Part shown: positions 1-64,000 of the stretch, piece after piece
How positions within the stretch are numbered: position 1 is the stretch's first letter
Layout: each line of letters opens with the position of its first letter
Source: Marinobacterium lutimaris
Lineage (GTDB): Bacteria > Pseudomonadota > Gammaproteobacteria > Pseudomonadales > Balneatricaceae
Length of the DNA: 64,000 nucleotides
Assembly: GCF_900108065.1 (NCBI RefSeq)
Contig: NZ_FNVQ01000008.1
Coordinates: 1 to 64,000, forward strand
Reading direction: 5' to 3'
Translations under genes and position numbers: made by a program
The notes under the pieces: generated by a model
Databases searched by the model: none
What the model saw: the letters and a program-made list of their open reading frames with translations, nothing else
What the model was told of the DNA's origin: nothing

Positions 1-82
1 CTTAGAAATTCAAGTGGTTGGAAAACCGCCTCGCTGGTCGTCTGCAACCCCGAAGGGCGTGTCGTCTCAAGCGAGGAGGCGC

Positions 83-150
83 ATTCTACAGACCTACCGG
101 AGGGAGTCAACAGCCTTTTTGGAAATAATTTACAAAAACTTCAAAGCGCC
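83..150 (-). promoter_or_regulatory. Stable-RNA (rrn/tRNA-type) promoter firing off the left edge
   Basis: Reading the minus strand, TTGACT (110-105) and TAGAAT (88-83) are separated by 16 bases. The -10 is preceded by TG and followed by a GC-rich discriminator GCGCCTCCTCGC (82-71). An A/T-rich stretch at 111-150 lies where an UP element would be. This layout is typical of gammaproteobacterial rRNA or tRNA operon promoters under stringent control. The transcribed gene itself lies outside the window, so which stable RNA it serves is an inference. Confidence 0.6.
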
Positions 151-174
151 CTTTTGGGGCTGTAAACAGGCCAT

Positions 175-202
175 AAGAAAGGGAGCTAAGGCTCCCTTTC
201 TT
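175..202 (-). terminator. Rho-independent terminator after the Yip1 gene
   Basis: A perfect 12-bp stem (175-186 with 191-202) has a 4-base loop, and its outer arm ends in TTTCTT. It lies 24 bases past the stop codon of the minus-strand Yip1 gene and separates that gene from the stable-RNA promoter at 83-150. Confidence 0.75.
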
Positions 203-226
203 CACACTCCCTTCGATGCAGGAAAA

Positions 227-832
227 TCATCCAGAGACATAGCTTAACGGTACCACCGTACTCCAGAGAATCACCGTAGCGGCCAGCAGACCTACCAGCA
301 CTACCAGACCCACGGTGAGGATAGAGGTTGAAAAGAAGAATGCGCGGTCTTCCGGAATCTGCATGATCTCCGGTACACCACTGTAGAGCAGGTAGACCGA
401 GTAGCTCAGCGCTATCAATCCCACGATGACGTTGAACCACAGCATGGGGTATAGACCTGCAAGCCCAGACAGGAACAAAGGTGTCGCGGTAAAGGTTGTC
501 AGCACCATGCACTCGTCAAAGCTCACGCTGCCGCCATAGGTTTTCTCCATCCAGCGGATCGTATAGGCGATGAAGCCAACGGCGACCCACATCGCGATAT
601 AGAGCGCGATCGCTGCGGGTAACGCACTGGACACTGAAAGTTTTACGTAATCGGAACCGGTAATACTCCAGCCTACCTGAGTAGTACCTATAAACAGCGC
701 TATAGCCGGGATTGCGGCCAGTACGCTGATCTGGGCGAGGAACACATGTGTTGTGGAGTAATGCTCACTCTTGATTGAGCGCCACTCCCGCTTCGGGTGA
801 TAGAACACCCCCATCATGTGCTGCAGGAACAT
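227..832 (-). CDS. Yip1-domain inner membrane protein
   Basis: A 201-residue protein with a short cytoplasmic N-terminus rich in W, K and R followed by about five hydrophobic segments (roughly 32-52, 70-95, 118-140, 140-160 and 170-195). The N-terminal pattern (MFLQHMMGVFYHPKREW) is the usual opening of bacterial Yip1 (PF04893) proteins, which are often found as orphan membrane genes. Their role in bacteria is not established. It stands alone on the minus strand, ends just before a strong terminator and is separated from cyoE by a 126-base gap. Nothing here shows a functional link to the oxidase operon upstream of it. Confidence 0.75.
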   Translation of the reverse strand: MFLQHMMGVFYHPKREWRSIKSEHYSTTHVFLAQISVLAAIPAIALFIGTTQVGWSITGSDYVKLSVSSALPAAIALYIAMWVAVGFIAYTIRWMEKTYGGSVSFDECMVLTTFTATPLFLSGLAGLYPMLWFNVIVGLIALSYSVYLLYSGVPEIMQIPEDRAFFFSTSILTVGLVVLVGLLAATVILWSTVVPLSYVSG

Positions 833-958
833 ACGTCTACCCTCCTAACGAACGGCTATTGTTATTTTCCCGTCCGTGTTGCTTTGCAGATTGGTCTTCA
901 GGCATGGCGTGAGGATTCACGATTCCGCCTTTCCATCACCCGCTTTCCAGCGGACTTT

Positions 959-1867
959 TTACAGCTGCAGTTTCAAGTAGTGATCAACAAGAAGTATGGC
1001 AAACAACGCCATGATGTACAGGATCGAGAAGCGGAACATTTTCATCGGATCCGCAGCCTCACGCGTACTGTACAGACGCCAGGCCCAGTAAAGCAGGCGA
1101 GCATCTATTACCAGTACGCAGGCCAGATAGATCAGACCACTGAGACCAATAAAATATGGCAAGAAGGTCAGCAGCACGGTTATCAGCGTGTATAAAAGAA
1201 TCTGTAACCGGGTGAAGTTCTCTCCATGGGTGATCGGCAGCATCGGAATCCCCGCACGGGCATAATCATCCTTGCGAGCGATACACAGCGCCCAGAAATG
1301 AGGTGGCGTCCAGGCGAAGATAATCAGCATCAGCAACAGACCGTCTGCAGTGATCTGGCCGGTGACGGCAACCCAGCCTATCAACGGCGGCGCCGCACCC
1401 GCTACGCCACCTATCACGATGTTCTGCGGCGTAGCCCGTTTCAGAAACGCGGTGTAAACGAAGGCATAACCGATCAGCGAACCGAGCGTCAGCCAGGCTG
1501 TGAGCGGATTGACCGTTAGCGCCAGCAAGGCGATACCCGCGATACCCAGCAACGCGGCAAACACCACCGCCTGTAAAGGCGTCACCCTCCCCTGTGGCAG
1601 GGGACGGCGAGCGGTGCGCGCCATACGAGCGTCTATCCCCTGATCCAGCACATGATTCACCGCTGCTGCCGAGGCCGCGGCCAGCCCAACCCCGAGATTG
1701 GTCAATAGCAGCAGGGGCAATGACGGCAATCCAGAGGTTGCCAGACACATTCCCACCACCAGGGTTAGCAACATCACTGCAATGACTTTTAGCTTGCAGA
1801 GCGCCAGGTAATCGCGCCAGCCCGCCTTACCGACTATCTCTGGTCTAGCCAGGGGATAGGTAGCCAT
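959..1867 (-). CDS. cyoE: Protoheme IX farnesyltransferase (haem O synthase)
   Basis: This 302-residue UbiA-type polytopic enzyme adds a farnesyl group to haem B to give haem O, the first step in making haem A for the aa3 oxidase. The prenyltransferase Asp-rich motifs are visible: NHVLDQGIDARMART near residues 70-85 and a second Asp-containing loop near 195-200 (RKDDY). About nine hydrophobic segments follow. The start at 1867 has GGAGG eight bases upstream and overlaps the end of ctaA by 23 bases. This indicates translational coupling as the last gene of the oxidase operon. Length is normal for the family. Confidence 0.95.
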   Translation of the reverse strand: MATYPLARPEIVGKAGWRDYLALCKLKVIAVMLLTLVVGMCLATSGLPSLPLLLLTNLGVGLAAASAAAVNHVLDQGIDARMARTARRPLPQGRVTPLQAVVFAALLGIAGIALLALTVNPLTAWLTLGSLIGYAFVYTAFLKRATPQNIVIGGVAGAAPPLIGWVAVTGQITADGLLLMLIIFAWTPPHFWALCIARKDDYARAGIPMLPITHGENFTRLQILLYTLITVLLTFLPYFIGLSGLIYLACVLVIDARLLYWAWRLYSTREAADPMKMFRFSILYIMALFAILLVDHYLKLQL

Positions 1868-2879
1868 GAATGACCTCCGTTCGCGTCCGCTTTACAAAAG
1901 CCCTGCCGTAAACGGCCATCACCGCTAGCAGCAGCATAACCGCTGCGGCGTGATGAGCCGTCGCTAAAGCCAGGGGTAACTGGAAAATCACGTTGAGCAC
2001 TCCCAATGCAATCTGGCCACAGGTCACCACCCAAACCAGCCCAAGCCAAGGCATCAGGGAGTGGTTCTCGCGCAGGCGCCAGGTTGCCATCAGCAGGGAA
2101 ATAACAAACATCAGCGCGCCGAGCCGGTGGCTGATCTGGATAGCAGCCCGCGCCTCAGCCGGAAGCAGGCCGCCCTCATAGTTGGGACCAAGAGGAACCA
2201 CCGGATTCATCCCGGTAGCAAAATCATATTCGACCGAGCTCTCCTGATGACAGACCAGCCAGTGATCGCACGCCCAGCCTGCGTAGTTTGTGCTGGTCCA
2301 GCCCCCCAGTGAAATCTGAATAAACAGCGCCGCGACGAGCATCACCGCCCCAACATCTGGGTGACGATCGGTTTGCAGGCCATGATCTTTCAATACACTC
2401 AGCCTTTGGCGCAGCCTCACCAACAGGGCAAGAGTGGTCATTCCACCCAGCAGATGCAGAGTGACCACCCAGGGAACCAGCTTGAGAGTCACCGTCCACA
2501 TGCCGAACAGCCCTTGAACGATCACCAGCACGAGCAGACCGCAGGAGAGCACAACGGGATAGCCTTCAAGCTTGCGCTTACGCATTGCAAGCAGCGCCTG
2601 CAAAAGAATCAGTAAACCCAACAGTGAAGCGGCATAACGATGCACCATCTCCAGCCAGCCTTTTTTCAGATCCACCACATGGCCAGGGAAATCGATCAGG
2701 ATCCGCTCTTCAACCTGATGCGCTGACGGCAACACGAAATGCCCATAACAGGCCGGCCAGTCAGGGCAACCCAGACCCGCATCATTAAGACGGGTCCAGC
2801 CGCCGAGCAGAACCACCACAAGAGCAAGCCCTATGGACAGATTGACCAGGCGCAGGCTGACGTTCAGATTCATGCCCAC
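1845..2879 (-). CDS. ctaA: Haem A synthase (COX15/CtaA family)
   Basis: A 344-residue membrane protein with eight predicted transmembrane segments, arranged as two four-helix halves with conserved histidines (for example MVHRYAA, TLHLLGG, ISHRLGA and TAHHAAA) that bind haem. The enzyme oxidises the methyl group of haem O to give haem A. The WTRLNDAGLGCPDWPACYG segment near residue 28 is the classic COX15 signature, and it includes the paired cysteines typical of proteobacterial type enzymes. The gene lies between the SCO-like gene and cyoE in the same direction, 7 bases after the former. Confidence 0.95.
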   Translation of the reverse strand: MGMNLNVSLRLVNLSIGLALVVVLLGGWTRLNDAGLGCPDWPACYGHFVLPSAHQVEERILIDFPGHVVDLKKGWLEMVHRYAASLLGLLILLQALLAMRKRKLEGYPVVLSCGLLVLVIVQGLFGMWTVTLKLVPWVVTLHLLGGMTTLALLVRLRQRLSVLKDHGLQTDRHPDVGAVMLVAALFIQISLGGWTSTNYAGWACDHWLVCHQESSVEYDFATGMNPVVPLGPNYEGGLLPAEARAAIQISHRLGALMFVISLLMATWRLRENHSLMPWLGLVWVVTCGQIALGVLNVIFQLPLALATAHHAAAVMLLLAVMAVYGRAFVKRTRTEVIHGYLSPG

Positions 2880-2886
2880 CTCCGAC

Positions 2887-3354
2887 TCAGCCTAGCTGAG
2901 ATGCCTTAAGCAGACGCTTGAGATCCTTAAGCAGCGGCTTGCCGATCAGCTCAGGCCCGTACTTCAGCACCAGATTGCCGTTGGGATCAATCAACCAGAC
3001 GCCCTGCTCCATGTCGAGCGTTTCCGCCTCGGCCACATGCACACGCAACCGGGTCGAATCCCGTCCGAGCGCATCATGAATGGCCTTAAGCTGCGCCACC
3101 TGGCTCTGACAGTTTTGCCGACACTCGCTTTCAGGCTTGACCAGCAGGGTCCAGTGCCCTGTGTATAACTCGCTGCTGCCGCCCCATTGGTTCAGCGTGA
3201 GTACCGGGTTCTGCAATTCACCTTGATTGGTACCCCCGCCTGTCAGAGAAAACTCCTGGGTATAGGCCAAAAACGCTGTCCCCATGGGTATCAGCGCTGT
3301 CGCCCAGATCGCCCAGAGAGTCAGTCGTGATGCTGTTTTCTTGTTATTTTCCAT
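2887..3354 (-). CDS. Membrane-anchored SCO/thioredoxin-like oxidase assembly protein
   Basis: A 155-residue protein with one N-terminal hydrophobic anchor (about residues 10-30) and a periplasmic domain. It carries a CRQNC (CxxxC) pair like the copper-binding pair of SCO proteins, then a GVWLIDPNGNLVLKYGP strand typical of the thioredoxin fold. I chose the start at 3354 because an upstream in-frame extension lies inside SURF1 and has no hydrophobic or conserved features. The gene overlaps the 3' end of SURF1 by 34 bases. Its place in the operon suggests a role in copper or thiol chemistry during CuA assembly. I could not identify the distal histidine that full SCO proteins use as third copper ligand. 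Confidence 0.75.
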   Translation of the reverse strand: MENNKKTASRLTLWAIWATALIPMGTAFLAYTQEFSLTGGGTNQGELQNPVLTLNQWGGSSELYTGHWTLLVKPESECRQNCQSQVAQLKAIHDALGRDSTRLRVHVAEAETLDMEQGVWLIDPNGNLVLKYGPELIGKPLLKDLKRLLKASQLG

Positions 3355-4091
3355 TCCAGCACTCCTCCCAGAATCAGCAGGGTCAGCGCTAACGCAAACC
3401 ACTGCACCGCGTAGCCTAGGTGCCTTTCCGGCGGCATCTGCCCCGCACCGGGGACCCTCGCCTTAACTCCCTCGATCGCCGGCTGATCCAGCCAGAACAT
3501 CCAGGGCTGCAGCGGCAGCTGCCATCGCTCCGCCAGCTGCGCCACGCTTTGCCGCTGTACTCGCCACGCGGCATCGGAACCGGAACCTTCAGCACTCAGG
3601 GTAAAAGTATCCACCGGTGCACCGATCACACCGGACAGACTGGTCACATCCGATCTACCTTCTATCGCCACTGTCGGCTCCTGGTTGCGACTGACCGGCG
3701 AAGGCAACCAGCCCAGATTCACTGCCATATAGGAACCATCTTCTAGCTGCACAGGCAGAAAAAGCTCATAACCGGCACGCCCCTGATCGGTACGGTTATC
3801 CAGAAACAGCGGACGGGCCTTGGGCCAGCGCACCGACAGCTGCGCTTTTATCCATCTATGCTCCGCCAACGCCCGGTTTATCTCACTCGCCGTTGGCGAT
3901 ATCAGCGGCGTCGCTTGTTGCTGCAACTGCCAATCTTTTTTCTGTTCGGCCCGATCCAGCTGCCAAAACCCCAGAGATGAAAGACCTGCAACGACAAGCA
4001 GCCAGAGCGGGTAGATCCATAACCGGGCATTCAGCTTGCCGGATACACGCCCCTCTTCTTTACTGAGTGAAAACAACAAACGAACCACCAC
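3321..4091 (-). CDS. SURF1-family cytochrome oxidase assembly protein
   Basis: A 256-residue protein with an N-terminal and a C-terminal transmembrane helix (about 25-45 and 228-248) around a periplasmic domain, the standard SURF1 topology. Family markers include GFWQLDRAEQKK just after the first helix, PLFLDNRTDQGRAGYEL in the middle, and RHLGYAVQWFALAL before the last helix. SURF1 proteins assist haem A insertion into subunit I. The start is a GTG at 4091 with AGGG seven bases upstream. Another GTG follows immediately, so the exact start is uncertain by one codon. The 5' end sits next to the opposite-strand DUF2909 gene. Confidence 0.9.
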   Translation of the reverse strand: MVVRLLFSLSKEEGRVSGKLNARLWIYPLWLLVVAGLSSLGFWQLDRAEQKKDWQLQQQATPLISPTASEINRALAEHRWIKAQLSVRWPKARPLFLDNRTDQGRAGYELFLPVQLEDGSYMAVNLGWLPSPVSRNQEPTVAIEGRSDVTSLSGVIGAPVDTFTLSAEGSGSDAAWRVQRQSVAQLAERWQLPLQPWMFWLDQPAIEGVKARVPGAGQMPPERHLGYAVQWFALALTLLILGGVLEWKITRKQHHD

Positions 4092-4102
4092 AGGACAGCC
4101 CT

Positions 4103-4306
4103 ATGTTTCGTGTCGCCGCGCTGCTGATCTTCGCCGCCATCGTCACCGCCCTGTTCACCAGCCTCTGGTTCATGATGAAAGACAAGGATGGCGAAAAACG
4201 CATGGCTAACACGCTGATGATCCGGGTGATCCTGAGTGCCGCACTACTTGCTTTGGTGCTGTTCGGTTTTCTCACCGGCCATCTCCACTCCCACGTACCC
4301 TGGTAG
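4103..4306 (+). CDS. DUF2909 twin-transmembrane protein
   Basis: A 67-residue protein made of two hydrophobic helices (about 3-25 and 38-60) joined by a charged loop KDKDGEKRM. This matches the DUF2909 twin-TM family, which is regularly linked to aa3 oxidase genes in gammaproteobacteria, although its function is unknown. I start it at the ATG at 4103, which has AGGA seven bases upstream. An upstream in-frame ATG at 4067 would add 12 hydrophilic residues that are not family-like. It lies on the strand opposite to the rest of the oxidase operon, so it must have its own promoter and is crossed by antisense operon transcription. Confidence 0.8.
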   Translation: MFRVAALLIFAAIVTALFTSLWFMMKDKDGEKRMANTLMIRVILSAALLALVLFGFLTGHLHSHVPW

Positions 4307-4330
4307 TCGCGCAGCGTCACTGCGCCGTTC

Positions 4331-5233
4331 CTAGAACACGTAAACAAACAGGAACAGCCCGATCCACACCACATCTACAAAGTGCCAATACCAGGCCACT
4401 GCCTCGAAGCCAAAATGATGCTTTGAGTCGAAGTGCCCCTTGAGAATCCGCAGCAGAATGATGATCAGCATCAGCGTACCGAGGGTGACATGCAGGCCGT
4501 GGAAGCCGGTCAAGATAAAGAAGGTTGCGCCATAGACACCGGCATGCAGGGTCAGACCCAGGTCGTTATAGGCGTGCACATATTCATAGGCCTGAAAGCC
4601 GATAAAGACCGCCCCCAGCGAGATAGTCGCAGCAAGCCATAGCGCAACCTGCGGCCGCTTATCCTTGAGCAGAGCATGATGCGCCAGCGTCACCGTGAAG
4701 CTGGAGCTCACCAGTAACACTGTGTTGAGCAGCGGAATATGCCAGGGGTCGACGATCGCTCTGGGGCCGGCGAACTGTTCCGCATCCGGTGGATTCATCA
4801 GCGGCCATTCCGCGGTGAACCCCGGCCAGAGCATCTGCGACACGCCCTTATCGCCCTCGCCGCCGAGCCAGGGCACCGCCAGGTTGCGCACATAGAAGAG
4901 CGCCCCAAAGAACGCCGCGAAGAACATCACCTCAGAGAAGATGAACCAGCTCATACCCCAGCGAAAAGAGCGATCCATCTGTGGACTGTAAAGACCGGCA
5001 CGACTTTCATGGATGACATGGCTGAACCAGCCCACCAGGATACCCGCCATCAACAGCACACCCAGCAGCAGCAATACCACGCCGAAGGTCCCATCCGCCT
5101 TACCGCTAAGGCCGTTGATCGTCGTACCCGCCCCGAACGCCAGCAGGAACATGGCGAACGATGCCAGGATTGGCCAGCTGCTTTGCGCCGGAACGTAGTA
5201 GGACTCCTGAGTATTCATGTTTGAAGCACTCAT
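4331..5233 (-). CDS. ctaE: Cytochrome c oxidase subunit III
   Basis: A 300-residue, seven-helix subunit III of the haem-copper oxidase. Family markers include FIFSEVMFFAAFFGALF with the conserved Glu in helix III, and the C-terminal HFVDVVWIGLFLFVYVF ending. HAGVYGATFFILTGFHGLHV and the W-H-F motif near the end are also typical. Subunit III has no metal centre. It stabilises subunit I and shapes proton uptake. The gene overlaps ctaG by 4 bases, consistent with coupled translation. Length is slightly above the usual 265-295 residues because of an extra loop at about residues 120-160. Confidence 0.95.
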   Translation of the reverse strand: MSASNMNTQESYYVPAQSSWPILASFAMFLLAFGAGTTINGLSGKADGTFGVVLLLLGVLLMAGILVGWFSHVIHESRAGLYSPQMDRSFRWGMSWFIFSEVMFFAAFFGALFYVRNLAVPWLGGEGDKGVSQMLWPGFTAEWPLMNPPDAEQFAGPRAIVDPWHIPLLNTVLLVSSSFTVTLAHHALLKDKRPQVALWLAATISLGAVFIGFQAYEYVHAYNDLGLTLHAGVYGATFFILTGFHGLHVTLGTLMLIIILLRILKGHFDSKHHFGFEAVAWYWHFVDVVWIGLFLFVYVF

Positions 5234-5802
5234 ATCCTGGAACCTCCCATCTGGGTCTCTTCAGAGCGGCTCGCGGTTTTATCCGGCGAGATATCGAAGA
5301 GCGTGTAGGAAAGCGTGATCGAATGAATATGCTCAGGCAGCTCCGCATCGATCACAAACAGCAGCGGCATATCCACCGATTCGCCCGCTGCCAGCGTCTG
5401 AGAGTTAAAGCAGAAACAGTTCACCTTGTGCAGATACTGTGCGGCCTCTCCCGGCGCCACCGAAGGGATCGCCTGGGCCACCATAGAACGCCCGGTGGGA
5501 TTGGTCGCCTGAAACGCCGTCTGCCGCATCTCCCCCGGGTTCACGCTAACCAGGGAATCTATGGGTCCAAATCGCCAGGGCATTCCCTCATTATTCACCC
5601 CGATCAAACGCACCTTGATTTGGCGCTGCTCATCAATGGCGGTCTGTTCCACCGGCCCTGTATTGGTAATCTTGCCGTTCAGGCCGGTTACCCGACAGAA
5701 CACGTCATAAAGAGGCACCAGCGCGAAGCCAAAACCGAACATCAGCACCGCCGCCAGCAGCAGGCGCGTGATCAAGCGACGGTTGGCACGTTGAAGGCTC
5801 AT
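5230..5802 (-). CDS. ctaG: Cytochrome c oxidase copper chaperone CtaG (Cox11)
   Basis: A 190-residue Cox11-family protein with one N-terminal transmembrane helix (about 10-30) followed by a periplasmic immunoglobulin-like domain. The family signature is clear: ALVPLYDVFCRVTGLNG next to the membrane and VNCFCFNSQTL carrying the CFCF copper-binding cysteines. It delivers copper to the CuB site of subunit I. I start it at 5802, directly after the ctaD stop, because the longer in-frame extension runs into ctaD coding sequence and is not family-like. It sits between ctaD and ctaE as in many pseudomonads. Confidence 0.95.
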   Translation of the reverse strand: MSLQRANRRLITRLLLAAVLMFGFGFALVPLYDVFCRVTGLNGKITNTGPVEQTAIDEQRQIKVRLIGVNNEGMPWRFGPIDSLVSVNPGEMRQTAFQATNPTGRSMVAQAIPSVAPGEAAQYLHKVNCFCFNSQTLAAGESVDMPLLFVIDAELPEHIHSITLSYTLFDISPDKTASRSEETQMGGSRI

Positions 5803-5806
5803 CGTC

Positions 5807-7417
5807 TTAATCCACTTTCGGCGGTGTGCTGAAGGTGTGATAAGGCGCCGGTGAATCCACGGTCCACTCCAACCCCTCGGCACCTTCCCAGACCTGGGCG
5901 CTGGCTTTTTCACCACTGCGCACGTTCTGGATCACGTTCCAGACAAACAGCAGCTGCGAAAAGCCAAAGATAAAGGCACCGATGGAGGCCACCATATTGA
6001 AGTCGGCAAACTGCAGCGCGTAATCAGGGATACGCCTTGGCATACCGGCTAGGCCAATAAAGTGCATCGGGAAGAAGGTGATGTTGACGCCGATAAAGCT
6101 AAGCCAGAAATGCAGCTTGCCCAGGGTTTCGTTGAGCTGATGCCCAGTCCACTTCGGCAGCCAGAAGTAGACCGCTGCCATGATCGAGAAGATCGCACCC
6201 GGCACCAGCACGTAGTGGAAGTGCGCCACGACGAAGTAGGTATCGTGATACTGAAAATCCACCGGCGCGATCGCCAGCATCAGACCGGAGAAACCACCAA
6301 TGGTGAACAGCACCACAAAAGCGATAGCAAAGAGCATCGGTGTTTCAAAGGTGAGCGAGCCGCGGAACATGGTCGCCACCCAGTTAAACACCTTCACCCC
6401 GGTGGGCACCGCGATCAGCATGGTGGCGAACATAAAGAACAGTTCGCCCACCAGCGGCAGCCCCACGGTGAACATGTGGTGTGCCCAGACCAGGAAGGAA
6501 AGAATCGCGATAGACGCCGTTGCGTACACCATCGAGGCATAACCGAACAATTTCTTGCGCGAAAAGGTCGGAATGATCTGGCTGATAATGCCGAACGCCG
6601 GCAGGATCATGATGTACACCTCGGGGTGACCGAAGAACCAGAACACATGCTGGAACAGCACCGGATCACCGCCGCCGGCGGCATTAAAGAAGCTGGTACC
6701 GAAATGGATATCCATCAGCATCATGGTGACCACACCGGCCAGCACCGGCATCACCGCAATCAGCAGAAACGCGGTAATCAGCCAGGACCAGACAAACAGC
6801 GGCAGCTTCATCATGGTCATGCCGGGAGCACGCATGTTCAGAATGGTGGCGATGATGTTGATCGCGCCCATGATGGAGCTCGCCCCCATGATATGGATGG
6901 CGAAGATAAAGTAGGTCACGCTGGGTGGCGCATAAGTCGTGGACAGAGGCGCATAGAAGGTCCAACCAAAGTTGGGCGCACCGCCATCCATAAACAGGGT
7001 GGAAACCAGCATCGCGAAGGCGAACGGCAGAATCCAGAAACTCCAGTTATTCATCCGCGGCAGCGCCATGTCCGGCGCTCCGATCATCATCGGAATCATC
7101 CAGTTGGCCAGCCCAACGAAAGCAGGCATCACCGCGCCGAATACCATGATCAGGCCGTGCATGGTGGTCATCTGGTTAAAGAAGCCCGGCTCCACCAGCT
7201 GCAGCCCCGGCTGAAACAGCTCGGCGCGGATCAGCAGCGCCATCACGCCGCCGGTCAGGAACATCAGCAGGCTGAACCAGAGGTAGAGCGAGCCGATATC
7301 CTTGTGGTTGGTGGTGAAGAGCCAGCGGCCTATACCTTTCGCCGGGCCGTGATGATGCTCCTCGTGCAGTTCGCCAGCGGTAGTATCCAAGCCCCCGGTC
7401 GTATCCAAGATAGCCAT
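5807..7417 (-). CDS. ctaD: Cytochrome c oxidase subunit I (aa3 type)
   Basis: A 536-residue, 12-helix catalytic subunit that reduces oxygen and pumps protons. The low-spin haem ligand His is at residue 87 (MTTMHGL). The CuB and cross-linked Tyr motif GHPEVYIM, the CuB pair WAHHMF, and the haem a/a3 His pair VAHFHYVL are all intact. The Glu in GHPEVY places it in the A1 class of haem-copper oxidases. The start overlaps the last base of ctaC. Together with haem A synthase genes in the same operon this indicates an aa3 enzyme. No residue that I checked is missing. Confidence 0.97.
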   Translation of the reverse strand: MAILDTTGGLDTTAGELHEEHHHGPAKGIGRWLFTTNHKDIGSLYLWFSLLMFLTGGVMALLIRAELFQPGLQLVEPGFFNQMTTMHGLIMVFGAVMPAFVGLANWMIPMMIGAPDMALPRMNNWSFWILPFAFAMLVSTLFMDGGAPNFGWTFYAPLSTTYAPPSVTYFIFAIHIMGASSIMGAINIIATILNMRAPGMTMMKLPLFVWSWLITAFLLIAVMPVLAGVVTMMLMDIHFGTSFFNAAGGGDPVLFQHVFWFFGHPEVYIMILPAFGIISQIIPTFSRKKLFGYASMVYATASIAILSFLVWAHHMFTVGLPLVGELFFMFATMLIAVPTGVKVFNWVATMFRGSLTFETPMLFAIAFVVLFTIGGFSGLMLAIAPVDFQYHDTYFVVAHFHYVLVPGAIFSIMAAVYFWLPKWTGHQLNETLGKLHFWLSFIGVNITFFPMHFIGLAGMPRRIPDYALQFADFNMVASIGAFIFGFSQLLFVWNVIQNVRSGEKASAQVWEGAEGLEWTVDSPAPYHTFSTPPKVD

Positions 7418-8553
7418 CAGTTGCCCTCCCCTTGTGCAGCGCCGATCCGGTCCGCAATCTGCGTGGGCGAAACCGCCTCGCCGGTACTATTACCCCAGGC
7501 GTTGCGCTCATAGGTGATCACTGCAGCCAGCTCGACCGGATCCAGCTGATCGCGGAACGCCTGCATCGCTGTGCCGGTTTTGCCGTTAAGCACGATATCG
7601 ATATGCGCACCCACATCACCCACGGCGATCGGGCTGTTTTTCAGCGCCGGGAAGGCAGGTGGCAACCCTTCGCCATTGGCCTGGTGACAGGCGGCACAGG
7701 TGCCCAGGTAAACCTGCTCACCCCGCTGCATCAGCTCGTCCAGCGTCCAGCTGCGATTGGCCGCCTCCGCTGCTGCGGCCTTTTCGGCCTTGGCAGCCAC
7801 CAGCCACTGCTGGAACTCCTCTGGCGAAACCGCCTCAACCACGATCGGCATAAAGCCGTGATCCTTGCCGCAAAGCTCGGCACACTGACCGCGGTAGATG
7901 CCGGGCTCATCGATCTGGGCCCAGGCTTCATTGATAAAGCCCGGAATCGCATCCTTCTTCACCGCCAGTGCCGGCACCCACCAGCTGTGGATAACGTCAT
8001 TGGCCGTAAGTAGAAAGCGAATTTTGGTATCGGTAGGTAGTACCAGATGGCGATCCACTTCCAGAAGGTAGTTTTCGCTCTTGGCCTGGTCGTTAGTGAC
8101 CTGCTCTTGAGGAGTTGCCAGGTTACTGAAGAAATCCAGATCCTGATCCAGGTACTGGTAGCGCCATTTCCACTGGTAACCGGTGACCTGCACATCGAGG
8201 CCGGCATCTTTGGGGTCGTACATCTTGACCAACGTCGCCGTTGCCGGCACCGCCATGGCGACCAGAATACCCAGAGGAATCAGCGTCCAGATCACCTCCA
8301 CCAGCGTGTGCTCGTGAAAATGATGGGCTTTAGCACCGCGTGACTTGCGGTGATGAAAGATCGACCAGAACATGATGCCGAATACCACGCAGCCGATGGC
8401 CACACAGATCCAGAAGATCGTCATGTGCAGATCGTAGATGGAGCGACTGATCTCGGTCACACCGGGACTGAGATTCACCGTCCACTCGGCCCTCGCCGTC
8501 AGCGGCAACAGGGTCAGCGGGAAGCTCCGGGATATTATTCTTATCATTCCCAT
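7417..8553 (-). CDS. ctaC: Cytochrome c oxidase subunit II with fused cytochrome c domain
   Basis: A 378-residue subunit II. It has a signal peptide (1-22), two transmembrane helices (about 43-65 and 85-108) and a cupredoxin domain with the CuA ligands H189, C224, C228, H232 and M235. After an Ala-rich linker (255-268) comes a class I cytochrome c domain with CAACH at 286-290 and a probable Met ligand further on. It accepts electrons from soluble cytochrome c and passes them to subunit I, with the fused haem acting as an entry point (caa3-like). GGAGG lies six bases before the ATG at 8553. It is the first gene of the oxidase operon. Confidence 0.97.
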   Translation of the reverse strand: MGMIRIISRSFPLTLLPLTARAEWTVNLSPGVTEISRSIYDLHMTIFWICVAIGCVVFGIMFWSIFHHRKSRGAKAHHFHEHTLVEVIWTLIPLGILVAMAVPATATLVKMYDPKDAGLDVQVTGYQWKWRYQYLDQDLDFFSNLATPQEQVTNDQAKSENYLLEVDRHLVLPTDTKIRFLLTANDVIHSWWVPALAVKKDAIPGFINEAWAQIDEPGIYRGQCAELCGKDHGFMPIVVEAVSPEEFQQWLVAAKAEKAAAAEAANRSWTLDELMQRGEQVYLGTCAACHQANGEGLPPAFPALKNSPIAVGDVGAHIDIVLNGKTGTAMQAFRDQLDPVELAAVITYERNAWGNSTGEAVSPTQIADRIGAAQGEGN

Positions 8554-8689
8554 GCCTGGCCTCCATAAGGATATGCCCAGGTTCCATTCCGGCCCGCCGG
8601 GGAGCGGGTCCCTTTCCCTTTGGAATCAGAGAGCTAAGCAAACACCTTTTGACTGCTGGCGACTGGCTTTGCGTTGGCCCTCACTGCCG

Positions 8690-8717
8690 AGTATAGCAGC
8701 CGTCAGAAAAATGCAAG
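8690..8717 (-). promoter_or_regulatory. Candidate sigma-70 promoter of the oxidase operon
   Basis: On the minus strand TTGCAT (8717-8712) and TATACT (8695-8690) are spaced by 16 bases, about 140 bases upstream of the ctaC start. The -10 matches five of six consensus positions and the -35 only three. The call rests on position and this partial match alone. Confidence 0.4.
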
Positions 8718-8767
8718 GAAGTGACAGGTTGAAGATGCGAACGTCGGGCTTTGTCGCCAAAAAGGTA

Positions 8768-8974
8768 TTAAGCGCCACTTAGACTCAAAGCCCAACGAAC
8801 GAGAAAAATCACGAAAATCACGAAAAGTGCGGCCATCAACAGGCCTACGACCACGAAGTGGATGGCGCGCCCCTCTTTGAAATCCTCCTCCCGGCGACGC
8901 TCGGATTGAACGCCGAAAAAACCGGAAAGAACACCAATCAGGGTTCGCCACCAGCGCTGCAGAATATGACTCAT
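8768..8974 (-). CDS. DUF2970 small membrane protein
   Basis: A 68-residue protein with an amphipathic N-terminal stretch, the conserved core FFGVQSERRREEDFKEG, and one transmembrane helix (about 45-65). This matches DUF2970, a family of unknown function that often sits near cytochrome oxidase genes. I start it at the ATG at 8974, which has AAGGAAGG eight bases upstream. The GTG at 8983 overlaps that ribosome site and is less likely. It is on the same strand as the oxidase operon and ends about 70 bases before the candidate promoter of ctaC, so it probably has its own transcript. Confidence 0.8.
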   Translation of the reverse strand: MSHILQRWWRTLIGVLSGFFGVQSERRREEDFKEGRAIHFVVVGLLMAALFVIFVIFLVRWALSLSGA

Positions 8975-9064
8975 AAGACTCACCTTCCTTAAGAAACCTG
9001 TGAGCAGGTCTCTTAAGATATAGGTCAGGCAAGCCTCTTTTGCGAAATGGCTATACCGAGACGA

Positions 9065-9307
9065 TCAGCCGCCGCGCTGCATCTCTCGAATCGCCTCTTC
9101 CAGCATCTGACGATACTGGTCGGTCAGAAATCCCACCGCCTTGGCGGCATCCTCATCCTCGCCCTGGCTGATGTAATTAAATGCATTAAACCGCGCGGCG
9201 GCATGCATGATCGCGGCGCTCAACATAGGCTGAGCCCACTCCTCCAGCATCTCGTTGGCGAGATTGACGAACTCATCCGATACTTCAAAAAAATCAGCTT
9301 CAAGCAT
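9065..9307 (-). CDS. DUF3144 family protein
   Basis: An 80-residue acidic, helical, cytoplasmic protein. The central AAARFNAFNYIS segment and the C-terminal FLTDQYRQMLEEAI helix match my memory of the DUF3144 family, whose function is unknown. It lies 14 bases downstream of the 100-residue gene at 9322-9624 on the same strand, so the two are probably co-transcribed. No enzyme motif or metal-binding pattern is visible. Confidence 0.65.
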   Translation of the reverse strand: MLEADFFEVSDEFVNLANEMLEEWAQPMLSAAIMHAAARFNAFNYISQGEDEDAAKAVGFLTDQYRQMLEEAIREMQRGG

Positions 9308-9321
9308 CTCGCACTCCTCGG

Positions 9322-9624
9322 TTACTCAACCATATCGCCGCAGAGATATTCATCTATCTCACGCAAAATGTACGGGTTCGACTTGATATCGCGGGCCAGA
9401 GCCACGCTTTCAGCGGGGCTGAAACCGTTCAGATCGAAGGAAAGGGAACCCGCCTGCTGGTTGTCATAGAACAGACTGAGATGCAGCCGAATCGTATGAT
9501 GAGCTTCGGTGGCAAGCTGCAAGCGGGATACCACGCGCAGATGCATGTCCACCACATTGATAAAATTCAGCGCGCCATCGCCGGTAAGCCCCGCCGTATC
9601 GATTCGTTCTGCGGTGTTCGACAT
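9322..9624 (-). CDS. Hypothetical protein, 100 residues
   Basis: I do not recognise this family. It is an acidic cytoplasmic protein without a signal peptide, transmembrane segment or cysteine pair. The middle alternates hydrophobic and polar residues as in a beta sheet (VVDMHLRVVSRLQLA, then HHTIRLHLSLFYD), and the C-terminus (ILREIDEYL) is helical. It is the first gene of a two-gene unit with the DUF3144 gene, with a gap of 14 bases. I accept it as real because of that spacing and because its start has an A/G-rich stretch (GGGAGAAAAGGGG) just upstream. Confidence 0.6.
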   Translation of the reverse strand: MSNTAERIDTAGLTGDGALNFINVVDMHLRVVSRLQLATEAHHTIRLHLSLFYDNQQAGSLSFDLNGFSPAESVALARDIKSNPYILREIDEYLCGDMVE

Positions 9625-9736
9625 CCCCTTTTCTCCCTGTCGTGTTTTTCAACCCGTCGAGAGAAATTGCATATCGAATGCCAGAACAGCAACTACGCGA
9701 AGTACAGCTAAGCTACTGATATGGAAGGAGTGACCC

Positions 9737-9776
9737 AAACCCGACAACACGCCCGCTAGCGCAAAGTGTCGGGTTT
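9737..9776 (-). terminator. Probable terminator of msrPQ
   Basis: A perfect 10-bp stem AAACCCGACA / TGTCGGGTTT encloses a 20-base loop that can itself fold partly. It begins 16 bases past the msrQ stop codon. The T run is short, so efficiency is uncertain. Confidence 0.5.
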
Positions 9777-9791
9777 ACGCCAAAAACAGGC

Positions 9792-10424
9792 TCAGGCGTG
9801 CTGAACCCGACTACGTCGTTTCAACCAATAAACAACCCGGTGGCCCAGCAGAACCAGCAGCACCAGCGCGTAGCCAAGCACCTCCCCGAAGCCTGCGCGA
9901 ATCAGCCAGGCAAAATGCAGCATCGCCAGCAGCGCTATGGGGTAAACCAGGTAGTGCAGCTGCTGCCAGTGCCTGCCCAGCCTGCGAACCCAGCCTCTGG
10001 TCGAGGTGATACCGAGCGCCACCAGCCCCAGCCAGGCAATAAAGCCGACAATGATGTAGGGCCGCTCCGACAGCTCCCGCGCGATGAGGTCTGCGCGCCA
10101 GCCGAGAATAAAAGTGGCGAAGGAGAGCAGATGAAGACAGGCGTAAAACAGCGTGTAGAGCCCGAACATACGCCGGTAGCGCTGCAGCCAGCCCCATCCA
10201 AACAGGCGGCGACAGGGTGTCACCGCCAGGGTCAGAAACAGAAATCTGAGCGTCCAGATACCGAAAAAGGTGACAATGGTCTGCGCAGGGTCCGCGCCCA
10301 GATCAAGGCTATAAGCGGCCTCAGCAATATACGCCAGCGGCAGCAACGGCAGTAGAAACAGCAACCACCAGAAGCTCCTGCGCCCGACCTTGGAGCGATG
10401 CAGCTCAGCGATACTTAATACCAT
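9792..10424 (-). CDS. msrQ: Haem-binding membrane subunit MsrQ of the methionine sulfoxide reductase
   Basis: A 210-residue polytopic protein of the YedZ/ferric reductase-like family, with about six hydrophobic helices and conserved haem-ligand histidines (CLHLLSF, HYLVYP and MLHFAWL). It passes electrons from the respiratory chain to the periplasmic molybdoenzyme MsrP. The [18 protein letters not shown] segment is characteristic. Its start lies inside the last codons of msrP (10-base overlap), which shows translational coupling. Length is normal for the family. Confidence 0.92.
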
Positions 10425-11419
10425 TTGCGCAGATCCATACCCTGATAGAGATGCGCCACCTGATCAGCGTAACCATTGAACATCCGTGTATCGATCTGGT
10501 TGGGGTTGAACAGCGACGACGGCAGACGCCGTTCGGTGGCCTGGCTCCAGCGCGGGTGGTCCACTTGCGGGTTCACATTGGCGTAAAAGCCGTATTCGCT
10601 CGGCGCCGTCTCATTCCAGGTCGCGCGCGGCATCTGTTCGGTAAAGCGGATGCTGACGATCGACTTGATACTCTTGAAGCCATATTTCCAGGGCACAACC
10701 AGCCGGAACGGCGCGCCGTTCTGCGGCGGCAGCGCATCGCCATAGACACCGACCGCCATCAGCGTCAACGGATGCATCGCCTCATCCATCCGCAGGCCTT
10801 CTGAATAGGGCCAGTTCAGCGTACTGAAAAAGCTCTTCTGCCCCGGCATCTGCGAAGGGTCATGCAGAGTGGTGAACTCTACGAACTTGGCGTTACCGGT
10901 GGGCTCCAGACGAGAGATCAACTTGTTGAGCGGCACGCCGACCCAGGGAATCACCATGGACCAGGCTTCGACACAGCGCAGGCGATAGATCCGCTCCTCC
11001 AGCTCGTGAGGCTTGAGCAGATCCTCCAGGTTATAGGAACCTGGCTTGCTGCACTCGCCACTGACCTCAACCTTCCAGGGGTCGGTTTTCAACCCCTGCG
11101 CCTTGGCCTTGGGGTCCTCTTTTGCCAGACCGAATTCGTAAAAATTGTTATGACCAGTGACGTGGCGATAAGGCGTCAGATCTTCACCCTCGATCACCTC
11201 GCCCTTGCTGGCAGCACGCAGTTTTTCCTGCAGCCATTCCGGGCCCGGATAGCGTTTCGCCTCATCCGGTAACTCGTAACGTTCCAGCGCCCGAGCGGGT
11301 CCCGCAGCCATCAGCGCGCCACCGGCCAGCATCGCCTTGAGCAGCTCGCGACGGCGGCGGTAGACCGATTCCGGTGTTATTTCGCTGGACCGGATATCCG
11401 ATGGTTTCTTAATCAACAT
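10415..11419 (-). CDS. msrP: Periplasmic methionine sulfoxide reductase, molybdopterin subunit MsrP
   Basis: A 334-residue sulfite-oxidase-fold enzyme that repairs oxidised methionine in periplasmic proteins. The Tat signal is clear: RRRRELLK at residues 21-28 followed by a hydrophobic stretch and a PARA cleavage region. The molybdenum-ligand Cys is C149 in [10 protein letters not shown]. The [10 protein letters not shown] and [17 protein letters not shown] segments are typical of YedY/MsrP. It is the first gene of the msrPQ pair. A 308-base region with no other gene separates it from divergent ghrA and must hold its promoter. Confidence 0.95.
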
Positions 11420-11727
11420 CCGACGTCTCCTTATTTCGTAACGGGTTAGACGCCAGGCTTTACGTAAAGCTCCCTGCGTCTTCTGCTGTGTAGTCGCGCG
11501 AAGGCGTTAAACCTTACACTGGAGCACCCCATTTCTTTGATTTCCTCAGGACTATCTCCATTACGAAACGGGGCTCATTACCGATCATCTGCGCCCTGCG
11601 GGCGCAGAACTCGCAGAACCTGCTTTAACGAGTGTCGATTTAAGCAGTCAATGCTGCCAACTTTCAGTAGGCTAAGGGATTATGCAGACAAACGGCCCAA
11701 CGTCGGCAGCCGCCAAAAGGAATCCCC
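11420..11727. other. Intergenic region between msrP and ghrA
   Basis: This 308-base region lies between two divergent genes and should contain both promoters. Apart from a short GC-rich inverted repeat near 11588-11600 (GCGCCCTGCGGGCGC) I see no strong promoter, operator or small gene. Confidence 0.6.
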
Positions 11728-12657
11728 ATGAGTTTTATCTACCACGCTGACCGGCAGCGCGGTCTTCGCTGGAAGCAGTACTTTGCCGATCACGCACCGC
11801 ATATCCCCTTTCATATCTGGCCGGAAACCGGCGACCCCGAAGCGGTACGTTTTATCGGTACCTGGTCACCGGAAGCGATCGAGGATCTGAGCCGCTTTCC
11901 CAACCTCGAGGCGATCTTCTCCATCGGCGCCGGTATCGACCAGTTCGATCTGACGCGCATCCCTCCGCAGATCCCGCTGATACGGATGCAGGAACCGGGT
12001 ATCGTCTACACCATGCGTGAATACGTACTGATGGCGGCGCTCGGCATCCATCGCAACCTGGTCGACTATATCGATCAGCAGCGCCGCGAAGTGTACGAAA
12101 TCTTCGACGTGAAACCGGTTGCCGAAACGACTATCGGTGTTCTTGGCATGGGTCAGCTGGGAACGGCGGTTGCCTCAACACTTTCCAGTATAGGTTTCGA
12201 CTGCCGCGGCTGGAGCCGCTCGGGCAAACCGCAGCAAGGCGTGCAGGTGTTCAAAGGAGAGCAGGAGCTGAGCGTTTTTCTCGCCGGCTGCGATATCCTC
12301 GTCTGCCTGTTACCGCTGACCGCCGAAACCCGCGGCATACTCAACAGCCAGCTATTCAGCAAACTACCCAAGGGCGCAGGCCTGATAAATGTAGGTCGCG
12401 GCGATCATCTGGTCGAGGCCGATCTGCTCAACGCGCTGGAAAGCGGCCAACTGTCATCAGCCGTGCTTGATGTGCAGAGCCCGGAACCGCTACCTAAAGG
12501 CCACCCTTTCTGGCAACACCCGCAAATTTTGATGACGCCCCACATCGCCAGCCAGACCCAGCCGGAGTCCGCAGCGGCGGTACTGCTGGAAAATATCGAC
12601 AACCTGACCCAGGGCAAGCCGGTCACCGGACTGGTAGACCGCTCCAGGGGCTACTGA
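11728..12657 (+). CDS. ghrA: Glyoxylate/hydroxypyruvate reductase A-like 2-hydroxyacid dehydrogenase
   Basis: A 309-residue D-isomer-specific 2-hydroxyacid dehydrogenase. The Rossmann motif GVLGMGQLGTAVA starts near residue 136. The catalytic Arg (NVGRGDHLVEADLL), Glu and the His of TPHIAS are present. The N-terminal FIYHADRQRGLRWKQYFADH resembles GhrA, which reduces glyoxylate and hydroxypyruvate with NADPH. Substrate assignment within this superfamily is uncertain. AAGGAATCCCC precedes the ATG. It is a single-gene unit that converges on gabD and shares a terminator with it. Confidence 0.8.
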   Translation: MSFIYHADRQRGLRWKQYFADHAPHIPFHIWPETGDPEAVRFIGTWSPEAIEDLSRFPNLEAIFSIGAGIDQFDLTRIPPQIPLIRMQEPGIVYTMREYVLMAALGIHRNLVDYIDQQRREVYEIFDVKPVAETTIGVLGMGQLGTAVASTLSSIGFDCRGWSRSGKPQQGVQVFKGEQELSVFLAGCDILVCLLPLTAETRGILNSQLFSKLPKGAGLINVGRGDHLVEADLLNALESGQLSSAVLDVQSPEPLPKGHPFWQHPQILMTPHIASQTQPESAAAVLLENIDNLTQGKPVTGLVDRSRGY

Positions 12658-12681
12658 ACCAGCCAGATATCAGACGTAAAA

Positions 12682-12704
12682 AAGCCGCCCTTTTCAGGCG
12701 GCTT
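12682..12704. terminator. Bidirectional terminator between ghrA and gabD
   Basis: An 8-bp stem AAGCCGCC / GGCGGCTT has a 7-base loop, with A residues upstream and TTGTTT downstream. It lies between two converging genes and can serve both strands. Confidence 0.8.
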
Positions 12705-12727
12705 GTTTCTGGCGCTTCAGCCGAAAC

Positions 12728-14185
12728 TCAGAGGCCGCCGATATGGAAGGCCTTCACCTCGAGATATTCATCCATCCCCAGGCTTGAGCCTTCACGACCG
12801 ATCCCGGACTGCTTGATTCCACCAAACGGCGCTACTTCCATGGAGATAGCGCCGGTATTCAGGCCCACCATGCCGAACTCCAGTGCATCCATCACACGCC
12901 AGGAGCGCTGCATATCCTGGGTAAAGTAGTAAGAACCCAGGCCAAAGGGTGTACCGTTGGCGATGGCGATCGCCTCCTCTTCGGTTTCGAATCGGATCAA
13001 CGGAGCCACAGGACCAAAGGTTTCCTCATGGGCAAGCAGCATATCGGTGTTTGCTTCCGAGAGAACGGTCGGCTTCACGTATGGCGACCCAGCTTCCGGC
13101 AGACCGCCGGTCAGCACCCTGGCCCCCTTATCGATGGCGTCCTGAATATGGGCGGTCACTTTATCCACAGCCTGGGCGTTGATCATGGGGCCGATGGTCG
13201 TGCCCGGCTCCATGCCGTAACCGACCTTGAGCTTTTCCACCTCTTCGACCAGACGCGCGGCAAAACGGTCATAGATACCGCTCTGTATCAGCAGACGGTT
13301 GGCGCAGACACAGGTCTGCCCCGCGTTACGGAACTTGCTGGCCATGGCGCCGGCCACGGCAAGCTCGATATCGGCATCGTCGAAGACAATAAACGGCGCG
13401 TTGCCGCCCAGCTCCAGGCTCAACCGCTTGATGGTATCGGCGCTCTGGCGCATCAGCAGGCTGCCAACTCCGGTGGAGCCGGTGAAGGAGATTTTGCGTA
13501 CCGAGGGGTTAGCGGTCAGTTCGCCACCAATACCCGCCGGCAGACCGGTGATCACGTTAAACACACCGGCCGGAATACCCACACGCTCGGCCATTACCGC
13601 CAGCGCCAGCGCCGACAGAGGCGTCAGGTCCGCTGGCTTCACAATGATCGGACAGCCTGCCGCCAGCGCCGGCGCTACCTTGCGGGTAATCATGGCGTTG
13701 GGGAAGTTCCAGGGCGTGATCGCAGCACAGACACCCACCGGCTGCTTGATCGTCATCAGGCGGCGATCACCGCTGGGCGCCGGGATCGTCTCACCATAGC
13801 TGCGGCGCGCCTCTTCCGAAAACCACTTGGCGAAACTTGCGCCGTAACGCACCTCACCCTGAGATTCGGCCAGGGGCTTGCCCTGCTCCATCGTCATGAT
13901 GATCGCCAGGTCTTCCAGGTTTTCCAGCATCAGATCGTTCCAGGCTTCCAGCAGCGCAGCGCGCTCCGCCGCAGGGCGGGCACGCCAGGCCGGCCAAGCC
14001 TTTTCGGCCAGCTCAATCGCACGGCGGGTTTCGGCTGCGCCCATGGCCGGAACCCTGGCGATAGTCGCGCCGGTAGCCGGATCGGTCACCGCCAGTGTTT
14101 CACCGCAGTCGGCATCGATCCATGCGCCATTCACATAAGCTTTCTCCGCCAGCAGCGACGGATCCTTGAGCAGATCTTTTAACAT
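12728..14185 (-). CDS. gabD: NAD(P)-dependent succinate-semialdehyde dehydrogenase
   Basis: A 485-residue aldehyde dehydrogenase with the GabD subfamily pattern. The general base is E258 (LELGGNAPF), the nucleophile C292 (GQTCVCANR), and NAD-binding TPWNFPNAM and FTGSTGVG segments are present. The C-terminal EVAPFGGIKQSGIGREGS is the usual GabD ending. It oxidises succinate semialdehyde to succinate, the last step of GABA and putrescine breakdown. I start it at 14185 because the longer frame upstream is not family-like. It is downstream of a GNAT gene with a 64-base gap and near polyamine-type transport genes, which supports the assignment. Confidence 0.9.
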   Translation of the reverse strand: MLKDLLKDPSLLAEKAYVNGAWIDADCGETLAVTDPATGATIARVPAMGAAETRRAIELAEKAWPAWRARPAAERAALLEAWNDLMLENLEDLAIIMTMEQGKPLAESQGEVRYGASFAKWFSEEARRSYGETIPAPSGDRRLMTIKQPVGVCAAITPWNFPNAMITRKVAPALAAGCPIIVKPADLTPLSALALAVMAERVGIPAGVFNVITGLPAGIGGELTANPSVRKISFTGSTGVGSLLMRQSADTIKRLSLELGGNAPFIVFDDADIELAVAGAMASKFRNAGQTCVCANRLLIQSGIYDRFAARLVEEVEKLKVGYGMEPGTTIGPMINAQAVDKVTAHIQDAIDKGARVLTGGLPEAGSPYVKPTVLSEANTDMLLAHEETFGPVAPLIRFETEEEAIAIANGTPFGLGSYYFTQDMQRSWRVMDALEFGMVGLNTGAISMEVAPFGGIKQSGIGREGSSLGMDEYLEVKAFHIGGL

Positions 14186-14249
14186 CACACACCCTCTATA
14201 TCTGTTGGTTTCAGCGCTCTGCCACCGCGGAGTCACTGGCAATTTCCCG

Positions 14250-15134
14250 TTAGCCCGTTGCCTGGCTGAACAGCGCGTACAGCCGCTCCGCACCCAACGG
14301 AGCCGGCGCTTCGCCGCGCCACATCAAACTCACCCGGTCTACCTCGCTCAGCCCCAGCGATGACATCAACGGCTCTAGCCCCGTCTGCTCCGGCAGATCG
14401 ATACGCAGAAACTCGCCGTCGAGATCTGCCGCCAGCGCTTCGATCATCCGCGCCGCATTCGCCCGGGTAGCGGCAACTACAGGGCCGATCACCCATCCCC
14501 TGCCAAAGCGGCGCAGGCAGGCAAAGCCTGTCAGCGCATCTTTTTCTCGAACACCGACCAAACGCTGCTGCGAACGTCGTAACGCCCCGATCAGAGCATC
14601 GGGATCCACGCCCCTGGCACGCTTCAGCAGTTGCACGATTTCATCGGCACTCTCGAGTGCCTCCAGCTGACCAAACGCCTCCCCAAGAGCCGACGCCCGG
14701 CAGATCCCCTGCCACTGAATCACCGTTCCGGCATCGTTGAAGCCATATTTTCGATACAGGGGAGCCCCCTCTGCAGTGGCGTTCAGGAACAGCGAAGCCG
14801 TGGGCGATCGTTCAATCAGCGTTTGCATCAACAGCCTGCCCAGGCCACGGCCGCGACAGGCGCGCCTGACCAGGATCAGCGCCAGCGAGGCACTATCGCC
14901 CTGAGCGATACGCAGCCCACAGCCGATCACCTCGGCATCCTCCTCTAGCACCACCGCCTCACCGATCTCCAGCATCAACAGCCAGTCACCGACGCGGTGC
15001 GGCCAACCCTGCTCAAACGACAATTGACACATGGCGGGAAGATCCGCAACGCCAGCAACCCTAACGCTGACCCCGGAGACCTCTTCATCAACACCGGCAT
15101 CCCGGCCGGGCGCGCTGGAAAAACTGTTCGACAT
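14250..15134 (-). CDS. Tandem GNAT-type N-acetyltransferase
   Basis: A 294-residue protein. The N-terminal half (about 30-150) has the acetyl-CoA binding pattern of GNAT proteins, VRRACRGRGLGRLLMQTLIE, followed by LFLNATAEGAPLYRKYGF. The C-terminal half (about 175-285) resembles the YitH-type second GNAT domain (Acetyltransf_18). The substrate is unknown. Its position between an AsnC regulator (11 bases upstream) and gabD suggests an amine or amino-acid substrate, but that is inference. I start it at 15134 with AGGAG upstream, since the longer frame would overlap the AsnC gene. Confidence 0.75.
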   Translation of the reverse strand: MSNSFSSAPGRDAGVDEEVSGVSVRVAGVADLPAMCQLSFEQGWPHRVGDWLLMLEIGEAVVLEEDAEVIGCGLRIAQGDSASLALILVRRACRGRGLGRLLMQTLIERSPTASLFLNATAEGAPLYRKYGFNDAGTVIQWQGICRASALGEAFGQLEALESADEIVQLLKRARGVDPDALIGALRRSQQRLVGVREKDALTGFACLRRFGRGWVIGPVVAATRANAARMIEALAADLDGEFLRIDLPEQTGLEPLMSSLGLSEVDRVSLMWRGEAPAPLGAERLYALFSQATG

Positions 15135-15145
15135 AGTCAGGACTC

Positions 15146-15622
15146 TCACTCCTGTAACAGATTGCGCAGCGGCACAGCTCCGCGCTGCAGCGGCGATTTG
15201 ATGACGATGTAACTGAAGTATTTCTCGATGCCCAGATCCTGACTGATAAGCGACTCGATCACTTCCTGGTAGTGCCGGATACTGCGACAGAGAAAACGCA
15301 GCAGGTAATCGTACCCGCCACTGATAAGGTGACACTCCATCACCTCGTCCACCCGGCCTACCGCCCTTTCGAAGCGGGTAAAGTCCGACAGCCGGTGATC
15401 GTGAAGAAAGATTTCGGTGAACACCGTCACCGTTTCCGCCAGACGGCCCAGATCCAGACTGGCGTTGTAGCTGCTTATATAGCCGGCCTGCTCAAGCCGC
15501 TTCACCCGCTGCAAGCAGGGGCTTGGCGAAAGACCCACCGCCTCGGCCAGGTTGACGTTGGAGACCCGGCCATTCTCCTGCAACGCCACCAGGATATTGA
15601 TATCGATGCGGTCCAGCTTCAT
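15146..15622 (-). CDS. Lrp/AsnC-family transcriptional regulator
   Basis: A 158-residue regulator with an N-terminal winged helix-turn-helix (about 1-60: LDRIDINILVALQENGR, then GLSPSPCLQRVKRLE) and a C-terminal RAM/ActD ligand-binding domain with the typical GGYDYLLRF strand. Such proteins sense amino acids and control linked catabolic genes. It lies between the HAD-like gene and the GNAT gene on the same strand with short gaps (54 and 11 bases), so it probably controls its own operon, which ends in gabD. The effector cannot be read from sequence. Confidence 0.9.
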   Translation of the reverse strand: MKLDRIDINILVALQENGRVSNVNLAEAVGLSPSPCLQRVKRLEQAGYISSYNASLDLGRLAETVTVFTEIFLHDHRLSDFTRFERAVGRVDEVMECHLISGGYDYLLRFLCRSIRHYQEVIESLISQDLGIEKYFSYIVIKSPLQRGAVPLRNLLQE

Positions 15623-15676
15623 CGCCTCAGACCTCTCCCCGCATCGACGTCACGTTTTTCAACCAGCGTCCCGGCA

Positions 15677-16345
15677 TCACGGCATACAACCCTCGGTCCT
15701 GGTGCTCGCTCCGCGCAGCTGCGTCTGGTGCATCACAACGAGCTCCAGCAGGCTGCTCACTACCAACGCGGCTTCGCCCACTATCTCTGACTTCTGTGCC
15801 TCGCGTTGCAACCAACACCAGTCAGCTCCCTCAGGCAGCTGAGATTTGCGTCCGCCGATAAACAGCGCCGGCACGCGCTGATCGACACGCACCTCGTCAC
15901 AGAGCTCCCCTTCAAGAAAACGAACACCGGGTATCGCGCTGGCCTGCGCCTGGTATGGCTGGGGGCAAAGCACTGAAAGGGTGAAAAACTTACGCAGATA
16001 AAGCAGCGCACCGGGCACATCCTCATGGGCCACCCACTGCACCGCACGGCGTATAAAAGCCTCGGTAGCAGCCAGATCCCGGGGCAGGTCCAGTTCATGA
16101 CGAAGCTCCGTGTAGACCTGCCCGAGACAGGCTTCGAGGCTCGACTCCGGCTGGATATTGCATCGATAAGCAAACAGCGAGTCGAAGCGGCGCAGCAGAT
16201 ACGCATCGTCATGCACACTGCCCGCCGCTTGCGACAACGCCCGCAGTGAGCTCATCAACGAACTGTCGAAGTCCACCAGCCCTGCCGGCAGATCAAGAAT
16301 CAGATGACGATAGCCAACCAGATCCAAACCACCCTGTCCCTGCAT
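15677..16345 (-). CDS. Degenerate HAD-superfamily protein, probably without hydrolase activity
   Basis: A 222-residue protein that aligns by eye with the haloacid dehalogenase-like protein at 18929-19627. LDLPAGLVDFD (17-27) corresponds to FDVVGTLIDFE, and the helix-strand unit WVAHEDVPGALLYLRKFF corresponds to WPAFEDSIEAMQRLRKHF. D18 is kept. The following Thr is replaced by Gly, the motif II Thr-Asn is replaced by Cys-Pro, and the motif III Lys region and the later Asp pair are not recognisable. A role as a non-catalytic or regulatory protein is an inference. AAGGGGG lies six bases before the ATG. It heads a probable operon with asnC, GNAT and gabD. Confidence 0.65.
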   Translation of the reverse strand: MQGQGGLDLVGYRHLILDLPAGLVDFDSSLMSSLRALSQAAGSVHDDAYLLRRFDSLFAYRCNIQPESSLEACLGQVYTELRHELDLPRDLAATEAFIRRAVQWVAHEDVPGALLYLRKFFTLSVLCPQPYQAQASAIPGVRFLEGELCDEVRVDQRVPALFIGGRKSQLPEGADWCWLQREAQKSEIVGEAALVVSSLLELVVMHQTQLRGASTRTEGCMP

Positions 16346-16722
16346 AGGATCCCCCTTACATCCTCATACGCAGATGAAAACAGCACTCCCGGGAAGGGAG
16401 TTAGCCGTCACGTCCTGCGCCAAATTCCGGCCGCAAAAAGCCAAGCCTCAAAAAAAAAAGAGGACGATTTTCAAAACCAATGAAATATGCCTTCGGGCGT
16501 TTAATTACATTCAGAATAATATGAGTCGCAATTTAAATAAAAGCCAAATTTATAAAAACATATTTATAAAAACATAAAACAAGATATTCCTTATCGTTAA
16601 CCATGATTTTCCGATATGGATAACATAAAAATAAAGGAGATTTTATGCACCAATAGAAGACATTAAAAACCAACCATGAAAACTAATGGTGCACTACAGG
16701 AAGAGAGGGATTTACGGACCTA
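16346..16722. other. AT-rich intergenic region with a tandem repeat and a 3-codon ORF
   Basis: This 377-base region is far richer in A and T than its surroundings. It contains a perfect 14-bp tandem duplication (16548-16575) and, at 16645-16656, a well-formed ribosome site AAAGGAGA followed by ATG-CAC-CAA-stop. The latter looks like a decayed gene start or a minimal leader. The promoter of the HAD-asnC-GNAT-gabD unit must lie in the right part. I see no full-length gene. Confidence 0.6.
16548..16575. repeat. Perfect 14-bp tandem duplication
   Basis: ATTTATAAAAACAT occurs at 16548-16561 and again at 16562-16575 without a spacer. Such short AT-rich tandem repeats arise by slippage and may affect promoter activity for the neighbouring minus-strand unit. 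Confidence 0.85.
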
Positions 16723-17685
16723 TCAACTTAAATCCAGGTTATGCCTGCGACAGGTTTCTGTAATATTCAGTTCAGGAAAGCGCTCATTCAGCAGAGCAAT
16801 ATCGGCGTGGGTTTCGGCGATGATCCAGTCCTTGACCCTGCGCGCTGCTGGCGACAGAGGCTTGGTTCGGGGGAAGGTGATATGACAGAGACGCCCGGTG
16901 GCCACCAACTCGGAGTTGACCGGCACCAGCGCACCATTACAAAGCCAGTTCGAGACAATGTTCATCCAGCCCACCGCAAAACCCTGCCCCAGCAGCGCCG
17001 CCTGCAACACCACCGCGTAATCGGTGAACTCCAGGGAGTGGAGCGCCGATGTGGGGCAGTCCACGCTGCTGAAGTAGTCCAGCCAGTTGGTGCGGTTATC
17101 AGTGAGGCCGATGTAGGTAGGAGGCTCTCCCTGAGCGGTGAAATGAGTGTCCTTGTACTCCGGGCTGCAGACCAGCACCAACAGCTCAGGTATCAGTAAT
17201 TCCGCGCCCTGCGAGAGATCTTCCCCGGACATGAAGCGCATGCCGAAGTCCACATCTTCCACCGATCCGGAGATGGCCCCGGACATCAGCTGAAAGCGTA
17301 TATCCACGTTGGGCAGCTGCGTCTGCAGCCTGTGCATCCTTGGCATCAGCCAGTGCGTGGTGAACGCTGTGGATACAGACAGAGTGACGGTCTCCATGCC
17401 TGATCTGCGTGCCGCGATCTCCTGCAGAGATGATTCGATACGCTGGAAACCATCCTTCACCCCGCGATAAAGAATTTCCCCCTCCTCGGTGAGCAGGGTC
17501 CGACCGGCACTGCGCTCGAAAAGCTTTACCTGCAGATGCTCTTCAAGCAGCGACAGCATACGACTGACGGCCGGCTGGGTTACCCCCATTTCGGCAGCTG
17601 CTTTGGTGAAGTTTCCACAACGCGCGGCGGACTCAAAAACAAACAGAGCGTTGGCGCTTGGAATTTGTCGTCTTAACGATGGCAT
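16723..17685 (-). CDS. LysR-family transcriptional regulator
   Basis: A 320-residue regulator. The N-terminal winged helix-turn-helix (about 8-70) shows FTKAAAEMGVTQPAVSRMLSLLEEHL, followed by a linker helix and a type 2 periplasmic-binding-like effector domain (about 95-300). The opening PSANALFVFESAARCGNF is close to the GcvA-like subgroup. It is divergent from the polyamine-type ABC operon, with 103 bases between start codons, and an inverted repeat overlaps its own start. It probably controls that operon and itself. The effector is unknown, perhaps an amine. Confidence 0.9.
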   Translation of the reverse strand: MPSLRRQIPSANALFVFESAARCGNFTKAAAEMGVTQPAVSRMLSLLEEHLQVKLFERSAGRTLLTEEGEILYRGVKDGFQRIESSLQEIAARRSGMETVTLSVSTAFTTHWLMPRMHRLQTQLPNVDIRFQLMSGAISGSVEDVDFGMRFMSGEDLSQGAELLIPELLVLVCSPEYKDTHFTAQGEPPTYIGLTDNRTNWLDYFSSVDCPTSALHSLEFTDYAVVLQAALLGQGFAVGWMNIVSNWLCNGALVPVNSELVATGRLCHITFPRTKPLSPAARRVKDWIIAETHADIALLNERFPELNITETCRRHNLDLS

Positions 17686-17699
17686 AACCTCACGTTATG
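17683..17699. promoter_or_regulatory. Candidate LysR operator (T-N11-A inverted repeat)
   Basis: CATAAC-N5-GTTATG is a perfect 6-bp inverted repeat of the T-N11-A type bound by LysR regulators. It covers the lysR start codon and lies about 90 bases upstream of the divergent potA-like gene, an arrangement expected for autorepression and activation of the target. Confidence 0.5.
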
Positions 17700-17788
17700 G
17701 TATCCAAAATTTTTTTTCAATTGATTCTTACGAACTTCTGCTGTTATTTATTGAATCAGACAAAACGAAAACCGGAACGAGATAAGCT

Positions 17789-18871
17789 ATGAATACCAGT
17801 CACAGCAGCGGAGTTTCTATACGAGGCGCAAGTAAAAGCTACGGCGAAACTCAAGCTTTAAAACCGGTAAATCTCGAAATTAAAAAAGGCGAATTCGTTT
17901 CGCTATTAGGTCCTTCGGGCTCAGGTAAAACAACATTACTTGGTTTATTAGGCGGTTTTGTAATGCCATCTTCCGGTTCTATCTGGGTAGATGGAAAAGA
18001 TATGACCTTCACTCCGCCGCACAAGCGTGAGATCGGCATCGTATTCCAGAGCTACGCGCTGTTCCCACACATGACCGTGGGTGAGAACGTGGCCTTTCCG
18101 CTGCGCGCAAGACGCCTGCCCAAGTCCACCTGGCCGGAAAAGGTCAAGAAGGCTCTGGCGATGGTGGAGCTGGATGGTTACCAGGATCGTAATATCGCTG
18201 CACTTTCCGGCGGTCAGCGCCAGCGTGTAGCCCTGGCACGCGCCATGGTTTTCGAGCCCAGCCTGATCCTGATGGATGAGCCGCTCTCCGCGCTGGATAA
18301 ACAGCTGCGCGAAAACATGCAGATAGAACTGCGCAACCTGCACAAGCGCCTGGGCGCCACCATCGTCTATGTGACCCACGACCAGGGCGAAGCACTGACG
18401 ATGAGCGACAGGGTCGCGATTCTGCGTAACGGCGAGCTGGTTCAGATCGGCGCGCCGGAAGAGCTTCACAACAACCCCAGAGATTCCTTCGTTGCCGACT
18501 TTATCGGTGACTCTACCCTGGTATCGGCCACCCGCCTCGATGGCAATCGAGTCAAGGTGGGCTCAGCAGAACTGACCACGGCGCGGGCTCTGCCCGATTC
18601 CAACGACCTGTTCCTGTCGATCCAGACAGAGAAACTGCTGATCGACGACGGTAGCCACCCGGACTGCGTCAACCGCCTCAGCGGCAAAGTCACCGACGTG
18701 GTGTACCAGGGCGACAGCCTGCGCGTTTACCTGGAACTGGATAACGGCAAGGCGATCACGCTGCGCCAGCCCAGCCACTACACCGCCAGCAAACAGATTC
18801 CCGCCATCGGGGAGACCCTCAGGGTCGCACTGCATCCGGAAGACACCATCGTCGTGCCGCAATGTGCCTGA
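17789..18871 (+). CDS. potA: Polyamine-type ABC transporter ATP-binding protein
   Basis: A 360-residue ATPase of the spermidine/putrescine importer class. Walker A GPSGSGKT is at residues 41-48, the signature LSGGQRQRVALARA and Walker B LILMDEPLSALD follow, and a C-terminal TOBE domain occupies about 275-355. It powers the two permeases at 22104-23782. The first 200 bases use AT-rich codons unlike the rest of the gene. It is the first gene of an operon that also encodes a HAD protein, a DAO-family oxidase and the binding protein. Assignment to polyamines rests on family resemblance, and other amines are possible. Confidence 0.88.
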   Translation: MNTSHSSGVSIRGASKSYGETQALKPVNLEIKKGEFVSLLGPSGSGKTTLLGLLGGFVMPSSGSIWVDGKDMTFTPPHKREIGIVFQSYALFPHMTVGENVAFPLRARRLPKSTWPEKVKKALAMVELDGYQDRNIAALSGGQRQRVALARAMVFEPSLILMDEPLSALDKQLRENMQIELRNLHKRLGATIVYVTHDQGEALTMSDRVAILRNGELVQIGAPEELHNNPRDSFVADFIGDSTLVSATRLDGNRVKVGSAELTTARALPDSNDLFLSIQTEKLLIDDGSHPDCVNRLSGKVTDVVYQGDSLRVYLELDNGKAITLRQPSHYTASKQIPAIGETLRVALHPEDTIVVPQCA

Positions 18872-18928
18872 GCCGACGACCACAAACACACTCCACAACC
18901 TGCAATCATTGATAGGAGCTTTCCACTC

Positions 18929-19627
18929 ATGGAGCTTACCGATTTTAAAGTACTGACATTCGACGTAGTCGGCACTCTGATCGACTTCGAATCCGGCGTT
19001 CTCAACGCGGTGCGTCGTATCGGTGGCGAAGTTGCCCAGCGTTACACCGACGACGAGATCTTTGCGCCCTACAAGGAAGGCCGAGATCTGTTCCCGGGTC
19101 GTTCCAGTAGTGCCATGGCCGATGTTTACAAGCACCTGGCGATGAAACTGGACCTGCCGGCCGATCAGGAATCCGCCGACGCCTTCCAGCTGGCCGTGCT
19201 GCGCTGGCCGGCATTTGAAGACTCCATCGAAGCGATGCAGCGCCTGCGCAAGCACTTCCGCCTGGTGGCGATGACCAACGCCGACCGCACCGCTTTCACC
19301 GCCTATAACCACACCCTGGGCTACCCGTTCCATGACAGCGTCACCTGCGATGAGACCGGCTGTCCGAAACCCGATCCCAAGTACTTCGCCTACAACAAAG
19401 GCCGCCAGTTCGCCTTTGGCTACCAGCAGAACGAGATCCTGCATGTAGCACAGAGCCAGTACCACGACATCGGCGTCGCCAAGGCCGAGGGTTACACCAC
19501 CTGCTGGATCGAGCGTCGTCACGACCAGGCCGGCTTCGGCGGCACTCCGGATCCGAAAGAAGTCACCAAGCCCGACTTCCACTTCACCTCCATGAAAGCA
19601 CTTGCCGACGCGGTAGAAGGACTCTGA
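18929..19627 (+). CDS. Haloacid dehalogenase-type HAD hydrolase
   Basis: A 232-residue HAD protein. The nucleophile is D12 in FDVVGTL, where the usual second Asp is Val as in type II dehalogenases. Motif II MTNAD, the motif III Lys in GCPKPDPKYF, and the late Asp in QSQYHDIGVAKAEG are all present. The genuine substrate is unknown. Its place between the transporter ATPase and a DAO-type oxidoreductase (1-base gap to the latter) suggests it acts on the imported compound or a breakdown product. TAGGAGCT lies ahead of the ATG. A degenerate paralogue lies at 15677-16345. Confidence 0.8.
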   Translation: MELTDFKVLTFDVVGTLIDFESGVLNAVRRIGGEVAQRYTDDEIFAPYKEGRDLFPGRSSSAMADVYKHLAMKLDLPADQESADAFQLAVLRWPAFEDSIEAMQRLRKHFRLVAMTNADRTAFTAYNHTLGYPFHDSVTCDETGCPKPDPKYFAYNKGRQFAFGYQQNEILHVAQSQYHDIGVAKAEGYTTCWIERRHDQAGFGGTPDPKEVTKPDFHFTSMKALADAVEGL

Positions 19628-19628
19628 G

Positions 19629-20948
19629 ATGAACGCGTTGACCTCAGCTCCTGTTAACTCACTCTGGCAGGCCACCACGGCCTTTCCAGACGGCTTTCCA
19701 GTTTTTGAAGGGGACAGCGAAGGGAAGGCTACCGCTGATGTGGTCATCATCGGCGGCGGCTTCACCGGTCTGTCGGCGGCGCATCATCTCGCCTCGGCGG
19801 GCATGCAGCCGATCCTGCTGGAAGCAAATCCCATTGGATGGGGCGGAAGCGGAAGGAACGGCGGCGTCGTCACCGCCAAATACCGCATGAGTTTTCCGGA
19901 GATGACGAAGGCGTTCGACCTGGACACAGCCAAGCGTATGCACCAGTTGGCGCATGCGGCGGTGGACAAGGTCGAAGAGATGGTCAACGCCTATCAGATC
20001 AGCGACGCCAAGTTCCAGCGCAGCGGCAACCTCAAATGCGCGCACAACGCACATTCGCTGCAGCACGCCATAGAGGAAGCCGAGTGGATCAAGCGCGAAC
20101 TGAAGGATGACACGCTGAACATCCTCAGTCGCGAGCAGGTGGCCGAGGAGACCGGCACCGAAAGTTTCGTTGGCGGTATCCTCGGTCTGAATGTGGGCAC
20201 GGTACATCCGCTGAACTATGTGCGCGGCCTGGCCCAGGGGATCAATGATCGCTTCGGCCAGGTGGTTCATCAGTGCAGCCCGGTCGCATCGATCCAGTAT
20301 GAAAACGAGGGTGTCCGGGTCACTACCGCATCCGGCGCCAGCGTGCTGGCCAAGCAGATCATCCTCGCCACCAACGCCTACTCCGACCTGTTTCCCAGCA
20401 CCGAATATATCCGCAAACGCACCATCCCGTTCCGCAGCTCGATGATTGCCACCGAGGTGCTCAACGACGAGTTACAGGCCAGGCTGCTTTCGAACGAGCG
20501 CAGCTACGTGGAAACCCGCCGCATGATGCGCTGGTTCCGCAAGGCCGAGGGCCGCTTCATGTTTGGTGGTCGTGGCGCCTTCGGCAAGGAGGATTCCCAG
20601 GCTGCGTTCGACGGTCTCTACAAGGCAATGACCGAAATTTTCCCTGCGCTAGAGGGCATCAAGGTGGACTACCAGTGGTCCGGGCACGTCGCGATGACGC
20701 TCGACGCCCTGCCCCATGTGGGCCGTCTTGATGAGCGCACCTGTGTGGCCGCCGGCTTTAATGGCGCCGGTGTCGCCCAGTCCACGCTGCTCGGCAGTCT
20801 TGCCGGCCAGTTCGCCCTGGGCGAAACACCCAACGTCGCCCTGCTCGATGCTCAACGATTCAAAGCTGTACCTTTCTACGCGTTCCGTGAAATCGGCATC
20901 CGTACGGTTGCTGGTTGGTACCAGTTCCTGGACGCCATCGGGCGCTGA
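19629..20948 (+). CDS. FAD-dependent DAO-family oxidoreductase (PuuB-like)
   Basis: A 439-residue flavoprotein with an N-terminal FAD-binding GGGFTGLSAAHHL motif (about residues 41-53), the SGRNGG segment common in PuuB/OrdL-type oxidases, and the C-terminal FNGAGVAQSTLLG FAD-contact region. Relatives oxidise gamma-glutamylputrescine or other secondary amines and D-amino acids. It lies one base after the HAD gene and 39 bases before the binding protein, inside a polyamine-type transport operon. A second family member is at 26945-28222. The exact amine is not readable from sequence. Confidence 0.82.
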   Translation: MNALTSAPVNSLWQATTAFPDGFPVFEGDSEGKATADVVIIGGGFTGLSAAHHLASAGMQPILLEANPIGWGGSGRNGGVVTAKYRMSFPEMTKAFDLDTAKRMHQLAHAAVDKVEEMVNAYQISDAKFQRSGNLKCAHNAHSLQHAIEEAEWIKRELKDDTLNILSREQVAEETGTESFVGGILGLNVGTVHPLNYVRGLAQGINDRFGQVVHQCSPVASIQYENEGVRVTTASGASVLAKQIILATNAYSDLFPSTEYIRKRTIPFRSSMIATEVLNDELQARLLSNERSYVETRRMMRWFRKAEGRFMFGGRGAFGKEDSQAAFDGLYKAMTEIFPALEGIKVDYQWSGHVAMTLDALPHVGRLDERTCVAAGFNGAGVAQSTLLGSLAGQFALGETPNVALLDAQRFKAVPFYAFREIGIRTVAGWYQFLDAIGR

Positions 20949-20987
20949 AGACGCTGTCTTTCACCTGAATTTTTGGAGAACCACACG

Positions 20988-22037
20988 ATGAAGTACAGAA
21001 ATCGCTTATACCAACTGATGGGGTGCACCTTTCTCTCCGCTGCACTGCTTGGCGCCAACGCCAACGCCGCAGACAAAGTCACCTTCGTCTCTCAGGGCGG
21101 CGCCTGGCAGGATGCCCAGACTGTGGCCATTCTGGACCCGATCACCGAGCAGTACGGTATCGAAATCATGCAGGACAGCGCACCGGATGCCTGGCCGATG
21201 ATCAAAACCCAGGGCACTACCGGTCAGGCGGTATGGGATGTGGTTGATACTCCGCCACTGAACTGCGTACGTGGCGGCCAGCAGGGCCTGATCGAAGAGA
21301 TCGATTACGCCAAGGTGCCTAACGCGTCGAGCATGCCGGACGCCTACAAGACGCCTTACTCCGTGGCTTACGAGTTCTACTCCAGCGTACTGGCCTACAA
21401 CAAGGACAGTCTGGAAAAGGTACCGACCAACTGGGTCGACTTCTGGGATGTGGAAAACTTCCCCGGCAAGCGCGCCCTGCGTAACCACCCGCTGGCCACC
21501 CTGGAAGCCGCACTGCTGGCAGACGGCGTAGCGCCGGACGCACTCTATCCGCTGGATGTGGATCGCGCCTTCGCCAAACTCGAAGAGATCAAACCCTACA
21601 TCACCACCTGGTGGACCTCCGGCGGCCAGTCGGCGCAGCTGCTGTTCGACGGTGAAGTGGACATGCTGATGATGTGGAACGGCCGTGTCAGCGCCGCGGT
21701 TGAAGCCGGCGCCAATGCGGGCATGAGCTACGACCAGGGCATCCTGCAGAGCACCCACCTGTGCATGATCAAGGACTCCCCAAACCCGGAAGCGGCGGTG
21801 AAATTCCTCAACGCTGCGATCTCCCCGGACCTGCAGGCCAACCTGCCGCTGCATATCGATTACGGCCCGGGTAACCCGGCTGCTTTCGATACCGGCAAGA
21901 TCTCTGAAGAGATCGCCAAGACCCTGCCTAGCTACCCGGAAAACGCCGCCAAGCAGGCGATGATGTCCTACGAGTGGTGGGCATCCGAGAAGGGTGAGGC
22001 CGCCGAGCGCCGCTGGCTGGAGTTCATGCAGCAGTAA
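20988..22037 (+). CDS. potD: Polyamine-type ABC transporter substrate-binding protein
   Basis: A 349-residue periplasmic binding protein of the PotD/PotF fold. A cleavable signal peptide with an ANANA cleavage region occupies about residues 1-27, and the mature protein opens with the family-like KVTFVSQGGAWQDAQ. LDPITEQYGIEI and YAVAYE-like strands fit extracellular binding proteins family 1. I start it at the ATG at 20988, nine bases after GGAG. It is followed by a strong hairpin (22053-22073) that probably sets a higher level of this protein relative to the permeases. Confidence 0.87.
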   Translation: MKYRNRLYQLMGCTFLSAALLGANANAADKVTFVSQGGAWQDAQTVAILDPITEQYGIEIMQDSAPDAWPMIKTQGTTGQAVWDVVDTPPLNCVRGGQQGLIEEIDYAKVPNASSMPDAYKTPYSVAYEFYSSVLAYNKDSLEKVPTNWVDFWDVENFPGKRALRNHPLATLEAALLADGVAPDALYPLDVDRAFAKLEEIKPYITTWWTSGGQSAQLLFDGEVDMLMMWNGRVSAAVEAGANAGMSYDQGILQSTHLCMIKDSPNPEAAVKFLNAAISPDLQANLPLHIDYGPGNPAAFDTGKISEEIAKTLPSYPENAAKQAMMSYEWWASEKGEAAERRWLEFMQQ

Positions 22038-22052
22038 AACCACCTGTGTGCA

Positions 22053-22073
22053 GGGCCGGCCCGGTGCCGGCCC
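22053..22073 (+). terminator. Hairpin between binding protein and permease (attenuator or mRNA stabiliser)
   Basis: GGGCCGGC / GCCGGCCC forms an 8-bp GC stem with a 5-base loop, followed by CTTT. It sits 16 bases after the binding-protein stop. In ABC operons such hairpins reduce read-through or protect the upstream message, giving an excess of binding protein. Confidence 0.6.
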
Positions 22074-22103
22074 CTTTCCGTCACAGATGTACAGGAGATT
22101 TCC

Positions 22104-23003
22104 GTGTCTACGCTAACCATACCTTCGACGGAGTCAACGACCGCAGCGGTCGACCCATCGGTCAAACTGCTCAAGCGCGAGCAGCGGACCATGCTGATGC
22201 TGCTCTCGCCGGCACTGGCCGTAGTAACACTGCTACTGGTGGTGCCACTGGGATGGTTGTTTATACAATCGTTCTATTCCGACGGGTTCACGCTTGAACA
22301 TTACGCGCGGATATTCACCGAGGGCATCTACTGGAAAACCTTTGCGCTGACTTTCAAGATCAGCATTATCGTGACCATCGCAGCCCTGCTGCTGGGTTAC
22401 CCGGTGGCCTACGCCATCACCCGCCTGCCAAGACGCTGGTCGATGATCGTGCTGGCGGTGGTCATTGTCCCTTTCTGGACCAGTATTCTGGTGCGCGCCT
22501 ACGCCTGGCTGGTGCTGTTGCAGCGCTCCGGCGTGGTCAACGACTCACTGATGGCGATCGGCCTGACCGATAAACCCCTGTCACTGGTCCATAACGAGCT
22601 GGGCACCATTATCGCCACCGTGCATATCCTGCTGCCGTTCATGGTGCTGCCGCTCTACTCCACCATGCAGAAGATCCCCAAGGACCTGCTGATGGCCGGT
22701 TCAAGCCTCGGCGCCTCCCCATTCATGGTGTTCTGGCGCGTGTTTTTCCCCATGTCGATGAGCGGCGTGATTGCCGGCTCAACCCTGGTGTTCGTGCTTT
22801 GCCTCGGCTTCTACATCACTCCTGAGCTGATGGGTGGCGGTCGCACCGTGATGGCCTCCATGCTGGTGAGCCGAAACATTCAGCTTTACAGCGACTGGGG
22901 CGCCGCCAGTGCCGTCAGTGTCGTGCTGCTGGTCTGTGTTGTTCTGATCTTCAACATCGTCAGCCGCTTTGTACCACTTGAGAAGATACTGGGTAGCAAA
23001 TGA
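22104..23003 (+). CDS. potB: Polyamine-type ABC transporter permease (PotB-like)
   Basis: A 299-residue inner membrane protein with about six transmembrane helices after a 35-residue cytoplasmic N-terminus. The EAA-type loop LLMAGSSLGASPFMVFWRVFFP that contacts the ATPase is recognisable near residue 200. The start is a GTG with AGGAG seven bases upstream. It overlaps the next permease gene by 4 bases (ATGA). Pair with the permease at 23000-23782. Confidence 0.88.
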   Translation: MSTLTIPSTESTTAAVDPSVKLLKREQRTMLMLLSPALAVVTLLLVVPLGWLFIQSFYSDGFTLEHYARIFTEGIYWKTFALTFKISIIVTIAALLLGYPVAYAITRLPRRWSMIVLAVVIVPFWTSILVRAYAWLVLLQRSGVVNDSLMAIGLTDKPLSLVHNELGTIIATVHILLPFMVLPLYSTMQKIPKDLLMAGSSLGASPFMVFWRVFFPMSMSGVIAGSTLVFVLCLGFYITPELMGGGRTVMASMLVSRNIQLYSDWGAASAVSVVLLVCVVLIFNIVSRFVPLEKILGSK

Positions 23004-23782
23004 AGAGCATCAATCTGACAAAAATCGTCTTTGTGGCGGTCGTCCTGGCAGTACTGGTCTACCTCATCCTGCCGATTCTGATCGTGGTACCCATGTCCTT
23101 CTCGGACAGCCGCTTCATGAGCTTCCCGCCGCCGGGATACTCGCTGCGCTGGTACGAAAGCTTCTTCGACAGCCTGGCCTGGATGTCGGCCGCGGGCACC
23201 AGTATTACGCTGGCCTTTTCCACCGCCATCATCGCCACCCCGCTGGGTGTGGCGGCGGCCTATGCCATCCATAACTGCGATCACTGGACCGTACGTTATG
23301 TGAAGCTGATCCTGCTGCTGCCGCTGATCGTGCCGATCATCATCGTCGCGGCGGGTGTGTTCTTCATCTACGCACTGACCGGGCTGCTGGCGACCATGCC
23401 TGGCCTGATTCTGGCGAACGTCATGCTGGCCATGCCCTACGTGATCACCTCGGTTATTGCCGGGCTGTACGGCTTTGACAAGACTCAGGAGATGGTGGCC
23501 CGCAGCCTCGGCATGAACCGCTTTCGCGCCTTCATGACCGTGACCCTGCCGCAGATAAAACCCAGTGTGGTCACCGGCGCTGTGTTCGCCTTTATCCAGG
23601 CGCTGGATGAAACCATGGTGGCGCTGTTTATCTCCGGCGGTGAGAACCAGACCATCACCAAGCGGATGTTCACCGCGCTGCGCGATGAGATCGACCCCAC
23701 TATCGCATCGATCAGCACGCTGCTCACGGCAGCTTCATTCGCCCTGGTGCTGCTGATCACCATGAGTCGGAAACGCGCCTGA
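23000..23782 (+). CDS. potC: Polyamine-type ABC transporter permease (PotC-like)
   Basis: A 260-residue permease with about six transmembrane helices and the EAA loop MVARSLGMNRFRAFMTVTLP near residue 170. It follows the PotB-like gene with a 4-base overlap and is the last gene of the operon, since a long terminator follows at 23800. Sequence features SFSDSRFMSFPP after the first helix are typical of PotC/PotI proteins. Confidence 0.88.
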   Translation: MKSINLTKIVFVAVVLAVLVYLILPILIVVPMSFSDSRFMSFPPPGYSLRWYESFFDSLAWMSAAGTSITLAFSTAIIATPLGVAAAYAIHNCDHWTVRYVKLILLLPLIVPIIIVAAGVFFIYALTGLLATMPGLILANVMLAMPYVITSVIAGLYGFDKTQEMVARSLGMNRFRAFMTVTLPQIKPSVVTGAVFAFIQALDETMVALFISGGENQTITKRMFTALRDEIDPTIASISTLLTAASFALVLLITMSRKRA

Positions 23783-23799
23783 ATCACATAAGCGGAAGC

Positions 23800-23829
23800 A
23801 AAACGAGCGGCCCTGGGGCCGCTCGTTTT
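23800..23829. terminator. Strong terminator after the Pot-type operon
   Basis: A 14-bp perfect stem AAAACGAGCGGCCC / GGGCCGCTCGTTTT with a tight loop lies between two converging genes. A runs on one side and T runs on the other allow it to act on both strands. Confidence 0.9.
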
Positions 23830-23855
23830 GTTGTGTCAGCAAGAGTCGCCGGTGG

Positions 23856-24476
23856 TTACCAGACTGCCGGCGTCGTTACCCAGAGAATCCGCGTTGGCGT
23901 ATCGGCCAGGTTCTGGAATTTGTGCGGCAGCGTACTTTGGAACTGAAACGAGTCGCCTTCACTGAGCAGGTAACGATCGCCATCGACATAGAGCTCCAGG
24001 CGCCCCTCAAGGACGACGCCACACTCCTCCCCTTCGTGGGTATAGGGCTGCTCGCCGGAACCACCGCCCGGCTCCAGCGAGATCTCCATCAGCTGCAGCT
24101 CGGAGGTGTCGGAGGTGGTCAGAAACTCCTTCACCATCTTCTTACTGCCGAAGTTAACCACCCGCCGATCCACCTTTCGGATGATCCGCCCGGTCTCGTC
24201 CCGGCTGCTGTCGCTGGCTTCAATCAGGTAGTCCAGGGGGACATTAAGTTCTTTGCAGATGCCGCGCAGCACGCGCACCGAGGGCGAGGAGATCCCCCGT
24301 TCGATCTGGCTGAGCAGACCAACGGATATCCCCGTATTGCTGGCGACGGCACTTAATGAAAGCCCCCGCTCAATGCGGGCGCTGCGAATGGCACCGCCCA
24401 GCGCTACATCCGCGTCTGTATTCGACGCTGCATTGGAGGGCTCTGCGGAGGGGGCGTGGTAGTTATCATTTTTCAT
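23856..24476 (-). CDS. XRE-cupin transcriptional regulator (PuuR-like)
   Basis: A 206-residue regulator with an N-terminal helix-turn-helix (about 28-82: IRSARIERGLSLSAVASNTG, then VGLLSQIERGISSP) and a C-terminal cupin domain (about 130-200: THEGEECGVVLEGRLELYVDGD). This architecture is that of PuuR-type regulators of amine and amino-acid breakdown. It is divergent from the amino-acid type ABC operon at 24732-28222, with a 255-base gap that contains an imperfect inverted repeat. It probably represses that operon, and might also affect the Pot-type operon that converges on it. Confidence 0.88.
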   Translation of the reverse strand: MKNDNYHAPSAEPSNAASNTDADVALGGAIRSARIERGLSLSAVASNTGISVGLLSQIERGISSPSVRVLRGICKELNVPLDYLIEASDSSRDETGRIIRKVDRRVVNFGSKKMVKEFLTTSDTSELQLMEISLEPGGGSGEQPYTHEGEECGVVLEGRLELYVDGDRYLLSEGDSFQFQSTLPHKFQNLADTPTRILWVTTPAVW

Positions 24477-24550
24477 CTTGGTGAAAACTTTCAGCTGTTA
24501 TTGCCCATAGGTTACCGAATATCAGCCGCTGCTTATAGCTAAAAATAGCC

Positions 24551-24578
24551 GTTTAGTTTCAAAATCATGAAACCAAAC
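24551..24578. promoter_or_regulatory. Candidate operator of the XRE-cupin regulator
   Basis: GTTTAGTTTC and GAAACCAAAC form an inverted repeat with nine of ten paired positions and an 8-base spacer. It lies midway between the divergent regulator gene and the ABC operon. No regulator-binding data can be seen from sequence, so the link is by position only. Confidence 0.45.
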
Positions 24579-24731
24579 AGCGAAAAATCGACAACAAACC
24601 AACAAATAAAGTGAAAAAACCACCTTGCCGCGGATGTAATTTTCATTATATTGAAAATACATGCTCGCATCAGAACGGGCCGACATCAGCCTGTGAAGTG
24701 GGTTATCAGACTTACCAAAAGGAGTTATTTC

Positions 24732-25481
24732 ATGTCATTGAAAAACCGCTTAAGTATCTGCGCACTCTCTCTTGCCATCGGTCTGGCGAGCACCACCACT
24801 TCCGCTGACGAGCTGGACGTGGGCGTAACCACCACCGGCATCCCGTTCACCTTTGTCGACACTCAGACACAGGAGCCCACCGGCGCCATGGTTGACCTGG
24901 CCAAGGCGATTGCCGCGAAAACCGGCGACACGGTCAGCTTCGAGATTACCGCCTTCTCCGCGCTGATCCCTGCACTGAAAACCGGCAAGATAGATATGAT
25001 CTCCGCCGGCATGTTCGCCACCGAGAAGCGCGCTGAAATCGTCGACTTCTCCGACGTGGTCTACAGCTATGGCGACGCCATGTTCGTAGCCTCCGACGAT
25101 GACACCCCTTACACCATCGATGATCTGGACGGCGAAGTGGTCGGCGCCCAGGTCGGCACCACCTTTGCTGATGCGCTGCAGGCGCGCGGCACCTTCAAGG
25201 AGGTCAAACTCTATGACGCCCTGCCGGACATCATGCGCGATGTGAAACTGGGCCGCCTCAAGGCAGGCTTTGGCGATAAGCCGATCATCGCCTACCAGAT
25301 TGGCCAGAATCCGGGTCTGGGTGTACGCATGGTCGGCACCTACGAAGCGGCCAAACAAAGCCCCCTGGCCCTGGCGGTCTCCAAGGACAACCCCGAACTG
25401 CTGGCGCGGGTGAACAAGGCGATCGCCGAAATGAAAAGCAGCGGCGAACTGTTCGATATCTTTGCTAAATACGGTCTCTGA
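24732..25481 (+). CDS. Amino-acid type ABC transporter substrate-binding protein
   Basis: A 249-residue family 3 extracellular binding protein. A signal peptide (about 1-25, ending near TTTSA) precedes DELDVGVTTTGIPFTFVD, a typical opening for ligand-binding lobes. GKIDMISAGMFATEKRAEIVDFSD is the classic family 3 signature. The ligand is an amino acid or related amine. I start it at 24732, with AAAGGAG nine bases upstream, because the longer frame adds a non-signal sequence. It is the first gene of the operon under the XRE-cupin regulator. Confidence 0.87.
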   Translation: MSLKNRLSICALSLAIGLASTTTSADELDVGVTTTGIPFTFVDTQTQEPTGAMVDLAKAIAAKTGDTVSFEITAFSALIPALKTGKIDMISAGMFATEKRAEIVDFSDVVYSYGDAMFVASDDDTPYTIDDLDGEVVGAQVGTTFADALQARGTFKEVKLYDALPDIMRDVKLGRLKAGFGDKPIIAYQIGQNPGLGVRMVGTYEAAKQSPLALAVSKDNPELLARVNKAIAEMKSSGELFDIFAKYGL

Positions 25482-25499
25482 TCGAGCCCGCCATCTCCC

Positions 25500-25521
25500 C
25501 GGGCCGGACCTCTCCGGCCCG
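25500..25521 (+). terminator. Hairpin between binding protein and permease
   Basis: CGGGCCGGA / TCCGGCCCG forms a 9-bp stem with a 4-base loop, 18 bases after the stop of the binding protein. It lacks a T run, so it more likely stabilises the upstream message or attenuates weakly. It parallels the hairpin at 22053-22073. Confidence 0.55.
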
Positions 25522-25553
25522 ATGCTCAGCCCAACACCGAATATGTGAATGCT

Positions 25554-26210
25554 ATGAACGACTTTCTTACCCGGTCAGCGGAGTATCTGCCTCTGCTGCT
25601 GAACGGTCTGTGGCTGACCGTGGCCGTGACCGTACTATCGCTGGTGCTCGCCACCGCCCTGGGCCTGCTCTGGGCACTGCTGCGTACTTCCGGCGTGCCC
25701 TGGCTGTCGGGCCCAACCCGTGTTTTCGTGGAGCTGGTACGCGGGATACCGATCCTGGTTGTACTCTTCTACATCTACTTTGTGATGCCCGAGCTAGGCG
25801 TCGACCTGACCGCCTTTCAGGCGGGTGTTATCGGCCTGGCGCTGACCTACTCCTGCTATATCGGCGAGACCTTCCGTGCCGGTATCGAAGCGGTGGACAA
25901 GGGCCAGATTGAGGCGGCCAAATCGATCGGCATGAAGCGTCCGATGATGATGCGCCGCATCGTGCTGCCGCAGGCGTTCAAAATCGTGATGCCGCCCTAC
26001 GCCAACAACTCGGTAATGCTGCTGAAAGACTCCTCCCAGGTATCGGTGATCTCCGTGGCGGAGCTGACCATGCAGGGCAAGATGCTCGCATCCTCTACCT
26101 TCGACAACATGACTGTATTCACCCTGGTCGCCCTGCTCTACCTCTGCCTGACCATCCCGCTGAACCTGGGCATGGGCCGTATCGAAAAAATGTTGAGGCG
26201 CTCACGATGA
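25554..26210 (+). CDS. Amino-acid type ABC transporter permease
   Basis: A 218-residue permease of the polar amino acid (HisM/GlnP) class with about five transmembrane helices and the ELVRGIPILVVLFYIY segment after helix two. The EAA loop EAAKSIGMKRPMMMRRIVLPQ is near residue 120. An in-frame GTG at 25545 is an alternative start. Neither has a strong ribosome site. It overlaps the ATPase gene by 4 bases. Confidence 0.87.
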   Translation: MNDFLTRSAEYLPLLLNGLWLTVAVTVLSLVLATALGLLWALLRTSGVPWLSGPTRVFVELVRGIPILVVLFYIYFVMPELGVDLTAFQAGVIGLALTYSCYIGETFRAGIEAVDKGQIEAAKSIGMKRPMMMRRIVLPQAFKIVMPPYANNSVMLLKDSSQVSVISVAELTMQGKMLASSTFDNMTVFTLVALLYLCLTIPLNLGMGRIEKMLRRSR

Positions 26211-26938
26211 TCAGTTTTAACAATGTCCACAAAGCCTACGGCGATCACGAAGTGCTCAAGGGTATCAATGCCGAGGTCGGCAAAGGGCAGGTGGTCTGCC
26301 TGATCGGCCCCTCGGGTTCTGGGAAATCCACGCTGCTACGCTGCGTCAACGGCCTGGAGGAGTATCAGAAGGGCGATATCCTGATCGATAACGACCGCGT
26401 CAACGCCGAAGCCAAGTCGATCCATGCCCTGCGCACCCGTGTTTCCATGGTGTTTCAGCGTTTCAACCTGTTCCCCCATATGACGGCACTGGAAAACGTG
26501 ATGGAAGGCCCGGTTCATGTCCTCAAAGAGAGCAAGGCCGACGCCCGCAAACACGCCGAGGAACTGCTGACCCGTGTTGGGCTCAGCGAAAAAATGGATT
26601 TCTATCCCTCTGCTCTTTCCGGCGGCCAGCAGCAGCGAGTCGCCATCGCCCGTGCTCTTGCCATGAAGCCGGAGGCGATTCTGTTTGACGAACCCACCTC
26701 GGCACTGGATCCGGAGATGGTCGGCGAGGTGCTGCAAGTGATGCGTTCACTGGCGGAAGAGCACATGACCATGATCGTGGTGACCCACGAGATCCAGTTC
26801 GCCCGTGAAGTTGCCGACAGCGTACTGTTCCTTGATGGCGGCAAGATCGTCGAGCAGGGACAGGCCCGCGAGGTATTGACCAACCCACAACATGAACGCA
26901 CCCAGGACTTCCTGCGCCGCGTCACACACCCGGTCTAA
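26207..26938 (+). CDS. Amino-acid type ABC transporter ATP-binding protein (GlnQ-like)
   Basis: A 243-residue ATPase with Walker A GPSGSGKS (about 33-40), Q-loop VFQRFNLFPHMT, signature LSGGQQQRVAIARA and Walker B ILFDEPTSALDPE, all intact. Length and sequence fit the polar amino acid uptake class. It overlaps the permease by 4 bases and is followed after 6 bases by the DAO-type oxidoreductase, so import and oxidation are co-expressed. Confidence 0.93.
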   Translation: MISFNNVHKAYGDHEVLKGINAEVGKGQVVCLIGPSGSGKSTLLRCVNGLEEYQKGDILIDNDRVNAEAKSIHALRTRVSMVFQRFNLFPHMTALENVMEGPVHVLKESKADARKHAEELLTRVGLSEKMDFYPSALSGGQQQRVAIARALAMKPEAILFDEPTSALDPEMVGEVLQVMRSLAEEHMTMIVVTHEIQFAREVADSVLFLDGGKIVEQGQAREVLTNPQHERTQDFLRRVTHPV

Positions 26939-26944
26939 GAAAAT

Positions 26945-28222
26945 ATGACTGACCCGAACAAGTCGCTATGGACGGCGACTGCCCGCCCGGCCGAAAGCGA
27001 TGAAACTAGCCATGAAACCCTGCACGGCACTCATCGCACCGATGTCGTTATCATCGGCGCCGGCTTTACCGGCCTGACTGCCGCCCTCAAGCTAGCCGAG
27101 GGCGGCGCCAAGGCGATTGTGCTGGACAGTGTCGAACCTGGCTTTGGCGCCAGTGGGCGCAATGGCGGCCAGGTTATCCCCGGGCTTAAATACGATCCGG
27201 ACCAGGTAGACCAGATGTTCGGTGAAGCCAGCACCGACTTTATCGGTCGTGCCGCGGATACCGTCTTCGAGCTGATCGACAAATACCGCATCGATTGCAG
27301 TCCGGTGCGACAGGGCTGGATTCAGCCCACGATCAAACAGGCTCACCTGCCGACCCTGAAACGGCGGCTGCTGCAGTGGCAGAACCGGGGCTGCAACGCA
27401 GAGTGGCTGGATGCTGACCGCATGCAGAAACTCACCGGCAGCCCCTGTTTTGTCGGCGGCTGGATCGATTATCGCGCCGGCAGCCTGCATCCACTTAACT
27501 TCGTGCAAGGTCTTGCGCGTGCCGCCACTGACGCAGGCGTCACCATCAGCAGCCAGAGCGAAGCCACCAGCCTGCAGCGCAATGGTGATAACTGGATAGT
27601 TAAAACCGCTGCCGGGGCCGAGATTATCGCCAGCCAGGCAGTGATCGCCACCAACGGTTATTCGGGCAGCCTGCTGCCCAAACTGCGCGCCACCATCGTA
27701 CCGGCCAACAGCTTCCAGATCGCCAGCGAACCGCTGAGTGAGTCGCAGCTGAACGAGATTCTCCCCACCCGGGCGGTGGTTTCCGATACCCGCCGCCTGG
27801 CCAACTATTTCCGTATCAGCCCCGACAACCGGCTGATGCTTGGGGGTCGCGGTACGTTCAGCGAGCCCGCCAGCCTGAAGGACTACGGCAAGATGATGGC
27901 CGATCGCCGTATGCTGTTCCCGCAATTCCCAGACCTGAAGGTGGACTATGCCTGGTCTGGCCGCATCGCGATGAACCGCGAGCATCTGCCGCATATCCAC
28001 CAGCCGATGCCCGGCCTGACCATGGCGCTCGGTTTTAACGGTCGCGGCGTGGCCATGGGCTGCTCCATCGGCGGCGCCATTGGTGAGCACCTGCTCGACT
28101 CCCGTGTCAGGCTGCCGTTGCCGTTCAGTGAGATGAAGCCACTGCCTCTGCACGCCTGGCACCCCTTCTATGCAACGCTGGCGATCTGGTACTACCGCCT
28201 GCGCGATCAGCTGGAAAACTGA
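26945..28222 (+). CDS. FAD-dependent DAO-family oxidoreductase (PuuB-like), second copy
   Basis: A 425-residue flavoprotein with FAD-binding GAGFTGLTAALKLAEGG (about 38-54), the SGRNGGQV motif and a C-terminal GFNGRGVAMGCSIGG region. It resembles the oxidoreductase at 19629-20948 throughout but is clearly diverged, so the two are probably specialised for different substrates. It ends the amino-acid type ABC operon. Relatives include gamma-glutamylputrescine oxidase and other secondary-amine oxidases. No dedicated ligase such as PuuA is in the window. Confidence 0.82.
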   Translation: MTDPNKSLWTATARPAESDETSHETLHGTHRTDVVIIGAGFTGLTAALKLAEGGAKAIVLDSVEPGFGASGRNGGQVIPGLKYDPDQVDQMFGEASTDFIGRAADTVFELIDKYRIDCSPVRQGWIQPTIKQAHLPTLKRRLLQWQNRGCNAEWLDADRMQKLTGSPCFVGGWIDYRAGSLHPLNFVQGLARAATDAGVTISSQSEATSLQRNGDNWIVKTAAGAEIIASQAVIATNGYSGSLLPKLRATIVPANSFQIASEPLSESQLNEILPTRAVVSDTRRLANYFRISPDNRLMLGGRGTFSEPASLKDYGKMMADRRMLFPQFPDLKVDYAWSGRIAMNREHLPHIHQPMPGLTMALGFNGRGVAMGCSIGGAIGEHLLDSRVRLPLPFSEMKPLPLHAWHPFYATLAIWYYRLRDQLEN

Positions 28223-28246
28223 GCCCCCCTCTCCTGCCCACAAACA

Positions 28247-28275
28247 AAAACGCCCCGAACAGGTCGGGGCGTTTT
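28247..28275. terminator. Bidirectional terminator between the ABC operon and pssA
   Basis: AAAACGCCCCGA / TCGGGGCGTTTT is a perfect 12-bp stem with a 5-base loop, between converging genes. Confidence 0.9.
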
Positions 28276-28290
28276 GAATTACGCTTGCGT

Positions 28291-29061
28291 TTACTTGGCG
28301 CTGCGGGGGCGGCGGCGCCAGAGCCAGAGCAGCGGGCCAGAGATCGCGTACAGCAGGAACAGCACCCAGAGGAACAGCGCCGGATTGGTGGCGATCACCG
28401 CTACCACCAGAACGATGGCGGCCAGCTTGAGGAAATGGATCCGGCCTTTGAAATCCACATCCTTGAAGCTGTAGTACAGAATGTTACTGACCATCAGCAC
28501 ACCGGCCAAAGCGACGTACACCGCCATACCGTAGGCGAAACCGCTGGGATCGATTTCATTGACGGTGCAGAACCAGATCAGACCGGCAATCGCCGCGGCA
28601 GCCGCCGGGCTCGGCAGGCCCATAAAGTAACGCTTGTCGATGGAGCCGATCTGCGTGTTAAACCGCGCCAGACGCAAGGCGCCGCCGGCACAGTATACAA
28701 AGGCAGCCACCCAGCCAACCTTGCCCAGGTCACTCAACACCCAGGTGAAAGACACCAGAGCCGGCGCAATACCGAAAGACACCATGTCGGACAGGGAGTC
28801 GTATTCAGCGCCAAACTTGCTCTGCGTTCCCGTCATCCTGGCCACACGACCATCCAGCCCATCGAACACCATCGCCAGGAATATGGCCACGGCAGCGGCC
28901 TCGAAACGCCCGCTCATCCCCGCAATTACGGCATAAAAACCGGCAAACAACGCACCGGTGGTAAACAGATTGGGCAGCAGGTAGATGCCGCGGGGTTTGC
29001 GCCCCTCCTGTCCGTTCTCAGCCGATTCGTTCTGCGGCTGCGGATCACTCGAGTCAGTCAT
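28291..29061 (-). CDS. pssA: CDP-diacylglycerol-serine O-phosphatidyltransferase
   Basis: A 256-residue membrane enzyme that makes phosphatidylserine, the precursor of phosphatidylethanolamine. The CDP-alcohol phosphatidyltransferase motif DGLDGRVARMTGTQSKFG, followed by YDSLSD, gives the D-G-x2-A-R-x8-G-x3-D-x3-D pattern with all acidic residues present. About seven hydrophobic helices follow a charged N-terminal tail. I start it at 29061 with GGAG upstream, because an in-frame extension upstream is not family-like. It is a single gene facing the ABC operon. Confidence 0.93.
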   Translation of the reverse strand: MTDSSDPQPQNESAENGQEGRKPRGIYLLPNLFTTGALFAGFYAVIAGMSGRFEAAAVAIFLAMVFDGLDGRVARMTGTQSKFGAEYDSLSDMVSFGIAPALVSFTWVLSDLGKVGWVAAFVYCAGGALRLARFNTQIGSIDKRYFMGLPSPAAAAAIAGLIWFCTVNEIDPSGFAYGMAVYVALAGVLMVSNILYYSFKDVDFKGRIHFLKLAAIVLVVAVIATNPALFLWVLFLLYAISGPLLWLWRRRPRSAK

Positions 29062-29144
29062 AGGTCTCCGTCTCTTAAAGGCACTCGGTGGCCACATTCT
29101 ACTCGACACCCAGCGCCTCGCCCAGCCGGCAGGGGTGGTTGATA

Positions 29145-30134
29145 TCAGAGAAAATTGCGTTGCAGAACACAGCTTGTTCGCTTACCCAGTTTATTACCGT
29201 GCAGAGAGATAAACCGGCTGGCCTGATCCCGGCCCCGATCGCGCAGCTCATAAAGAAAGCTGCGGCTGGTATCGTACTTGGTGGATCGGTGCAACGAAGC
29301 CAGGGTTTCGTCCGGCCCCACCAGATGAAACCTGAGATGACGAAAACGCCGTTCGAGATTCCCCAATAGCCAGGGCCGGCGCTTGAGCCGCTGCTGCATC
29401 AAAATGACGGCGCGCATTTCACGCATAAACGCGGTCTGAAAACCGAGCTCCGCCACCCGGTCGGCGATCGCCTGAGAAGAGGTCGGCAGGCCCGCTCGTT
29501 CCATCGGCTGCAGCAGCACCATCAGCAAATCAAGGCTCTTGCCCTCCATCAACAGGGGGTAGAGCACAGGGTTACCGGCAAAACCGCCATCCCAGTAATA
29601 CTTGCCCTCGATCTCCACGGCTTGATGGAGCTTGGGGAGACAGGCGGATGCAAGCAGGTGCTCCACCCGCAGCTCGTTCTCGCGAAACAGTTTCAGCTTG
29701 CCGTTATCGATCGCGGTGGCAGCGATGTAAAGCTTGAACGGCGAGGCTCGCCGGAGCGCCTCGAAGTCGACACTTTTTTCCAGCAGACCACGCAGAGGAT
29801 TGATATCGAAAGGATTCAGATCATAGGGAGAAAGATGTGAACTGATACTCTGCCAGAGCCAGCCCACCGCATCGCCGAGCGCATTGCCGGACAGGTTCAC
29901 CGGCTGCATCAGCTCTTCCCAGAACAGAGCGAGCTGTTCACGGGCACCCTCCACCCGGTTTTTACGCCAGCCCTCGGCCAGCATCAGGGCGTTCATGGCG
30001 CCAGCACTGGTGCCGCTGATACCCTCGATTTCGAACCAGGGCTCTTCCAGCAGGCGGTCGAGCACACCCCAGGTAAACGCGCCGTGAGCACCGCCTCCCT
30101 GGAGCGCCAGATTAAGTCGTATCCGATCCTTCAT
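29145..30134 (-). CDS. Patatin-like phospholipase family protein
   Basis: A 329-residue cytoplasmic protein with the patatin fold. The oxyanion glycine run GGGAHG is at residues 13-18, the nucleophile S43 lies in GTSAG, and the Asp of the dyad is D182 in DGGFAGNP. All are intact, so lipid acyl hydrolase activity is likely, though the substrate is unknown. I start it at 30134 with a strong GGAAGGGGGCAGG ribosome site, rather than at an upstream start that adds a non-patatin segment. It is a single-gene unit. No partner gene suggests a defence role. Confidence 0.85.
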   Translation of the reverse strand: MKDRIRLNLALQGGGAHGAFTWGVLDRLLEEPWFEIEGISGTSAGAMNALMLAEGWRKNRVEGAREQLALFWEELMQPVNLSGNALGDAVGWLWQSISSHLSPYDLNPFDINPLRGLLEKSVDFEALRRASPFKLYIAATAIDNGKLKLFRENELRVEHLLASACLPKLHQAVEIEGKYYWDGGFAGNPVLYPLLMEGKSLDLLMVLLQPMERAGLPTSSQAIADRVAELGFQTAFMREMRAVILMQQRLKRRPWLLGNLERRFRHLRFHLVGPDETLASLHRSTKYDTSRSFLYELRDRGRDQASRFISLHGNKLGKRTSCVLQRNFL

Positions 30135-30252
30135 CCTGCCCCCTTCCTTTTGTGCACTGCACAAAAATTGCGCTATAAAAAGATGGGAGTCAAATGAAAG
30201 AAATTGGACAGGAGGCACTATCCTCCTTAAACCACGCCCCTTAAACCACGCC

Positions 30253-30831
30253 TCAAAGGCTGGGGCCGGTATCCCTGTAGGCTGACGCCAGGTTGTTGAA
30301 CAATGCCCTGCTGATACCGGTAATTGCCATGAATTTTTCCAGCTCCTTGGCCAGCAGCGAGGTCTGGTAGGACTCCTGCATGATAATCAGGCAGAAGCCA
30401 GTCACGGCGCTGACCGCCTTCACCATTCGTCCCATCAGCGCCGGGTCATCGGCGTAAAGATTGGCGATAACAGGGATCAGGTGCTTCTGAATCAGCAAGG
30501 TGCCACTGGCCATAAACTCCACCGGCAGGCTCACCTTCACGTGCACGGCGCCCACATGGTGCATGTATGAGGCGAAATCGTCATCATAAGGACCGGTAAA
30601 CACGCTATCCAGCCAGGCGTTGTGCGTCGCTTTCAGTGCGCTAAGGCGCCCTTCCAGAAACGGCCGGGCGGCGGGAATCAGCTGCAACTCAGCGTAAAAC
30701 TTATCGGTGACGTCGGGCAGGTAGGGCAACAGTTTCGCTCCCTCAGCCAGTAGCAGCGCTTCATCCTCGCTGTCGAACCCCGAATACTGCTTTCCGTGCA
30801 GGCATAACTTGGCAAAATCCATCTGACTCAT
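30253..30831 (-). CDS. Single-domain protoglobin
   Basis: A 192-residue globin of the protoglobin / globin-coupled-sensor family. The proximal haem ligand is probably H97 in GAVHVKVSLPVEFM, a pattern close to the family's H-x2-I-G-L-P motif. There is no C-terminal signalling domain such as a diguanylate cyclase or MCP module, so it is a stand-alone gas-binding globin or sensor. I start it at 30831 (AAGGGTG upstream). It is a single gene beside the patatin gene. Confidence 0.8.
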   Translation of the reverse strand: MSQMDFAKLCLHGKQYSGFDSEDEALLLAEGAKLLPYLPDVTDKFYAELQLIPAARPFLEGRLSALKATHNAWLDSVFTGPYDDDFASYMHHVGAVHVKVSLPVEFMASGTLLIQKHLIPVIANLYADDPALMGRMVKAVSAVTGFCLIIMQESYQTSLLAKELEKFMAITGISRALFNNLASAYRDTGPSL

Positions 30832-31063
30832 TGAAACACCCTTGTCCAAACCGATATCGCGGAGGCCATACCGGTGCAAAAGCGATATTTTCGCACGCAC
30901 CTCGGGGCCGCCAAAGGCAGGAGCGGGGGTTTATGGCTGGGATCTATTGACCGGGCTCAAGGATCGGCTAATTAATACATCCAGCCCGCATATTTGCACT
31001 GAAAAGGCGCAGTGTCCCGACGTCTATGACGGGACAGCAACGCCGCAGTAAAGACACTTTAGA

Positions 31064-31282
31064 TTAACGAGGCTTGGGCGGAAGCGTGGCGATACGACAC
31101 TGCGCATCTTTGTAAGGCCCATTCACCCGGGTCCAGCCCTCACCGGGATCGAATTGACGACAAAGCCTGTGACCATCAACCTTACTCTCCCAGAGATACC
31201 AGGGAGCGGGTTTGGCAAAGGCCTGAATCGCCCAGATAGTTAACAGACAAGCAAGAATGGCTACGGCCACCCGAATAAACAC
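31064..31282 (-). CDS. Small exported or membrane-anchored protein
   Basis: I do not recognise this 72-residue protein. It has an N-terminal hydrophobic helix with an AFA cleavage-like end (residues 1-23), then a short soluble part rich in W, P and charged residues with two Cys (RLCRQF and AQCRI) that could form a disulfide. It stands alone between the protoglobin and dienelactone hydrolase genes. The signal-like helix and paired cysteines support it as real. Confidence 0.5.
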   Translation of the reverse strand: MFIRVAVAILACLLTIWAIQAFAKPAPWYLWESKVDGHRLCRQFDPGEGWTRVNGPYKDAQCRIATLPPKPR

Positions 31283-31364
31283 CGTCGGACTCCGCGTATA
31301 AGGTAAAGGGTATTTTACTGACAGCTAAAGCAGGGTTCCGGTTCCGTCCAGAACCCTCGCGCCT

Positions 31365-32192
31365 TTATCCCAGCGTTTTGTAGAGGAAGCTCACCGTCCG
31401 GCTCCAGGCCAGGGCGGCATCCTCTTCGTCATAGCGGGAGCCGGTGGGGTTGGCAAAGGCATGATCCGCCACATACCAGTGCACCTCAAGATCGGTTTTA
31501 CCGGCTTCGGCCATCGCTTTCTCGAAGCCGCCCACCATCTCTTCATTGATGTTGTTGTCCAGGGTGCCGAAATGGCCCAGCACCGGACTCTGCAAGGGCG
31601 CCAGCTCCGCGGCGGTTTTAGCGACACTGCCGTAATAGATCACCGTGGCATCAACCGGCGTGGCCAGGGAGGCATTCAACGACCAGCCGCCGCCAAAGCA
31701 CCAGCCCAGGGTTGCCACCTTGCCGGTGCTGTTAGGGTGTTGCTTGAGCCAGTCGATCCAGCCCACCAGGGTCTGCGTGGCAAGCTCGGAATCCAGCGCC
31801 ATGCGCAGCGCATTCGCCTCCTCCGGAGTGCTGCCGTACTCGCCGTTGTATAGATCCACCGCCAGTGCAATAAAACCCTGCTCGGCCAGCTCCGCCGCCA
31901 CCGCCTTGATCTGGTCGTTAAGCCCCCACCATTCATGGATCAGCAGCACAGTGGGTGCCTTGTCGACACCTTCAGGCAGTGCCAGATAAGCGTTCGCGGT
32001 CTGCCCGCCCGGCAGCGCCAGCGATACCTTTTCCATGCGCTCACCTGCGGCCTGCGCCAGCTGGCTATCGGCCAGCACCACCGCCAAAGGCAGCGCCGCC
32101 ATCCCTTTCAGAAAGGCGCGACGCTGCTCAAGCGGCGCCGTCGGTAGAGGCTTGTCTGAATATTTTTGTCCACAACCGGTGATATCGCACAT
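31365..32192 (-). CDS. Tat-exported dienelactone hydrolase-family protein
   Basis: A 275-residue alpha/beta hydrolase with the dienelactone hydrolase triad C165 (GWCFGGG), D212 (GTLDNN) and H244 (ADHAFAN). The N-terminus has RRAFLK (24-29) and a hydrophobic stretch ending QAAG, a Tat-type signal, so it probably works in the periplasm. The substrate is unknown. It is a single gene downstream of the sigma-54 activator gene on the same strand with a 99-base gap. Confidence 0.85.
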   Translation of the reverse strand: MCDITGCGQKYSDKPLPTAPLEQRRAFLKGMAALPLAVVLADSQLAQAAGERMEKVSLALPGGQTANAYLALPEGVDKAPTVLLIHEWWGLNDQIKAVAAELAEQGFIALAVDLYNGEYGSTPEEANALRMALDSELATQTLVGWIDWLKQHPNSTGKVATLGWCFGGGWSLNASLATPVDATVIYYGSVAKTAAELAPLQSPVLGHFGTLDNNINEEMVGGFEKAMAEAGKTDLEVHWYVADHAFANPTGSRYDEEDAALAWSRTVSFLYKTLG

Positions 32193-32291
32193 CTTCTCTC
32201 TCCTTTAGCCAAGACGGTGCTTAAATTTTCAAAACTTAGATCAGGATAGACCCTAACCCTGTACTGAGTTCCCTCGGCATAGACCTTGGCG

Positions 32292-34172
32292 TCAGGCAGG
32301 TACGCTCAGATTTCCGCCCTTGAACCGCCTTGGGTCTATACCATGCTTCTTCAAACGAGACGCCAGCGTCGTGGGCTTGAGCCCCAGCAATACCGCGGCG
32401 CCATCCAGTCCAGACACCTTACCGCCGCAACATGTCAGCGCCTTGATCATGTTCTCTTTCTCCTGCTGCGCCATCAAACACGCCGGCAGCACTTCCTGGC
32501 CGGCAGCTCCGCTACCGCCCACCTCTGGCAATACTTCCAGCAGCTCCCTGAAGTGCAGCAGCTCGCCTTTAGCCAGGATCACCTGGCGCTCGATGACGTT
32601 TTCGAGCTCGCGGATATTGCCCGGCCAGTCATAGCGCTGCAGCGCTTCCATCCCCGCATTCGAGATCTGTAACCCGAACTTGTTCGCCCGCTGCTCGGTG
32701 CGCCGCAGAAAATGCAGCGCCAGCTGGGGAATATCCTGCTTTCGCCGCCGCAGTGGCTCAGACTCAATGGGAAATACGTTCAAACGGAAATATAGATCTT
32801 CACGAAACAGGCCATCGCTCACCAATTGGCGAAGATTGCGGTTGGTGGCGCTGATAATGCGCACATCCACCTGGCGTGTTTTTGCCTCGCCGACACGCTC
32901 AAACTGCTGCTCCTGCAACACCCGCAGCAGCTTACCCTGCTGATGCAGCGGAATCTCCCCGACTTCATCGAGAAACAATGTGCCGCCATCGGCCAGTTCG
33001 AATCGGCCTATGCGATCCTGAATAGCGCCGGTAAACGCACCCTTGGCATGACCGAAGAACTCGCTTTCGAACAGATCCTCGGGGACCGCAGCGCAGTTCA
33101 CCCTGATCAGCGAGCGGCCGGCGCGATCACTCATCTCATGAATAGCCCGGGCGATCAGCTCCTTGCCGGTGCCGGACTCGCCGTGGATCAACACCGTCGA
33201 GTCCGTCGGCGCCACCATCTGTATCTGATGGAAGGTGTTCTGGATGGCGTGACTGTTTCCGATCAGCTGATGGTGGTTAAACTCGGAATTGAGCTCCTCC
33301 TGCAGGTAGGCGTTTTCCAGCTCCAGCCGGTGTTTCAAAGCCTGCACCTCTTCCAGCACCTCCAGCAGCCGACGTCGGTCCGCCTTTTTCTGCGAGACAT
33401 CGCGAAACACCACCACCGCGCCGACAATCTGGCCGTTCTCCTTGATCGGTGTACTGGTGTACTCCACATCGATCGGCCGGCCATCCTTGCTCCAGAACAC
33501 ATCATCCTCAACGCTATGTACTTCGCCATCCCTGAACGCAGCAAAGATGGGGCAGCGCCTGGCATTGAAATTGGAGCCGTCGGCGTGGGAGTGATGCACG
33601 GTGGAGTGCATATTTTTTCCCGCCAGCTCCGCCGCCGTATAACCGAGGATCTCTTGGGCCGCCGGGTTCACAAAGGTAGTGAGGCCTTCGGTATCGACGC
33701 CGTAAATGCCCTCGCCGGCCGCATCGAGCAGCAGCTGGTTCTCACGCTCGAACTCCTGAAACACCCGCGCCACCCGGTTCCAGTGACCCAGCCCATGGCT
33801 GTGATGGCGGCTCGCATCGGAGCGGTCGCGCAGTATCTTCAACGCTTGCGCGGGTTGCAGGCTGAGGTACAGATACTGCCGTTCCCCAACCTGCACGCAG
33901 CGGCCGGAGATCTCCATACGCTCCGGCTGCGAACCGATGTCGACACTCAACCTGTCGGTCCAGCTCTGCCCCTTATCGAGCAGCTCCTGGGTGAACGTAA
34001 TCAACTCGGGGAAGCAGTCACCAAAGAGCGAGCTGACCGGCCGGGATGTTAGTTCCTCCCGGCCGATGGCCAACAACCGGCTGGCTTCCTGATTAGCGCA
34101 GACGACGCTATCACCGACCGCATCAACGACCAGTTGCGCCGTGGCCGAGGCATCGAAGTGACGATCAAACAT
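32292..34172 (-). CDS. PAS-PAS sigma-54-dependent activator (enhancer-binding protein)
   Basis: A 626-residue regulator. PAS1 spans about 5-110 and PAS2 about 145-260. PAS2 contains an unusual HHSHADG (193-199) and RRCP (205-208) pair. A coiled-coil linker (260-295) precedes an AAA+ domain with Walker A GESGTGKE (331-338), the sigma-54 contact loop GAFTGA (378-383) and Walker B TLFLDE. A Fis-type helix-turn-helix is at the C-terminus (about 585-620). There is no receiver domain, so control is by ligand or redox sensing through PAS. It is divergent from the cyanate-type operon, whose -24/-12 promoter it probably activates. Confidence 0.93.
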   Translation of the reverse strand: MFDRHFDASATAQLVVDAVGDSVVCANQEASRLLAIGREELTSRPVSSLFGDCFPELITFTQELLDKGQSWTDRLSVDIGSQPERMEISGRCVQVGERQYLYLSLQPAQALKILRDRSDASRHHSHGLGHWNRVARVFQEFERENQLLLDAAGEGIYGVDTEGLTTFVNPAAQEILGYTAAELAGKNMHSTVHHSHADGSNFNARRCPIFAAFRDGEVHSVEDDVFWSKDGRPIDVEYTSTPIKENGQIVGAVVVFRDVSQKKADRRRLLEVLEEVQALKHRLELENAYLQEELNSEFNHHQLIGNSHAIQNTFHQIQMVAPTDSTVLIHGESGTGKELIARAIHEMSDRAGRSLIRVNCAAVPEDLFESEFFGHAKGAFTGAIQDRIGRFELADGGTLFLDEVGEIPLHQQGKLLRVLQEQQFERVGEAKTRQVDVRIISATNRNLRQLVSDGLFREDLYFRLNVFPIESEPLRRRKQDIPQLALHFLRRTEQRANKFGLQISNAGMEALQRYDWPGNIRELENVIERQVILAKGELLHFRELLEVLPEVGGSGAAGQEVLPACLMAQQEKENMIKALTCCGGKVSGLDGAAVLLGLKPTTLASRLKKHGIDPRRFKGGNLSVPA

Positions 34173-34236
34173 TCTTCCCTCCCTGAAGCCTTGCAGAAAA
34201 CAGTTCTGTCAGGGGAAACAAGTTTCGCGCCAGGTT

Positions 34237-34288
34237 ACGAGATTTCGTAAAAACCACTGGCGACATTTCGTATTTAACGAAATCTCGT
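34237..34288. promoter_or_regulatory. Inverted-repeat pair, probable activator binding sites
   Basis: ACGAGATTTCGT (34237-34248) and its exact reverse complement ACGAAATCTCGT (34277-34288) are spaced 40 bp centre to centre. A third partial copy, ATTTCGT, lies at 34265-34271. They sit 71-137 bp upstream of the -24/-12 promoter, where an enhancer-binding protein would bind, and next to the start of the activator gene. Confidence 0.65.
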
Positions 34289-34358
34289 CATTCTCTCCGG
34301 CTCAAACAACGAAGCGAAAACCAATCAATTTCAACAGGTTAAATTGAAGATCCGGGTT

Positions 34359-34374
34359 TGGCACCGGACTTGCC
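34359..34374 (+). promoter_or_regulatory. Sigma-54 (-24/-12) promoter of the cyanate-type operon
   Basis: TGGCAC-N5-TTGCC is a full match to the conserved -24 GG and -12 GC elements with correct spacing. It is 119 bases upstream of the binding-protein start. A sigma-54 activator gene is divergent from it, which makes the assignment strong. Transcription should start near 34386. Confidence 0.85.
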
Positions 34375-34492
34375 TTAGAGCTACTCAGCAAGGACAACGC
34401 GGCCTCAGGCAGCTCAAGGATCCCGCACTGCCTGGTGGCAAACGCACCATTTAGAACCAGAGCCTAACTTCACAACGAGAGGAAGCACGTTC

Positions 34493-35959
34493 ATGACGAC
34501 CAAGAGCCTGGCGAATCCGTTTGACGCGTCCAACAGCCTTACCCACTCCAATAGTTGCACCTGCGAGCTCTGCAGCGCAGAAGCTCGTTCCGCTCAGGGC
34601 CTTTCCGACCGGGACCGACAGATCCTGATGGAGAAACAGGCCGAAAAAGACCATATCCATCGGGCTGACGCGCCGACCGCCGACACCCGGTTCGACTCAA
34701 GCGACGACATGATGGATCGGGTAGTGGAGAGCGCCATCGTCCGCGGCGTATTTGGCCACCATGACCCGAGCCGGCGTAACTTCATCCGCATGATAGGTGG
34801 CGGCACCCTGGCCGCAGCGCTGGGCAGCGTTCTGCCGCTGGACAAGGTCAAGGCGGCGGTGAAGGAATCGATGGGGCCGCTGGAGAAAACCAAGCTCAAG
34901 GTGGGATTTGTGCCGATCACCTGCGCCACCCCGATCATCATGGCCGAGCCCATGGGCTTCTACGCCAAGTACGGCCTGGATGTGGAGGTGATCAAGACCG
35001 CCGGCTGGGCGGTAGCGCGCGACAAGTCACTGAACGGCGAGTATGACGCCTCGCACATGCTGACTCCGATGCCACTGGCGATGACCCTGGGTGCGGGCTC
35101 CAGCGCCACGCCGTACATCATGCCGGCGGTGGAGAACATCAACGGCCAGGCGATCGTGCTGCACAACAAGCACAAGGACAAACGCGATCCCAAGCAGTGG
35201 AAGGGATTCAAGTTCGGCGTCCCGTTCGAATACTCCATGCACAACTTCCTGCTGCGCTACTACGTGGCGGAACACGGCATCGACCCGGACCAGGATATCC
35301 AGATCCGTGTAGTGCCGCCGCCCGAGATGGTGGCCAACCTGCGCGCCGGCAACCTGGATGGCTACCTCTCCCCCGACCCGTTCAACCAGCGCGCCGTCTA
35401 CGAGAAAGTCGGTTTTATTCACATGCTGACCAAGGATATCTGGGAGGGTCACCCCTGCTGCGCATTCGCCTGCAGCCAGAAGTTCGCCACCGAGATGCCC
35501 AACACCTACGCAGCACTGTTCAAGTCGATCGTCGATGCGACTCACTACTCATCCAAGCCGGAAAACCGTGCCGAAATCGCCAAGGCGATCTCGCCTACCA
35601 ACTACCTGAACCAGCCGGAGGTGGTAGTGCAGCAGGTACTCACCGGGCGCTATGTGGATGGCCTGGAAGCCAAGGTGCAGGACGTGCCCGGCCGCATCGA
35701 CTTCGATCCCTTCCCCTGGCACTCCATGGCGGTATGGATCCTCACCCAGATGAAGCGCTGGGGCTATATCAACGGCGAGGTGGATTACCGCGGCATCGCC
35801 GAGCAGGTCTACCTGGCATCCGATACCAGCCAGGTGATGCGTGATCTGGGTTACGAGCCGCCATCCAAGACCTATGAGAACTACATGATCATGGGCAAGG
35901 AGTTCGATTACACCCAGCCCGAGGCGTACATCAACAGTTTCGCCATCAAGCGGAGTTAA
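34493..35959 (+). CDS. CmpA/NrtA-family ABC transporter substrate-binding protein (cyanate/nitrate type)
   Basis: A 488-residue binding protein. It has a long hydrophilic N-terminus with CTCELC (22-27) before an internal Tat motif SRRNFIR (93-99) and hydrophobic stretch. The mature domain begins LKVGFVPITCATPIIMAEP, a CmpA/NrtA signature. Long N-terminal tails with a Cys cluster are known in some members of this family in proteobacteria. The ligand could be cyanate, nitrate or bicarbonate. Linkage with cyanase favours cyanate. It is the first gene after the sigma-54 promoter. Confidence 0.85.
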   Translation: MTTKSLANPFDASNSLTHSNSCTCELCSAEARSAQGLSDRDRQILMEKQAEKDHIHRADAPTADTRFDSSDDMMDRVVESAIVRGVFGHHDPSRRNFIRMIGGGTLAAALGSVLPLDKVKAAVKESMGPLEKTKLKVGFVPITCATPIIMAEPMGFYAKYGLDVEVIKTAGWAVARDKSLNGEYDASHMLTPMPLAMTLGAGSSATPYIMPAVENINGQAIVLHNKHKDKRDPKQWKGFKFGVPFEYSMHNFLLRYYVAEHGIDPDQDIQIRVVPPPEMVANLRAGNLDGYLSPDPFNQRAVYEKVGFIHMLTKDIWEGHPCCAFACSQKFATEMPNTYAALFKSIVDATHYSSKPENRAEIAKAISPTNYLNQPEVVVQQVLTGRYVDGLEAKVQDVPGRIDFDPFPWHSMAVWILTQMKRWGYINGEVDYRGIAEQVYLASDTSQVMRDLGYEPPSKTYENYMIMGKEFDYTQPEAYINSFAIKRS

Positions 35960-35962
35960 GCC

Positions 35963-36790
35963 ATGGCCTCACTTAATGTGAAAGCCGTTATCGTCTCGCT
36001 GCTGATTCTGCTGGTCGGGCTCGGTGTCTGGGAGGCGCTGAACCAGCCTCCCGCCGCCAGCGCCGAAATGACCGAGTACGAGCGGCTGATGGGCGGCGCC
36101 GACCAGGAGGCGCGGGTTCCCCCGCCCTCCCAGGTGTTGAGCCACGCCTTCGATGAACTCAGCGATCCGTTCTACGACGCAGGCCCCAACGACAAGGGGA
36201 TCGGTATCCAGCTCGCCTACTCCCTGTACCGGGTGCTGACCGGCTTTATCGCCGCCGCCCTGGTGGCGATCCCGCTGGGCTTTCTGATCGGTATGTCACC
36301 GCTGATGTACAAGGCGCTAAACCCGTTTATCCAGGTGCTGCGGCCGATCTCGCCGCTGGCGTGGATGCCACTGGCGCTGTTCGTGATCAAGGACTCGGAG
36401 CAGTCGGCGATCTTCGTCATCTTCATCTGCTCCATCTGGCCGATGCTGATCAACACCGCCTTTGGCGTCGCCAATGTGCGCAAGGACTGGATTCGCGTGG
36501 CCCAGACCCATGAACTGGGCGCCCTGAAGACCGCCTTCCTGGTGATTCTGCCGGCGGCGGCACCGACCATCCTCACAGGCATGCGCATCTCCATCGGCAT
36601 CGCCTGGCTGGTCATCGTCGCCGCCGAGATGCTCGTCGGTGGTACCGGTATCGGCTACTACGTCTGGAACGAGTGGAACAACCTGGATTTGAACAGCGTG
36701 ATCTTCTCGATCCTGATGATCGGGCTGATAGGCATGCTGCTGGACCTGGTGCTCGGGTCACTGGCGAAACTGGTGAAATACGAGGAGTAA
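35963..36790 (+). CDS. Nitrate/cyanate-type ABC transporter permease (NrtB-like)
   Basis: A 275-residue permease with about six transmembrane helices. The EAA-like loop RVAQTHELGALKTAFLVILP and the C-terminal GMLLDLVLGSLAKLVKYEE ending are typical of NrtB/SsuC proteins. The sequence RPISPLAWMPLALFVIKDSEQSAIF matches the family strongly. It starts 3 bases after the binding protein and is 3 bases from the ATPase gene, so all three are one transcript. Confidence 0.9.
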   Translation: MASLNVKAVIVSLLILLVGLGVWEALNQPPAASAEMTEYERLMGGADQEARVPPPSQVLSHAFDELSDPFYDAGPNDKGIGIQLAYSLYRVLTGFIAAALVAIPLGFLIGMSPLMYKALNPFIQVLRPISPLAWMPLALFVIKDSEQSAIFVIFICSIWPMLINTAFGVANVRKDWIRVAQTHELGALKTAFLVILPAAAPTILTGMRISIGIAWLVIVAAEMLVGGTGIGYYVWNEWNNLDLNSVIFSILMIGLIGMLLDLVLGSLAKLVKYEE

Positions 36791-36793
36791 CAC

Positions 36794-37705
36794 ATGTCCA
36801 ACCGCTTTTTAAGCATCGAAGGACTGAGCAAGAGCTACCCATCGAAATCCGGCGAGCTGGTGGTGTTCGAGGACGTCAATATCGGCATCGACAAGGGCGA
36901 GTTCGTCTGCATCATCGGCCACTCCGGTTGCGGCAAGTCCACCATCCTCAACGTGCTGGCGGGTCTTGATACGCCGAGCAGCGGCAACGTGATCATGGAC
37001 GGCAAGGAGGTTTCCGGCCCCAGCCTGGATCGCGGCGTGGTGTTCCAGAACTACAGTCTGCTGCCCTGGCTGACCACCCTGCAAAATGTTGCCTTTGGCG
37101 TGAAAGCGCGCTGGCCCAAGTGGAGCAAGGATAAGGTCAACGAGCACAGCCGCCGATTTCTCGAGATGGTGGGCCTGGGTCATTCGCTGCAGAAGAAGCC
37201 CTCGGAGCTTTCCGGCGGCATGCGCCAGCGCGTCAGTATCGCCCGCGCCTTCGCCACCAGCCCAAAACTGCTGCTGCTCGATGAGCCGTTCGGCGCCCTG
37301 GACGCACTGACCCGCGGCATTATCCAGGAGGAGCTGATCAAGATCTGGGCTGAAACCCACCAGACGGTATTTATGATCACCCACGATGTGGATGAAGCGA
37401 TCCTGCTCGCCGACCGCATCCTGCTGATGACCAATGGCCCGCAGGCGCGGGTGGCGGAGTCGGTGAAGATCTCCATCCCAAGGCCGCGCAGTCGGGCGGA
37501 GATTATCGAAACCCCGGCTTATTACAAGATCCGCAACTACCTGGTGAATTTCCTGGTGGCTCGCTCCGGCAACCTCTCTGGCTCAAGCGGCAGCGCCGCC
37601 AGCGAAACCCGCGAAGTGGATCCGACACTGCTCAGCAGCGAAGCCGACACCACAACCAGCAAGGAGCCGGCCCCGCCCCGGCCCAGGGCTGTGAATAACT
37701 ATTAA
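36794..37705 (+). CDS. Nitrate/cyanate-type ABC transporter ATP-binding protein (NrtD-like)
   Basis: A 303-residue ATPase with Walker A GHSGCGKS (about 44-51), Q-loop VFQNYSLLPWLT, signature LSGGMRQRVSIARA and Walker B LLLDEPFGALD, all intact. After about residue 260 comes a low-complexity Ser/Glu/Pro tail that is not conserved in the family. It is the third gene of the operon and drives the permease upstream. Cyanase follows after 59 bases. Confidence 0.9.
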   Translation: MSNRFLSIEGLSKSYPSKSGELVVFEDVNIGIDKGEFVCIIGHSGCGKSTILNVLAGLDTPSSGNVIMDGKEVSGPSLDRGVVFQNYSLLPWLTTLQNVAFGVKARWPKWSKDKVNEHSRRFLEMVGLGHSLQKKPSELSGGMRQRVSIARAFATSPKLLLLDEPFGALDALTRGIIQEELIKIWAETHQTVFMITHDVDEAILLADRILLMTNGPQARVAESVKISIPRPRSRAEIIETPAYYKIRNYLVNFLVARSGNLSGSSGSAASETREVDPTLLSSEADTTTSKEPAPPRPRAVNNY

Positions 37706-37764
37706 TCGCTTACACAACCGCCAAAAGTACGCAATAAGCACAGACAAAAGCCAAGGAGCTTCTG

Positions 37765-38205
37765 ATGGACAAAGTGACAATGACCGAAACCATTATCGCC
37801 AGCAAACTGGAGAAGGGCCTGACCTGGGAAGCGATCGCCGAAAAGGTCGGCGCCTCACCGGTCTGGCTGACTTCCGCTTGCCTCGGCATGAACAGCGCAT
37901 CACCGGAACAGGCCGCTGCGATCTGCGACTGCCTGGGGCTCGGCAGCGAGGTATCCACAGCACTGCAGAAATTCCCCACCAAAATCTGGGAACAGACCGT
38001 ACCCACTGACCCGCTGGTCTATCGCTTTTACGAGATCATGGGCGTCTACGGCGACACCCTGAAAGAGGTGATCCAGGAAAAATTCGGCGACGGCATCATG
38101 AGCGCCATCGACTTCAACATGGAAGTGGATAAAGAGGAAAACCCGAAGGGCGACCGCGTGGTCGTGACCATGAGCGGCAAGTTCCTCAAATACTCTGCCT
38201 GGTAA
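37765..38205 (+). CDS. cynS: Cyanate hydratase (cyanase)
   Basis: A 146-residue enzyme that converts cyanate and bicarbonate to ammonia and carbon dioxide. The catalytic Arg, Glu and Ser are R87, E90 (VYRFYEIMGVYGD) and S113 (IMSAIDF), with the same spacing as in the E. coli enzyme. The N-terminal part is a helix-turn-helix-like domain typical of cyanases. AAGGAG lies ahead of the ATG. It is in the sigma-54 operon, which implies that cyanate is used as a nitrogen source. Confidence 0.96.
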   Translation: MDKVTMTETIIASKLEKGLTWEAIAEKVGASPVWLTSACLGMNSASPEQAAAICDCLGLGSEVSTALQKFPTKIWEQTVPTDPLVYRFYEIMGVYGDTLKEVIQEKFGDGIMSAIDFNMEVDKEENPKGDRVVVTMSGKFLKYSAW

Positions 38206-38238
38206 GCTCTCAACTGGTAAATGCAGGATCCAATACAT

Positions 38239-38259
38239 GGGCGGCGCATAGTGCCGCCC
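38239..38259 (+). terminator. Hairpin after cynS
   Basis: GGGCGGC / GCCGCCC forms a 7-bp GC stem with a 7-base loop followed by CTTTAG. It lies between cynS and the DUF1348 gene. With a weak T run it may attenuate rather than end the transcript. Confidence 0.5.
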
Positions 38260-38278
38260 CTTTAGTGGAGAGACCGAG

Positions 38279-38752
38279 ATGTCCACAGAACCGCGCCCGC
38301 CCTTACCGCCGTTTACGCGCGAAACCGCCATCCAGAAGGTCCGCGCGGCAGAAAACGGCTGGAACGGGCGTAAACCTGAACAGGTGGCGCTAGCTTATAC
38401 ACAGGATTCACTCTGGCGTAACCGCAGTGAATTTATCCACGGCCGGGACGAAATCATCCAGTTCCTGACACGAAAGTGGCAGAAGGAACACGAGTACCGC
38501 CTGATCAAGGAGCTATGGGCGTTCGACAGCCACCGCATCGCCGTGCGCTTTGCCTACGAGTGGCATGATGACAGCGGCCAGTGGTTCCGCTCCTATGGCA
38601 ACGAAAACTGGGAGTTCGACGCTAACGGATTGATGCAGACCCGCCACGCTAGCATCAATGATCTGCCCATCGATGAGTCTGAACGTAAGTTCCTCTGGCA
38701 GCAGGAAATCCGTCCGGATGATCATCCTGGGCTCAGCGATCTGGGACTCTAA
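38279..38752 (+). CDS. DUF1348 (NTF2-like) family protein
   Basis: A 157-residue SnoaL/NTF2-fold protein. [34 protein letters not shown] and [16 protein letters not shown] are typical of DUF1348, a family of unknown function. No catalytic residues are known for it. It is 73 bases after cynS on the same strand, with a hairpin between, so it may belong to the same operon. The association with cyanase could be functional, for example in handling an unstable product, but nothing in the sequence shows this. Confidence 0.75.
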
Positions 38753-38808
38753 AAGTCCACCCGATGCCAGGCTGAAGCTCCACCCTGGGACTGGCAACAC
38801 CGATGCAA

Positions 38809-38829
38809 AGCCCGGCGCGAAGCCGGGCT
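38809..38829 (-). terminator. Terminator between DUF1348 and the GH3 gene
   Basis: AGCCCGGC / GCCGGGCT is an 8-bp stem with a 5-base GCGAA-type loop. On the minus strand it is followed by TTTGCAT and so better serves the GH3 gene, whose stop is 64 bases away. Confidence 0.55.
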
Positions 38830-38892
38830 CTGGGGCAACCACTCATGATGGCCGCGATAGCTCAGTAGTGCGATAGCTGAATAGCCCGGTTA

Positions 38893-40908
38893 TTAATAGC
38901 CCAAGCCAAAGCCTCGGGGAAACTCCGGATCATCGAGATCGTTAGGAATTTCCGAGCGCTGCTCTGTCACCGCGTTGTTATCAGCCGGCAACGCCATGGG
39001 CAACCTACCCTGTGGCGGTATTACACCAGTAATGACGCTCAGAATCGCATTATCACTGGCGCCGAAGTTGCCCAGCACGGCCTGGCTTTGCGCAGCCACT
39101 GGCGTGAGAATCGCCGGACGGCTGAGATCTGCGAGCGCGATCACAGGCAGCTTTCCAGCAAGGCTCTTTAGCATGCTGTATGCAGGTTCGTCATCGGCAT
39201 AGCCGAGACTCCCTTCGACGAAATAGGGGTCAAACCCCGGATGGTCGTCCCCCGCCGGCATCGGCAGGTTCACGATCGCCAGCTCGGCCATCTCCGGGCG
39301 ATCGACCGGAACCAGACCCACAGCGCGGGCAGCCTCTGCCGACAGACCCACCAGGTAAACACGCCGTCCGGCCTGCAGCGGCAGCAGCGGACCGCCATCT
39401 ACCGCGGCGTTTTTCAGCAGCACCTGAGAACGAGCCTGGGTTTCCAGTCCCTGCTGCAGAAACGCCGGACTGGCAAACAGTGCTTCGGCTGCCTGTGGAG
39501 AGACATAGGGGTTATCAAAAAGTCCCAGCTCAAACTTCTGGCGCATGATACGGGTCACCGCCGCGTCTATGGCGGACTCAGACAACAGACCGTCGGTGAC
39601 CGCCTGAGCCAGCAGATCGGCATCCTGCGAGCCGCCGAACTGATCGACGCCAATCGACACAGCGCGGGCGTATCGTTCCTCCGGGGAGAGCGACTCAACG
39701 CCCCAGGGCACCCCGAGACGACTTCCGAGACTATTCGCCTCTTCCCGCGTCATATCCGCCGGCAAGCCTTCCCGACAGATCTGATTACAGTCCCGTGTGA
39801 CACCCCAGTCCGTCATCACCACCCCATTGAAATCGTAATGACCCCGTAGGAGCTCCTTAACCAGCGGCGCATTGAAAGCACCACCTTCGGTACCAAGCGT
39901 AATCCCTTTAGCCGTGATGCCGGCAGGCAAAGCGCCATAGGTCACCATTACCGAGCCCACATCGGCCGAGAATGCGCCCTCAAAGGGAATAAGGTGAGTA
40001 TCGAAGCTGTCATCGCCAGCATCGAAGTCGAGCGTTGAGGCGTAAGGCATGATCGCATCGTAACCCTCCCGGGCTGCTCCGTAACCGGCAAAATGCTTGG
40101 CAACAGCCACGACACTATCCGCGCCGAGCCCGTTGTCGCCCGACTGGATGCCCTCGATCTCCGCTCGTGCCAACAGCGCAGAGAGTTCCGGATCGTCGCC
40201 GAACGTGCCGAACAGGCGCCCCCAGCGTGGCTCGCTGGCCAGGTCGATCTGCGGCGAGAGCGACACCCGAATGCCCACCGCCTTCAGCTCCTGGCGGGTG
40301 ATATCGCCGTAGCGGCGAGCGAGATCAGTATCTCCCAGTGCAGCGAGCCCCAGCGGGTTGGGCCACTGCGAAAAGCCTTCAGCATCCACACTGGCGCCGC
40401 GCACCTTGCTATAGATATTGCGCGGATCAGAGCTGAAGGTGACCGGAATACCCAGACGGCTCCGCTCGGCCATTTTCTGTACGGCGTTGTTCGCTCTAGC
40501 AAGTTCACCTGGCGCTAACGTCAACCCGGTGATGAAAGTGTTGTAGCCTGCGGCGATCTGCTGCTCGACCTTTGCCGCGTCATAGTGACCCGAGTCATCG
40601 CTGGCGTAGGGGTGCATCATGGCGGCACTTTTTTCACTCAGGCGCATCCGGGCGACCAGGTCCTGTGCACGTCGCGCCGCGGGAAGTCGCCAATCCTCGT
40701 AAGGTTGAAGTCGGCCATCATGATTCAAATCACGAAAGGTAAAGCCGTCGAGGGTCAGGGTGTCGCCACCCAGACTGGGCTCTGCATAAGCAACATCCAC
40801 GGCAGTGGAATCCAGACTGGTACAGCCGCTTACGCCAGCCGCCAGCGCGAGCAGCAAAAGCGACGCACGCAAAGGGAAACGGGCCTCAGGCGAAGCAGCC
40901 TCTCGCAT
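38893..40908 (-). CDS. Glycoside hydrolase family 3 lipoprotein
   Basis: A 671-residue GH3 protein with a lipoprotein signal (lipid-bearing C29 in VSGC). The nucleophile is D367 in VVMTDWG and KHFAGYG (271-277) is the conserved Lys-His segment. Between signal and catalytic domain is an EF-hand-like loop D60-x-N-x-D-G-x5-E71 that could bind calcium. The C-terminal part (about 510-671) is the second GH3 domain. It is probably a beta-glucosidase or related exo-enzyme anchored in the outer membrane. I start it at 40908 (AGGAAAG upstream). It is a single gene. Confidence 0.88.
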   Translation of the reverse strand: MREAASPEARFPLRASLLLLALAAGVSGCTSLDSTAVDVAYAEPSLGGDTLTLDGFTFRDLNHDGRLQPYEDWRLPAARRAQDLVARMRLSEKSAAMMHPYASDDSGHYDAAKVEQQIAAGYNTFITGLTLAPGELARANNAVQKMAERSRLGIPVTFSSDPRNIYSKVRGASVDAEGFSQWPNPLGLAALGDTDLARRYGDITRQELKAVGIRVSLSPQIDLASEPRWGRLFGTFGDDPELSALLARAEIEGIQSGDNGLGADSVVAVAKHFAGYGAAREGYDAIMPYASTLDFDAGDDSFDTHLIPFEGAFSADVGSVMVTYGALPAGITAKGITLGTEGGAFNAPLVKELLRGHYDFNGVVMTDWGVTRDCNQICREGLPADMTREEANSLGSRLGVPWGVESLSPEERYARAVSIGVDQFGGSQDADLLAQAVTDGLLSESAIDAAVTRIMRQKFELGLFDNPYVSPQAAEALFASPAFLQQGLETQARSQVLLKNAAVDGGPLLPLQAGRRVYLVGLSAEAARAVGLVPVDRPEMAELAIVNLPMPAGDDHPGFDPYFVEGSLGYADDEPAYSMLKSLAGKLPVIALADLSRPAILTPVAAQSQAVLGNFGASDNAILSVITGVIPPQGRLPMALPADNNAVTEQRSEIPNDLDDPEFPRGFGLGY

Positions 40909-41341
40909 CTTTCCTGCCTGATAATTGATTGAGCGATTTTTAAAACATAAAGAAACTACTGGGGGTTTAAGCATTGAAACCATCCGGTTTAACCAGTGTT
41001 TATGTCAAAGATTAGGAGTGGCGCCCATATTGAGAGCCCCTGAATCTCTAGGCGGATTGTTTAGGAAGCCAGGAACAGATTCTTGGCGTAGCCGACTTGA
41101 AGATTGATCTCCTTTGGGCTGCCACTTCTGCAAAAGACAGCCCCAAGGAGCGGGCATGAAACGCCGATATCTCATATAGCTATCGCGTTATATAGCTTTG
41201 ATTTTTAAGAAGTTACTACCAAAGCCTTCTTTAGACAGACCCCGGTATTGGCCGCAAATCTCAGCCAGTATATGGACGCCTTATACCACAGGGAGACGCG
41301 ATAAATTTATATCGCGGTCTCCTTCGGCCCTAATGGACTCA
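40909..41341. other. Intergenic region between GH3 and SSS genes
   Basis: A 433-base region without a convincing gene. Both neighbours are on the minus strand, so the right part holds the end of the symporter operon (hairpin at 41292-41322) and the left part the promoter of the GH3 gene. ATATAGCT is repeated near 41178 and 41199. I see nothing else. Confidence 0.6.
41292..41322 (-). terminator. Hairpin after the SSS operon
   Basis: A 12-bp stem with one bulged base (GGAGACGCGATA paired with TATCGC-G-GTCTCC) and a 6-base loop starts 20 bases past the symporter stop. There is no T run, so it may be a rho-independent terminator of low quality or a 3' stabiliser. Confidence 0.45.
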
Positions 41342-42850
41342 TTACGCCTTCTGGGCAGCCATAGCCGGTGCAGATGAACGAGGAGCTTTCTTTTTAAGCA
41401 CACTCTTCGACTCATCGATAAACTCATCCGCAATGGCGCCCGGGCGCTGGGTGCAGAGGCTGACGACCACATACAGCAGAGTCGCAACCGGAACGCCCCA
41501 GATCCCCGCAGGCAAGCCGAACAGCTTTCCGCCAGTGGCATAGATGTAGAGCACCAATGCGCCGGCACCCAGGGTGCTGGCCAGCACGCCTGCCGCCGTT
41601 GCGCGACGCCAGAAGAAGGCACCAATGGTTGCTGGCACCAGCACCGCAAGGCCCGAGGACGCGGCCACCGACAGTACGGCGATCAGATCCAGCTCCAGCT
41701 GGGCAAAGACGTAGGCCAGGATAGCGATAACGGGGATAACCAGCTTGCCCACCAGCAGCTGACGCGATTCAGGCACATCCTGCTTCACGTTCGCATAGAC
41801 ATCACGCGCCAGCATGGAAGATAGCGTCAGCATGATCGAGTCGATGGTCGATACCGCCGCAGCCATGATGCCGATCATAACGATAACGCCCAGCACCGGC
41901 GGCACCATGCCGGAGGAAAGCAGTGCCGGAGTCGCCATATCTGCCTTTTCCAGCGAGGGGAAAGCCACCAGAGCGGAAAAGCCCCAGAGCACAGACACCA
42001 GCGTATAGATGAAGCCGAAAATCAGGAAGCCGATCAGCATCTGGCGCAGCGACTTCAGCGATGAGGGCATAAACAGACGCTGACTCACCTGGGGGTTAGA
42101 CAGGCTGAAGAAGAACCAGGGAATGGTCAGCCCCAGGAAGGTAACAAAGCTGAACAGGCCACTGCCGGGCACGGTCAGAGACTCTGGGTGATCCTTCTCC
42201 AGGGTAGCGAACATGGCGTCAAACCCGCCAAGCTTGTCGATTACGATCAGTGCAACGATGGTAGAGACCACGACCATCATGATCGCCTGCAGCGAATCGG
42301 TCCACATCACCGAGCGGATACCGGCGATATAGGAGAAGAACAGCGCCAGCACTGTGGCGAAAAGCACCCCGGTAGTGAACGAGATAGCGCCATCGGTCAT
42401 CCCCGCCAACAGGTAGCCGACACCGGTCAGCTGTACCGCTGCGTAGGGGATAAGGAACAGGCAGCTGGCCAGCGCAGTAGAGGTGGCTACCGCCTTGCTC
42501 TGGTAGCGATGGCCCAGCATTTCACTGGGAGTGACATAGCCGAACTTCTTGCCGACGGACCAGAATTTAGGCCCAAAAATCGCGACCAGCGAAACACCGG
42601 CAAAATAAACGATCTCAAAGCCCAGGGCGCCGACGCCCCCCTTATAGGTCAGGCCCGCCAGGCCTACCATCATGAACGCGCTGTAGGTGGTAGCGCTGTA
42701 GCTCAGCGCGGAGACAAAACCGTTCATCTGTCGCCCACCGAGGAAGTAACTCGACATATCGGCGGCCTTGCCCTGACGGGAGAGTACTGCGATGCCTATC
42801 GCTATTACCAGATAGATGGCGACGGACCACCAGATTAATGATTCACTCAT
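41342..42850 (-). CDS. Sodium:solute symporter (SSS family), candidate nicotinate importer
   Basis: A 502-residue, about 13-helix sodium symporter. Family markers include SYFLGGRQMNGFVSALSYSATTYSAF near the N-terminus and the LSNPQVSQRLFMPSS segment of SSS proteins. The ligand is not readable. I infer a nicotinate or related pyridine role because two copies of the palindrome shared with nicX and nicC lie upstream of its operon. It starts 2 bases after the 60-residue partner. Pantothenate-like or proline-like solutes are alternatives. Confidence 0.85.
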   Translation of the reverse strand: MSESLIWWSVAIYLVIAIGIAVLSRQGKAADMSSYFLGGRQMNGFVSALSYSATTYSAFMMVGLAGLTYKGGVGALGFEIVYFAGVSLVAIFGPKFWSVGKKFGYVTPSEMLGHRYQSKAVATSTALASCLFLIPYAAVQLTGVGYLLAGMTDGAISFTTGVLFATVLALFFSYIAGIRSVMWTDSLQAIMMVVVSTIVALIVIDKLGGFDAMFATLEKDHPESLTVPGSGLFSFVTFLGLTIPWFFFSLSNPQVSQRLFMPSSLKSLRQMLIGFLIFGFIYTLVSVLWGFSALVAFPSLEKADMATPALLSSGMVPPVLGVIVMIGIMAAAVSTIDSIMLTLSSMLARDVYANVKQDVPESRQLLVGKLVIPVIAILAYVFAQLELDLIAVLSVAASSGLAVLVPATIGAFFWRRATAAGVLASTLGAGALVLYIYATGGKLFGLPAGIWGVPVATLLYVVVSLCTQRPGAIADEFIDESKSVLKKKAPRSSAPAMAAQKA

Positions 42851-42852
42851 GC

Positions 42853-43035
42853 TCAGTGCTCCTCAAAATCTTTGGTAATAATCAGATTAGTGACGATCAC
42901 AAGAGCACCAATCAGACACCAGAATAGAAAGCTGCCATACCAGGCTTGCACGCTGGTCAGGACCGTATAGGGCACCAGGTAGCACAGCAAAACCAGGGCC
43001 CAGATAAACCAGGTACCGATGCTTGTTGGAGTCAT
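42853..43035 (-). CDS. Small two-helix membrane protein paired with the symporter
   Basis: A 60-residue protein with two hydrophobic helices (about 8-27 and 33-52) and a short charged C-terminus, TKDFEEH. Its size and position just upstream of an SSS symporter resemble DUF3311-type partners. The family call is tentative. It ends 2 bases before the symporter start and is the first gene after palindromes at 43131 and 43228, so it and the symporter share one regulated transcript. Confidence 0.7.
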   Translation of the reverse strand: MTPTSIGTWFIWALVLLCYLVPYTVLTSVQAWYGSFLFWCLIGALVIVTNLIITKDFEEH

Positions 43036-43130
43036 CTCAATTCCCTCTTCTCTTCTTACTGCTTGCAGTTGCTTTCAGCACAGCCGCAGTTTGAAGAACA
43101 GCTAAAATAATTTATGGCACGACACCTTTT

Positions 43131-43146
43131 ATGGCGTACACGCTAT
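43131..43146. promoter_or_regulatory. NicR-type palindrome, site A
   Basis: ATGGCGTACACGCTAT matches 12 of 16 positions of the palindrome at 50054. All four differences are transitions and two of them keep symmetry. It is 96 bases upstream of the small membrane protein that precedes the symporter. Confidence 0.6.
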
Positions 43147-43227
43147 TTAATACTTAGCAAGGACCGTTCCAAGACCTAAAAAACATGCAATATTCATTGC
43201 TCCAGGACAATTATTTGATATTTTTTT

Positions 43228-43243
43228 AAAGCGTATACACTAT
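43228..43243. promoter_or_regulatory. NicR-type palindrome, site B
   Basis: AAAGCGTATACACTAT matches 14 of 16 positions of the palindrome at 50054. It is 193 bases upstream of the symporter operon and 82 bases from site A, in the same gene-free region. Confidence 0.65.
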
Positions 43244-43549
43244 TAGTGCACAGACTTGTAACACGCATACATCTTATCGCCCCAAAACAGGGCAAAAAGA
43301 CTGCACCAGCAACCGTTGTTCAGCGTTTCCCTCTGCCTGAAAAAGTGACTAATGCACCGAGCCTCTGGATACCGTCCACCTTGTCGTTTAATCAATGCTA
43401 TGGCGACTCAACACCTTGGGAATGCGAGTCAACCCAGTACGACGGTCAGGCCCTTGGGCAAGCCCTTTCGCCACCTATTGATAGCTGCTGTACCGTTTCT
43501 AATCGGTCGAGATAGCGGACTTCAGGGCTGCTTACCTATACACGCAAAT

Positions 43550-43565
43550 ACTGTGTATACGCCGA
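43550..43565. promoter_or_regulatory. NicR-type palindrome, site C (weak)
   Basis: ACTGTGTATACGCCGA matches 10 of 16 positions, with the central GTGTATAC intact. A further inverted copy, TATACAC at 43537-43543, precedes it. It lies 87 bases upstream of the 48-residue ORF at 43652. The right half is poor, so binding is uncertain. Confidence 0.35.
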
Positions 43566-43651
43566 GTTGGGCCTGCCGCTTAACGCTTATGCAAAAAAGG
43601 TACGATTTATGCTTGGTCCTGCGGACGCTAAACTGACTGGAGGCACCGACC

Positions 43652-43798
43652 ATGGCCATGAGATTTAAAGCATTCATCATCGACCTTATCGACTCCTGGG
43701 AACTGCTCGCTTCAGAGAGCCTGGTGGCCGACGACTCGGATAAGCAGGGCGAGAAGCTGGCATCCCAAAATGAGACGATGATCCCGCCCTTTGTTTAA
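43652..43798 (+). CDS. Possible small protein, 48 residues
   Basis: An ORF with a good ribosome site (GGAGG 9 bases before the ATG). It encodes a 48-residue protein with a basic, hydrophobic N-terminus (MRFKAFIIDLIDSW) and an acidic, polar C-terminus. I do not recognise it. It lies between a weak NicR-type site and the TIR-SIR2 gene on the same strand, so it could be a leader gene of either. It could also be a chance ORF. The region around it is otherwise without genes (616 bases upstream). Confidence 0.4.
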   Translation: MAMRFKAFIIDLIDSWELLASESLVADDSDKQGEKLASQNETMIPPFV

Positions 43799-43853
43799 TA
43801 CAAAATTAAAAATCCCCCCTTATCATCTCCCCACTCTGGTTTATTCCTTTTCC

Positions 43854-43880
43854 GGCGCGACGAAACAGGGCTGTCGCGCC
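43854..43880 (+). terminator. Hairpin downstream of the 48-residue ORF
   Basis: GGCGCGAC / GTCGCGCC forms an 8-bp GC stem with an 11-base loop. The flanks TTTTCC and GGAAAA can extend it around an internal bulge. It lies 55 bases after the small ORF and 124 bases before the TIR-SIR2 gene, and could end the small ORF's transcript. Confidence 0.45.
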
Positions 43881-43926
43881 TGATATCTCCGGAAAAACTG
43901 AAACTGATCAACCATCCTGGTTGGTC

Positions 43927-43962
43927 TATAATTAGCCAGTTAACTTTTTATGATAAAAAGTT
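43927..43962 (+). promoter_or_regulatory. Candidate -10 and leader hairpin of the TIR-SIR2 gene
   Basis: A perfect TATAAT lies at 43927-43932, although the -35 (CTGATC, 43904-43909) is weak. Ten bases later AACTTTTTA-TGA-TAAAAAGTT forms a perfect 9-bp AT hairpin. A weak -35 with an operator-like inverted repeat suggests that the gene is regulated. No trans-acting factor can be named. Confidence 0.4.
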
Positions 43963-44004
43963 GAGACAAAACGAGTCTTCGCGCTAATTTTCCTGGCGGG
44001 CACA

Positions 44005-45357
44005 ATGAAAATTTATTTGACCTATAGCGACAAGGACAATGATACAGCCTCGGTAATATCCTCTGCCCTGAAAAAGGCCAGGCATAAGGTTATCGAAGAC
44101 CCCCTTTCCACCACGCCGGGTGAGAACGTATTTAAAAAACTGGAAGAGAGCAGCAGCTCATCTGACGCCTATGTTGTGATACTCAGCACACACTCGCTGG
44201 CTTCAGATGCCCTTAAGCACGAACTCTCGGCACTGGCCCTGAACGAGCTGTCAAAAAGCACCCTGAGAGTTATTCCCCTGTTAATCGACAAGTCCCAGGC
44301 CCCGAGTTATCTGATACAAGACTTTATAATCGATATGAGCGACAACCTAGACCTTGGTATCAGCAAACTGCTTGAAATACTGCAGGATGAAGAGCGGTTC
44401 AAAGATGACAGGGTAAGCGCTAAACCGAGCATCACAGAGAAATACGCCAACCAGATCCAATCCATTGCCGAATCCCTGCATGCTGGCCAGCTGACCCTTT
44501 TCTGCGGCGCCGGAGTCACCATCGGCGCAGGCGTGCCCTCCTGGAACAAGCTGCTGCTCACCTTGCTTGAGTCGATGATGCGCCGGGTATCCAATGACCA
44601 CTCCATATCACTGGAGGGAAGCGACGCGGGGATATTTCAAAGAAGGTATAAGCCCTCCTCGCTGTTGATGGGCAAATACCTGAAGAACAACCTTGGAAAA
44701 GACTTCCTCAAGGAAATACGTTCATCGCTTTATAGCAGCAACCCTCATAGCTGCGACATTATTGATGCCATCGTCGAGCTGTCTCGCCCACAGAGAGATG
44801 GAAAGCCGCTGGACTCTATTATCACCACTAACTTTGATTCCCTGCTGGAAGAAAATCTAAAAAAACAGAACATTAATTTTCATTCCATTTATAAAGAAGG
44901 AGCCCGAAACTCTCCCAAAGAGATTCCCATTTATCACGTCAACGGGTTCTTGCCGAGAAAAGGTGAAATACCCAGTCAGATGGAGCTGGTATTCAGTGAG
45001 GATGCTTACCACAATCAGTTTATCGAGCCATTCAGCTGGTCTAACCTGATTCAGCTTAACAAGATCAGCCAGAATACCTGCCTCTTTATCGGCCTCAGTC
45101 TGTCAGACCCGAACCTGCGAAGACTGCTGGATGTGGCAAATCGAAAGAATCCCGAAAAGGTGCTGAACCACTACATCATCAAGAAGACGCCAGGCACCTC
45201 ATCCGGCCAGGACCCCATGGACGCACTTGCTCTGCTCCTCGAAGAGCAGGATGCGAACGACCTGGGGCTCAATGTGCTTTGGGCCGATGAGTTCGAGGAT
45301 ATTGCCCCCCTGCTGCTGGCACTGACCAATAACCGACAAGCCGGAGAAACCGGATAG
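44005..45357 (+). CDS. TIR-SIR2 fusion protein, probable NAD-consuming defence effector
   Basis: A 450-residue protein with an N-terminal TIR-like domain (about 1-126: IYLTYSDKDND first strand, YVVILSTHSLAS fourth, with E73 of ALKHELSAL in the position of the catalytic Glu). A linker (127-145) leads to a SIR2-like domain (about 150-400: LFCGAGVTIGAG nucleotide motif at 165-176, TTNFD at 274-278, H311 in YHVNG). Both folds act as NAD hydrolases in bacterial anti-phage systems such as Thoeris and DSR. Fusion of both in one chain without SLOG or other modules is uncommon. Its DNA is clearly lower in GC than neighbours, and it lies inside the nicotinate locus, which suggests transfer. Confidence 0.85.
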   Translation: MKIYLTYSDKDNDTASVISSALKKARHKVIEDPLSTTPGENVFKKLEESSSSSDAYVVILSTHSLASDALKHELSALALNELSKSTLRVIPLLIDKSQAPSYLIQDFIIDMSDNLDLGISKLLEILQDEERFKDDRVSAKPSITEKYANQIQSIAESLHAGQLTLFCGAGVTIGAGVPSWNKLLLTLLESMMRRVSNDHSISLEGSDAGIFQRRYKPSSLLMGKYLKNNLGKDFLKEIRSSLYSSNPHSCDIIDAIVELSRPQRDGKPLDSIITTNFDSLLEENLKKQNINFHSIYKEGARNSPKEIPIYHVNGFLPRKGEIPSQMELVFSEDAYHNQFIEPFSWSNLIQLNKISQNTCLFIGLSLSDPNLRRLLDVANRKNPEKVLNHYIIKKTPGTSSGQDPMDALALLLEEQDANDLGLNVLWADEFEDIAPLLLALTNNRQAGETG

Positions 45358-45485
45358 TGTAGTTTTAATGAGCACAATCCGGTTAAGGATCAAACTGTAA
45401 TAATTTTCCGTGTGGTCACGGGACGACAGCCCGATAGCAGTACTATTTTCAGTCCCTGCTGCCCCTCCCCATAGCCTCAACCAGC

Positions 45486-48404
45486 TCAGTGCGTACCAGG
45501 GTACGCCCTGTAGTCGGCGACCTTGCTTCGGATATCCGCATCACTCCACGGCTTTTTACCCGGTGCAAAAGCAGAGCGCAGATATTTAACCAGTGCGACC
45601 ACTTGGCCATCATCATAGTCCTGCTTGAAGCCAGGCATCATGCCGACCTTGGGCAGCTCCAGGGTCTTCGCCTGTACACCATAGAGAATGGTCTGGATGA
45701 CATTGTCCGGGGTGTTGCTGTGAAGGTTGGTATTCACGCCCAAGGGGACATCCGCACGGGTGAGCGATGGCAGGCCGCCCTCGTCATGACAAACGGCACA
45801 GCCTGAATCAAAGATTCGCTGCCCCTCGCCCAGGGCCGCCAGCGATGCCTCATCCAGCCCCGCGGGCAAAGGCGCCGGCGTGGTCAGCACCGCTTCAGCC
45901 ACAGCGGATTGATCGGAGAAGGAAGCGACATAATGAGCGATTGCACGCACATCGGTCTCTGGCAGATTGGCAAGGCCTGCCACCACCGGCGCCATGGGAC
46001 CACCCGCTACACCGTGATTGACGGAGCGCCCTTCACGCAGGTACTGGAAAAGATCCTCTTCCGTCCAGGGTTTGGGCGCATTGGACAACGAACTTAGCGC
46101 CGGCGCTTCCCAGCCATCGACCAGGGCGCCGGCCAGATAGTTACTGCCTTTCTTTTCCGCGCCCAGCAGGTCCCTGGGGGAGTGACAGGCGCTACAGTGA
46201 CCCAGACCCTCGGCCAGATAGGCGCCCCGATTCCAGAGATCCGACTTGGATGCATCGGGTTCAAAGGGTTTGGGATCGTGATTCAGCGTGTTCCAACCCG
46301 CCAGTATCGGCCGATAGCTCATGGGGAAGCTCATCTCTGCCGCTTTATTGACCTGCGTCTCCGGCTTCTGCGCCATCAGGTAAGCGTAAAGCGCCTGCAT
46401 ATCACCGTCGCTGATCTTGGCGAAAGCGGTATAGGGAAAGACCGGATAGAGATGTTTGCCATCACGGCTTATGCCGTGACGCATGGCGCGATTGAACGCC
46501 TCAAAGCTCCAGCTGCCGATCCCCTGCTTCTCATCCGGTGTGATATTGCTGCTGTAAACGGTGCCGAATGGGGTTTCAAACGGCCGGCCGCCGGCATTTT
46601 CGATACCGCCGATTTCGGTATGACAGACCGCACAGTCCCCGGCTTCCGCCACCAGCCGACCGCGCTCGATAGTCGCCTGTGAATAAAGGTCAGGCGCCGG
46701 TCGCGAAACCGGCACCATCGCCTTCGGCCAGGGCCAGGCCATGGCCGCCACTCCAAGACCGACCGCGGCCGCTGCCCTGAAGCCATTACGTTTAATTCTG
46801 CGGGACTTTTCCGCCGCTGGTACGCTCGACGCGCCCTGCAGGGCTGCACCACGAATCCGCTCTGCCGAAAACGGCAGGCTTCTGAAACGTACGCCGGTGG
46901 CGTTATGTATGGCGTTGCCTATGGCAGAGATAGCGGGATAGAAAACTTCGGGGCTGACTTGCTCCATACTAGCTTTCTGCGCACTGACTTCGGATCCACT
47001 CTCACTATCCTCGACCGAGGGCAGGCGACTGATCTCCACCGGCAGTTCGCCACTGGCTGAAATCTGAGCAGAGTCGTCACTGCCCCATTGATCGTAGGCG
47101 GTCTGCCCCAGCAGCAACGGCCGGCTCACAGACAGCAGCTCTCGCTGCAGCAGATCCTTGAGGAACTCCTGCTCCGGCGCAGGGCCAGAATCCTGGCCAA
47201 CCACCAGGCGCTTCAGCGTGATATCCCCGGTGATCTTGTTCACCTCAAGATCGACGATCCAGGCCGAGCGTACACCCTCGCTCTGGTCACCCTGTTCGCC
47301 CCCCTGCTGAGAGCAGGCGACGCCGCGCCCTGTGGATATATCAACCTTGTCGGAAACCGGCCTATTAGCGTCCCCAGGTTGCCAGCCCGCTTTGGCGGCT
47401 ACCGAGGCGAGCAGCTCCCGACTGCGTTCATCGTTAAGATGGCGCAGGCGGTAGGCGATGGGATCGCAACCATCCTTATCGGCCAGTTCATCAACAAAGG
47501 TTTCCCGGGCAAAAACATCCTGCAGTCGATCCTGCTCCAGGTCCCAGTATGCCTCCTGCTCCGACGGCCCGTCCTCTATCGACACCCGGTCGAAATCGTA
47601 AGGCCAGTGACGCTCACTCACTTCACGCCGGTTCAGCGCCGGCGCGATATTAGCCAGTAACAGGGCGACGGCGGGAGCGCTGTTCCAGAACTGCTCGACT
47701 TTCTGGTCGATGCTACGATCTGACGACGCATAGTTGAGACGATTTGCCTGAGCGACCCCCAAACCATCAACCACATCCTGATAGGCCTCATCCAGCAGCA
47801 CCGACACCGATCGCTTGGTCAGTTTTGCCAGCAGCGCCGCATCAGCGGCGGCGTCATCAGCACAGGTACGGCTGATGCCGGTTTTATGACCGCCGACCAC
47901 CTCAATGTCATCGACACTGCACCCCAGCATCGATGACAGGTCTGCCCTGAGCCGAGTGTGACTGTTGGATGGAGCCCAGATGGTCCAGCGCCCCTGGGTT
48001 TCAGCAGCCGCCACCCACTCCGGACTTTCGCCCCAGCGGATCCGGTTGGGCCAGGCAAAACGGGAGCCGTAGCTCTCTTTGTGGGTCGCCAGATCCTGAC
48101 TCGTGCTGTTATCCACAGCCACTAGACTGGCCTCGGGTTTATTCCAGACCAGTTTTGCCTGTCGGGCACCCAACCTCGCCTGCTCCGGAGTTTGTGCCAC
48201 CACGGCAACGAAGTTATCGGCGACGATCAACTGCGCGCCACTCAGCACGAGCTCCGCCTTTACCAGACGGCTGCTGACAAAACGCCCATTAATTAATTGG
48301 AACTGAGGTGGACGCAAAGCCACCCCGTATAACATATCTTCCGGGCCCGGCTTACAGGGCACGTGCGACTCCCGCTGAACCGCTTTGCTGGTGTCTTCAC
48401 TCAT
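45486..48404 (-). CDS. nicB: NicB-like protein with degenerate molybdopterin domain and three haem c motifs
   Basis: A 972-residue protein. Residues about 25-540 align with a xanthine-dehydrogenase-type molybdopterin domain but lack its first segment. The GVGE catalytic motif is replaced by VSPE, so the Glu is lost. A transmembrane anchor follows (about 550-575). Three CxxCH motifs are at about 591 (CAVCH), 737 (CSACH) and 869 (CAVCH), as in the cytochrome part of NicB. I infer that it passes electrons from the Fe-S subunit to the respiratory chain and no longer does catalysis. The start overlaps the nicA stop (ATGA). The intact molybdopterin subunit is at 54509-56788. Confidence 0.8.
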   Translation of the reverse strand: MSEDTSKAVQRESHVPCKPGPEDMLYGVALRPPQFQLINGRFVSSRLVKAELVLSGAQLIVADNFVAVVAQTPEQARLGARQAKLVWNKPEASLVAVDNSTSQDLATHKESYGSRFAWPNRIRWGESPEWVAAAETQGRWTIWAPSNSHTRLRADLSSMLGCSVDDIEVVGGHKTGISRTCADDAAADAALLAKLTKRSVSVLLDEAYQDVVDGLGVAQANRLNYASSDRSIDQKVEQFWNSAPAVALLLANIAPALNRREVSERHWPYDFDRVSIEDGPSEQEAYWDLEQDRLQDVFARETFVDELADKDGCDPIAYRLRHLNDERSRELLASVAAKAGWQPGDANRPVSDKVDISTGRGVACSQQGGEQGDQSEGVRSAWIVDLEVNKITGDITLKRLVVGQDSGPAPEQEFLKDLLQRELLSVSRPLLLGQTAYDQWGSDDSAQISASGELPVEISRLPSVEDSESGSEVSAQKASMEQVSPEVFYPAISAIGNAIHNATGVRFRSLPFSAERIRGAALQGASSVPAAEKSRRIKRNGFRAAAAVGLGVAAMAWPWPKAMVPVSRPAPDLYSQATIERGRLVAEAGDCAVCHTEIGGIENAGGRPFETPFGTVYSSNITPDEKQGIGSWSFEAFNRAMRHGISRDGKHLYPVFPYTAFAKISDGDMQALYAYLMAQKPETQVNKAAEMSFPMSYRPILAGWNTLNHDPKPFEPDASKSDLWNRGAYLAEGLGHCSACHSPRDLLGAEKKGSNYLAGALVDGWEAPALSSLSNAPKPWTEEDLFQYLREGRSVNHGVAGGPMAPVVAGLANLPETDVRAIAHYVASFSDQSAVAEAVLTTPAPLPAGLDEASLAALGEGQRIFDSGCAVCHDEGGLPSLTRADVPLGVNTNLHSNTPDNVIQTILYGVQAKTLELPKVGMMPGFKQDYDDGQVVALVKYLRSAFAPGKKPWSDADIRSKVADYRAYPGTH

Positions 48405-48877
48405 GCCTTTACCGCCTGCTGCTCCGCTGCCCGTTTTACCGCTCTTAAAATTTCTACATGGGTACCGCAGCGGCAAAGGTTGAACTTCAACGCTTCGCGA
48501 ATCTCGTCATCTGTCGGTGCGGGATTGGCGGCCAGCAGAGCCTTGGTGGCCATAATCATTCCGTTCAGACAGTAACCGCATTGGGCCGCCTGCTCGTGGA
48601 TAAAGGCTTCCTGCACCACGTCGGGCTGCTCAGCCGTTCCCAGCCCCTCCAGGGTGGTAATGGAACGGCCTTCCAATCGGCCGATGGGAAGCACACAGGA
48701 ACGAGCGCAAAGGCCATCAACAATGACGGAACAGGCACCGCACTGCCCCAGGCCACAACCGAACTTGGCCCCGTTCAGGCACAGGTCATTGCGCAGCACA
48801 TACAACAGGGGCGTTTCCGGCGGCAGATCCAGCCTGTACTGTTCGCCATTAATTACTAATGAGACCTTAGCGCTCAT
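48401..48877 (-). CDS. nicA: Nicotinate dehydrogenase [2Fe-2S] subunit
   Basis: A 158-residue iron-sulfur subunit. The plant-type cluster ligands C41, C46, C49 and C61 and the second cluster ligands in QCGYCLNG and NLCRCGTH are all present. It forms the dehydrogenase that hydroxylates nicotinate to 6-hydroxynicotinate. There is no FAD subunit in the locus, as in the known NicAB enzyme. I start it at 48877, with GGTGA upstream. It lies 47 bases after nicX and overlaps the NicB-like gene by 4 bases. Confidence 0.93.
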   Translation of the reverse strand: MSAKVSLVINGEQYRLDLPPETPLLYVLRNDLCLNGAKFGCGLGQCGACSVIVDGLCARSCVLPIGRLEGRSITTLEGLGTAEQPDVVQEAFIHEQAAQCGYCLNGMIMATKALLAANPAPTDDEIREALKFNLCRCGTHVEILRAVKRAAEQQAVKA

Positions 48878-48924
48878 AATTGTCACCACTTACGAAATGA
48901 TTGCAGCCCGTTACCTCACGATCC

Positions 48925-49977
48925 TTACTTGACGATCGACATGTCCGGCGCGACTACATCGCCTTCCACGACTACAGGCTTATCATCCAGGTAAACGCTG
49001 CATTTTCTGAGCGGGATATCCATGTGGCAAGGCGTCTTGCGACTGCCGCCAACCTCGGTGTTCGGACCTGTTGAGAACAGGAAGTTACCGTAGAACGCAC
49101 GCGCATCCATACACATGCCATCGTTCTTATCGTACAGCCCCATGGCGGTCCACTGCGCCCGCGGCTGCAGCCCCCAACCGATGTGCGAGATGCCGTAAAC
49201 CTCTTCATCTTTGAAGTAGGCCATGTAATCACGCAGGTATTCCGCTTCGAAGCCACCATGGATACTGGTAATAAAGCCTTTTTCAATCTCCAGCACGGTT
49301 TTTTCCCGCGCGTAGGTCTTAAACGGCAGCAGGATATCACCCACATCGATCACCAGCTTGCCTTCGGCGGTACCTTCGTTCGGCCAGGAGAACAGGAAGC
49401 CGCTGGGCCAGTGGTCCCAACGTCCCGGCTCGTCCGCATAACCGTACTCGGTGACGGCCGGATACTGACCGAGGCTGGCACGGAAATCGGAACCCGCCTT
49501 GGAGGTTACATGCATCGACCTAGCCGACTGCAGCAACTCTTTAGAGGCCTCTACGCGCAATTTATCGGCTTCTGTCGGCAGCATTCGGGCCAGCACTTCC
49601 GGCGGCTCTACCGCCAGCAGGATACGGGTACCCGACTTCAGGATCTGCTCCTGCTCCGGCGAGTGCAGCAGCATCATGGTATCCACTACCATATCGGCGG
49701 CTTCCAGCGCGCGCTGCGCGGCCAGATTTCCGGTCAGAGGCGTATCGCCACAATAGGCGGTCAAGTCGGCGCCCATCGCCTTGGGGTGATTGAAGGCTGG
49801 CAGCTCCACTATATAGACCTGGGCTTTCAGTCGCTGCGCGGCATCCATCGCGGCGCTGACGATACGCTCATTAGAGTAATGGCTTTTCAGAATCGCAACG
49901 CTCTGGGTCTCGTCCACTTTCGACAGACGCAGTACCTCTTCGAACATCTGCGCCAATTCGGAATTACTTACCGGCAT
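48925..49977 (-). CDS. nicX: 2,5-dihydroxypyridine 5,6-dioxygenase
   Basis: A 350-residue ring-cleaving dioxygenase that converts 2,5-dihydroxypyridine to N-formylmaleamate. The iron ligands are H265 (GISHIGW), H318 and D320 (CHMDIPL), at the same residue numbers as in the Pseudomonas putida enzyme. I start it at 49977 (GAGGAG upstream). It is the first gene of a minus-strand unit nicX-nicA-nicB and has a perfect palindromic operator 77 bases upstream. Confidence 0.96.
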   Translation of the reverse strand: MPVSNSELAQMFEEVLRLSKVDETQSVAILKSHYSNERIVSAAMDAAQRLKAQVYIVELPAFNHPKAMGADLTAYCGDTPLTGNLAAQRALEAADMVVDTMMLLHSPEQEQILKSGTRILLAVEPPEVLARMLPTEADKLRVEASKELLQSARSMHVTSKAGSDFRASLGQYPAVTEYGYADEPGRWDHWPSGFLFSWPNEGTAEGKLVIDVGDILLPFKTYAREKTVLEIEKGFITSIHGGFEAEYLRDYMAYFKDEEVYGISHIGWGLQPRAQWTAMGLYDKNDGMCMDARAFYGNFLFSTGPNTEVGGSRKTPCHMDIPLRKCSVYLDDKPVVVEGDVVAPDMSIVK

Positions 49978-50053
49978 CGTCTCTCTCCTCAGGATCCTAA
50001 TGACTTTAGACTGCGGCCATCGCGTCACGACCTACCGAAGCCCGCTATACCAC

Positions 50054-50069
50054 ATAGTGTATACACTAT
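50054..50069. promoter_or_regulatory. nicX: NicR-type palindrome, site D (perfect)
   Basis: ATAGTGTATACACTAT is a perfect 16-bp palindrome, 77 bases upstream of nicX. It is the best copy of the motif found upstream of the symporter operon, nicC and the nicR-nicB intergenic region, and fits a MarR-type dimer site. Confidence 0.8.
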
Positions 50070-50253
50070 TAATATCTCATGTAAAAGCCCTCCGCGTGGC
50101 TAGCAAAGCTATCAAACAGCTATAACAGGCTGTTTTTATTGATACACATCAGCAATCTAATGTCACATTTTTTGAAAAGCCTGATCTAAGGCACAGCCTT
50201 TTTCATATTTTTTTGGTCTGTACACTTTACTTAGCCCCCTCGTTGGATTAATT

Positions 50254-51478
<1,225 letters not shown>

Positions 51479-51480
51479 TC

Positions 51481-52281
51481 ATGAGCAGCACTTTCCTTTA
51501 CGGCGCGAACGTTTGCGCCAACAACATCCGTCAGCACTACCTGCGTTACGGCGGCAAGGGCACTCCCCTGCTGCTGGTTCCGGGTATCACCAGTCCCGCT
51601 ATCACCTGGGGCTTCGTGGCTGAGCGTCTCGGCGAGCATTTCGACACTTACGTTCTCGACGTACGCGGACGCGGGCTGTCCTCCACCGGACCGGACCTCT
51701 CCTATGACATCGACAGCTGCGTCGATGACATTATCGAGTTCGCCAAAGAGCTGGGCCTGAAGGATTTTATCCTGCTGGGCCACTCCATGGGCGCCCGCTT
51801 CGGTATTCGCGCGGCACGTAAAGGGCTCGCAGGCCTGAGCAGACTGGTACTGGCGGATCCGCCCGTATCCGGCCCGGGCCGCCGCGAGTACCCGAGCAAA
51901 CTACCCTGGTACGTGGACTCCATCCGTGACGCCACCCGTGGCTGCGACCTTGAGACCATGCGCCAGTACTGCCCGACCTGGACCGACGAGCAGCTGCACC
52001 TGCGCGCCGAATGGCTGCATACCTGCTACTCCCCGGCCATCGTCAAGGCGTTTAACGACTTCCATGAAGATGACATCTTCCCGGATCTGCCGGCCGTTAA
52101 GGTACCGACCCAGCTGATGGTCGCTGGCAAGGGCGGCGTTATCCAGGAAGAAGATATCGAGGAGTTCCAGGACGCGGTGGCCAACCTCACCGTCAGTCAT
52201 GTGCCCAACGCAGGACACATGATCCCCTGGGATGACCTCGAAGGCTTTCTAAACAGTCTGTACGCGTTCCTCGACGTTTAA
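51481..52281 (+). CDS. nicD: N-formylmaleamate deformylase
   Basis: A 266-residue alpha/beta hydrolase that removes formate from N-formylmaleamate. The nucleophile is S102 in GHSMGAR, the Asp is D126 (VLADPP) and the His is H246 (NAGHMIP). It starts 2 bases after nicC with GGAGG upstream. The order and length match the nicotinate pathway set. Confidence 0.93.
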   Translation: MSSTFLYGANVCANNIRQHYLRYGGKGTPLLLVPGITSPAITWGFVAERLGEHFDTYVLDVRGRGLSSTGPDLSYDIDSCVDDIIEFAKELGLKDFILLGHSMGARFGIRAARKGLAGLSRLVLADPPVSGPGRREYPSKLPWYVDSIRDATRGCDLETMRQYCPTWTDEQLHLRAEWLHTCYSPAIVKAFNDFHEDDIFPDLPAVKVPTQLMVAGKGGVIQEEDIEEFQDAVANLTVSHVPNAGHMIPWDDLEGFLNSLYAFLDV

Positions 52282-52348
52282 GTCATGAACCGAATCCGCT
52301 GTGGGACCTATCCCGCGGCGGAAAACACACTCTTCCAAAGGCATAAAA

Positions 52349-53104
52349 ATGAGCAAGACTTTTAGAATCGGGCAGATCGTGCCGAGCTCCAACCTGACCA
52401 TGGAAACCGAAATTCCGGCAATGCTTAACGCCCGTCAGCTGATCCGCCCGGACGAGCGTTTCACCTTCCACTCCAGCCGCATGCGCATGAAGAAGGTCAG
52501 CAAAGAAGAGCTCGAAGCGATGGATGCCGACTCCGATCGCTGCGCACTGGAACTGAGCGACGCCCAGGTCGATGTGATGGGTTACGCCTGCCTGGTGGCC
52601 ATCATGTCCATGGGCCTGGGTTACCACCGCGAATCTGAATCCCGCCTGGCACTTCGCACCCGCGAGAACGGCTCAGATACTCCGATCGTCACCAGCGCCG
52701 GCGCCCTGGTGCAGGGCCTGGAAGCGATGGGTGTGAAGAAGATCGCCCTGGTCGCTCCGTACATGAAGCCGCTGACCGAACTAGTGGTTAACTACATCCG
52801 CAATGAGGGTTACGAAGTGCTGGATTACCGCGCTCTCGAGATCCCCGACAACCTGGATGTGGCCCGCCACGATCCGATGAACCTGCCCGATATCGTCGCC
52901 TCCATGGACCTGACCGATGTGGACGCCATCGTGCTGTCCGCTTGCGTACAGATGCCGTCTCTGCCGGCGATCTCCAAGGTTGAGGCGATGACCGGCAAGC
53001 CGGTTGTTACCGCAGCGGTCGCAACCACTTACCAGATGCTGAAAGCGCTGGATCTCGAGCCGGTGGTACCGGGCGCAGGCGCACTGCTGTCAGGCACATA
53101 CTAA
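52349..53104 (+). CDS. nicE: Maleate cis-trans isomerase
   Basis: A 251-residue enzyme of the Asp/Glu racemase fold that turns maleate into fumarate. The two catalytic Cys are C81 (GYACLVAIM) and C199 (LSACVQMP). I start it at 52349, with AAAGGC upstream. It lies 67 bases after nicD in the same operon. Confidence 0.93.
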   Translation: MSKTFRIGQIVPSSNLTMETEIPAMLNARQLIRPDERFTFHSSRMRMKKVSKEELEAMDADSDRCALELSDAQVDVMGYACLVAIMSMGLGYHRESESRLALRTRENGSDTPIVTSAGALVQGLEAMGVKKIALVAPYMKPLTELVVNYIRNEGYEVLDYRALEIPDNLDVARHDPMNLPDIVASMDLTDVDAIVLSACVQMPSLPAISKVEAMTGKPVVTAAVATTYQMLKALDLEPVVPGAGALLSGTY

Positions 53105-53123
53105 TTAAACAGGGGGCAAAAAA

Positions 53124-53759
53124 ATGAGTGACCAGCCGACTTCAGAAGCAAACGACAACTACAAGGGAGTGTGGGACAGCCGTATCGGTTTTGGCCGGAA
53201 AACCGCCATCATCGTTATCGACTTCATGAAGGGTTACACCACCGAAGGCGCTCCTCTTTACGCCCCCGGCGTTGTCGAAGCGATCAAGCACGCACCCAAG
53301 CTGCTCGAGGCCGCCCGTAAGAACGGCCAGCTCGTGATCCACACCAATATCCGTTACCAGCCTGGCTCCTTCCAGGATGGCGGTATCTGGGTGAAAAAGG
53401 CGCCGGTGATGAAAGACATGGTTGAGGGCAACCCTCTGGCCGAGTTCTGCGACGAGGTAAAACCCGTTGAAGGCGAACTGGTGATCACCAAGCAGTATCC
53501 GAGCTCCTTCTTCGGTACCAGCCTGGCGGCGACTCTGGTGGCCCAGGGTGTGGATACTGTACTGCTGGCGGGCTGCTCAACCAGCGGCTGCGTTCGCGCC
53601 ACCGCAGTGGATGGCGTATCACACGGTTTCCGCGTGATCGTCGCGCGGGAGTGCGTGGGTGACCGTCATTCGGCGCCACACGAGGCCAACCTGTTCGACA
53701 TCGACAGCAAGTATGGCGACGTGATCAGTTTGGAGGAGTGCCTGCAGCATCTCAGCTGA
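53124..53759 (+). CDS. nicF: Maleamate amidohydrolase
   Basis: A 211-residue isochorismatase-fold amidase that converts maleamate to maleate and ammonia. The triad is D33 (VIDFMKG), K123 (ITKQYPSSF) and C156 (STSGCVRAT). AGGGGG precedes the ATG. It is the last gene of nicCDEF and is followed by a strong terminator shared with nicR. Confidence 0.94.
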   Translation: MSDQPTSEANDNYKGVWDSRIGFGRKTAIIVIDFMKGYTTEGAPLYAPGVVEAIKHAPKLLEAARKNGQLVIHTNIRYQPGSFQDGGIWVKKAPVMKDMVEGNPLAEFCDEVKPVEGELVITKQYPSSFFGTSLAATLVAQGVDTVLLAGCSTSGCVRATAVDGVSHGFRVIVARECVGDRHSAPHEANLFDIDSKYGDVISLEECLQHLS

Positions 53760-53773
53760 TACACGCGGAACAA

Positions 53774-53804
53774 AAAAGAGCACCATCGATGATGGTGCTC
53801 TTTT
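53774..53804. terminator. Bidirectional terminator between nicF and nicR
   Basis: AAAAGAGCACCATC / GATGGTGCTCTTTT is a perfect 14-bp stem with a 3-base loop. It lies between converging genes and has A and T runs on its two sides. Confidence 0.92.
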
Positions 53805-53864
53805 GCCTTTGAATACAGGTTTTTTCCGCGCGGGCTAATTAAACGAATGCGGAAAAAAATACTC

Positions 53865-54353
53865 TCAGGAGTTCATTTTATTAAGCAGAAGCGCCAGGGC
53901 CACCCTTTCGGTCCCGGTGAGATTTTCCAGGGTTTTCTCGGTAATTTCGAAAGCGCGGGGAATCATGTTGTTAACCAGGGCCTTGCCCTCATCCGTAATA
54001 TGCACAATAACTTTGCGCTGATCCCGCGGGTCCGATTTAAACTCGATCAGGCCACGCTTATTCAGGCGCGAGATGACACCGCGGATCGTGGCCTGGTCGA
54101 TCGCAGTCAGCCTGACAAGCTCGGTTTGCGAAGAGGGGCCGTTATCAACCACCGTGCAGAGAATAGCGAACTGCATGGGCGTCAGCTGCTTGTCGCAGCT
54201 AAGCTGTTGAAATATTGCAGTGTGACGTTGATGAGCCTTGCGGATCAAATGACCGATCTGCTCCGTCACTACATAATCACTGGCAGCGGATGATAGATCA
54301 CTATTTGCCGCCGGTACTGGAGCCTGCATAACGCTAGACGTTTGTTTTGCCAT
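53865..54353 (-). CDS. nicR: MarR-family regulator of the nicotinate genes (NicR-like)
   Basis: A 162-residue MarR regulator with a Ser/Ala-rich N-terminal tail (1-25), a dimerisation helix pair and the winged helix (about 60-115: LTPMQFAILCTV, RGVISRLNKRGLIEF, SDPRDQRKVIVHIT). Known NicR proteins repress nicotinate genes and are relieved by 6-hydroxynicotinate. Its gene shares an intergenic region with the molybdopterin subunit gene, where a copy of the palindrome is found, so it probably controls itself too. Confidence 0.88.
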   Translation of the reverse strand: MAKQTSSVMQAPVPAANSDLSSAASDYVVTEQIGHLIRKAHQRHTAIFQQLSCDKQLTPMQFAILCTVVDNGPSSQTELVRLTAIDQATIRGVISRLNKRGLIEFKSDPRDQRKVIVHITDEGKALVNNMIPRAFEITEKTLENLTGTERVALALLLNKMNS

Positions 54354-54429
54354 AGTTTTATTTGTCTTTATCTGGGTTATTAAAAAGCGACCTCAGGCTT
54401 CAGCCCTGCTTAGCTGCTATGCTAGCTTT

Positions 54430-54445
54430 ATAGCGCGTACACTAT
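54430..54445. promoter_or_regulatory. NicR-type palindrome, site F
   Basis: ATAGCGCGTACACTAT matches 13 of 16 positions of the perfect palindrome at 50054. It lies 77 bases upstream of nicR and 64 bases upstream of the molybdopterin subunit gene, so it can control both. Confidence 0.7.
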
Positions 54446-54508
54446 TATATACTGCTAACGACTAAATCTACCATCTGTTGTATTGATGAGATCCATCAGG
54501 AGTGACCC

Positions 54509-56788
54509 ATGAGTAATAATTCAGCCTCAGTTCCTTCCCGGGAGCACATCCTTACTGCCGATGGTACGCTCGTCGTTTACCGCGACCCCAAGCCTTCCCC
54601 CAGGCCAGCGCCCGGCCAGCCCGGCACCTACTCCAATTATGTGCCGACCGAGCCCGAGCTGTTTCTCGCCATGCTTGACGATGGCAGAACCCTCGCCTTC
54701 AACGGCCACGTCGATCTGGGCACAGGCATACGTACATCACTGGCGCAGATCGTCGCCGAAGAGCTCGATATCGCGCCGGAAAAGGTGTGCATGATTCTCG
54801 GCGACCCCAAAGATGTACCAAACCAGGGGCCAACCATCGCCAGCGCCACCATCCAGATCACGGCACAACCGCTACGAAAAGCAGCCGCTCAGGCGAAGCA
54901 GTACCTGCTCAAACTGGCCGCCGACAAACTCGCAACCGACGTGGATAAGCTAAATGTTAACCGTGGCGTCGTCGAGTCCAACGTCAACCCGGAACTCAAC
55001 ATCAGCTATGAAGCGCTGCTAAAAGGCGCCCGTCACGAGCTGCAGCACGATGACAGCGTGCAGGTTAAGTCCCCCGCCGAATATAAAACGGTGGGCACCT
55101 CCTTTGGCCGCGTCGATATTCCGAAGAAAGCCACCGGCCAACTGACCTTTGTGCACGATATGCGCGTTCCCGGTATGCTGCACGGCCGCGTGATCAGGCC
55201 TCCCTATGTGGGCCGCGACAGCGGTGAATTTGTCGGCACCAGCCTGATCCGGATTGATCGTCACTCCATCGACCATATCCACGGCATCGTCGATATCGTT
55301 GTCCAGGGTGATTTCGTTGGCGTTGTCGCCGAGCGCGAAGAGCAGGCGATCAAAGCTGCCAACGAACTTCACGTGGAATGGAAAACACCACCAAAGCTGC
55401 CGGATCTCAACAATCTGGAAAAAGTGCTGCGCGAGATTCCGGCCAAATACCGCCCCCTGCGCCAGCAGGGCGATTTCGAGCGGGCCAGTCAATCAGGCAC
55501 CGAGAGTATCGCTCACACCTATATCTGGCCCTACAACCTGCACGGCTCCATCGGCCCCTCCTGCGCCCTGGCCGACTGCACCGAATCCAGCCTTAAGGTC
55601 TGGTCCGGCACGCAGAATCCGCACAGCCTCAGAAACCACCTCTCCTCACTGATGGACCTTGATGAAGGCGCCATCGAAGTGGTGCGGATGGAGGCCTCAG
55701 GCTGCTATGGCCGGAACTGTGCCGATGATGTCTGCGGCGATGCCGCGCTGCTCTCCCGTGCGGTCAAGAAGCCGGTCCGGGTGCAACTGTCACGGGAGCA
55801 GGAACACGGCTGGGAGCCCAAGGGTACCGCCCAGCTGATGGACGCCGAGGCAGTACTGGATAAGGACCGGATCTCCGCCTACAAATTCAGCACCCGCTAT
55901 CCGTCCAACGACGCGCCGTTACTGGCGCTGGTGCTCACCGGCAAGGAGGACGCCAGCAACCGCATTTTCGAGATGGGTGACCGCACGGCGGTGCCGCCCT
56001 ACGCTTACGCCAACTTGGATATCTCCTGCGACGATGCCCCACCGGTGGTGCGCTCAGCCTGGCTGCGCGGCGTTTCCGCCCTGCCGAACACCTTTGCCCA
56101 CGAGTGCATGATCGACGAACTGGCCAGCCGGGCCGGAGCCGATCCCATAGAATTCCGCATCAGCCACCTGAACGACGAGCGCGTGATCAGTCTGATCAAC
56201 GAGCTGAAAGAAAACTATGGCTGGCAGAGCCGCGTCGCCGGCAAGGGTACCCAAACCGCCGATGGTGGCCTTAAGGGACGGGGTTTTGCCTACGCCCACT
56301 ATGTGCACAGTAAATTCCCCGGTTTTGGTGCGGCCATGGCCGCCTGGATACTGGAGCTCACCGTATACCCGGAAACCGGCGAAATCAAAATCGACAGAGT
56401 CGTTGCGGCCCAGGACGCGGGGCTGATCGTAAACCCCGCCGGGGTCCAGCACCAGGTTCACGGCAATATCATTCAGACCCTCAGCCGCTGCATCAAGGAA
56501 GAGGTGGTATTCAACAGCGACCAGCCCACCACGCTGGAATGGGGCAGCTACCCGATCCTTAAGTTTAATGAGCTGCCGCAGATCGACATTCTGCTGCTGA
56601 ACAAGCCCGACGAAGCACCGCTGGGTGTCGGCGAATCTGCCGCCCTGCCCTGCGCACCAGCCATCGCCAACGCCCTGTTCGACGCCACCGGCGTCCGCTT
56701 TTACGAGGCTCCGTTTACGCCGGAAAGAATTCGCAAACGTTTGGCTGCGGCGAAGGTTTCAACCCGTAGCCAGCCGGTACCGGCCTAA
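54509..56788 (+). CDS. nicB: Nicotinate dehydrogenase molybdopterin subunit (haem-free, stand-alone)
   Basis: A 759-residue xanthine-dehydrogenase-type subunit. It has the N-terminal VDLGTGIRT (68-76) molybdopterin segment, an intact middle part (GCYGRNCADDVCGD) and the catalytic glutamate E709 in GVGESAALP. It has no signal peptide, no transmembrane helix and no CxxCH. I infer that it pairs with NicA and the haem protein at 45486-48404 and supplies the catalytic centre. Its promoter region is shared with nicR and contains a palindrome. It might instead act on another N-heterocycle. Confidence 0.82.
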   Translation: MSNNSASVPSREHILTADGTLVVYRDPKPSPRPAPGQPGTYSNYVPTEPELFLAMLDDGRTLAFNGHVDLGTGIRTSLAQIVAEELDIAPEKVCMILGDPKDVPNQGPTIASATIQITAQPLRKAAAQAKQYLLKLAADKLATDVDKLNVNRGVVESNVNPELNISYEALLKGARHELQHDDSVQVKSPAEYKTVGTSFGRVDIPKKATGQLTFVHDMRVPGMLHGRVIRPPYVGRDSGEFVGTSLIRIDRHSIDHIHGIVDIVVQGDFVGVVAEREEQAIKAANELHVEWKTPPKLPDLNNLEKVLREIPAKYRPLRQQGDFERASQSGTESIAHTYIWPYNLHGSIGPSCALADCTESSLKVWSGTQNPHSLRNHLSSLMDLDEGAIEVVRMEASGCYGRNCADDVCGDAALLSRAVKKPVRVQLSREQEHGWEPKGTAQLMDAEAVLDKDRISAYKFSTRYPSNDAPLLALVLTGKEDASNRIFEMGDRTAVPPYAYANLDISCDDAPPVVRSAWLRGVSALPNTFAHECMIDELASRAGADPIEFRISHLNDERVISLINELKENYGWQSRVAGKGTQTADGGLKGRGFAYAHYVHSKFPGFGAAMAAWILELTVYPETGEIKIDRVVAAQDAGLIVNPAGVQHQVHGNIIQTLSRCIKEEVVFNSDQPTTLEWGSYPILKFNELPQIDILLLNKPDEAPLGVGESAALPCAPAIANALFDATGVRFYEAPFTPERIRKRLAAAKVSTRSQPVPA

Positions 56789-56850
56789 GCCGATAATCCC
56801 GGTCCGGCGGTTCGCCCCGCCGGACGCTCGCCGGACTGCGCCCTAAAACA

Positions 56851-56902
56851 AAAACCGCCCGCCGCCTTGTTCTCTCTCGAGAACTCAGCGACGGGCGGTT
56901 TT
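56851..56902. terminator. Long terminator between nicB and ilvH
   Basis: AAAACCGCCCG / CGGGCGGTTTT is an 11-bp stem. Its 30-base loop contains a second hairpin, GTTCTC / GAGAAC. It serves both converging genes. Confidence 0.85.
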
Positions 56903-56930
56903 GTGTAAGCCCGTCTCTAAAAGAGCAGGT

Positions 56931-57425
56931 TTAGAGGCTCAGCACTTTCTCGCCACGGGCGATACCGGAAACACCCGAGCGCACCACCTCCATGATGCTG
57001 GCCATATTGCCCAGCGAGGCGATAAACGCGTCCAGCTTGTCGGAAGCGCCAACCAGCTGCACGGTGTAGGTGTTCGGCGTGACGTCGATGATCTGACCAC
57101 GGAAGATATCGCAGGTACGCTTGATCTCCGCACGCATCTGGCCGTTGGCCTTCAGCTTGATCATCATCAGCTCTCGCTCGATGTGCTCACCTTCGGACAG
57201 ATCCACCACCTTGACCACGTCGATCAGCTTGTTCAGCTGCTTGGTGATCTGCTCAACCACGCGATCGTCACCGGTAGTGGTCACGGTCAGGCGAGACAGG
57301 GTGGAGTCTTCGGTGGGCGCCACGGTCAGAGACTCGATGTTGTAGTTGCGCTGAGAGAACAGGCCAACTACACGCGACAGCGCACCCGGTTCGTTTTCCA
57401 ACAGAACTGAAATGATATGACGCAT
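56931..57425 (-). CDS. ilvH: Acetolactate synthase small (regulatory) subunit
   Basis: A 164-residue subunit with an N-terminal ACT domain (about 1-75: ISVLLENEPGALSRVVGLFSQR) that binds valine, and a C-terminal ALS_ss_C domain. It regulates and activates IlvI. I start it at 57425, directly after ilvI with a 2-base gap. Length equals that of E. coli IlvH within one residue. Confidence 0.96.
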   Translation of the reverse strand: MRHIISVLLENEPGALSRVVGLFSQRNYNIESLTVAPTEDSTLSRLTVTTTGDDRVVEQITKQLNKLIDVVKVVDLSEGEHIERELMMIKLKANGQMRAEIKRTCDIFRGQIIDVTPNTYTVQLVGASDKLDAFIASLGNMASIMEVVRSGVSGIARGEKVLSL

Positions 57426-57427
57426 GA

Positions 57428-59149
57428 TCAGGTCCTCTCCGTCTTGCTCAGCCACATGTCACGCATGGCGCCGCGCGGCACCTGCATCGGATAAACGTGT
57501 TCGAACGGATCGACCGCGATATCCATAAACACCAGCCTGTCTTTCAGGGAGAACGCTTCGCGCATCGCACCTTCGAGGTCAGCGTACTTGTCGACTTTCA
57601 TGCCGACGTGACCGTAGGCTTCAGCCAGCTTGATGAAGTCCGGCAGAGACTTCATATAGGACTGAGAGTGACGCGATTCATAGTTCATATCCTGCCACTG
57701 ACGCACCATCCCGAGGGACTGGTTGTTGAGGCAGAGAATCTTCACCGGCAGATCGTACTGCTTGCAGGTGGACAGCTCCTGGATGTTCATCTGGATACTG
57801 CCTTCACCGGTCACGCAGGCTACGTCGGCATCGGGGAAGTTCATCTTCACGCCCATGGCCGCCGGCAGACCGAAGCCCATGGTGCCGAGGCCACCGGAGT
57901 TGATCCAGCGGTTGGGCTTGTTGAACTTGTAGTACTGGGCCGCGAACATCTGGTGCTGGCCAACGTCGGAGCAGACATAAGCGTCGCCGCCGGTGACCTT
58001 GCTCAGCATCTCGATAACCTGCTGCGGCTTCATCAGCTCTGAGTCAGCGGTTTCATAGCGGCCGCCGTGACGGCTGCGCCACTCTTCGATCTGCTTCCAC
58101 CAGGTTTCCAGTGCAGCCGCATCCGGCTGCTTCTTGCTGTCCTTGATCTGCTCGATCATCTCTTCCAGTACGACCTTGGACGGACCAACGATAGGCACGT
58201 CAGCACGGACGGTCTTGGAGATGGAAGCCGGATCGATATCGATGTGAACGATACGCGCGGTCGGACAGAACTTGTCGACGGCGTTGGTCACACGGTCATC
58301 GAAGCGGGCGCCAATGGCGAGGATCAGATCCGCATGGTGCATCGCCATGTTGGCTTCGTAGCTACCGTGCATCCCCAGCATACCGACGAACTGACGGTCG
58401 GTACCGGGATAACCACCCAGACCCATCAGAGTGTTGGTAACCGGGAAGTTCAGCATCTTCGCCAGTGCGGTCAGCTCGTCGCTGGCACCGCCAAGAATGA
58501 CGCCGCCACCGGAGTAGATCACCGGACGGCGCGCCTGCAGCATCATATCCACAGCCTTGCGGATCTGGCCGCTGTGACCGCGGCTGATCGGGTTGTAGGA
58601 GCGCAGTTTGACCGACTTCGGATACTCGTACGGGTAGCGATCGGTCGGCGAGGTCATATCCTTGGGGATATCCACAACGACGGGGCCCGGACGGCCGGAC
58701 TCGGCGATATAGAACGCTTTTTTGATGATCGTCGGGATATCTTCGGCGCGCTGAACGCTGAAGTTGTGCTTAACCACCGGACGGGAGATACCGAGCATGT
58801 CGGTCTCCTGGAAGGCGTCTTCGCCGATCAGGTGGCTCATCACCTGTCCGGTGATAACGACCATCGGGATCGAGTCGGTGAACGCGGTCGCGATACCGGT
58901 AACCGCGTTGGTGGCACCAGGACCGGAAGTAACCAGCGCGACGCCGGCCTTGCCGGTCGCACGGGCATAGGCATCAGCCATGTGAGTGGCGGCCTGCTCA
59001 TGGCGCACCAGGACGTGCTTTACATCGTCCTGCTGAAACAGCGCGTCGTACACATGCAGCAGCGCGCCGCCGGGATAGCCATAGATATGTTTCACGCCCT
59101 CATCACGGAGTGCGCGAACCACCATTTCTGCGCCTGAAAGTTGTTCCAC
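57428..59149 (-). CDS. ilvI: Acetolactate synthase large (catalytic) subunit
   Basis: A 573-residue thiamine-diphosphate enzyme that starts valine, leucine and isoleucine synthesis. The cofactor-activating Glu is E51 in RHEQAATH, the FAD-binding middle domain is complete, and the metal-binding GEGSIQMN motif lies near residue 446. It starts with GTG, with AGAGGG eight bases upstream. Subunit type (IlvI rather than IlvB) is inferred from its pairing with ilvH. Confidence 0.96.
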
Positions 59150-59731
59150 TTGTATTACCCTCTACTCAGCACCGACAACCCAGTGTGCCGGTGGCAAACA
59201 GTTCGATTAAGTTGCGTCTGAAAACACCCGCGAGCGCAGCGATAGTGACGCCTGCGAACGCAAACCGCGCAAAATCAGCCTCGGATGCCCATCGGAATGG
59301 ACGGTGAATTCGGAGCCGGTCGGTACGGGGATCGCCCACACGGACCTGTTTCTGTTCTGAGCCCTAAGCCGGGTACTGCTTAATTAGCCACAAAGAGTCG
59401 TTGGGATCGGGATTTCCTGGCCCCAGCGACAGAAAAGAGCCGGCTATTCTGTCACCCTGTCGTTTTTTGATCAACCGAACAACTCTATTTTCTGCCGCTG
59501 TATTAGCGGTTCAGACGAAAGTAGCGCTTAAAAATGCCAGCAGCAGGCGAGCCCTATCGAGTACAGGAGCAGCTCAGGGAACTGACGGGCTGCAAAGAGT
59601 AAACATGTATCCAAACGTATACATATTAATCATCTATACCTATAATTTTGCACTCCTACCAATAACAACAGTTCCGCTCCACGCTTCACAATCCTCGCAA
59701 CCCACATACCAACCAAGGATCATCCCGGGCA
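59150..59731. other. Intergenic region between ilvI and the chemoreceptor gene
   Basis: A 582-base divergent region. It must hold the ilvIH promoter and any leader, and the chemoreceptor promoter. I looked for a leader peptide rich in Leu, Ile or Val codons ahead of ilvI and found none I would support. The part at 59600-59660 is AT-rich and probably belongs to the chemoreceptor promoter. Confidence 0.55.
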
Positions 59732-61684
59732 ATGGACTCTATCACCCGTGCATTCGCAAACCTGAAGATAGCCAAAAAGCTGGGCGCCATACTCTCCCTC
59801 ATGGTGTTGATCATTATCATCACCAGCCTGTTCAACGGCGCCAATATCCGCGAAATAAAACAAGGCGGAGCAGACCTGGGAACAACCAGCCAGATTTCCA
59901 AGCTTATGTCCGATGCCCGGTTCCTGCGCATCCAGTACGTGCAGTCCGGAAACAGTGAGGATTTTTCGGCGCTGCAAAGCAGCGGTAACCAGATCCTCTC
60001 TCTACTGCAGGCGGAGGCAGGCAGCGCAGACCAGGCTGATTTGAAGCAGATGTTCAACGCCATGTCGAAGCAACAGCTGAGCTTCGCAGAGACCTTGCAC
60101 GAGCTGTTCTCTATTCGTGAGCAGAAGCAGTCGATCCGCGCCGGCCAGGTTATCGCTCCCAGCATAAAACTGCGCGAAACTCTGGAGGAGATTCACAGCA
60201 CTCTTGCGTCTGAAACCAACGACAGCGGCGACTGGCAGCGACTGGCCCAGTTCCGGGTGGCGATAAAGACGATGGCCGACGTGCGCTACAGCATCAAATC
60301 CTACATGGCGTCGAGCCTGTTTGAGTCCCAGTCCACCGCCAGCGCCTCGGCTGACAAGCTGTACAGTGACTCACTCGAATCACTGCGCCAGATAAAAACG
60401 ATCATCAACGACCCAGCCCTGCGCCTTAACACCGCGAAGGTCAGCGCAGCGTCCGCAGCGATCGATACCTATATCAGCGGCTTCACCGCCGTCTATCGGC
60501 TCGACGGCCAGATCAAGACGCTCTCTGACGAACTGGGCGTCAAGGGACGTGAACTGGCCGACGATCTTGCCAGGATCTATGAGTTCGAAACCCTGCATCA
60601 GCAGGAAACCATCGAAAACGCCCTCTTCATGTCGATCGCTGCCTGCTTGGTCGGTCTGGGCGTCGCTCTGTTGTTCGGCACTATCATGATTCGCGCGATC
60701 AACAAACCGCTGCTCGCCAGCGTCAATCTCGCCGAAGCAATCGCAGACGGTGACCTGACCCAGGAGATCGACACCGAGCGCAAGGATGAAGTCGGTCGAC
60801 TAATGCATGCCATGGCTCAGATGCGCGTCACGCTACGCGAGATGATCATCAACCTGCGGGAGAATATCGACCAGGTTTCCTCCGCCTCCACTCAGTTATC
60901 GGCCACCGCGGAACAGAACAGCAGGGGTATGGAGCATCAGCGCCGGGAAACAGACCAGGTGGCTACCGCAATCAACGAGATGACGGCCGCTGTGCAGGAG
61001 GTTGCACGTAACGCTGAAGACGCATCCGGCTCTGCCGATCAGGCAGATGAGATCACCCGACAGGGTGTTGCCGGCATTGGCGAGGCATTGACACTGATTA
61101 CCGAGCTTTCCAGTTCCATCACCCAGACCGCCAATGCGATGGATGATCTCAGTGACCAGAGCAACAACATCAGCCAGTTCGTCGAGGTGATCAGTGGCGT
61201 TGCAGAACAGACCAACCTGCTGGCGTTGAATGCGGCGATCGAAGCAGCCCGCGCCGGCGACTCCGGCCGCGGCTTTGCCGTGGTGGCGGAAGAGGTGCGC
61301 AAACTGTCGCAGCGCACCCAGGAATCCACCCAGGAGATAGAGTCTCTCGTCATTGAACTGCAGCGCAACGTCAGGACAGCCCAGCAACGCATGGCCAGCA
61401 GTCAGGAGCTGAACGCTCGCAATGTAGAAAACGCCAAGGGCGCGGGCGCGAATCTGAACGAGATCGGCCGCGCCGTCAGCCTGATCCAGCAGATGAACCA
61501 GCAGATCGCCACCGCCTCCGAGGAGCAGGGAGCGGTCGCCGAGGAGATCAACCAAAGTATCGTCAGGGTGCGCGATGTCACCGAGCAGACCGCCGAGGCG
61601 ACCAGCGAAACCGTCAGCGCCACCGAAAGCCTGGCGCAGATGGGACAACGACTGAGACAGCTGATCGAACGCTTCAAGGTCTGA
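59732..61684 (+). CDS. Methyl-accepting chemotaxis protein
   Basis: A 650-residue chemoreceptor. TM1 is at about 16-36 and TM2 at about 296-318, with a 260-residue helical periplasmic domain between them that resembles the large HBM type. A HAMP domain (about 320-372) and the signalling domain follow, including the tip [18 protein letters not shown]. No C-terminal CheR-binding pentapeptide is present. The ligand is unknown, perhaps an organic acid. Confidence 0.9.
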
Positions 61685-61812
61685 GCCTCTGCGGCACGAG
61701 CGCCCTGCCCCAGCCAATTCGCTAGCCGGTCAGGCAATAATTCACCTGGCCCGCTGGCGAAAATTGCCGCCACGGGGGTATAGTTCGGGAAACACTGCTT
61801 GAGAGGTTTGCC

Positions 61813-62079
61813 ATGAAACCGGTTGAAATCAAACACCCACAGCGCGTAATCGATGAGCTTCTGCGGTTTATCCGCAAGGTGATGAATGAGCCGGAGATCT
61901 GCGAGAAGGCCAAGGAGATCGCCCGTCGACACAGCGGTAAAGCCAACGCGGCCCAGCTGATCGCCGAAGAGCTTTCGGCCACCACCAACGTCAACATCCC
62001 TATCGAGCACAGCGACGCTGATCGCCTCTTCCTCGAAGTGCTGCAGGAACTGGTCAAAGACGAAAAAGCGCTCTACTGA
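61813..62079 (+). CDS. Hypothetical protein, 88 residues
   Basis: I do not recognise this family. It is a soluble, mostly helical protein rich in charged residues (RVIDELLRFIRKVM, EPEICEKAKEIARRH, FLEVLQELVKDEK), without a signal or cysteine pair. TTGAGAGG lies ahead of the ATG. Its stop codon lies within the following terminator, which supports it as a real single-gene unit. Confidence 0.6.
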   Translation: MKPVEIKHPQRVIDELLRFIRKVMNEPEICEKAKEIARRHSGKANAAQLIAEELSATTNVNIPIEHSDADRLFLEVLQELVKDEKALY

Positions 62080-62088
62080 GCGCTTTTT
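62063..62088 (+). terminator. Terminator overlapping the end of the 88-residue gene
   Basis: AAAAAGCGCTC / GAGCGCTTTTT is an 11-bp stem with a 4-base loop followed by T and A residues. The stop codon of the plus-strand gene lies in its loop and right arm. It could serve rlmJ on the minus strand too, since that gene ends 26 bases away. Confidence 0.85.
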
Positions 62089-62113
62089 TAGAAAACATTG
62101 GAGCCAGTCAGAT

Positions 62114-62953
62114 CTAGACCGGCTCCCGCAGCCACTCCAGCAACACCGCATCTGCCGTCAGCCCCAGCGCCTTCGCCAGCTCTGGCATCGCCGTTTCCAG
62201 CGTTTTATCCAGCTGCCAAGGTGGATTAACGATCAGCATACCTGAGCCGTACATCCGACCGCAGTCTTCATGGGCCACTCGCAGCTCGCTGCGCAGCACC
62301 GCGCCATCCACCGCATCGACCACGCTTTTGATCAGGCCCTGCCAGCGGTTGGCCGCCAGCAGCGGGTACCAGATGGCAAACATGCCCACAGGCCAGAGAC
62401 GCTGTGCCTTACGCAGAAAACGCCCAACCTGCTCATACTCATCCTTCACCTCGTAGGCTGGATCGATCAACACCAGTCCGCGGCGGGGATCCGGCGGAAG
62501 CAGTGCTGATACGCCCTCGTAACCATCGCGGTGATGCACGGCAACCCGGTCATCACGTTTAAATACGCTACGCAGTGCTTCCACCTCGGCCGGGTGTAGC
62601 TCCATCAGGGAGATACGGTCGTTATCCCGCGCCATGGCGGCAGCGATACTGGGCGAGCCGGGATAGCGGGCCAGCTCATCACCGCTGTTTACACTGCGCA
62701 CCAGGTCAAGATAGGCCTGGATCAGCGGATCGTTGCTGCCGGCCTGCCAGAGCCTGGCGATACCCTCGCGGTATTCACCGGTCTTCTGCGCCTGATCATC
62801 CGCCAGATCATAGATGGCCCGGCCGCTGTGAGTTTCCAGGTAACTCCAGGGCTTGGCCTTTTTGTTCAGGGATGAAAGCAGGCCGACCTGCAGCAGATGC
62901 TTGTGCAGGTCGGCAAAGTTTCCGGCGTGAAAGCCGTGCTGGTAGCTGAGCAT
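62114..62953 (-). CDS. rlmJ: 23S rRNA (adenine2030-N6)-methyltransferase RlmJ
   Basis: A 279-residue methyltransferase for A2030 of 23S rRNA. The N-terminal MLSYQHGFHAGNFADLHKH is the family signature. The catalytic D164 lies in DPAYE, at the same residue number as the E. coli enzyme, although the usual second Pro is Ala. The SAM-binding MELHP strand is present. It is a single-gene unit ahead of the lipoprotein gene. Confidence 0.94.
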   Translation of the reverse strand: MLSYQHGFHAGNFADLHKHLLQVGLLSSLNKKAKPWSYLETHSGRAIYDLADDQAQKTGEYREGIARLWQAGSNDPLIQAYLDLVRSVNSGDELARYPGSPSIAAAMARDNDRISLMELHPAEVEALRSVFKRDDRVAVHHRDGYEGVSALLPPDPRRGLVLIDPAYEVKDEYEQVGRFLRKAQRLWPVGMFAIWYPLLAANRWQGLIKSVVDAVDGAVLRSELRVAHEDCGRMYGSGMLIVNPPWQLDKTLETAMPELAKALGLTADAVLLEWLREPV

Positions 62954-62986
62954 GTTAAGGAGTTCCGGTTTTACTGCGGCGCAGGA

Positions 62987-63691
62987 TTAACGAATCTTCG
63001 GCACCTGCAGATTGGGGAAAAGTGCGGCCATACCGTTAGCCACGGCCTGCAGCAGCGGCCAGCGCTCATCGTACAGCACGGTATCGCCGGACTCAGCGTA
63101 GGCACCCATCATACCGGGCATGCCACTGTAAGACTGGTAGAGCGAGCCCTTGGTCTGGCCGCTACATTCAAAGCGCCCAGGACCGGTTTGTGAGAACGCC
63201 CAGCCGCTGCCACCCCAGACAGGTGGATTATCCGCCCCTTCGACGGTGCATATACGGGCGTTTTTCAATACCAGGGCATAACCGGGCTGGCCGTTTCTGA
63301 CCACGTCAAAGGCGTTCATCACCGCACCGGGCTGTACCGACAGAGTCACCATTGCCCAGCGCTGGGTATCATCAAGAGCACGGAACAGAATCACCGCCTG
63401 GTTGCCATTGGGAGACTTCATGGCGCCACCGATACGGTAATCGCGGCTGATCTGCATCGGGTTGCTCACGCGGTAGAGTGGCGCCCCCAGATAATGAGAC
63501 ACCAGCGCCAGCGCCAGCTGCTGCTCCTGGCCATAGCCCTGCAACTGGCCGACCTGGAGCGGTTTAGGGGTAACAGAATTTTCAAGCTTGGGCTTAACCG
63601 GGGCTTCCGGCGTTTTGCCGGCACAGCCGGCAAGCAGGGCACCGATGACAGCGGTGGAAACAAGGGTTCTCAACAGGCGGCGGCCGGTCAT
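62987..63691 (-). CDS. Predicted lipoprotein of unknown function
   Basis: A 234-residue protein with a lipoprotein signal (hydrophobic stretch and LLAGC at about residues 19-23). The rest is a soluble periplasmic domain with strands such as RWAMVTLSVQPGAVM and no enzyme motif that I recognise. I start it at 63691 with AGGAG upstream. It lies 13 bases after the partial gene at the right edge and is probably in the same operon. Confidence 0.65.
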   Translation of the reverse strand: MTGRRLLRTLVSTAVIGALLAGCAGKTPEAPVKPKLENSVTPKPLQVGQLQGYGQEQQLALALVSHYLGAPLYRVSNPMQISRDYRIGGAMKSPNGNQAVILFRALDDTQRWAMVTLSVQPGAVMNAFDVVRNGQPGYALVLKNARICTVEGADNPPVWGGSGWAFSQTGPGRFECSGQTKGSLYQSYSGMPGMMGAYAESGDTVLYDERWPLLQAVANGMAALFPNLQVPKIR

Positions 63692-63704
63692 CAATATTCT
63701 CCTA

Positions 63705-64000
63705 TCAACGCACGCTGGCGATATATTTCGACAGATGTGCCATCTTGTCCGTATCGTCATCCACGAACTGCACCCTGACATCAACATAGGGTGTATTCTG
63801 GCGCGGTTCCACTGCCTGCATCGACAGTACAAAACCGTTGATACGTGCGACCGAATCGCCGGAGAGTTGTTCAATATCGACCACTACCTGATCAAGCAAC
63901 ACAGGGAAGCGCCCTTCGTTCTTGATCACCACGCGCACTTCGCGCAGGTTCAGGTCCCGAATCGCGCACTTGAAGGTGTAATCGGAGCAGCGCAGCTGGG
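63705..64000 (-). CDS. Partial gene at the right edge, exported beta-rich protein
   Basis: The 3' part of a gene that starts beyond the window. The open frame continues to base 64000 without a stop, and includes two Cys (RCSDYTFKC). The visible 97 residues form alternating beta-strand patterns (VRVVIKNEGRFPVLLDQVVVDI, then YVDVRVQFVDD), as in immunoglobulin-like or FxLYD domains. The internal GTG at 63938 is unlikely to be the start, because the reading frame upstream looks equally coding. Function unknown. Confidence 0.6.
   Translation of the reverse strand, partial: QLRCSDYTFKCAIRDLNLREVRVVIKNEGRFPVLLDQVVVDIEQLSGDSVARINGFVLSMQAVEPRQNTPYVDVRVQFVDDDTDKMAHLSKYIASVR

Follow-up and report, generated by a model that had tools for sequence, protein, structure and literature searches.

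The NicB of Pseudomonas putida carries the molybdenum (Mo) site and the haems of nicotinate dehydrogenase fused in one chain. A second described enzyme is NdhSLM, which we take to be that of Comamonas testosteroni JA1. The accessible part of a review presents NdhSLM as a three-subunit enzyme, in which the 46 kD NdhM is called a flavoprotein, and describes how, in Eubacterium barkeri, Mo domains are divided among subunits (PMC10331938). According to the accessible sections of two further papers, a three-part NicA/NicB1/NicB2 enzyme has been reported in Burkholderia gladioli and Bordetella (PMC10269826), and nicB1 and nicB2 have been named in Delftia (PMC4572682).

We analysed a stretch of 64,000 nucleotides from Marinobacterium lutimaris (the window), in which the nicotinate dehydrogenase genes are grouped with nicC, nicD, nicE, nicF, nicX and nicR. 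Unlike the P. putida layout, the Mo site and the haems are on separate chains, a 759-residue protein (cB) and a 972-residue protein (pB), respectively. A sequence-only reading had set this arrangement in contrast to the known NicAB enzymes, a contrast that falls away because the three-part NicA/NicB1/NicB2 was already in print (PMC10269826, PMC4572682, in the sections accessible). The loci of B. gladioli, Bordetella and Delftia are indeed alike in having two NicB genes and nicA in a nic cluster. The three-gene layout is thus known, whereas the dead Mo domain that we describe in pB goes unmentioned in the accessible parts of that literature, the comparison being with the published descriptions only. 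In a partial coverage of the literature on NicB, split systems and pseudoenzymes, no nicotinate dehydrogenase was described as having a dead Mo domain, and an earlier description is possible.

The fused P. putida-type NicB of eight other loci (L057, L060, L062, L073-L076 and L078, with other nic genes nearby in all but L076) is alike in having a NicA partner and Mo and tri-haem domains, but there a single ORF of 1182-1382 aa encodes both an intact Mo site and the haems. NdhSLM, as far as the review describes it, likewise uses one chain each for Fe-S, Mo and electron transfer; however, the 46 kD of NdhM would not accommodate both a pseudo-Mo domain and haems. A layout with separate Mo and haem chains was found in L063 and L079, whereas the Mo-like domain of pB spans about 500 residues. 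The best-scoring solved relative is the membrane-bound aldehyde dehydrogenase of Gluconobacter (PDB 8gy3), both for the haem part of pB (8gy3_A, 1.3e-93) and for cB (8gy3_C, 6e-40), but 8gy3_A has 444 aa and matches the haem part only.

In the window, nicX, nicA and pB are on the minus strand and nicC, nicD, nicE and nicF on the plus strand, while nicR (minus) and cB (plus) are divergent. The [2Fe-2S] subunit is encoded by nicA (positions 48401 to 48889, minus strand), a 162-aa ORF from GTG with an in-frame ATG at 48877 and the Pfam domains Fer2 and Fer2_2; its stop overlaps the start of pB as ATGA. The pB gene (45486 to 48404, minus strand) encodes a NicB-like chain of 972 aa if ATG is the start (996 aa for the longest ORF, which opens with TTG), comprising a pseudo-molybdopterin domain, a hydrophobic segment and three haem c sites. 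The cB gene (54509 to 56788, plus strand) encodes a NicB1-like catalytic Mo subunit. The product of nicX (48925 to 49977, minus strand) gave no Pfam or NCBIfam match at 1e-3 and was assigned as 2,5-dihydroxypyridine dioxygenase from annotated relatives, as it is 80-84% identical to proteins of L073, L074 and L075 annotated 2,5-dihydroxypyridine 5,6-dioxygenase. The plus-strand genes encode a FAD monooxygenase (nicC, 50330 to 51478; FAD_binding_3, 69% identity to the FAD-dependent monooxygenase of L078), an alpha/beta hydrolase (nicD, 51481 to 52281), an Asp/Glu racemase-like protein (nicE, 52349 to 53104) and an amidohydrolase (nicF, 53124 to 53759), the last three names being provisional, given from gene position and the nicotinate pathway. 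Finally, nicR (53865 to 54353, minus strand) encodes a MarR-type regulator with a MarR domain.

Of the two NicB-like chains, cB is the only full Mo subunit with a catalytic GxGE. It matches MoCoBD_1 and MoCoBD_2 (Pfam), with VDLGTG at residues 68-73 (54710 to 54727) and GVGE at residues 706-709 (56624 to 56635), and there is no CxxCH in its 759 aa. The nicA-linked pB has three CxxCH motifs, at residues 591, 737 and 869 (46634 to 46620, 46196 to 46182 and 45800 to 45786), within a tri-haem cytochrome c domain (45489 to 46709, minus strand); both sets of motifs were as the sequence-only reading had listed them. Pfam gave cytochrome c matches only for pB, with no MoCoBD match at 1e-3. A hydrophobic segment, placed from hydropathy and charge, lies ahead of the haems at residues about 546-564 (46713 to 46769, minus strand). 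By sequence, these motifs and domain matches show a Mo site complete in cB, two [2Fe-2S] domains in NicA and three haem c motifs in pB.

The N-terminal part of pB (residues about 22-530, 46815 to 48341, minus strand) is a pseudo-Mo domain, in which the N-terminal MoCo half-domain is missing and the GxGE loop absent. In a search of its own genome it was 30% identical to cB (E 1.4e-41), and a profile comparison (hhalign) between 22 pB N-parts and 16 cB-type sequences gave a probability of 100 and an E-value of 9.7e-88, which upheld, far beyond chance, the NicB-like regions said to be shared by the two proteins. Against the PDB, the profile of the pB N-part matched Escherichia coli PaoC (3.6e-31) and 8gy3_C (2.9e-29), and these profile matches show it to be homologous to Mo chains. 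In the hhalign register, pB columns 43-565 correspond to cB columns 222-754. Since the match begins at column 222, pB lacks about 220 residues from the start of the Mo chain; the missing stretch includes residues about 47-178, which align with residues 22-153 of 3hrd_B, that is, one half of the molybdopterin-binding domain. The reported lack of the N-terminal VDLGTG was thus confirmed, and its columns were empty in 22/22 pB in a first alignment and in 21/22 in a second, where L054 had three stray letters. The proposal that VSPE replaces GVGE held only for the loss: GxGE is in register in 0/22 pB, but the glutamate of VSPE falls outside the catalytic column in both alignments. The placing of VSPE opposite GVGE was an alignment by eye.

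Four of the 22 pB (L051, L070, L071 and L072, both alignments) have a lone E in the catalytic column; the E is present in all 36 other rows (34 catalytic-type and 2 outgroup). The L051 chain has a GGGE string upstream of this column, out of register. Many other invariants of the catalytic chains are gone from pB along with the GxGE loop, among them Q80, R520 and Q649, and a core is kept (for example F529, A530, D536, E537, D545, P546 and the A-T-G-x-R stretch). Indeed, 29 columns are invariant across all 22 pB, and at 23 of these the same residue is found in at least 80% of the 34 catalytic rows. By sequence, the N-part of pB is a dead, non-catalytic NicB-type domain. In Burkholderia and Paraburkholderia, pB is a chain of 817-832 aa with a shorter pseudodomain whose first half has no BLAST match, which could mean slow decay. 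AlphaFold models from shallow alignments were poor for both pB (14 rows, pLDDT 53.5, pTM 0.35) and cB (7 rows, pLDDT 48.6, pTM 0.38), and Foldseek with the poor pB model, which returned xanthine-oxidase-family chains at a TM of about 0.2, did no more than agree with the sequence result.

We classified 22 pB loci, 18 reached by the pB query and four (L069-L072) by the cB query. In this set, which was picked for pB-like or cB-like matches with "pB" defined by domain presence and is not an unbiased census, cB was in the same nic cluster in 22/22 cases (the cB of L050 lies in the adjoining stretch L081). The loci are from the window, its family and order, Halomonas, Cupriavidus, Caballeronia, Paraburkholderia and Burkholderia. 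Named loci with both pB and cB are those of six Cupriavidus, Halomonas sp. PA16-9, two Caballeronia, Paraburkholderia caribensis and Burkholderia arboris. In the family of the window, a pB homologue was found at 1e-100 in 2/116 genomes. In the order, 15 of 390 genomes had a match to the pB N-part at 1e-20, and these were classified from DNA as ten with pB and cB, three with fused NicB chains (1187-1224 aa) and two with separate chains without pseudodomain. Of the four cB-type matches at 1e-100 among 369 genomes of the class, two were tripartite, one in the window genome and one in G187, which the order sample had included; the other two, L079 and L080, had the separate layout. A scan of named genomes gave 37 pattern matches and six relatives, in Cupriavidus only, and 11 records were examined in the plasmid collection, out of 616 (pB query) and 242 (cB query) that matched. 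The pB/cB event is common to many genomes and is not local to the window genome. A separate haem chain without pseudodomain was found in L063 and L079 and in the deeper L064 and L080, so a dock of the kind proposed below is not generally needed.

In a tree of the Mo domain (498 shared columns, 58 rows; the NicB-like fragment L077 was left out of trees), the pseudodomains formed one clade (99/97), the fused NicB another (98/95) and the tripartite cB a third (91/89), with no partner-less cB inside it among the sampled rows. The pseudodomains were placed beside cB and fused NicB, within the NicB group (100/99) and apart from L064/L080 and two paralogues of the window genome. Since they form one clade, the phylogeny gives good support to the dead domain having arisen once. 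Their exact position is unsure because the pB branches are long, and three alternative placements all survived AU tests (pB with cB, p 0.123; with fused NicB, 0.254; with fused NicB and L063/L079, 0.386). In the haem tree, the pB, fused and L063/L079 chains formed one group (100/99), with the pB haems on one side of a weakly supported branch (66/73). The sequence-only reading had explained the two genes by duplication followed by complementary loss; the non-catalytic pB and the intact cB bear out the losses, and duplication of a fused NicB is consistent with trees in which no placement is rejected. Such a duplication is a plausible source, and together with complementary loss it fits the data: a NicB-type chain would likely have been duplicated, one copy losing its haems and the other being truncated at its 5' end. 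Since one MoCo half-domain is N-terminal in NicB-type chains, a single deletion adjoining nicA could have removed it cleanly.

We then considered the topology of pB. Ahead of the haems, the best hydrophobic window of 19 residues scored KD 1.12-2.13 in pB and 1.32-1.74 in the fused chains, by a simple window calculation in which some values are below the usual membrane-helix score and several pB are weak (1.12-1.2). The pB of the window is one of the weak ones (1.12), with a net charge of +5 before the segment and 0 after it. The N-side was more positive than the C-side in every pB (22/22) and in each fused chain, and this suggests, by the charge pattern, a cytoplasmic pseudodomain with the haems outside. 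Haem c is attached in the periplasm, and a simple Tat pattern was absent from the first 90 residues of the ORFs of the 22 pB and 22 tripartite cB; the pseudodomain would thus be the sole cytoplasmic part of pB, and a natural dock.

We consider it probable that NicA, the NicB1-like cB and the NicB2-like pB constitute a tripartite nicotinate dehydrogenase, in which the dead domain docks NicA-cB at the membrane-anchored haems. According to this mechanism, cB and NicA would act in the cytoplasm, converting nicotinate to 6-hydroxynicotinate by hydroxylation, and electrons would pass from Mo to the NicA clusters, then to the pB haems and on to the respiratory chain. The dead domain of pB would be the cytoplasmic dock holding NicA-cB at the haem chain, perhaps by standing in for the second Mo subunit of a Mo-Mo' pseudo-dimer. 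If NicA and cB are cytoplasmic and the haems periplasmic, the route of the electrons over the membrane, from an iron-sulphur protein to the haems, is a puzzle, and the fused NicB poses it too.

The pseudodomain could alternatively be a slowly decaying passenger on a chain of which only the haem part matters, selection merely keeping the chain foldable. Pseudodomain path lengths were a median 3.88x those of cB, and among 13 close pairs, which are non-independent, the pseudodomain dN/dS (0.195-0.425) was above that of cB (0.075-0.294) in 12/13 and above that of the haem domain (0.068-0.267) in 11/13. These ratios are noisier because some ORFs extend beyond the probable start codon at their 5' end (e.g. 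cB of L045-L048, L056 and L058; pB of L047-L049), and the haem-domain value of L068 (Halomonas) is affected since its pB seems frame-disturbed at both ends. The shorter Burkholderia and Paraburkholderia chains and the haem chains without pseudodomain in L063, L064, L079 and L080 go in the same direction. Against decay, dN/dS was below 0.43 in 13/13 pairs, 29 columns of the pseudodomain are invariant and every haem chain found next to a tripartite-clade cB carries the domain (22/22 rows). Together, the dN/dS values and path lengths mean that the pseudodomain is under a relaxed but real constraint, and we regard the passenger explanation as unlikely. Between-locus distances of the pseudodomain also follow the corresponding distances for cB (r 0.82) and for the haem domain of pB (r 0.91), with a Mantel p of 0.0002. 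Co-divergence is expected of genes in the same cluster even without contact.

A new ligand-binding or regulatory role, for example nicotinate sensing or insertion of the molybdenum cofactor into cB, is still less probable: fast evolution around a conserved core would permit a new pocket, but no positive evidence was found, and the catalytic-chain residue is kept at 23/29 of the pB-invariant columns, as would be the case for a retained scaffold. We give very little weight to cB being an unrelated aldehyde-type dehydrogenase in the cluster by chance, with pB and NicA making up the nicotinate enzyme. Though its relatives are annotated as generic molybdopterin proteins, and the Delftia gene, in the accessible text, as an aldehyde dehydrogenase (PMC4572682), cB is nevertheless 52-56% identical to the Mo part of the eight fused NicB-type chains adjoining NicA, groups with them in the tree (92/82) and shares a promoter palindrome with other nic genes (see below). 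Least credible of all is a Mo site of pB that still works, completed in trans by another protein as in E. barkeri. Split Mo subunits do exist (PMC10331938, in the part accessible; PDB 3hrd chains A and B), but the seven own-genome matches to cB (E 0.001) consist of cB itself, pB and open reading frames with 747-1028 aa, and include no short orphan half-domain, and what remains of the site in pB also lacks the GxGE loop and many cB-invariant residues.

Returning to the docking of NicA-cB by pB, we propose more tentatively, and at somewhat below an even chance, that a single old event gave the xanthine-oxidase family a dedicated pseudo-molybdopterin subunit, whose dead, half-deleted Mo domain is selected as an asymmetric partner of cB that docks NicA-cB on the membrane tri-haem chain. 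If true, this would be a clear pseudoenzyme subunit among the molybdenum hydroxylases, with live relatives of the fused layout for comparison, and would hint at how a one-chain redox enzyme can split and yet keep its assembly. For the annotation of these genomes, the motifs mark the NicB-like chain adjoining nicA as non-catalytic and the second NicB-like gene in the cluster as the one that encodes the catalyst.

Looking at the promoter regions of the cluster, we found an operator-like palindrome, ATAGTGTATACACTAT, upstream of nicX-nicA-pB (50054 to 50069), a copy with one mismatch upstream of nicC (50254 to 50269) and a site with three mismatches between nicR and cB (54430 to 54445). The palindrome had 4 matches in the window, compared with 0.03 expected. 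A relaxed pattern (at most one mismatch) occurred at five places in the 5.57-Mb genome, all in the nic region of the window, compared with one match for the reversed control pattern. In a scan of related stretches made without a chance control, sites with 0-4 mismatches were seen in the nicR/cB gap of L051, L053, L054, L068 and L081 and also ahead of cB in L059 and L061, with no site before cB in most of the others. Since the palindrome is common to the nicX-nicA-pB, nicC and nicR/cB promoters, pB and cB belong to one predicted regulon. For BpsR, the Bordetella homologue, binding to nic promoters and a response to 6-hydroxynicotinate have been reported (PMC6837509, in the part accessible), and we infer that NicR binds the palindrome sites.

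The sodium:solute symporter gene (41342-42850, minus strand), recognized by an SSF match, is preceded by two operator-like sites (43131-43146 and 43228-43243). Homologues of its product, 74-79% identical, lie within the nic regions of eight of the 11 related stretches (10 genomes) checked, and this symporter is a candidate nicotinate transporter. Its family, SSF, differs from the MFS and ABC types that PMC10269826 names.

Between the symporter gene and the gene of pB, the NicB-like chain carrying three haem c sites, lies a gene for a TIR + SIR2-like protein (44005-45357, plus strand; assigned from domain matches). This protein matched ThsA-type defence models (best 6.3e-21) and had no homologue at 1e-6 among the ORFs of the 11 related stretches.

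The topology predicted around the hydrophobic segment of pB (46713-46769), like that of fused NicB chains, has the haems on one side of the membrane, with NicA and the Mo site on the other. The pB chain is only 817-832 aa long in Paraburkholderia caribensis (L071) and Burkholderia arboris (L072), and the degenerate molybdopterin-like domain is therefore further reduced in both. On a Pseudomonas plasmid (L077; NZ_CP072560.1, 185000-198000), a 781-aa NicB-type chain lacks the first half, and an IS6100 transposase gene is located directly upstream of it.
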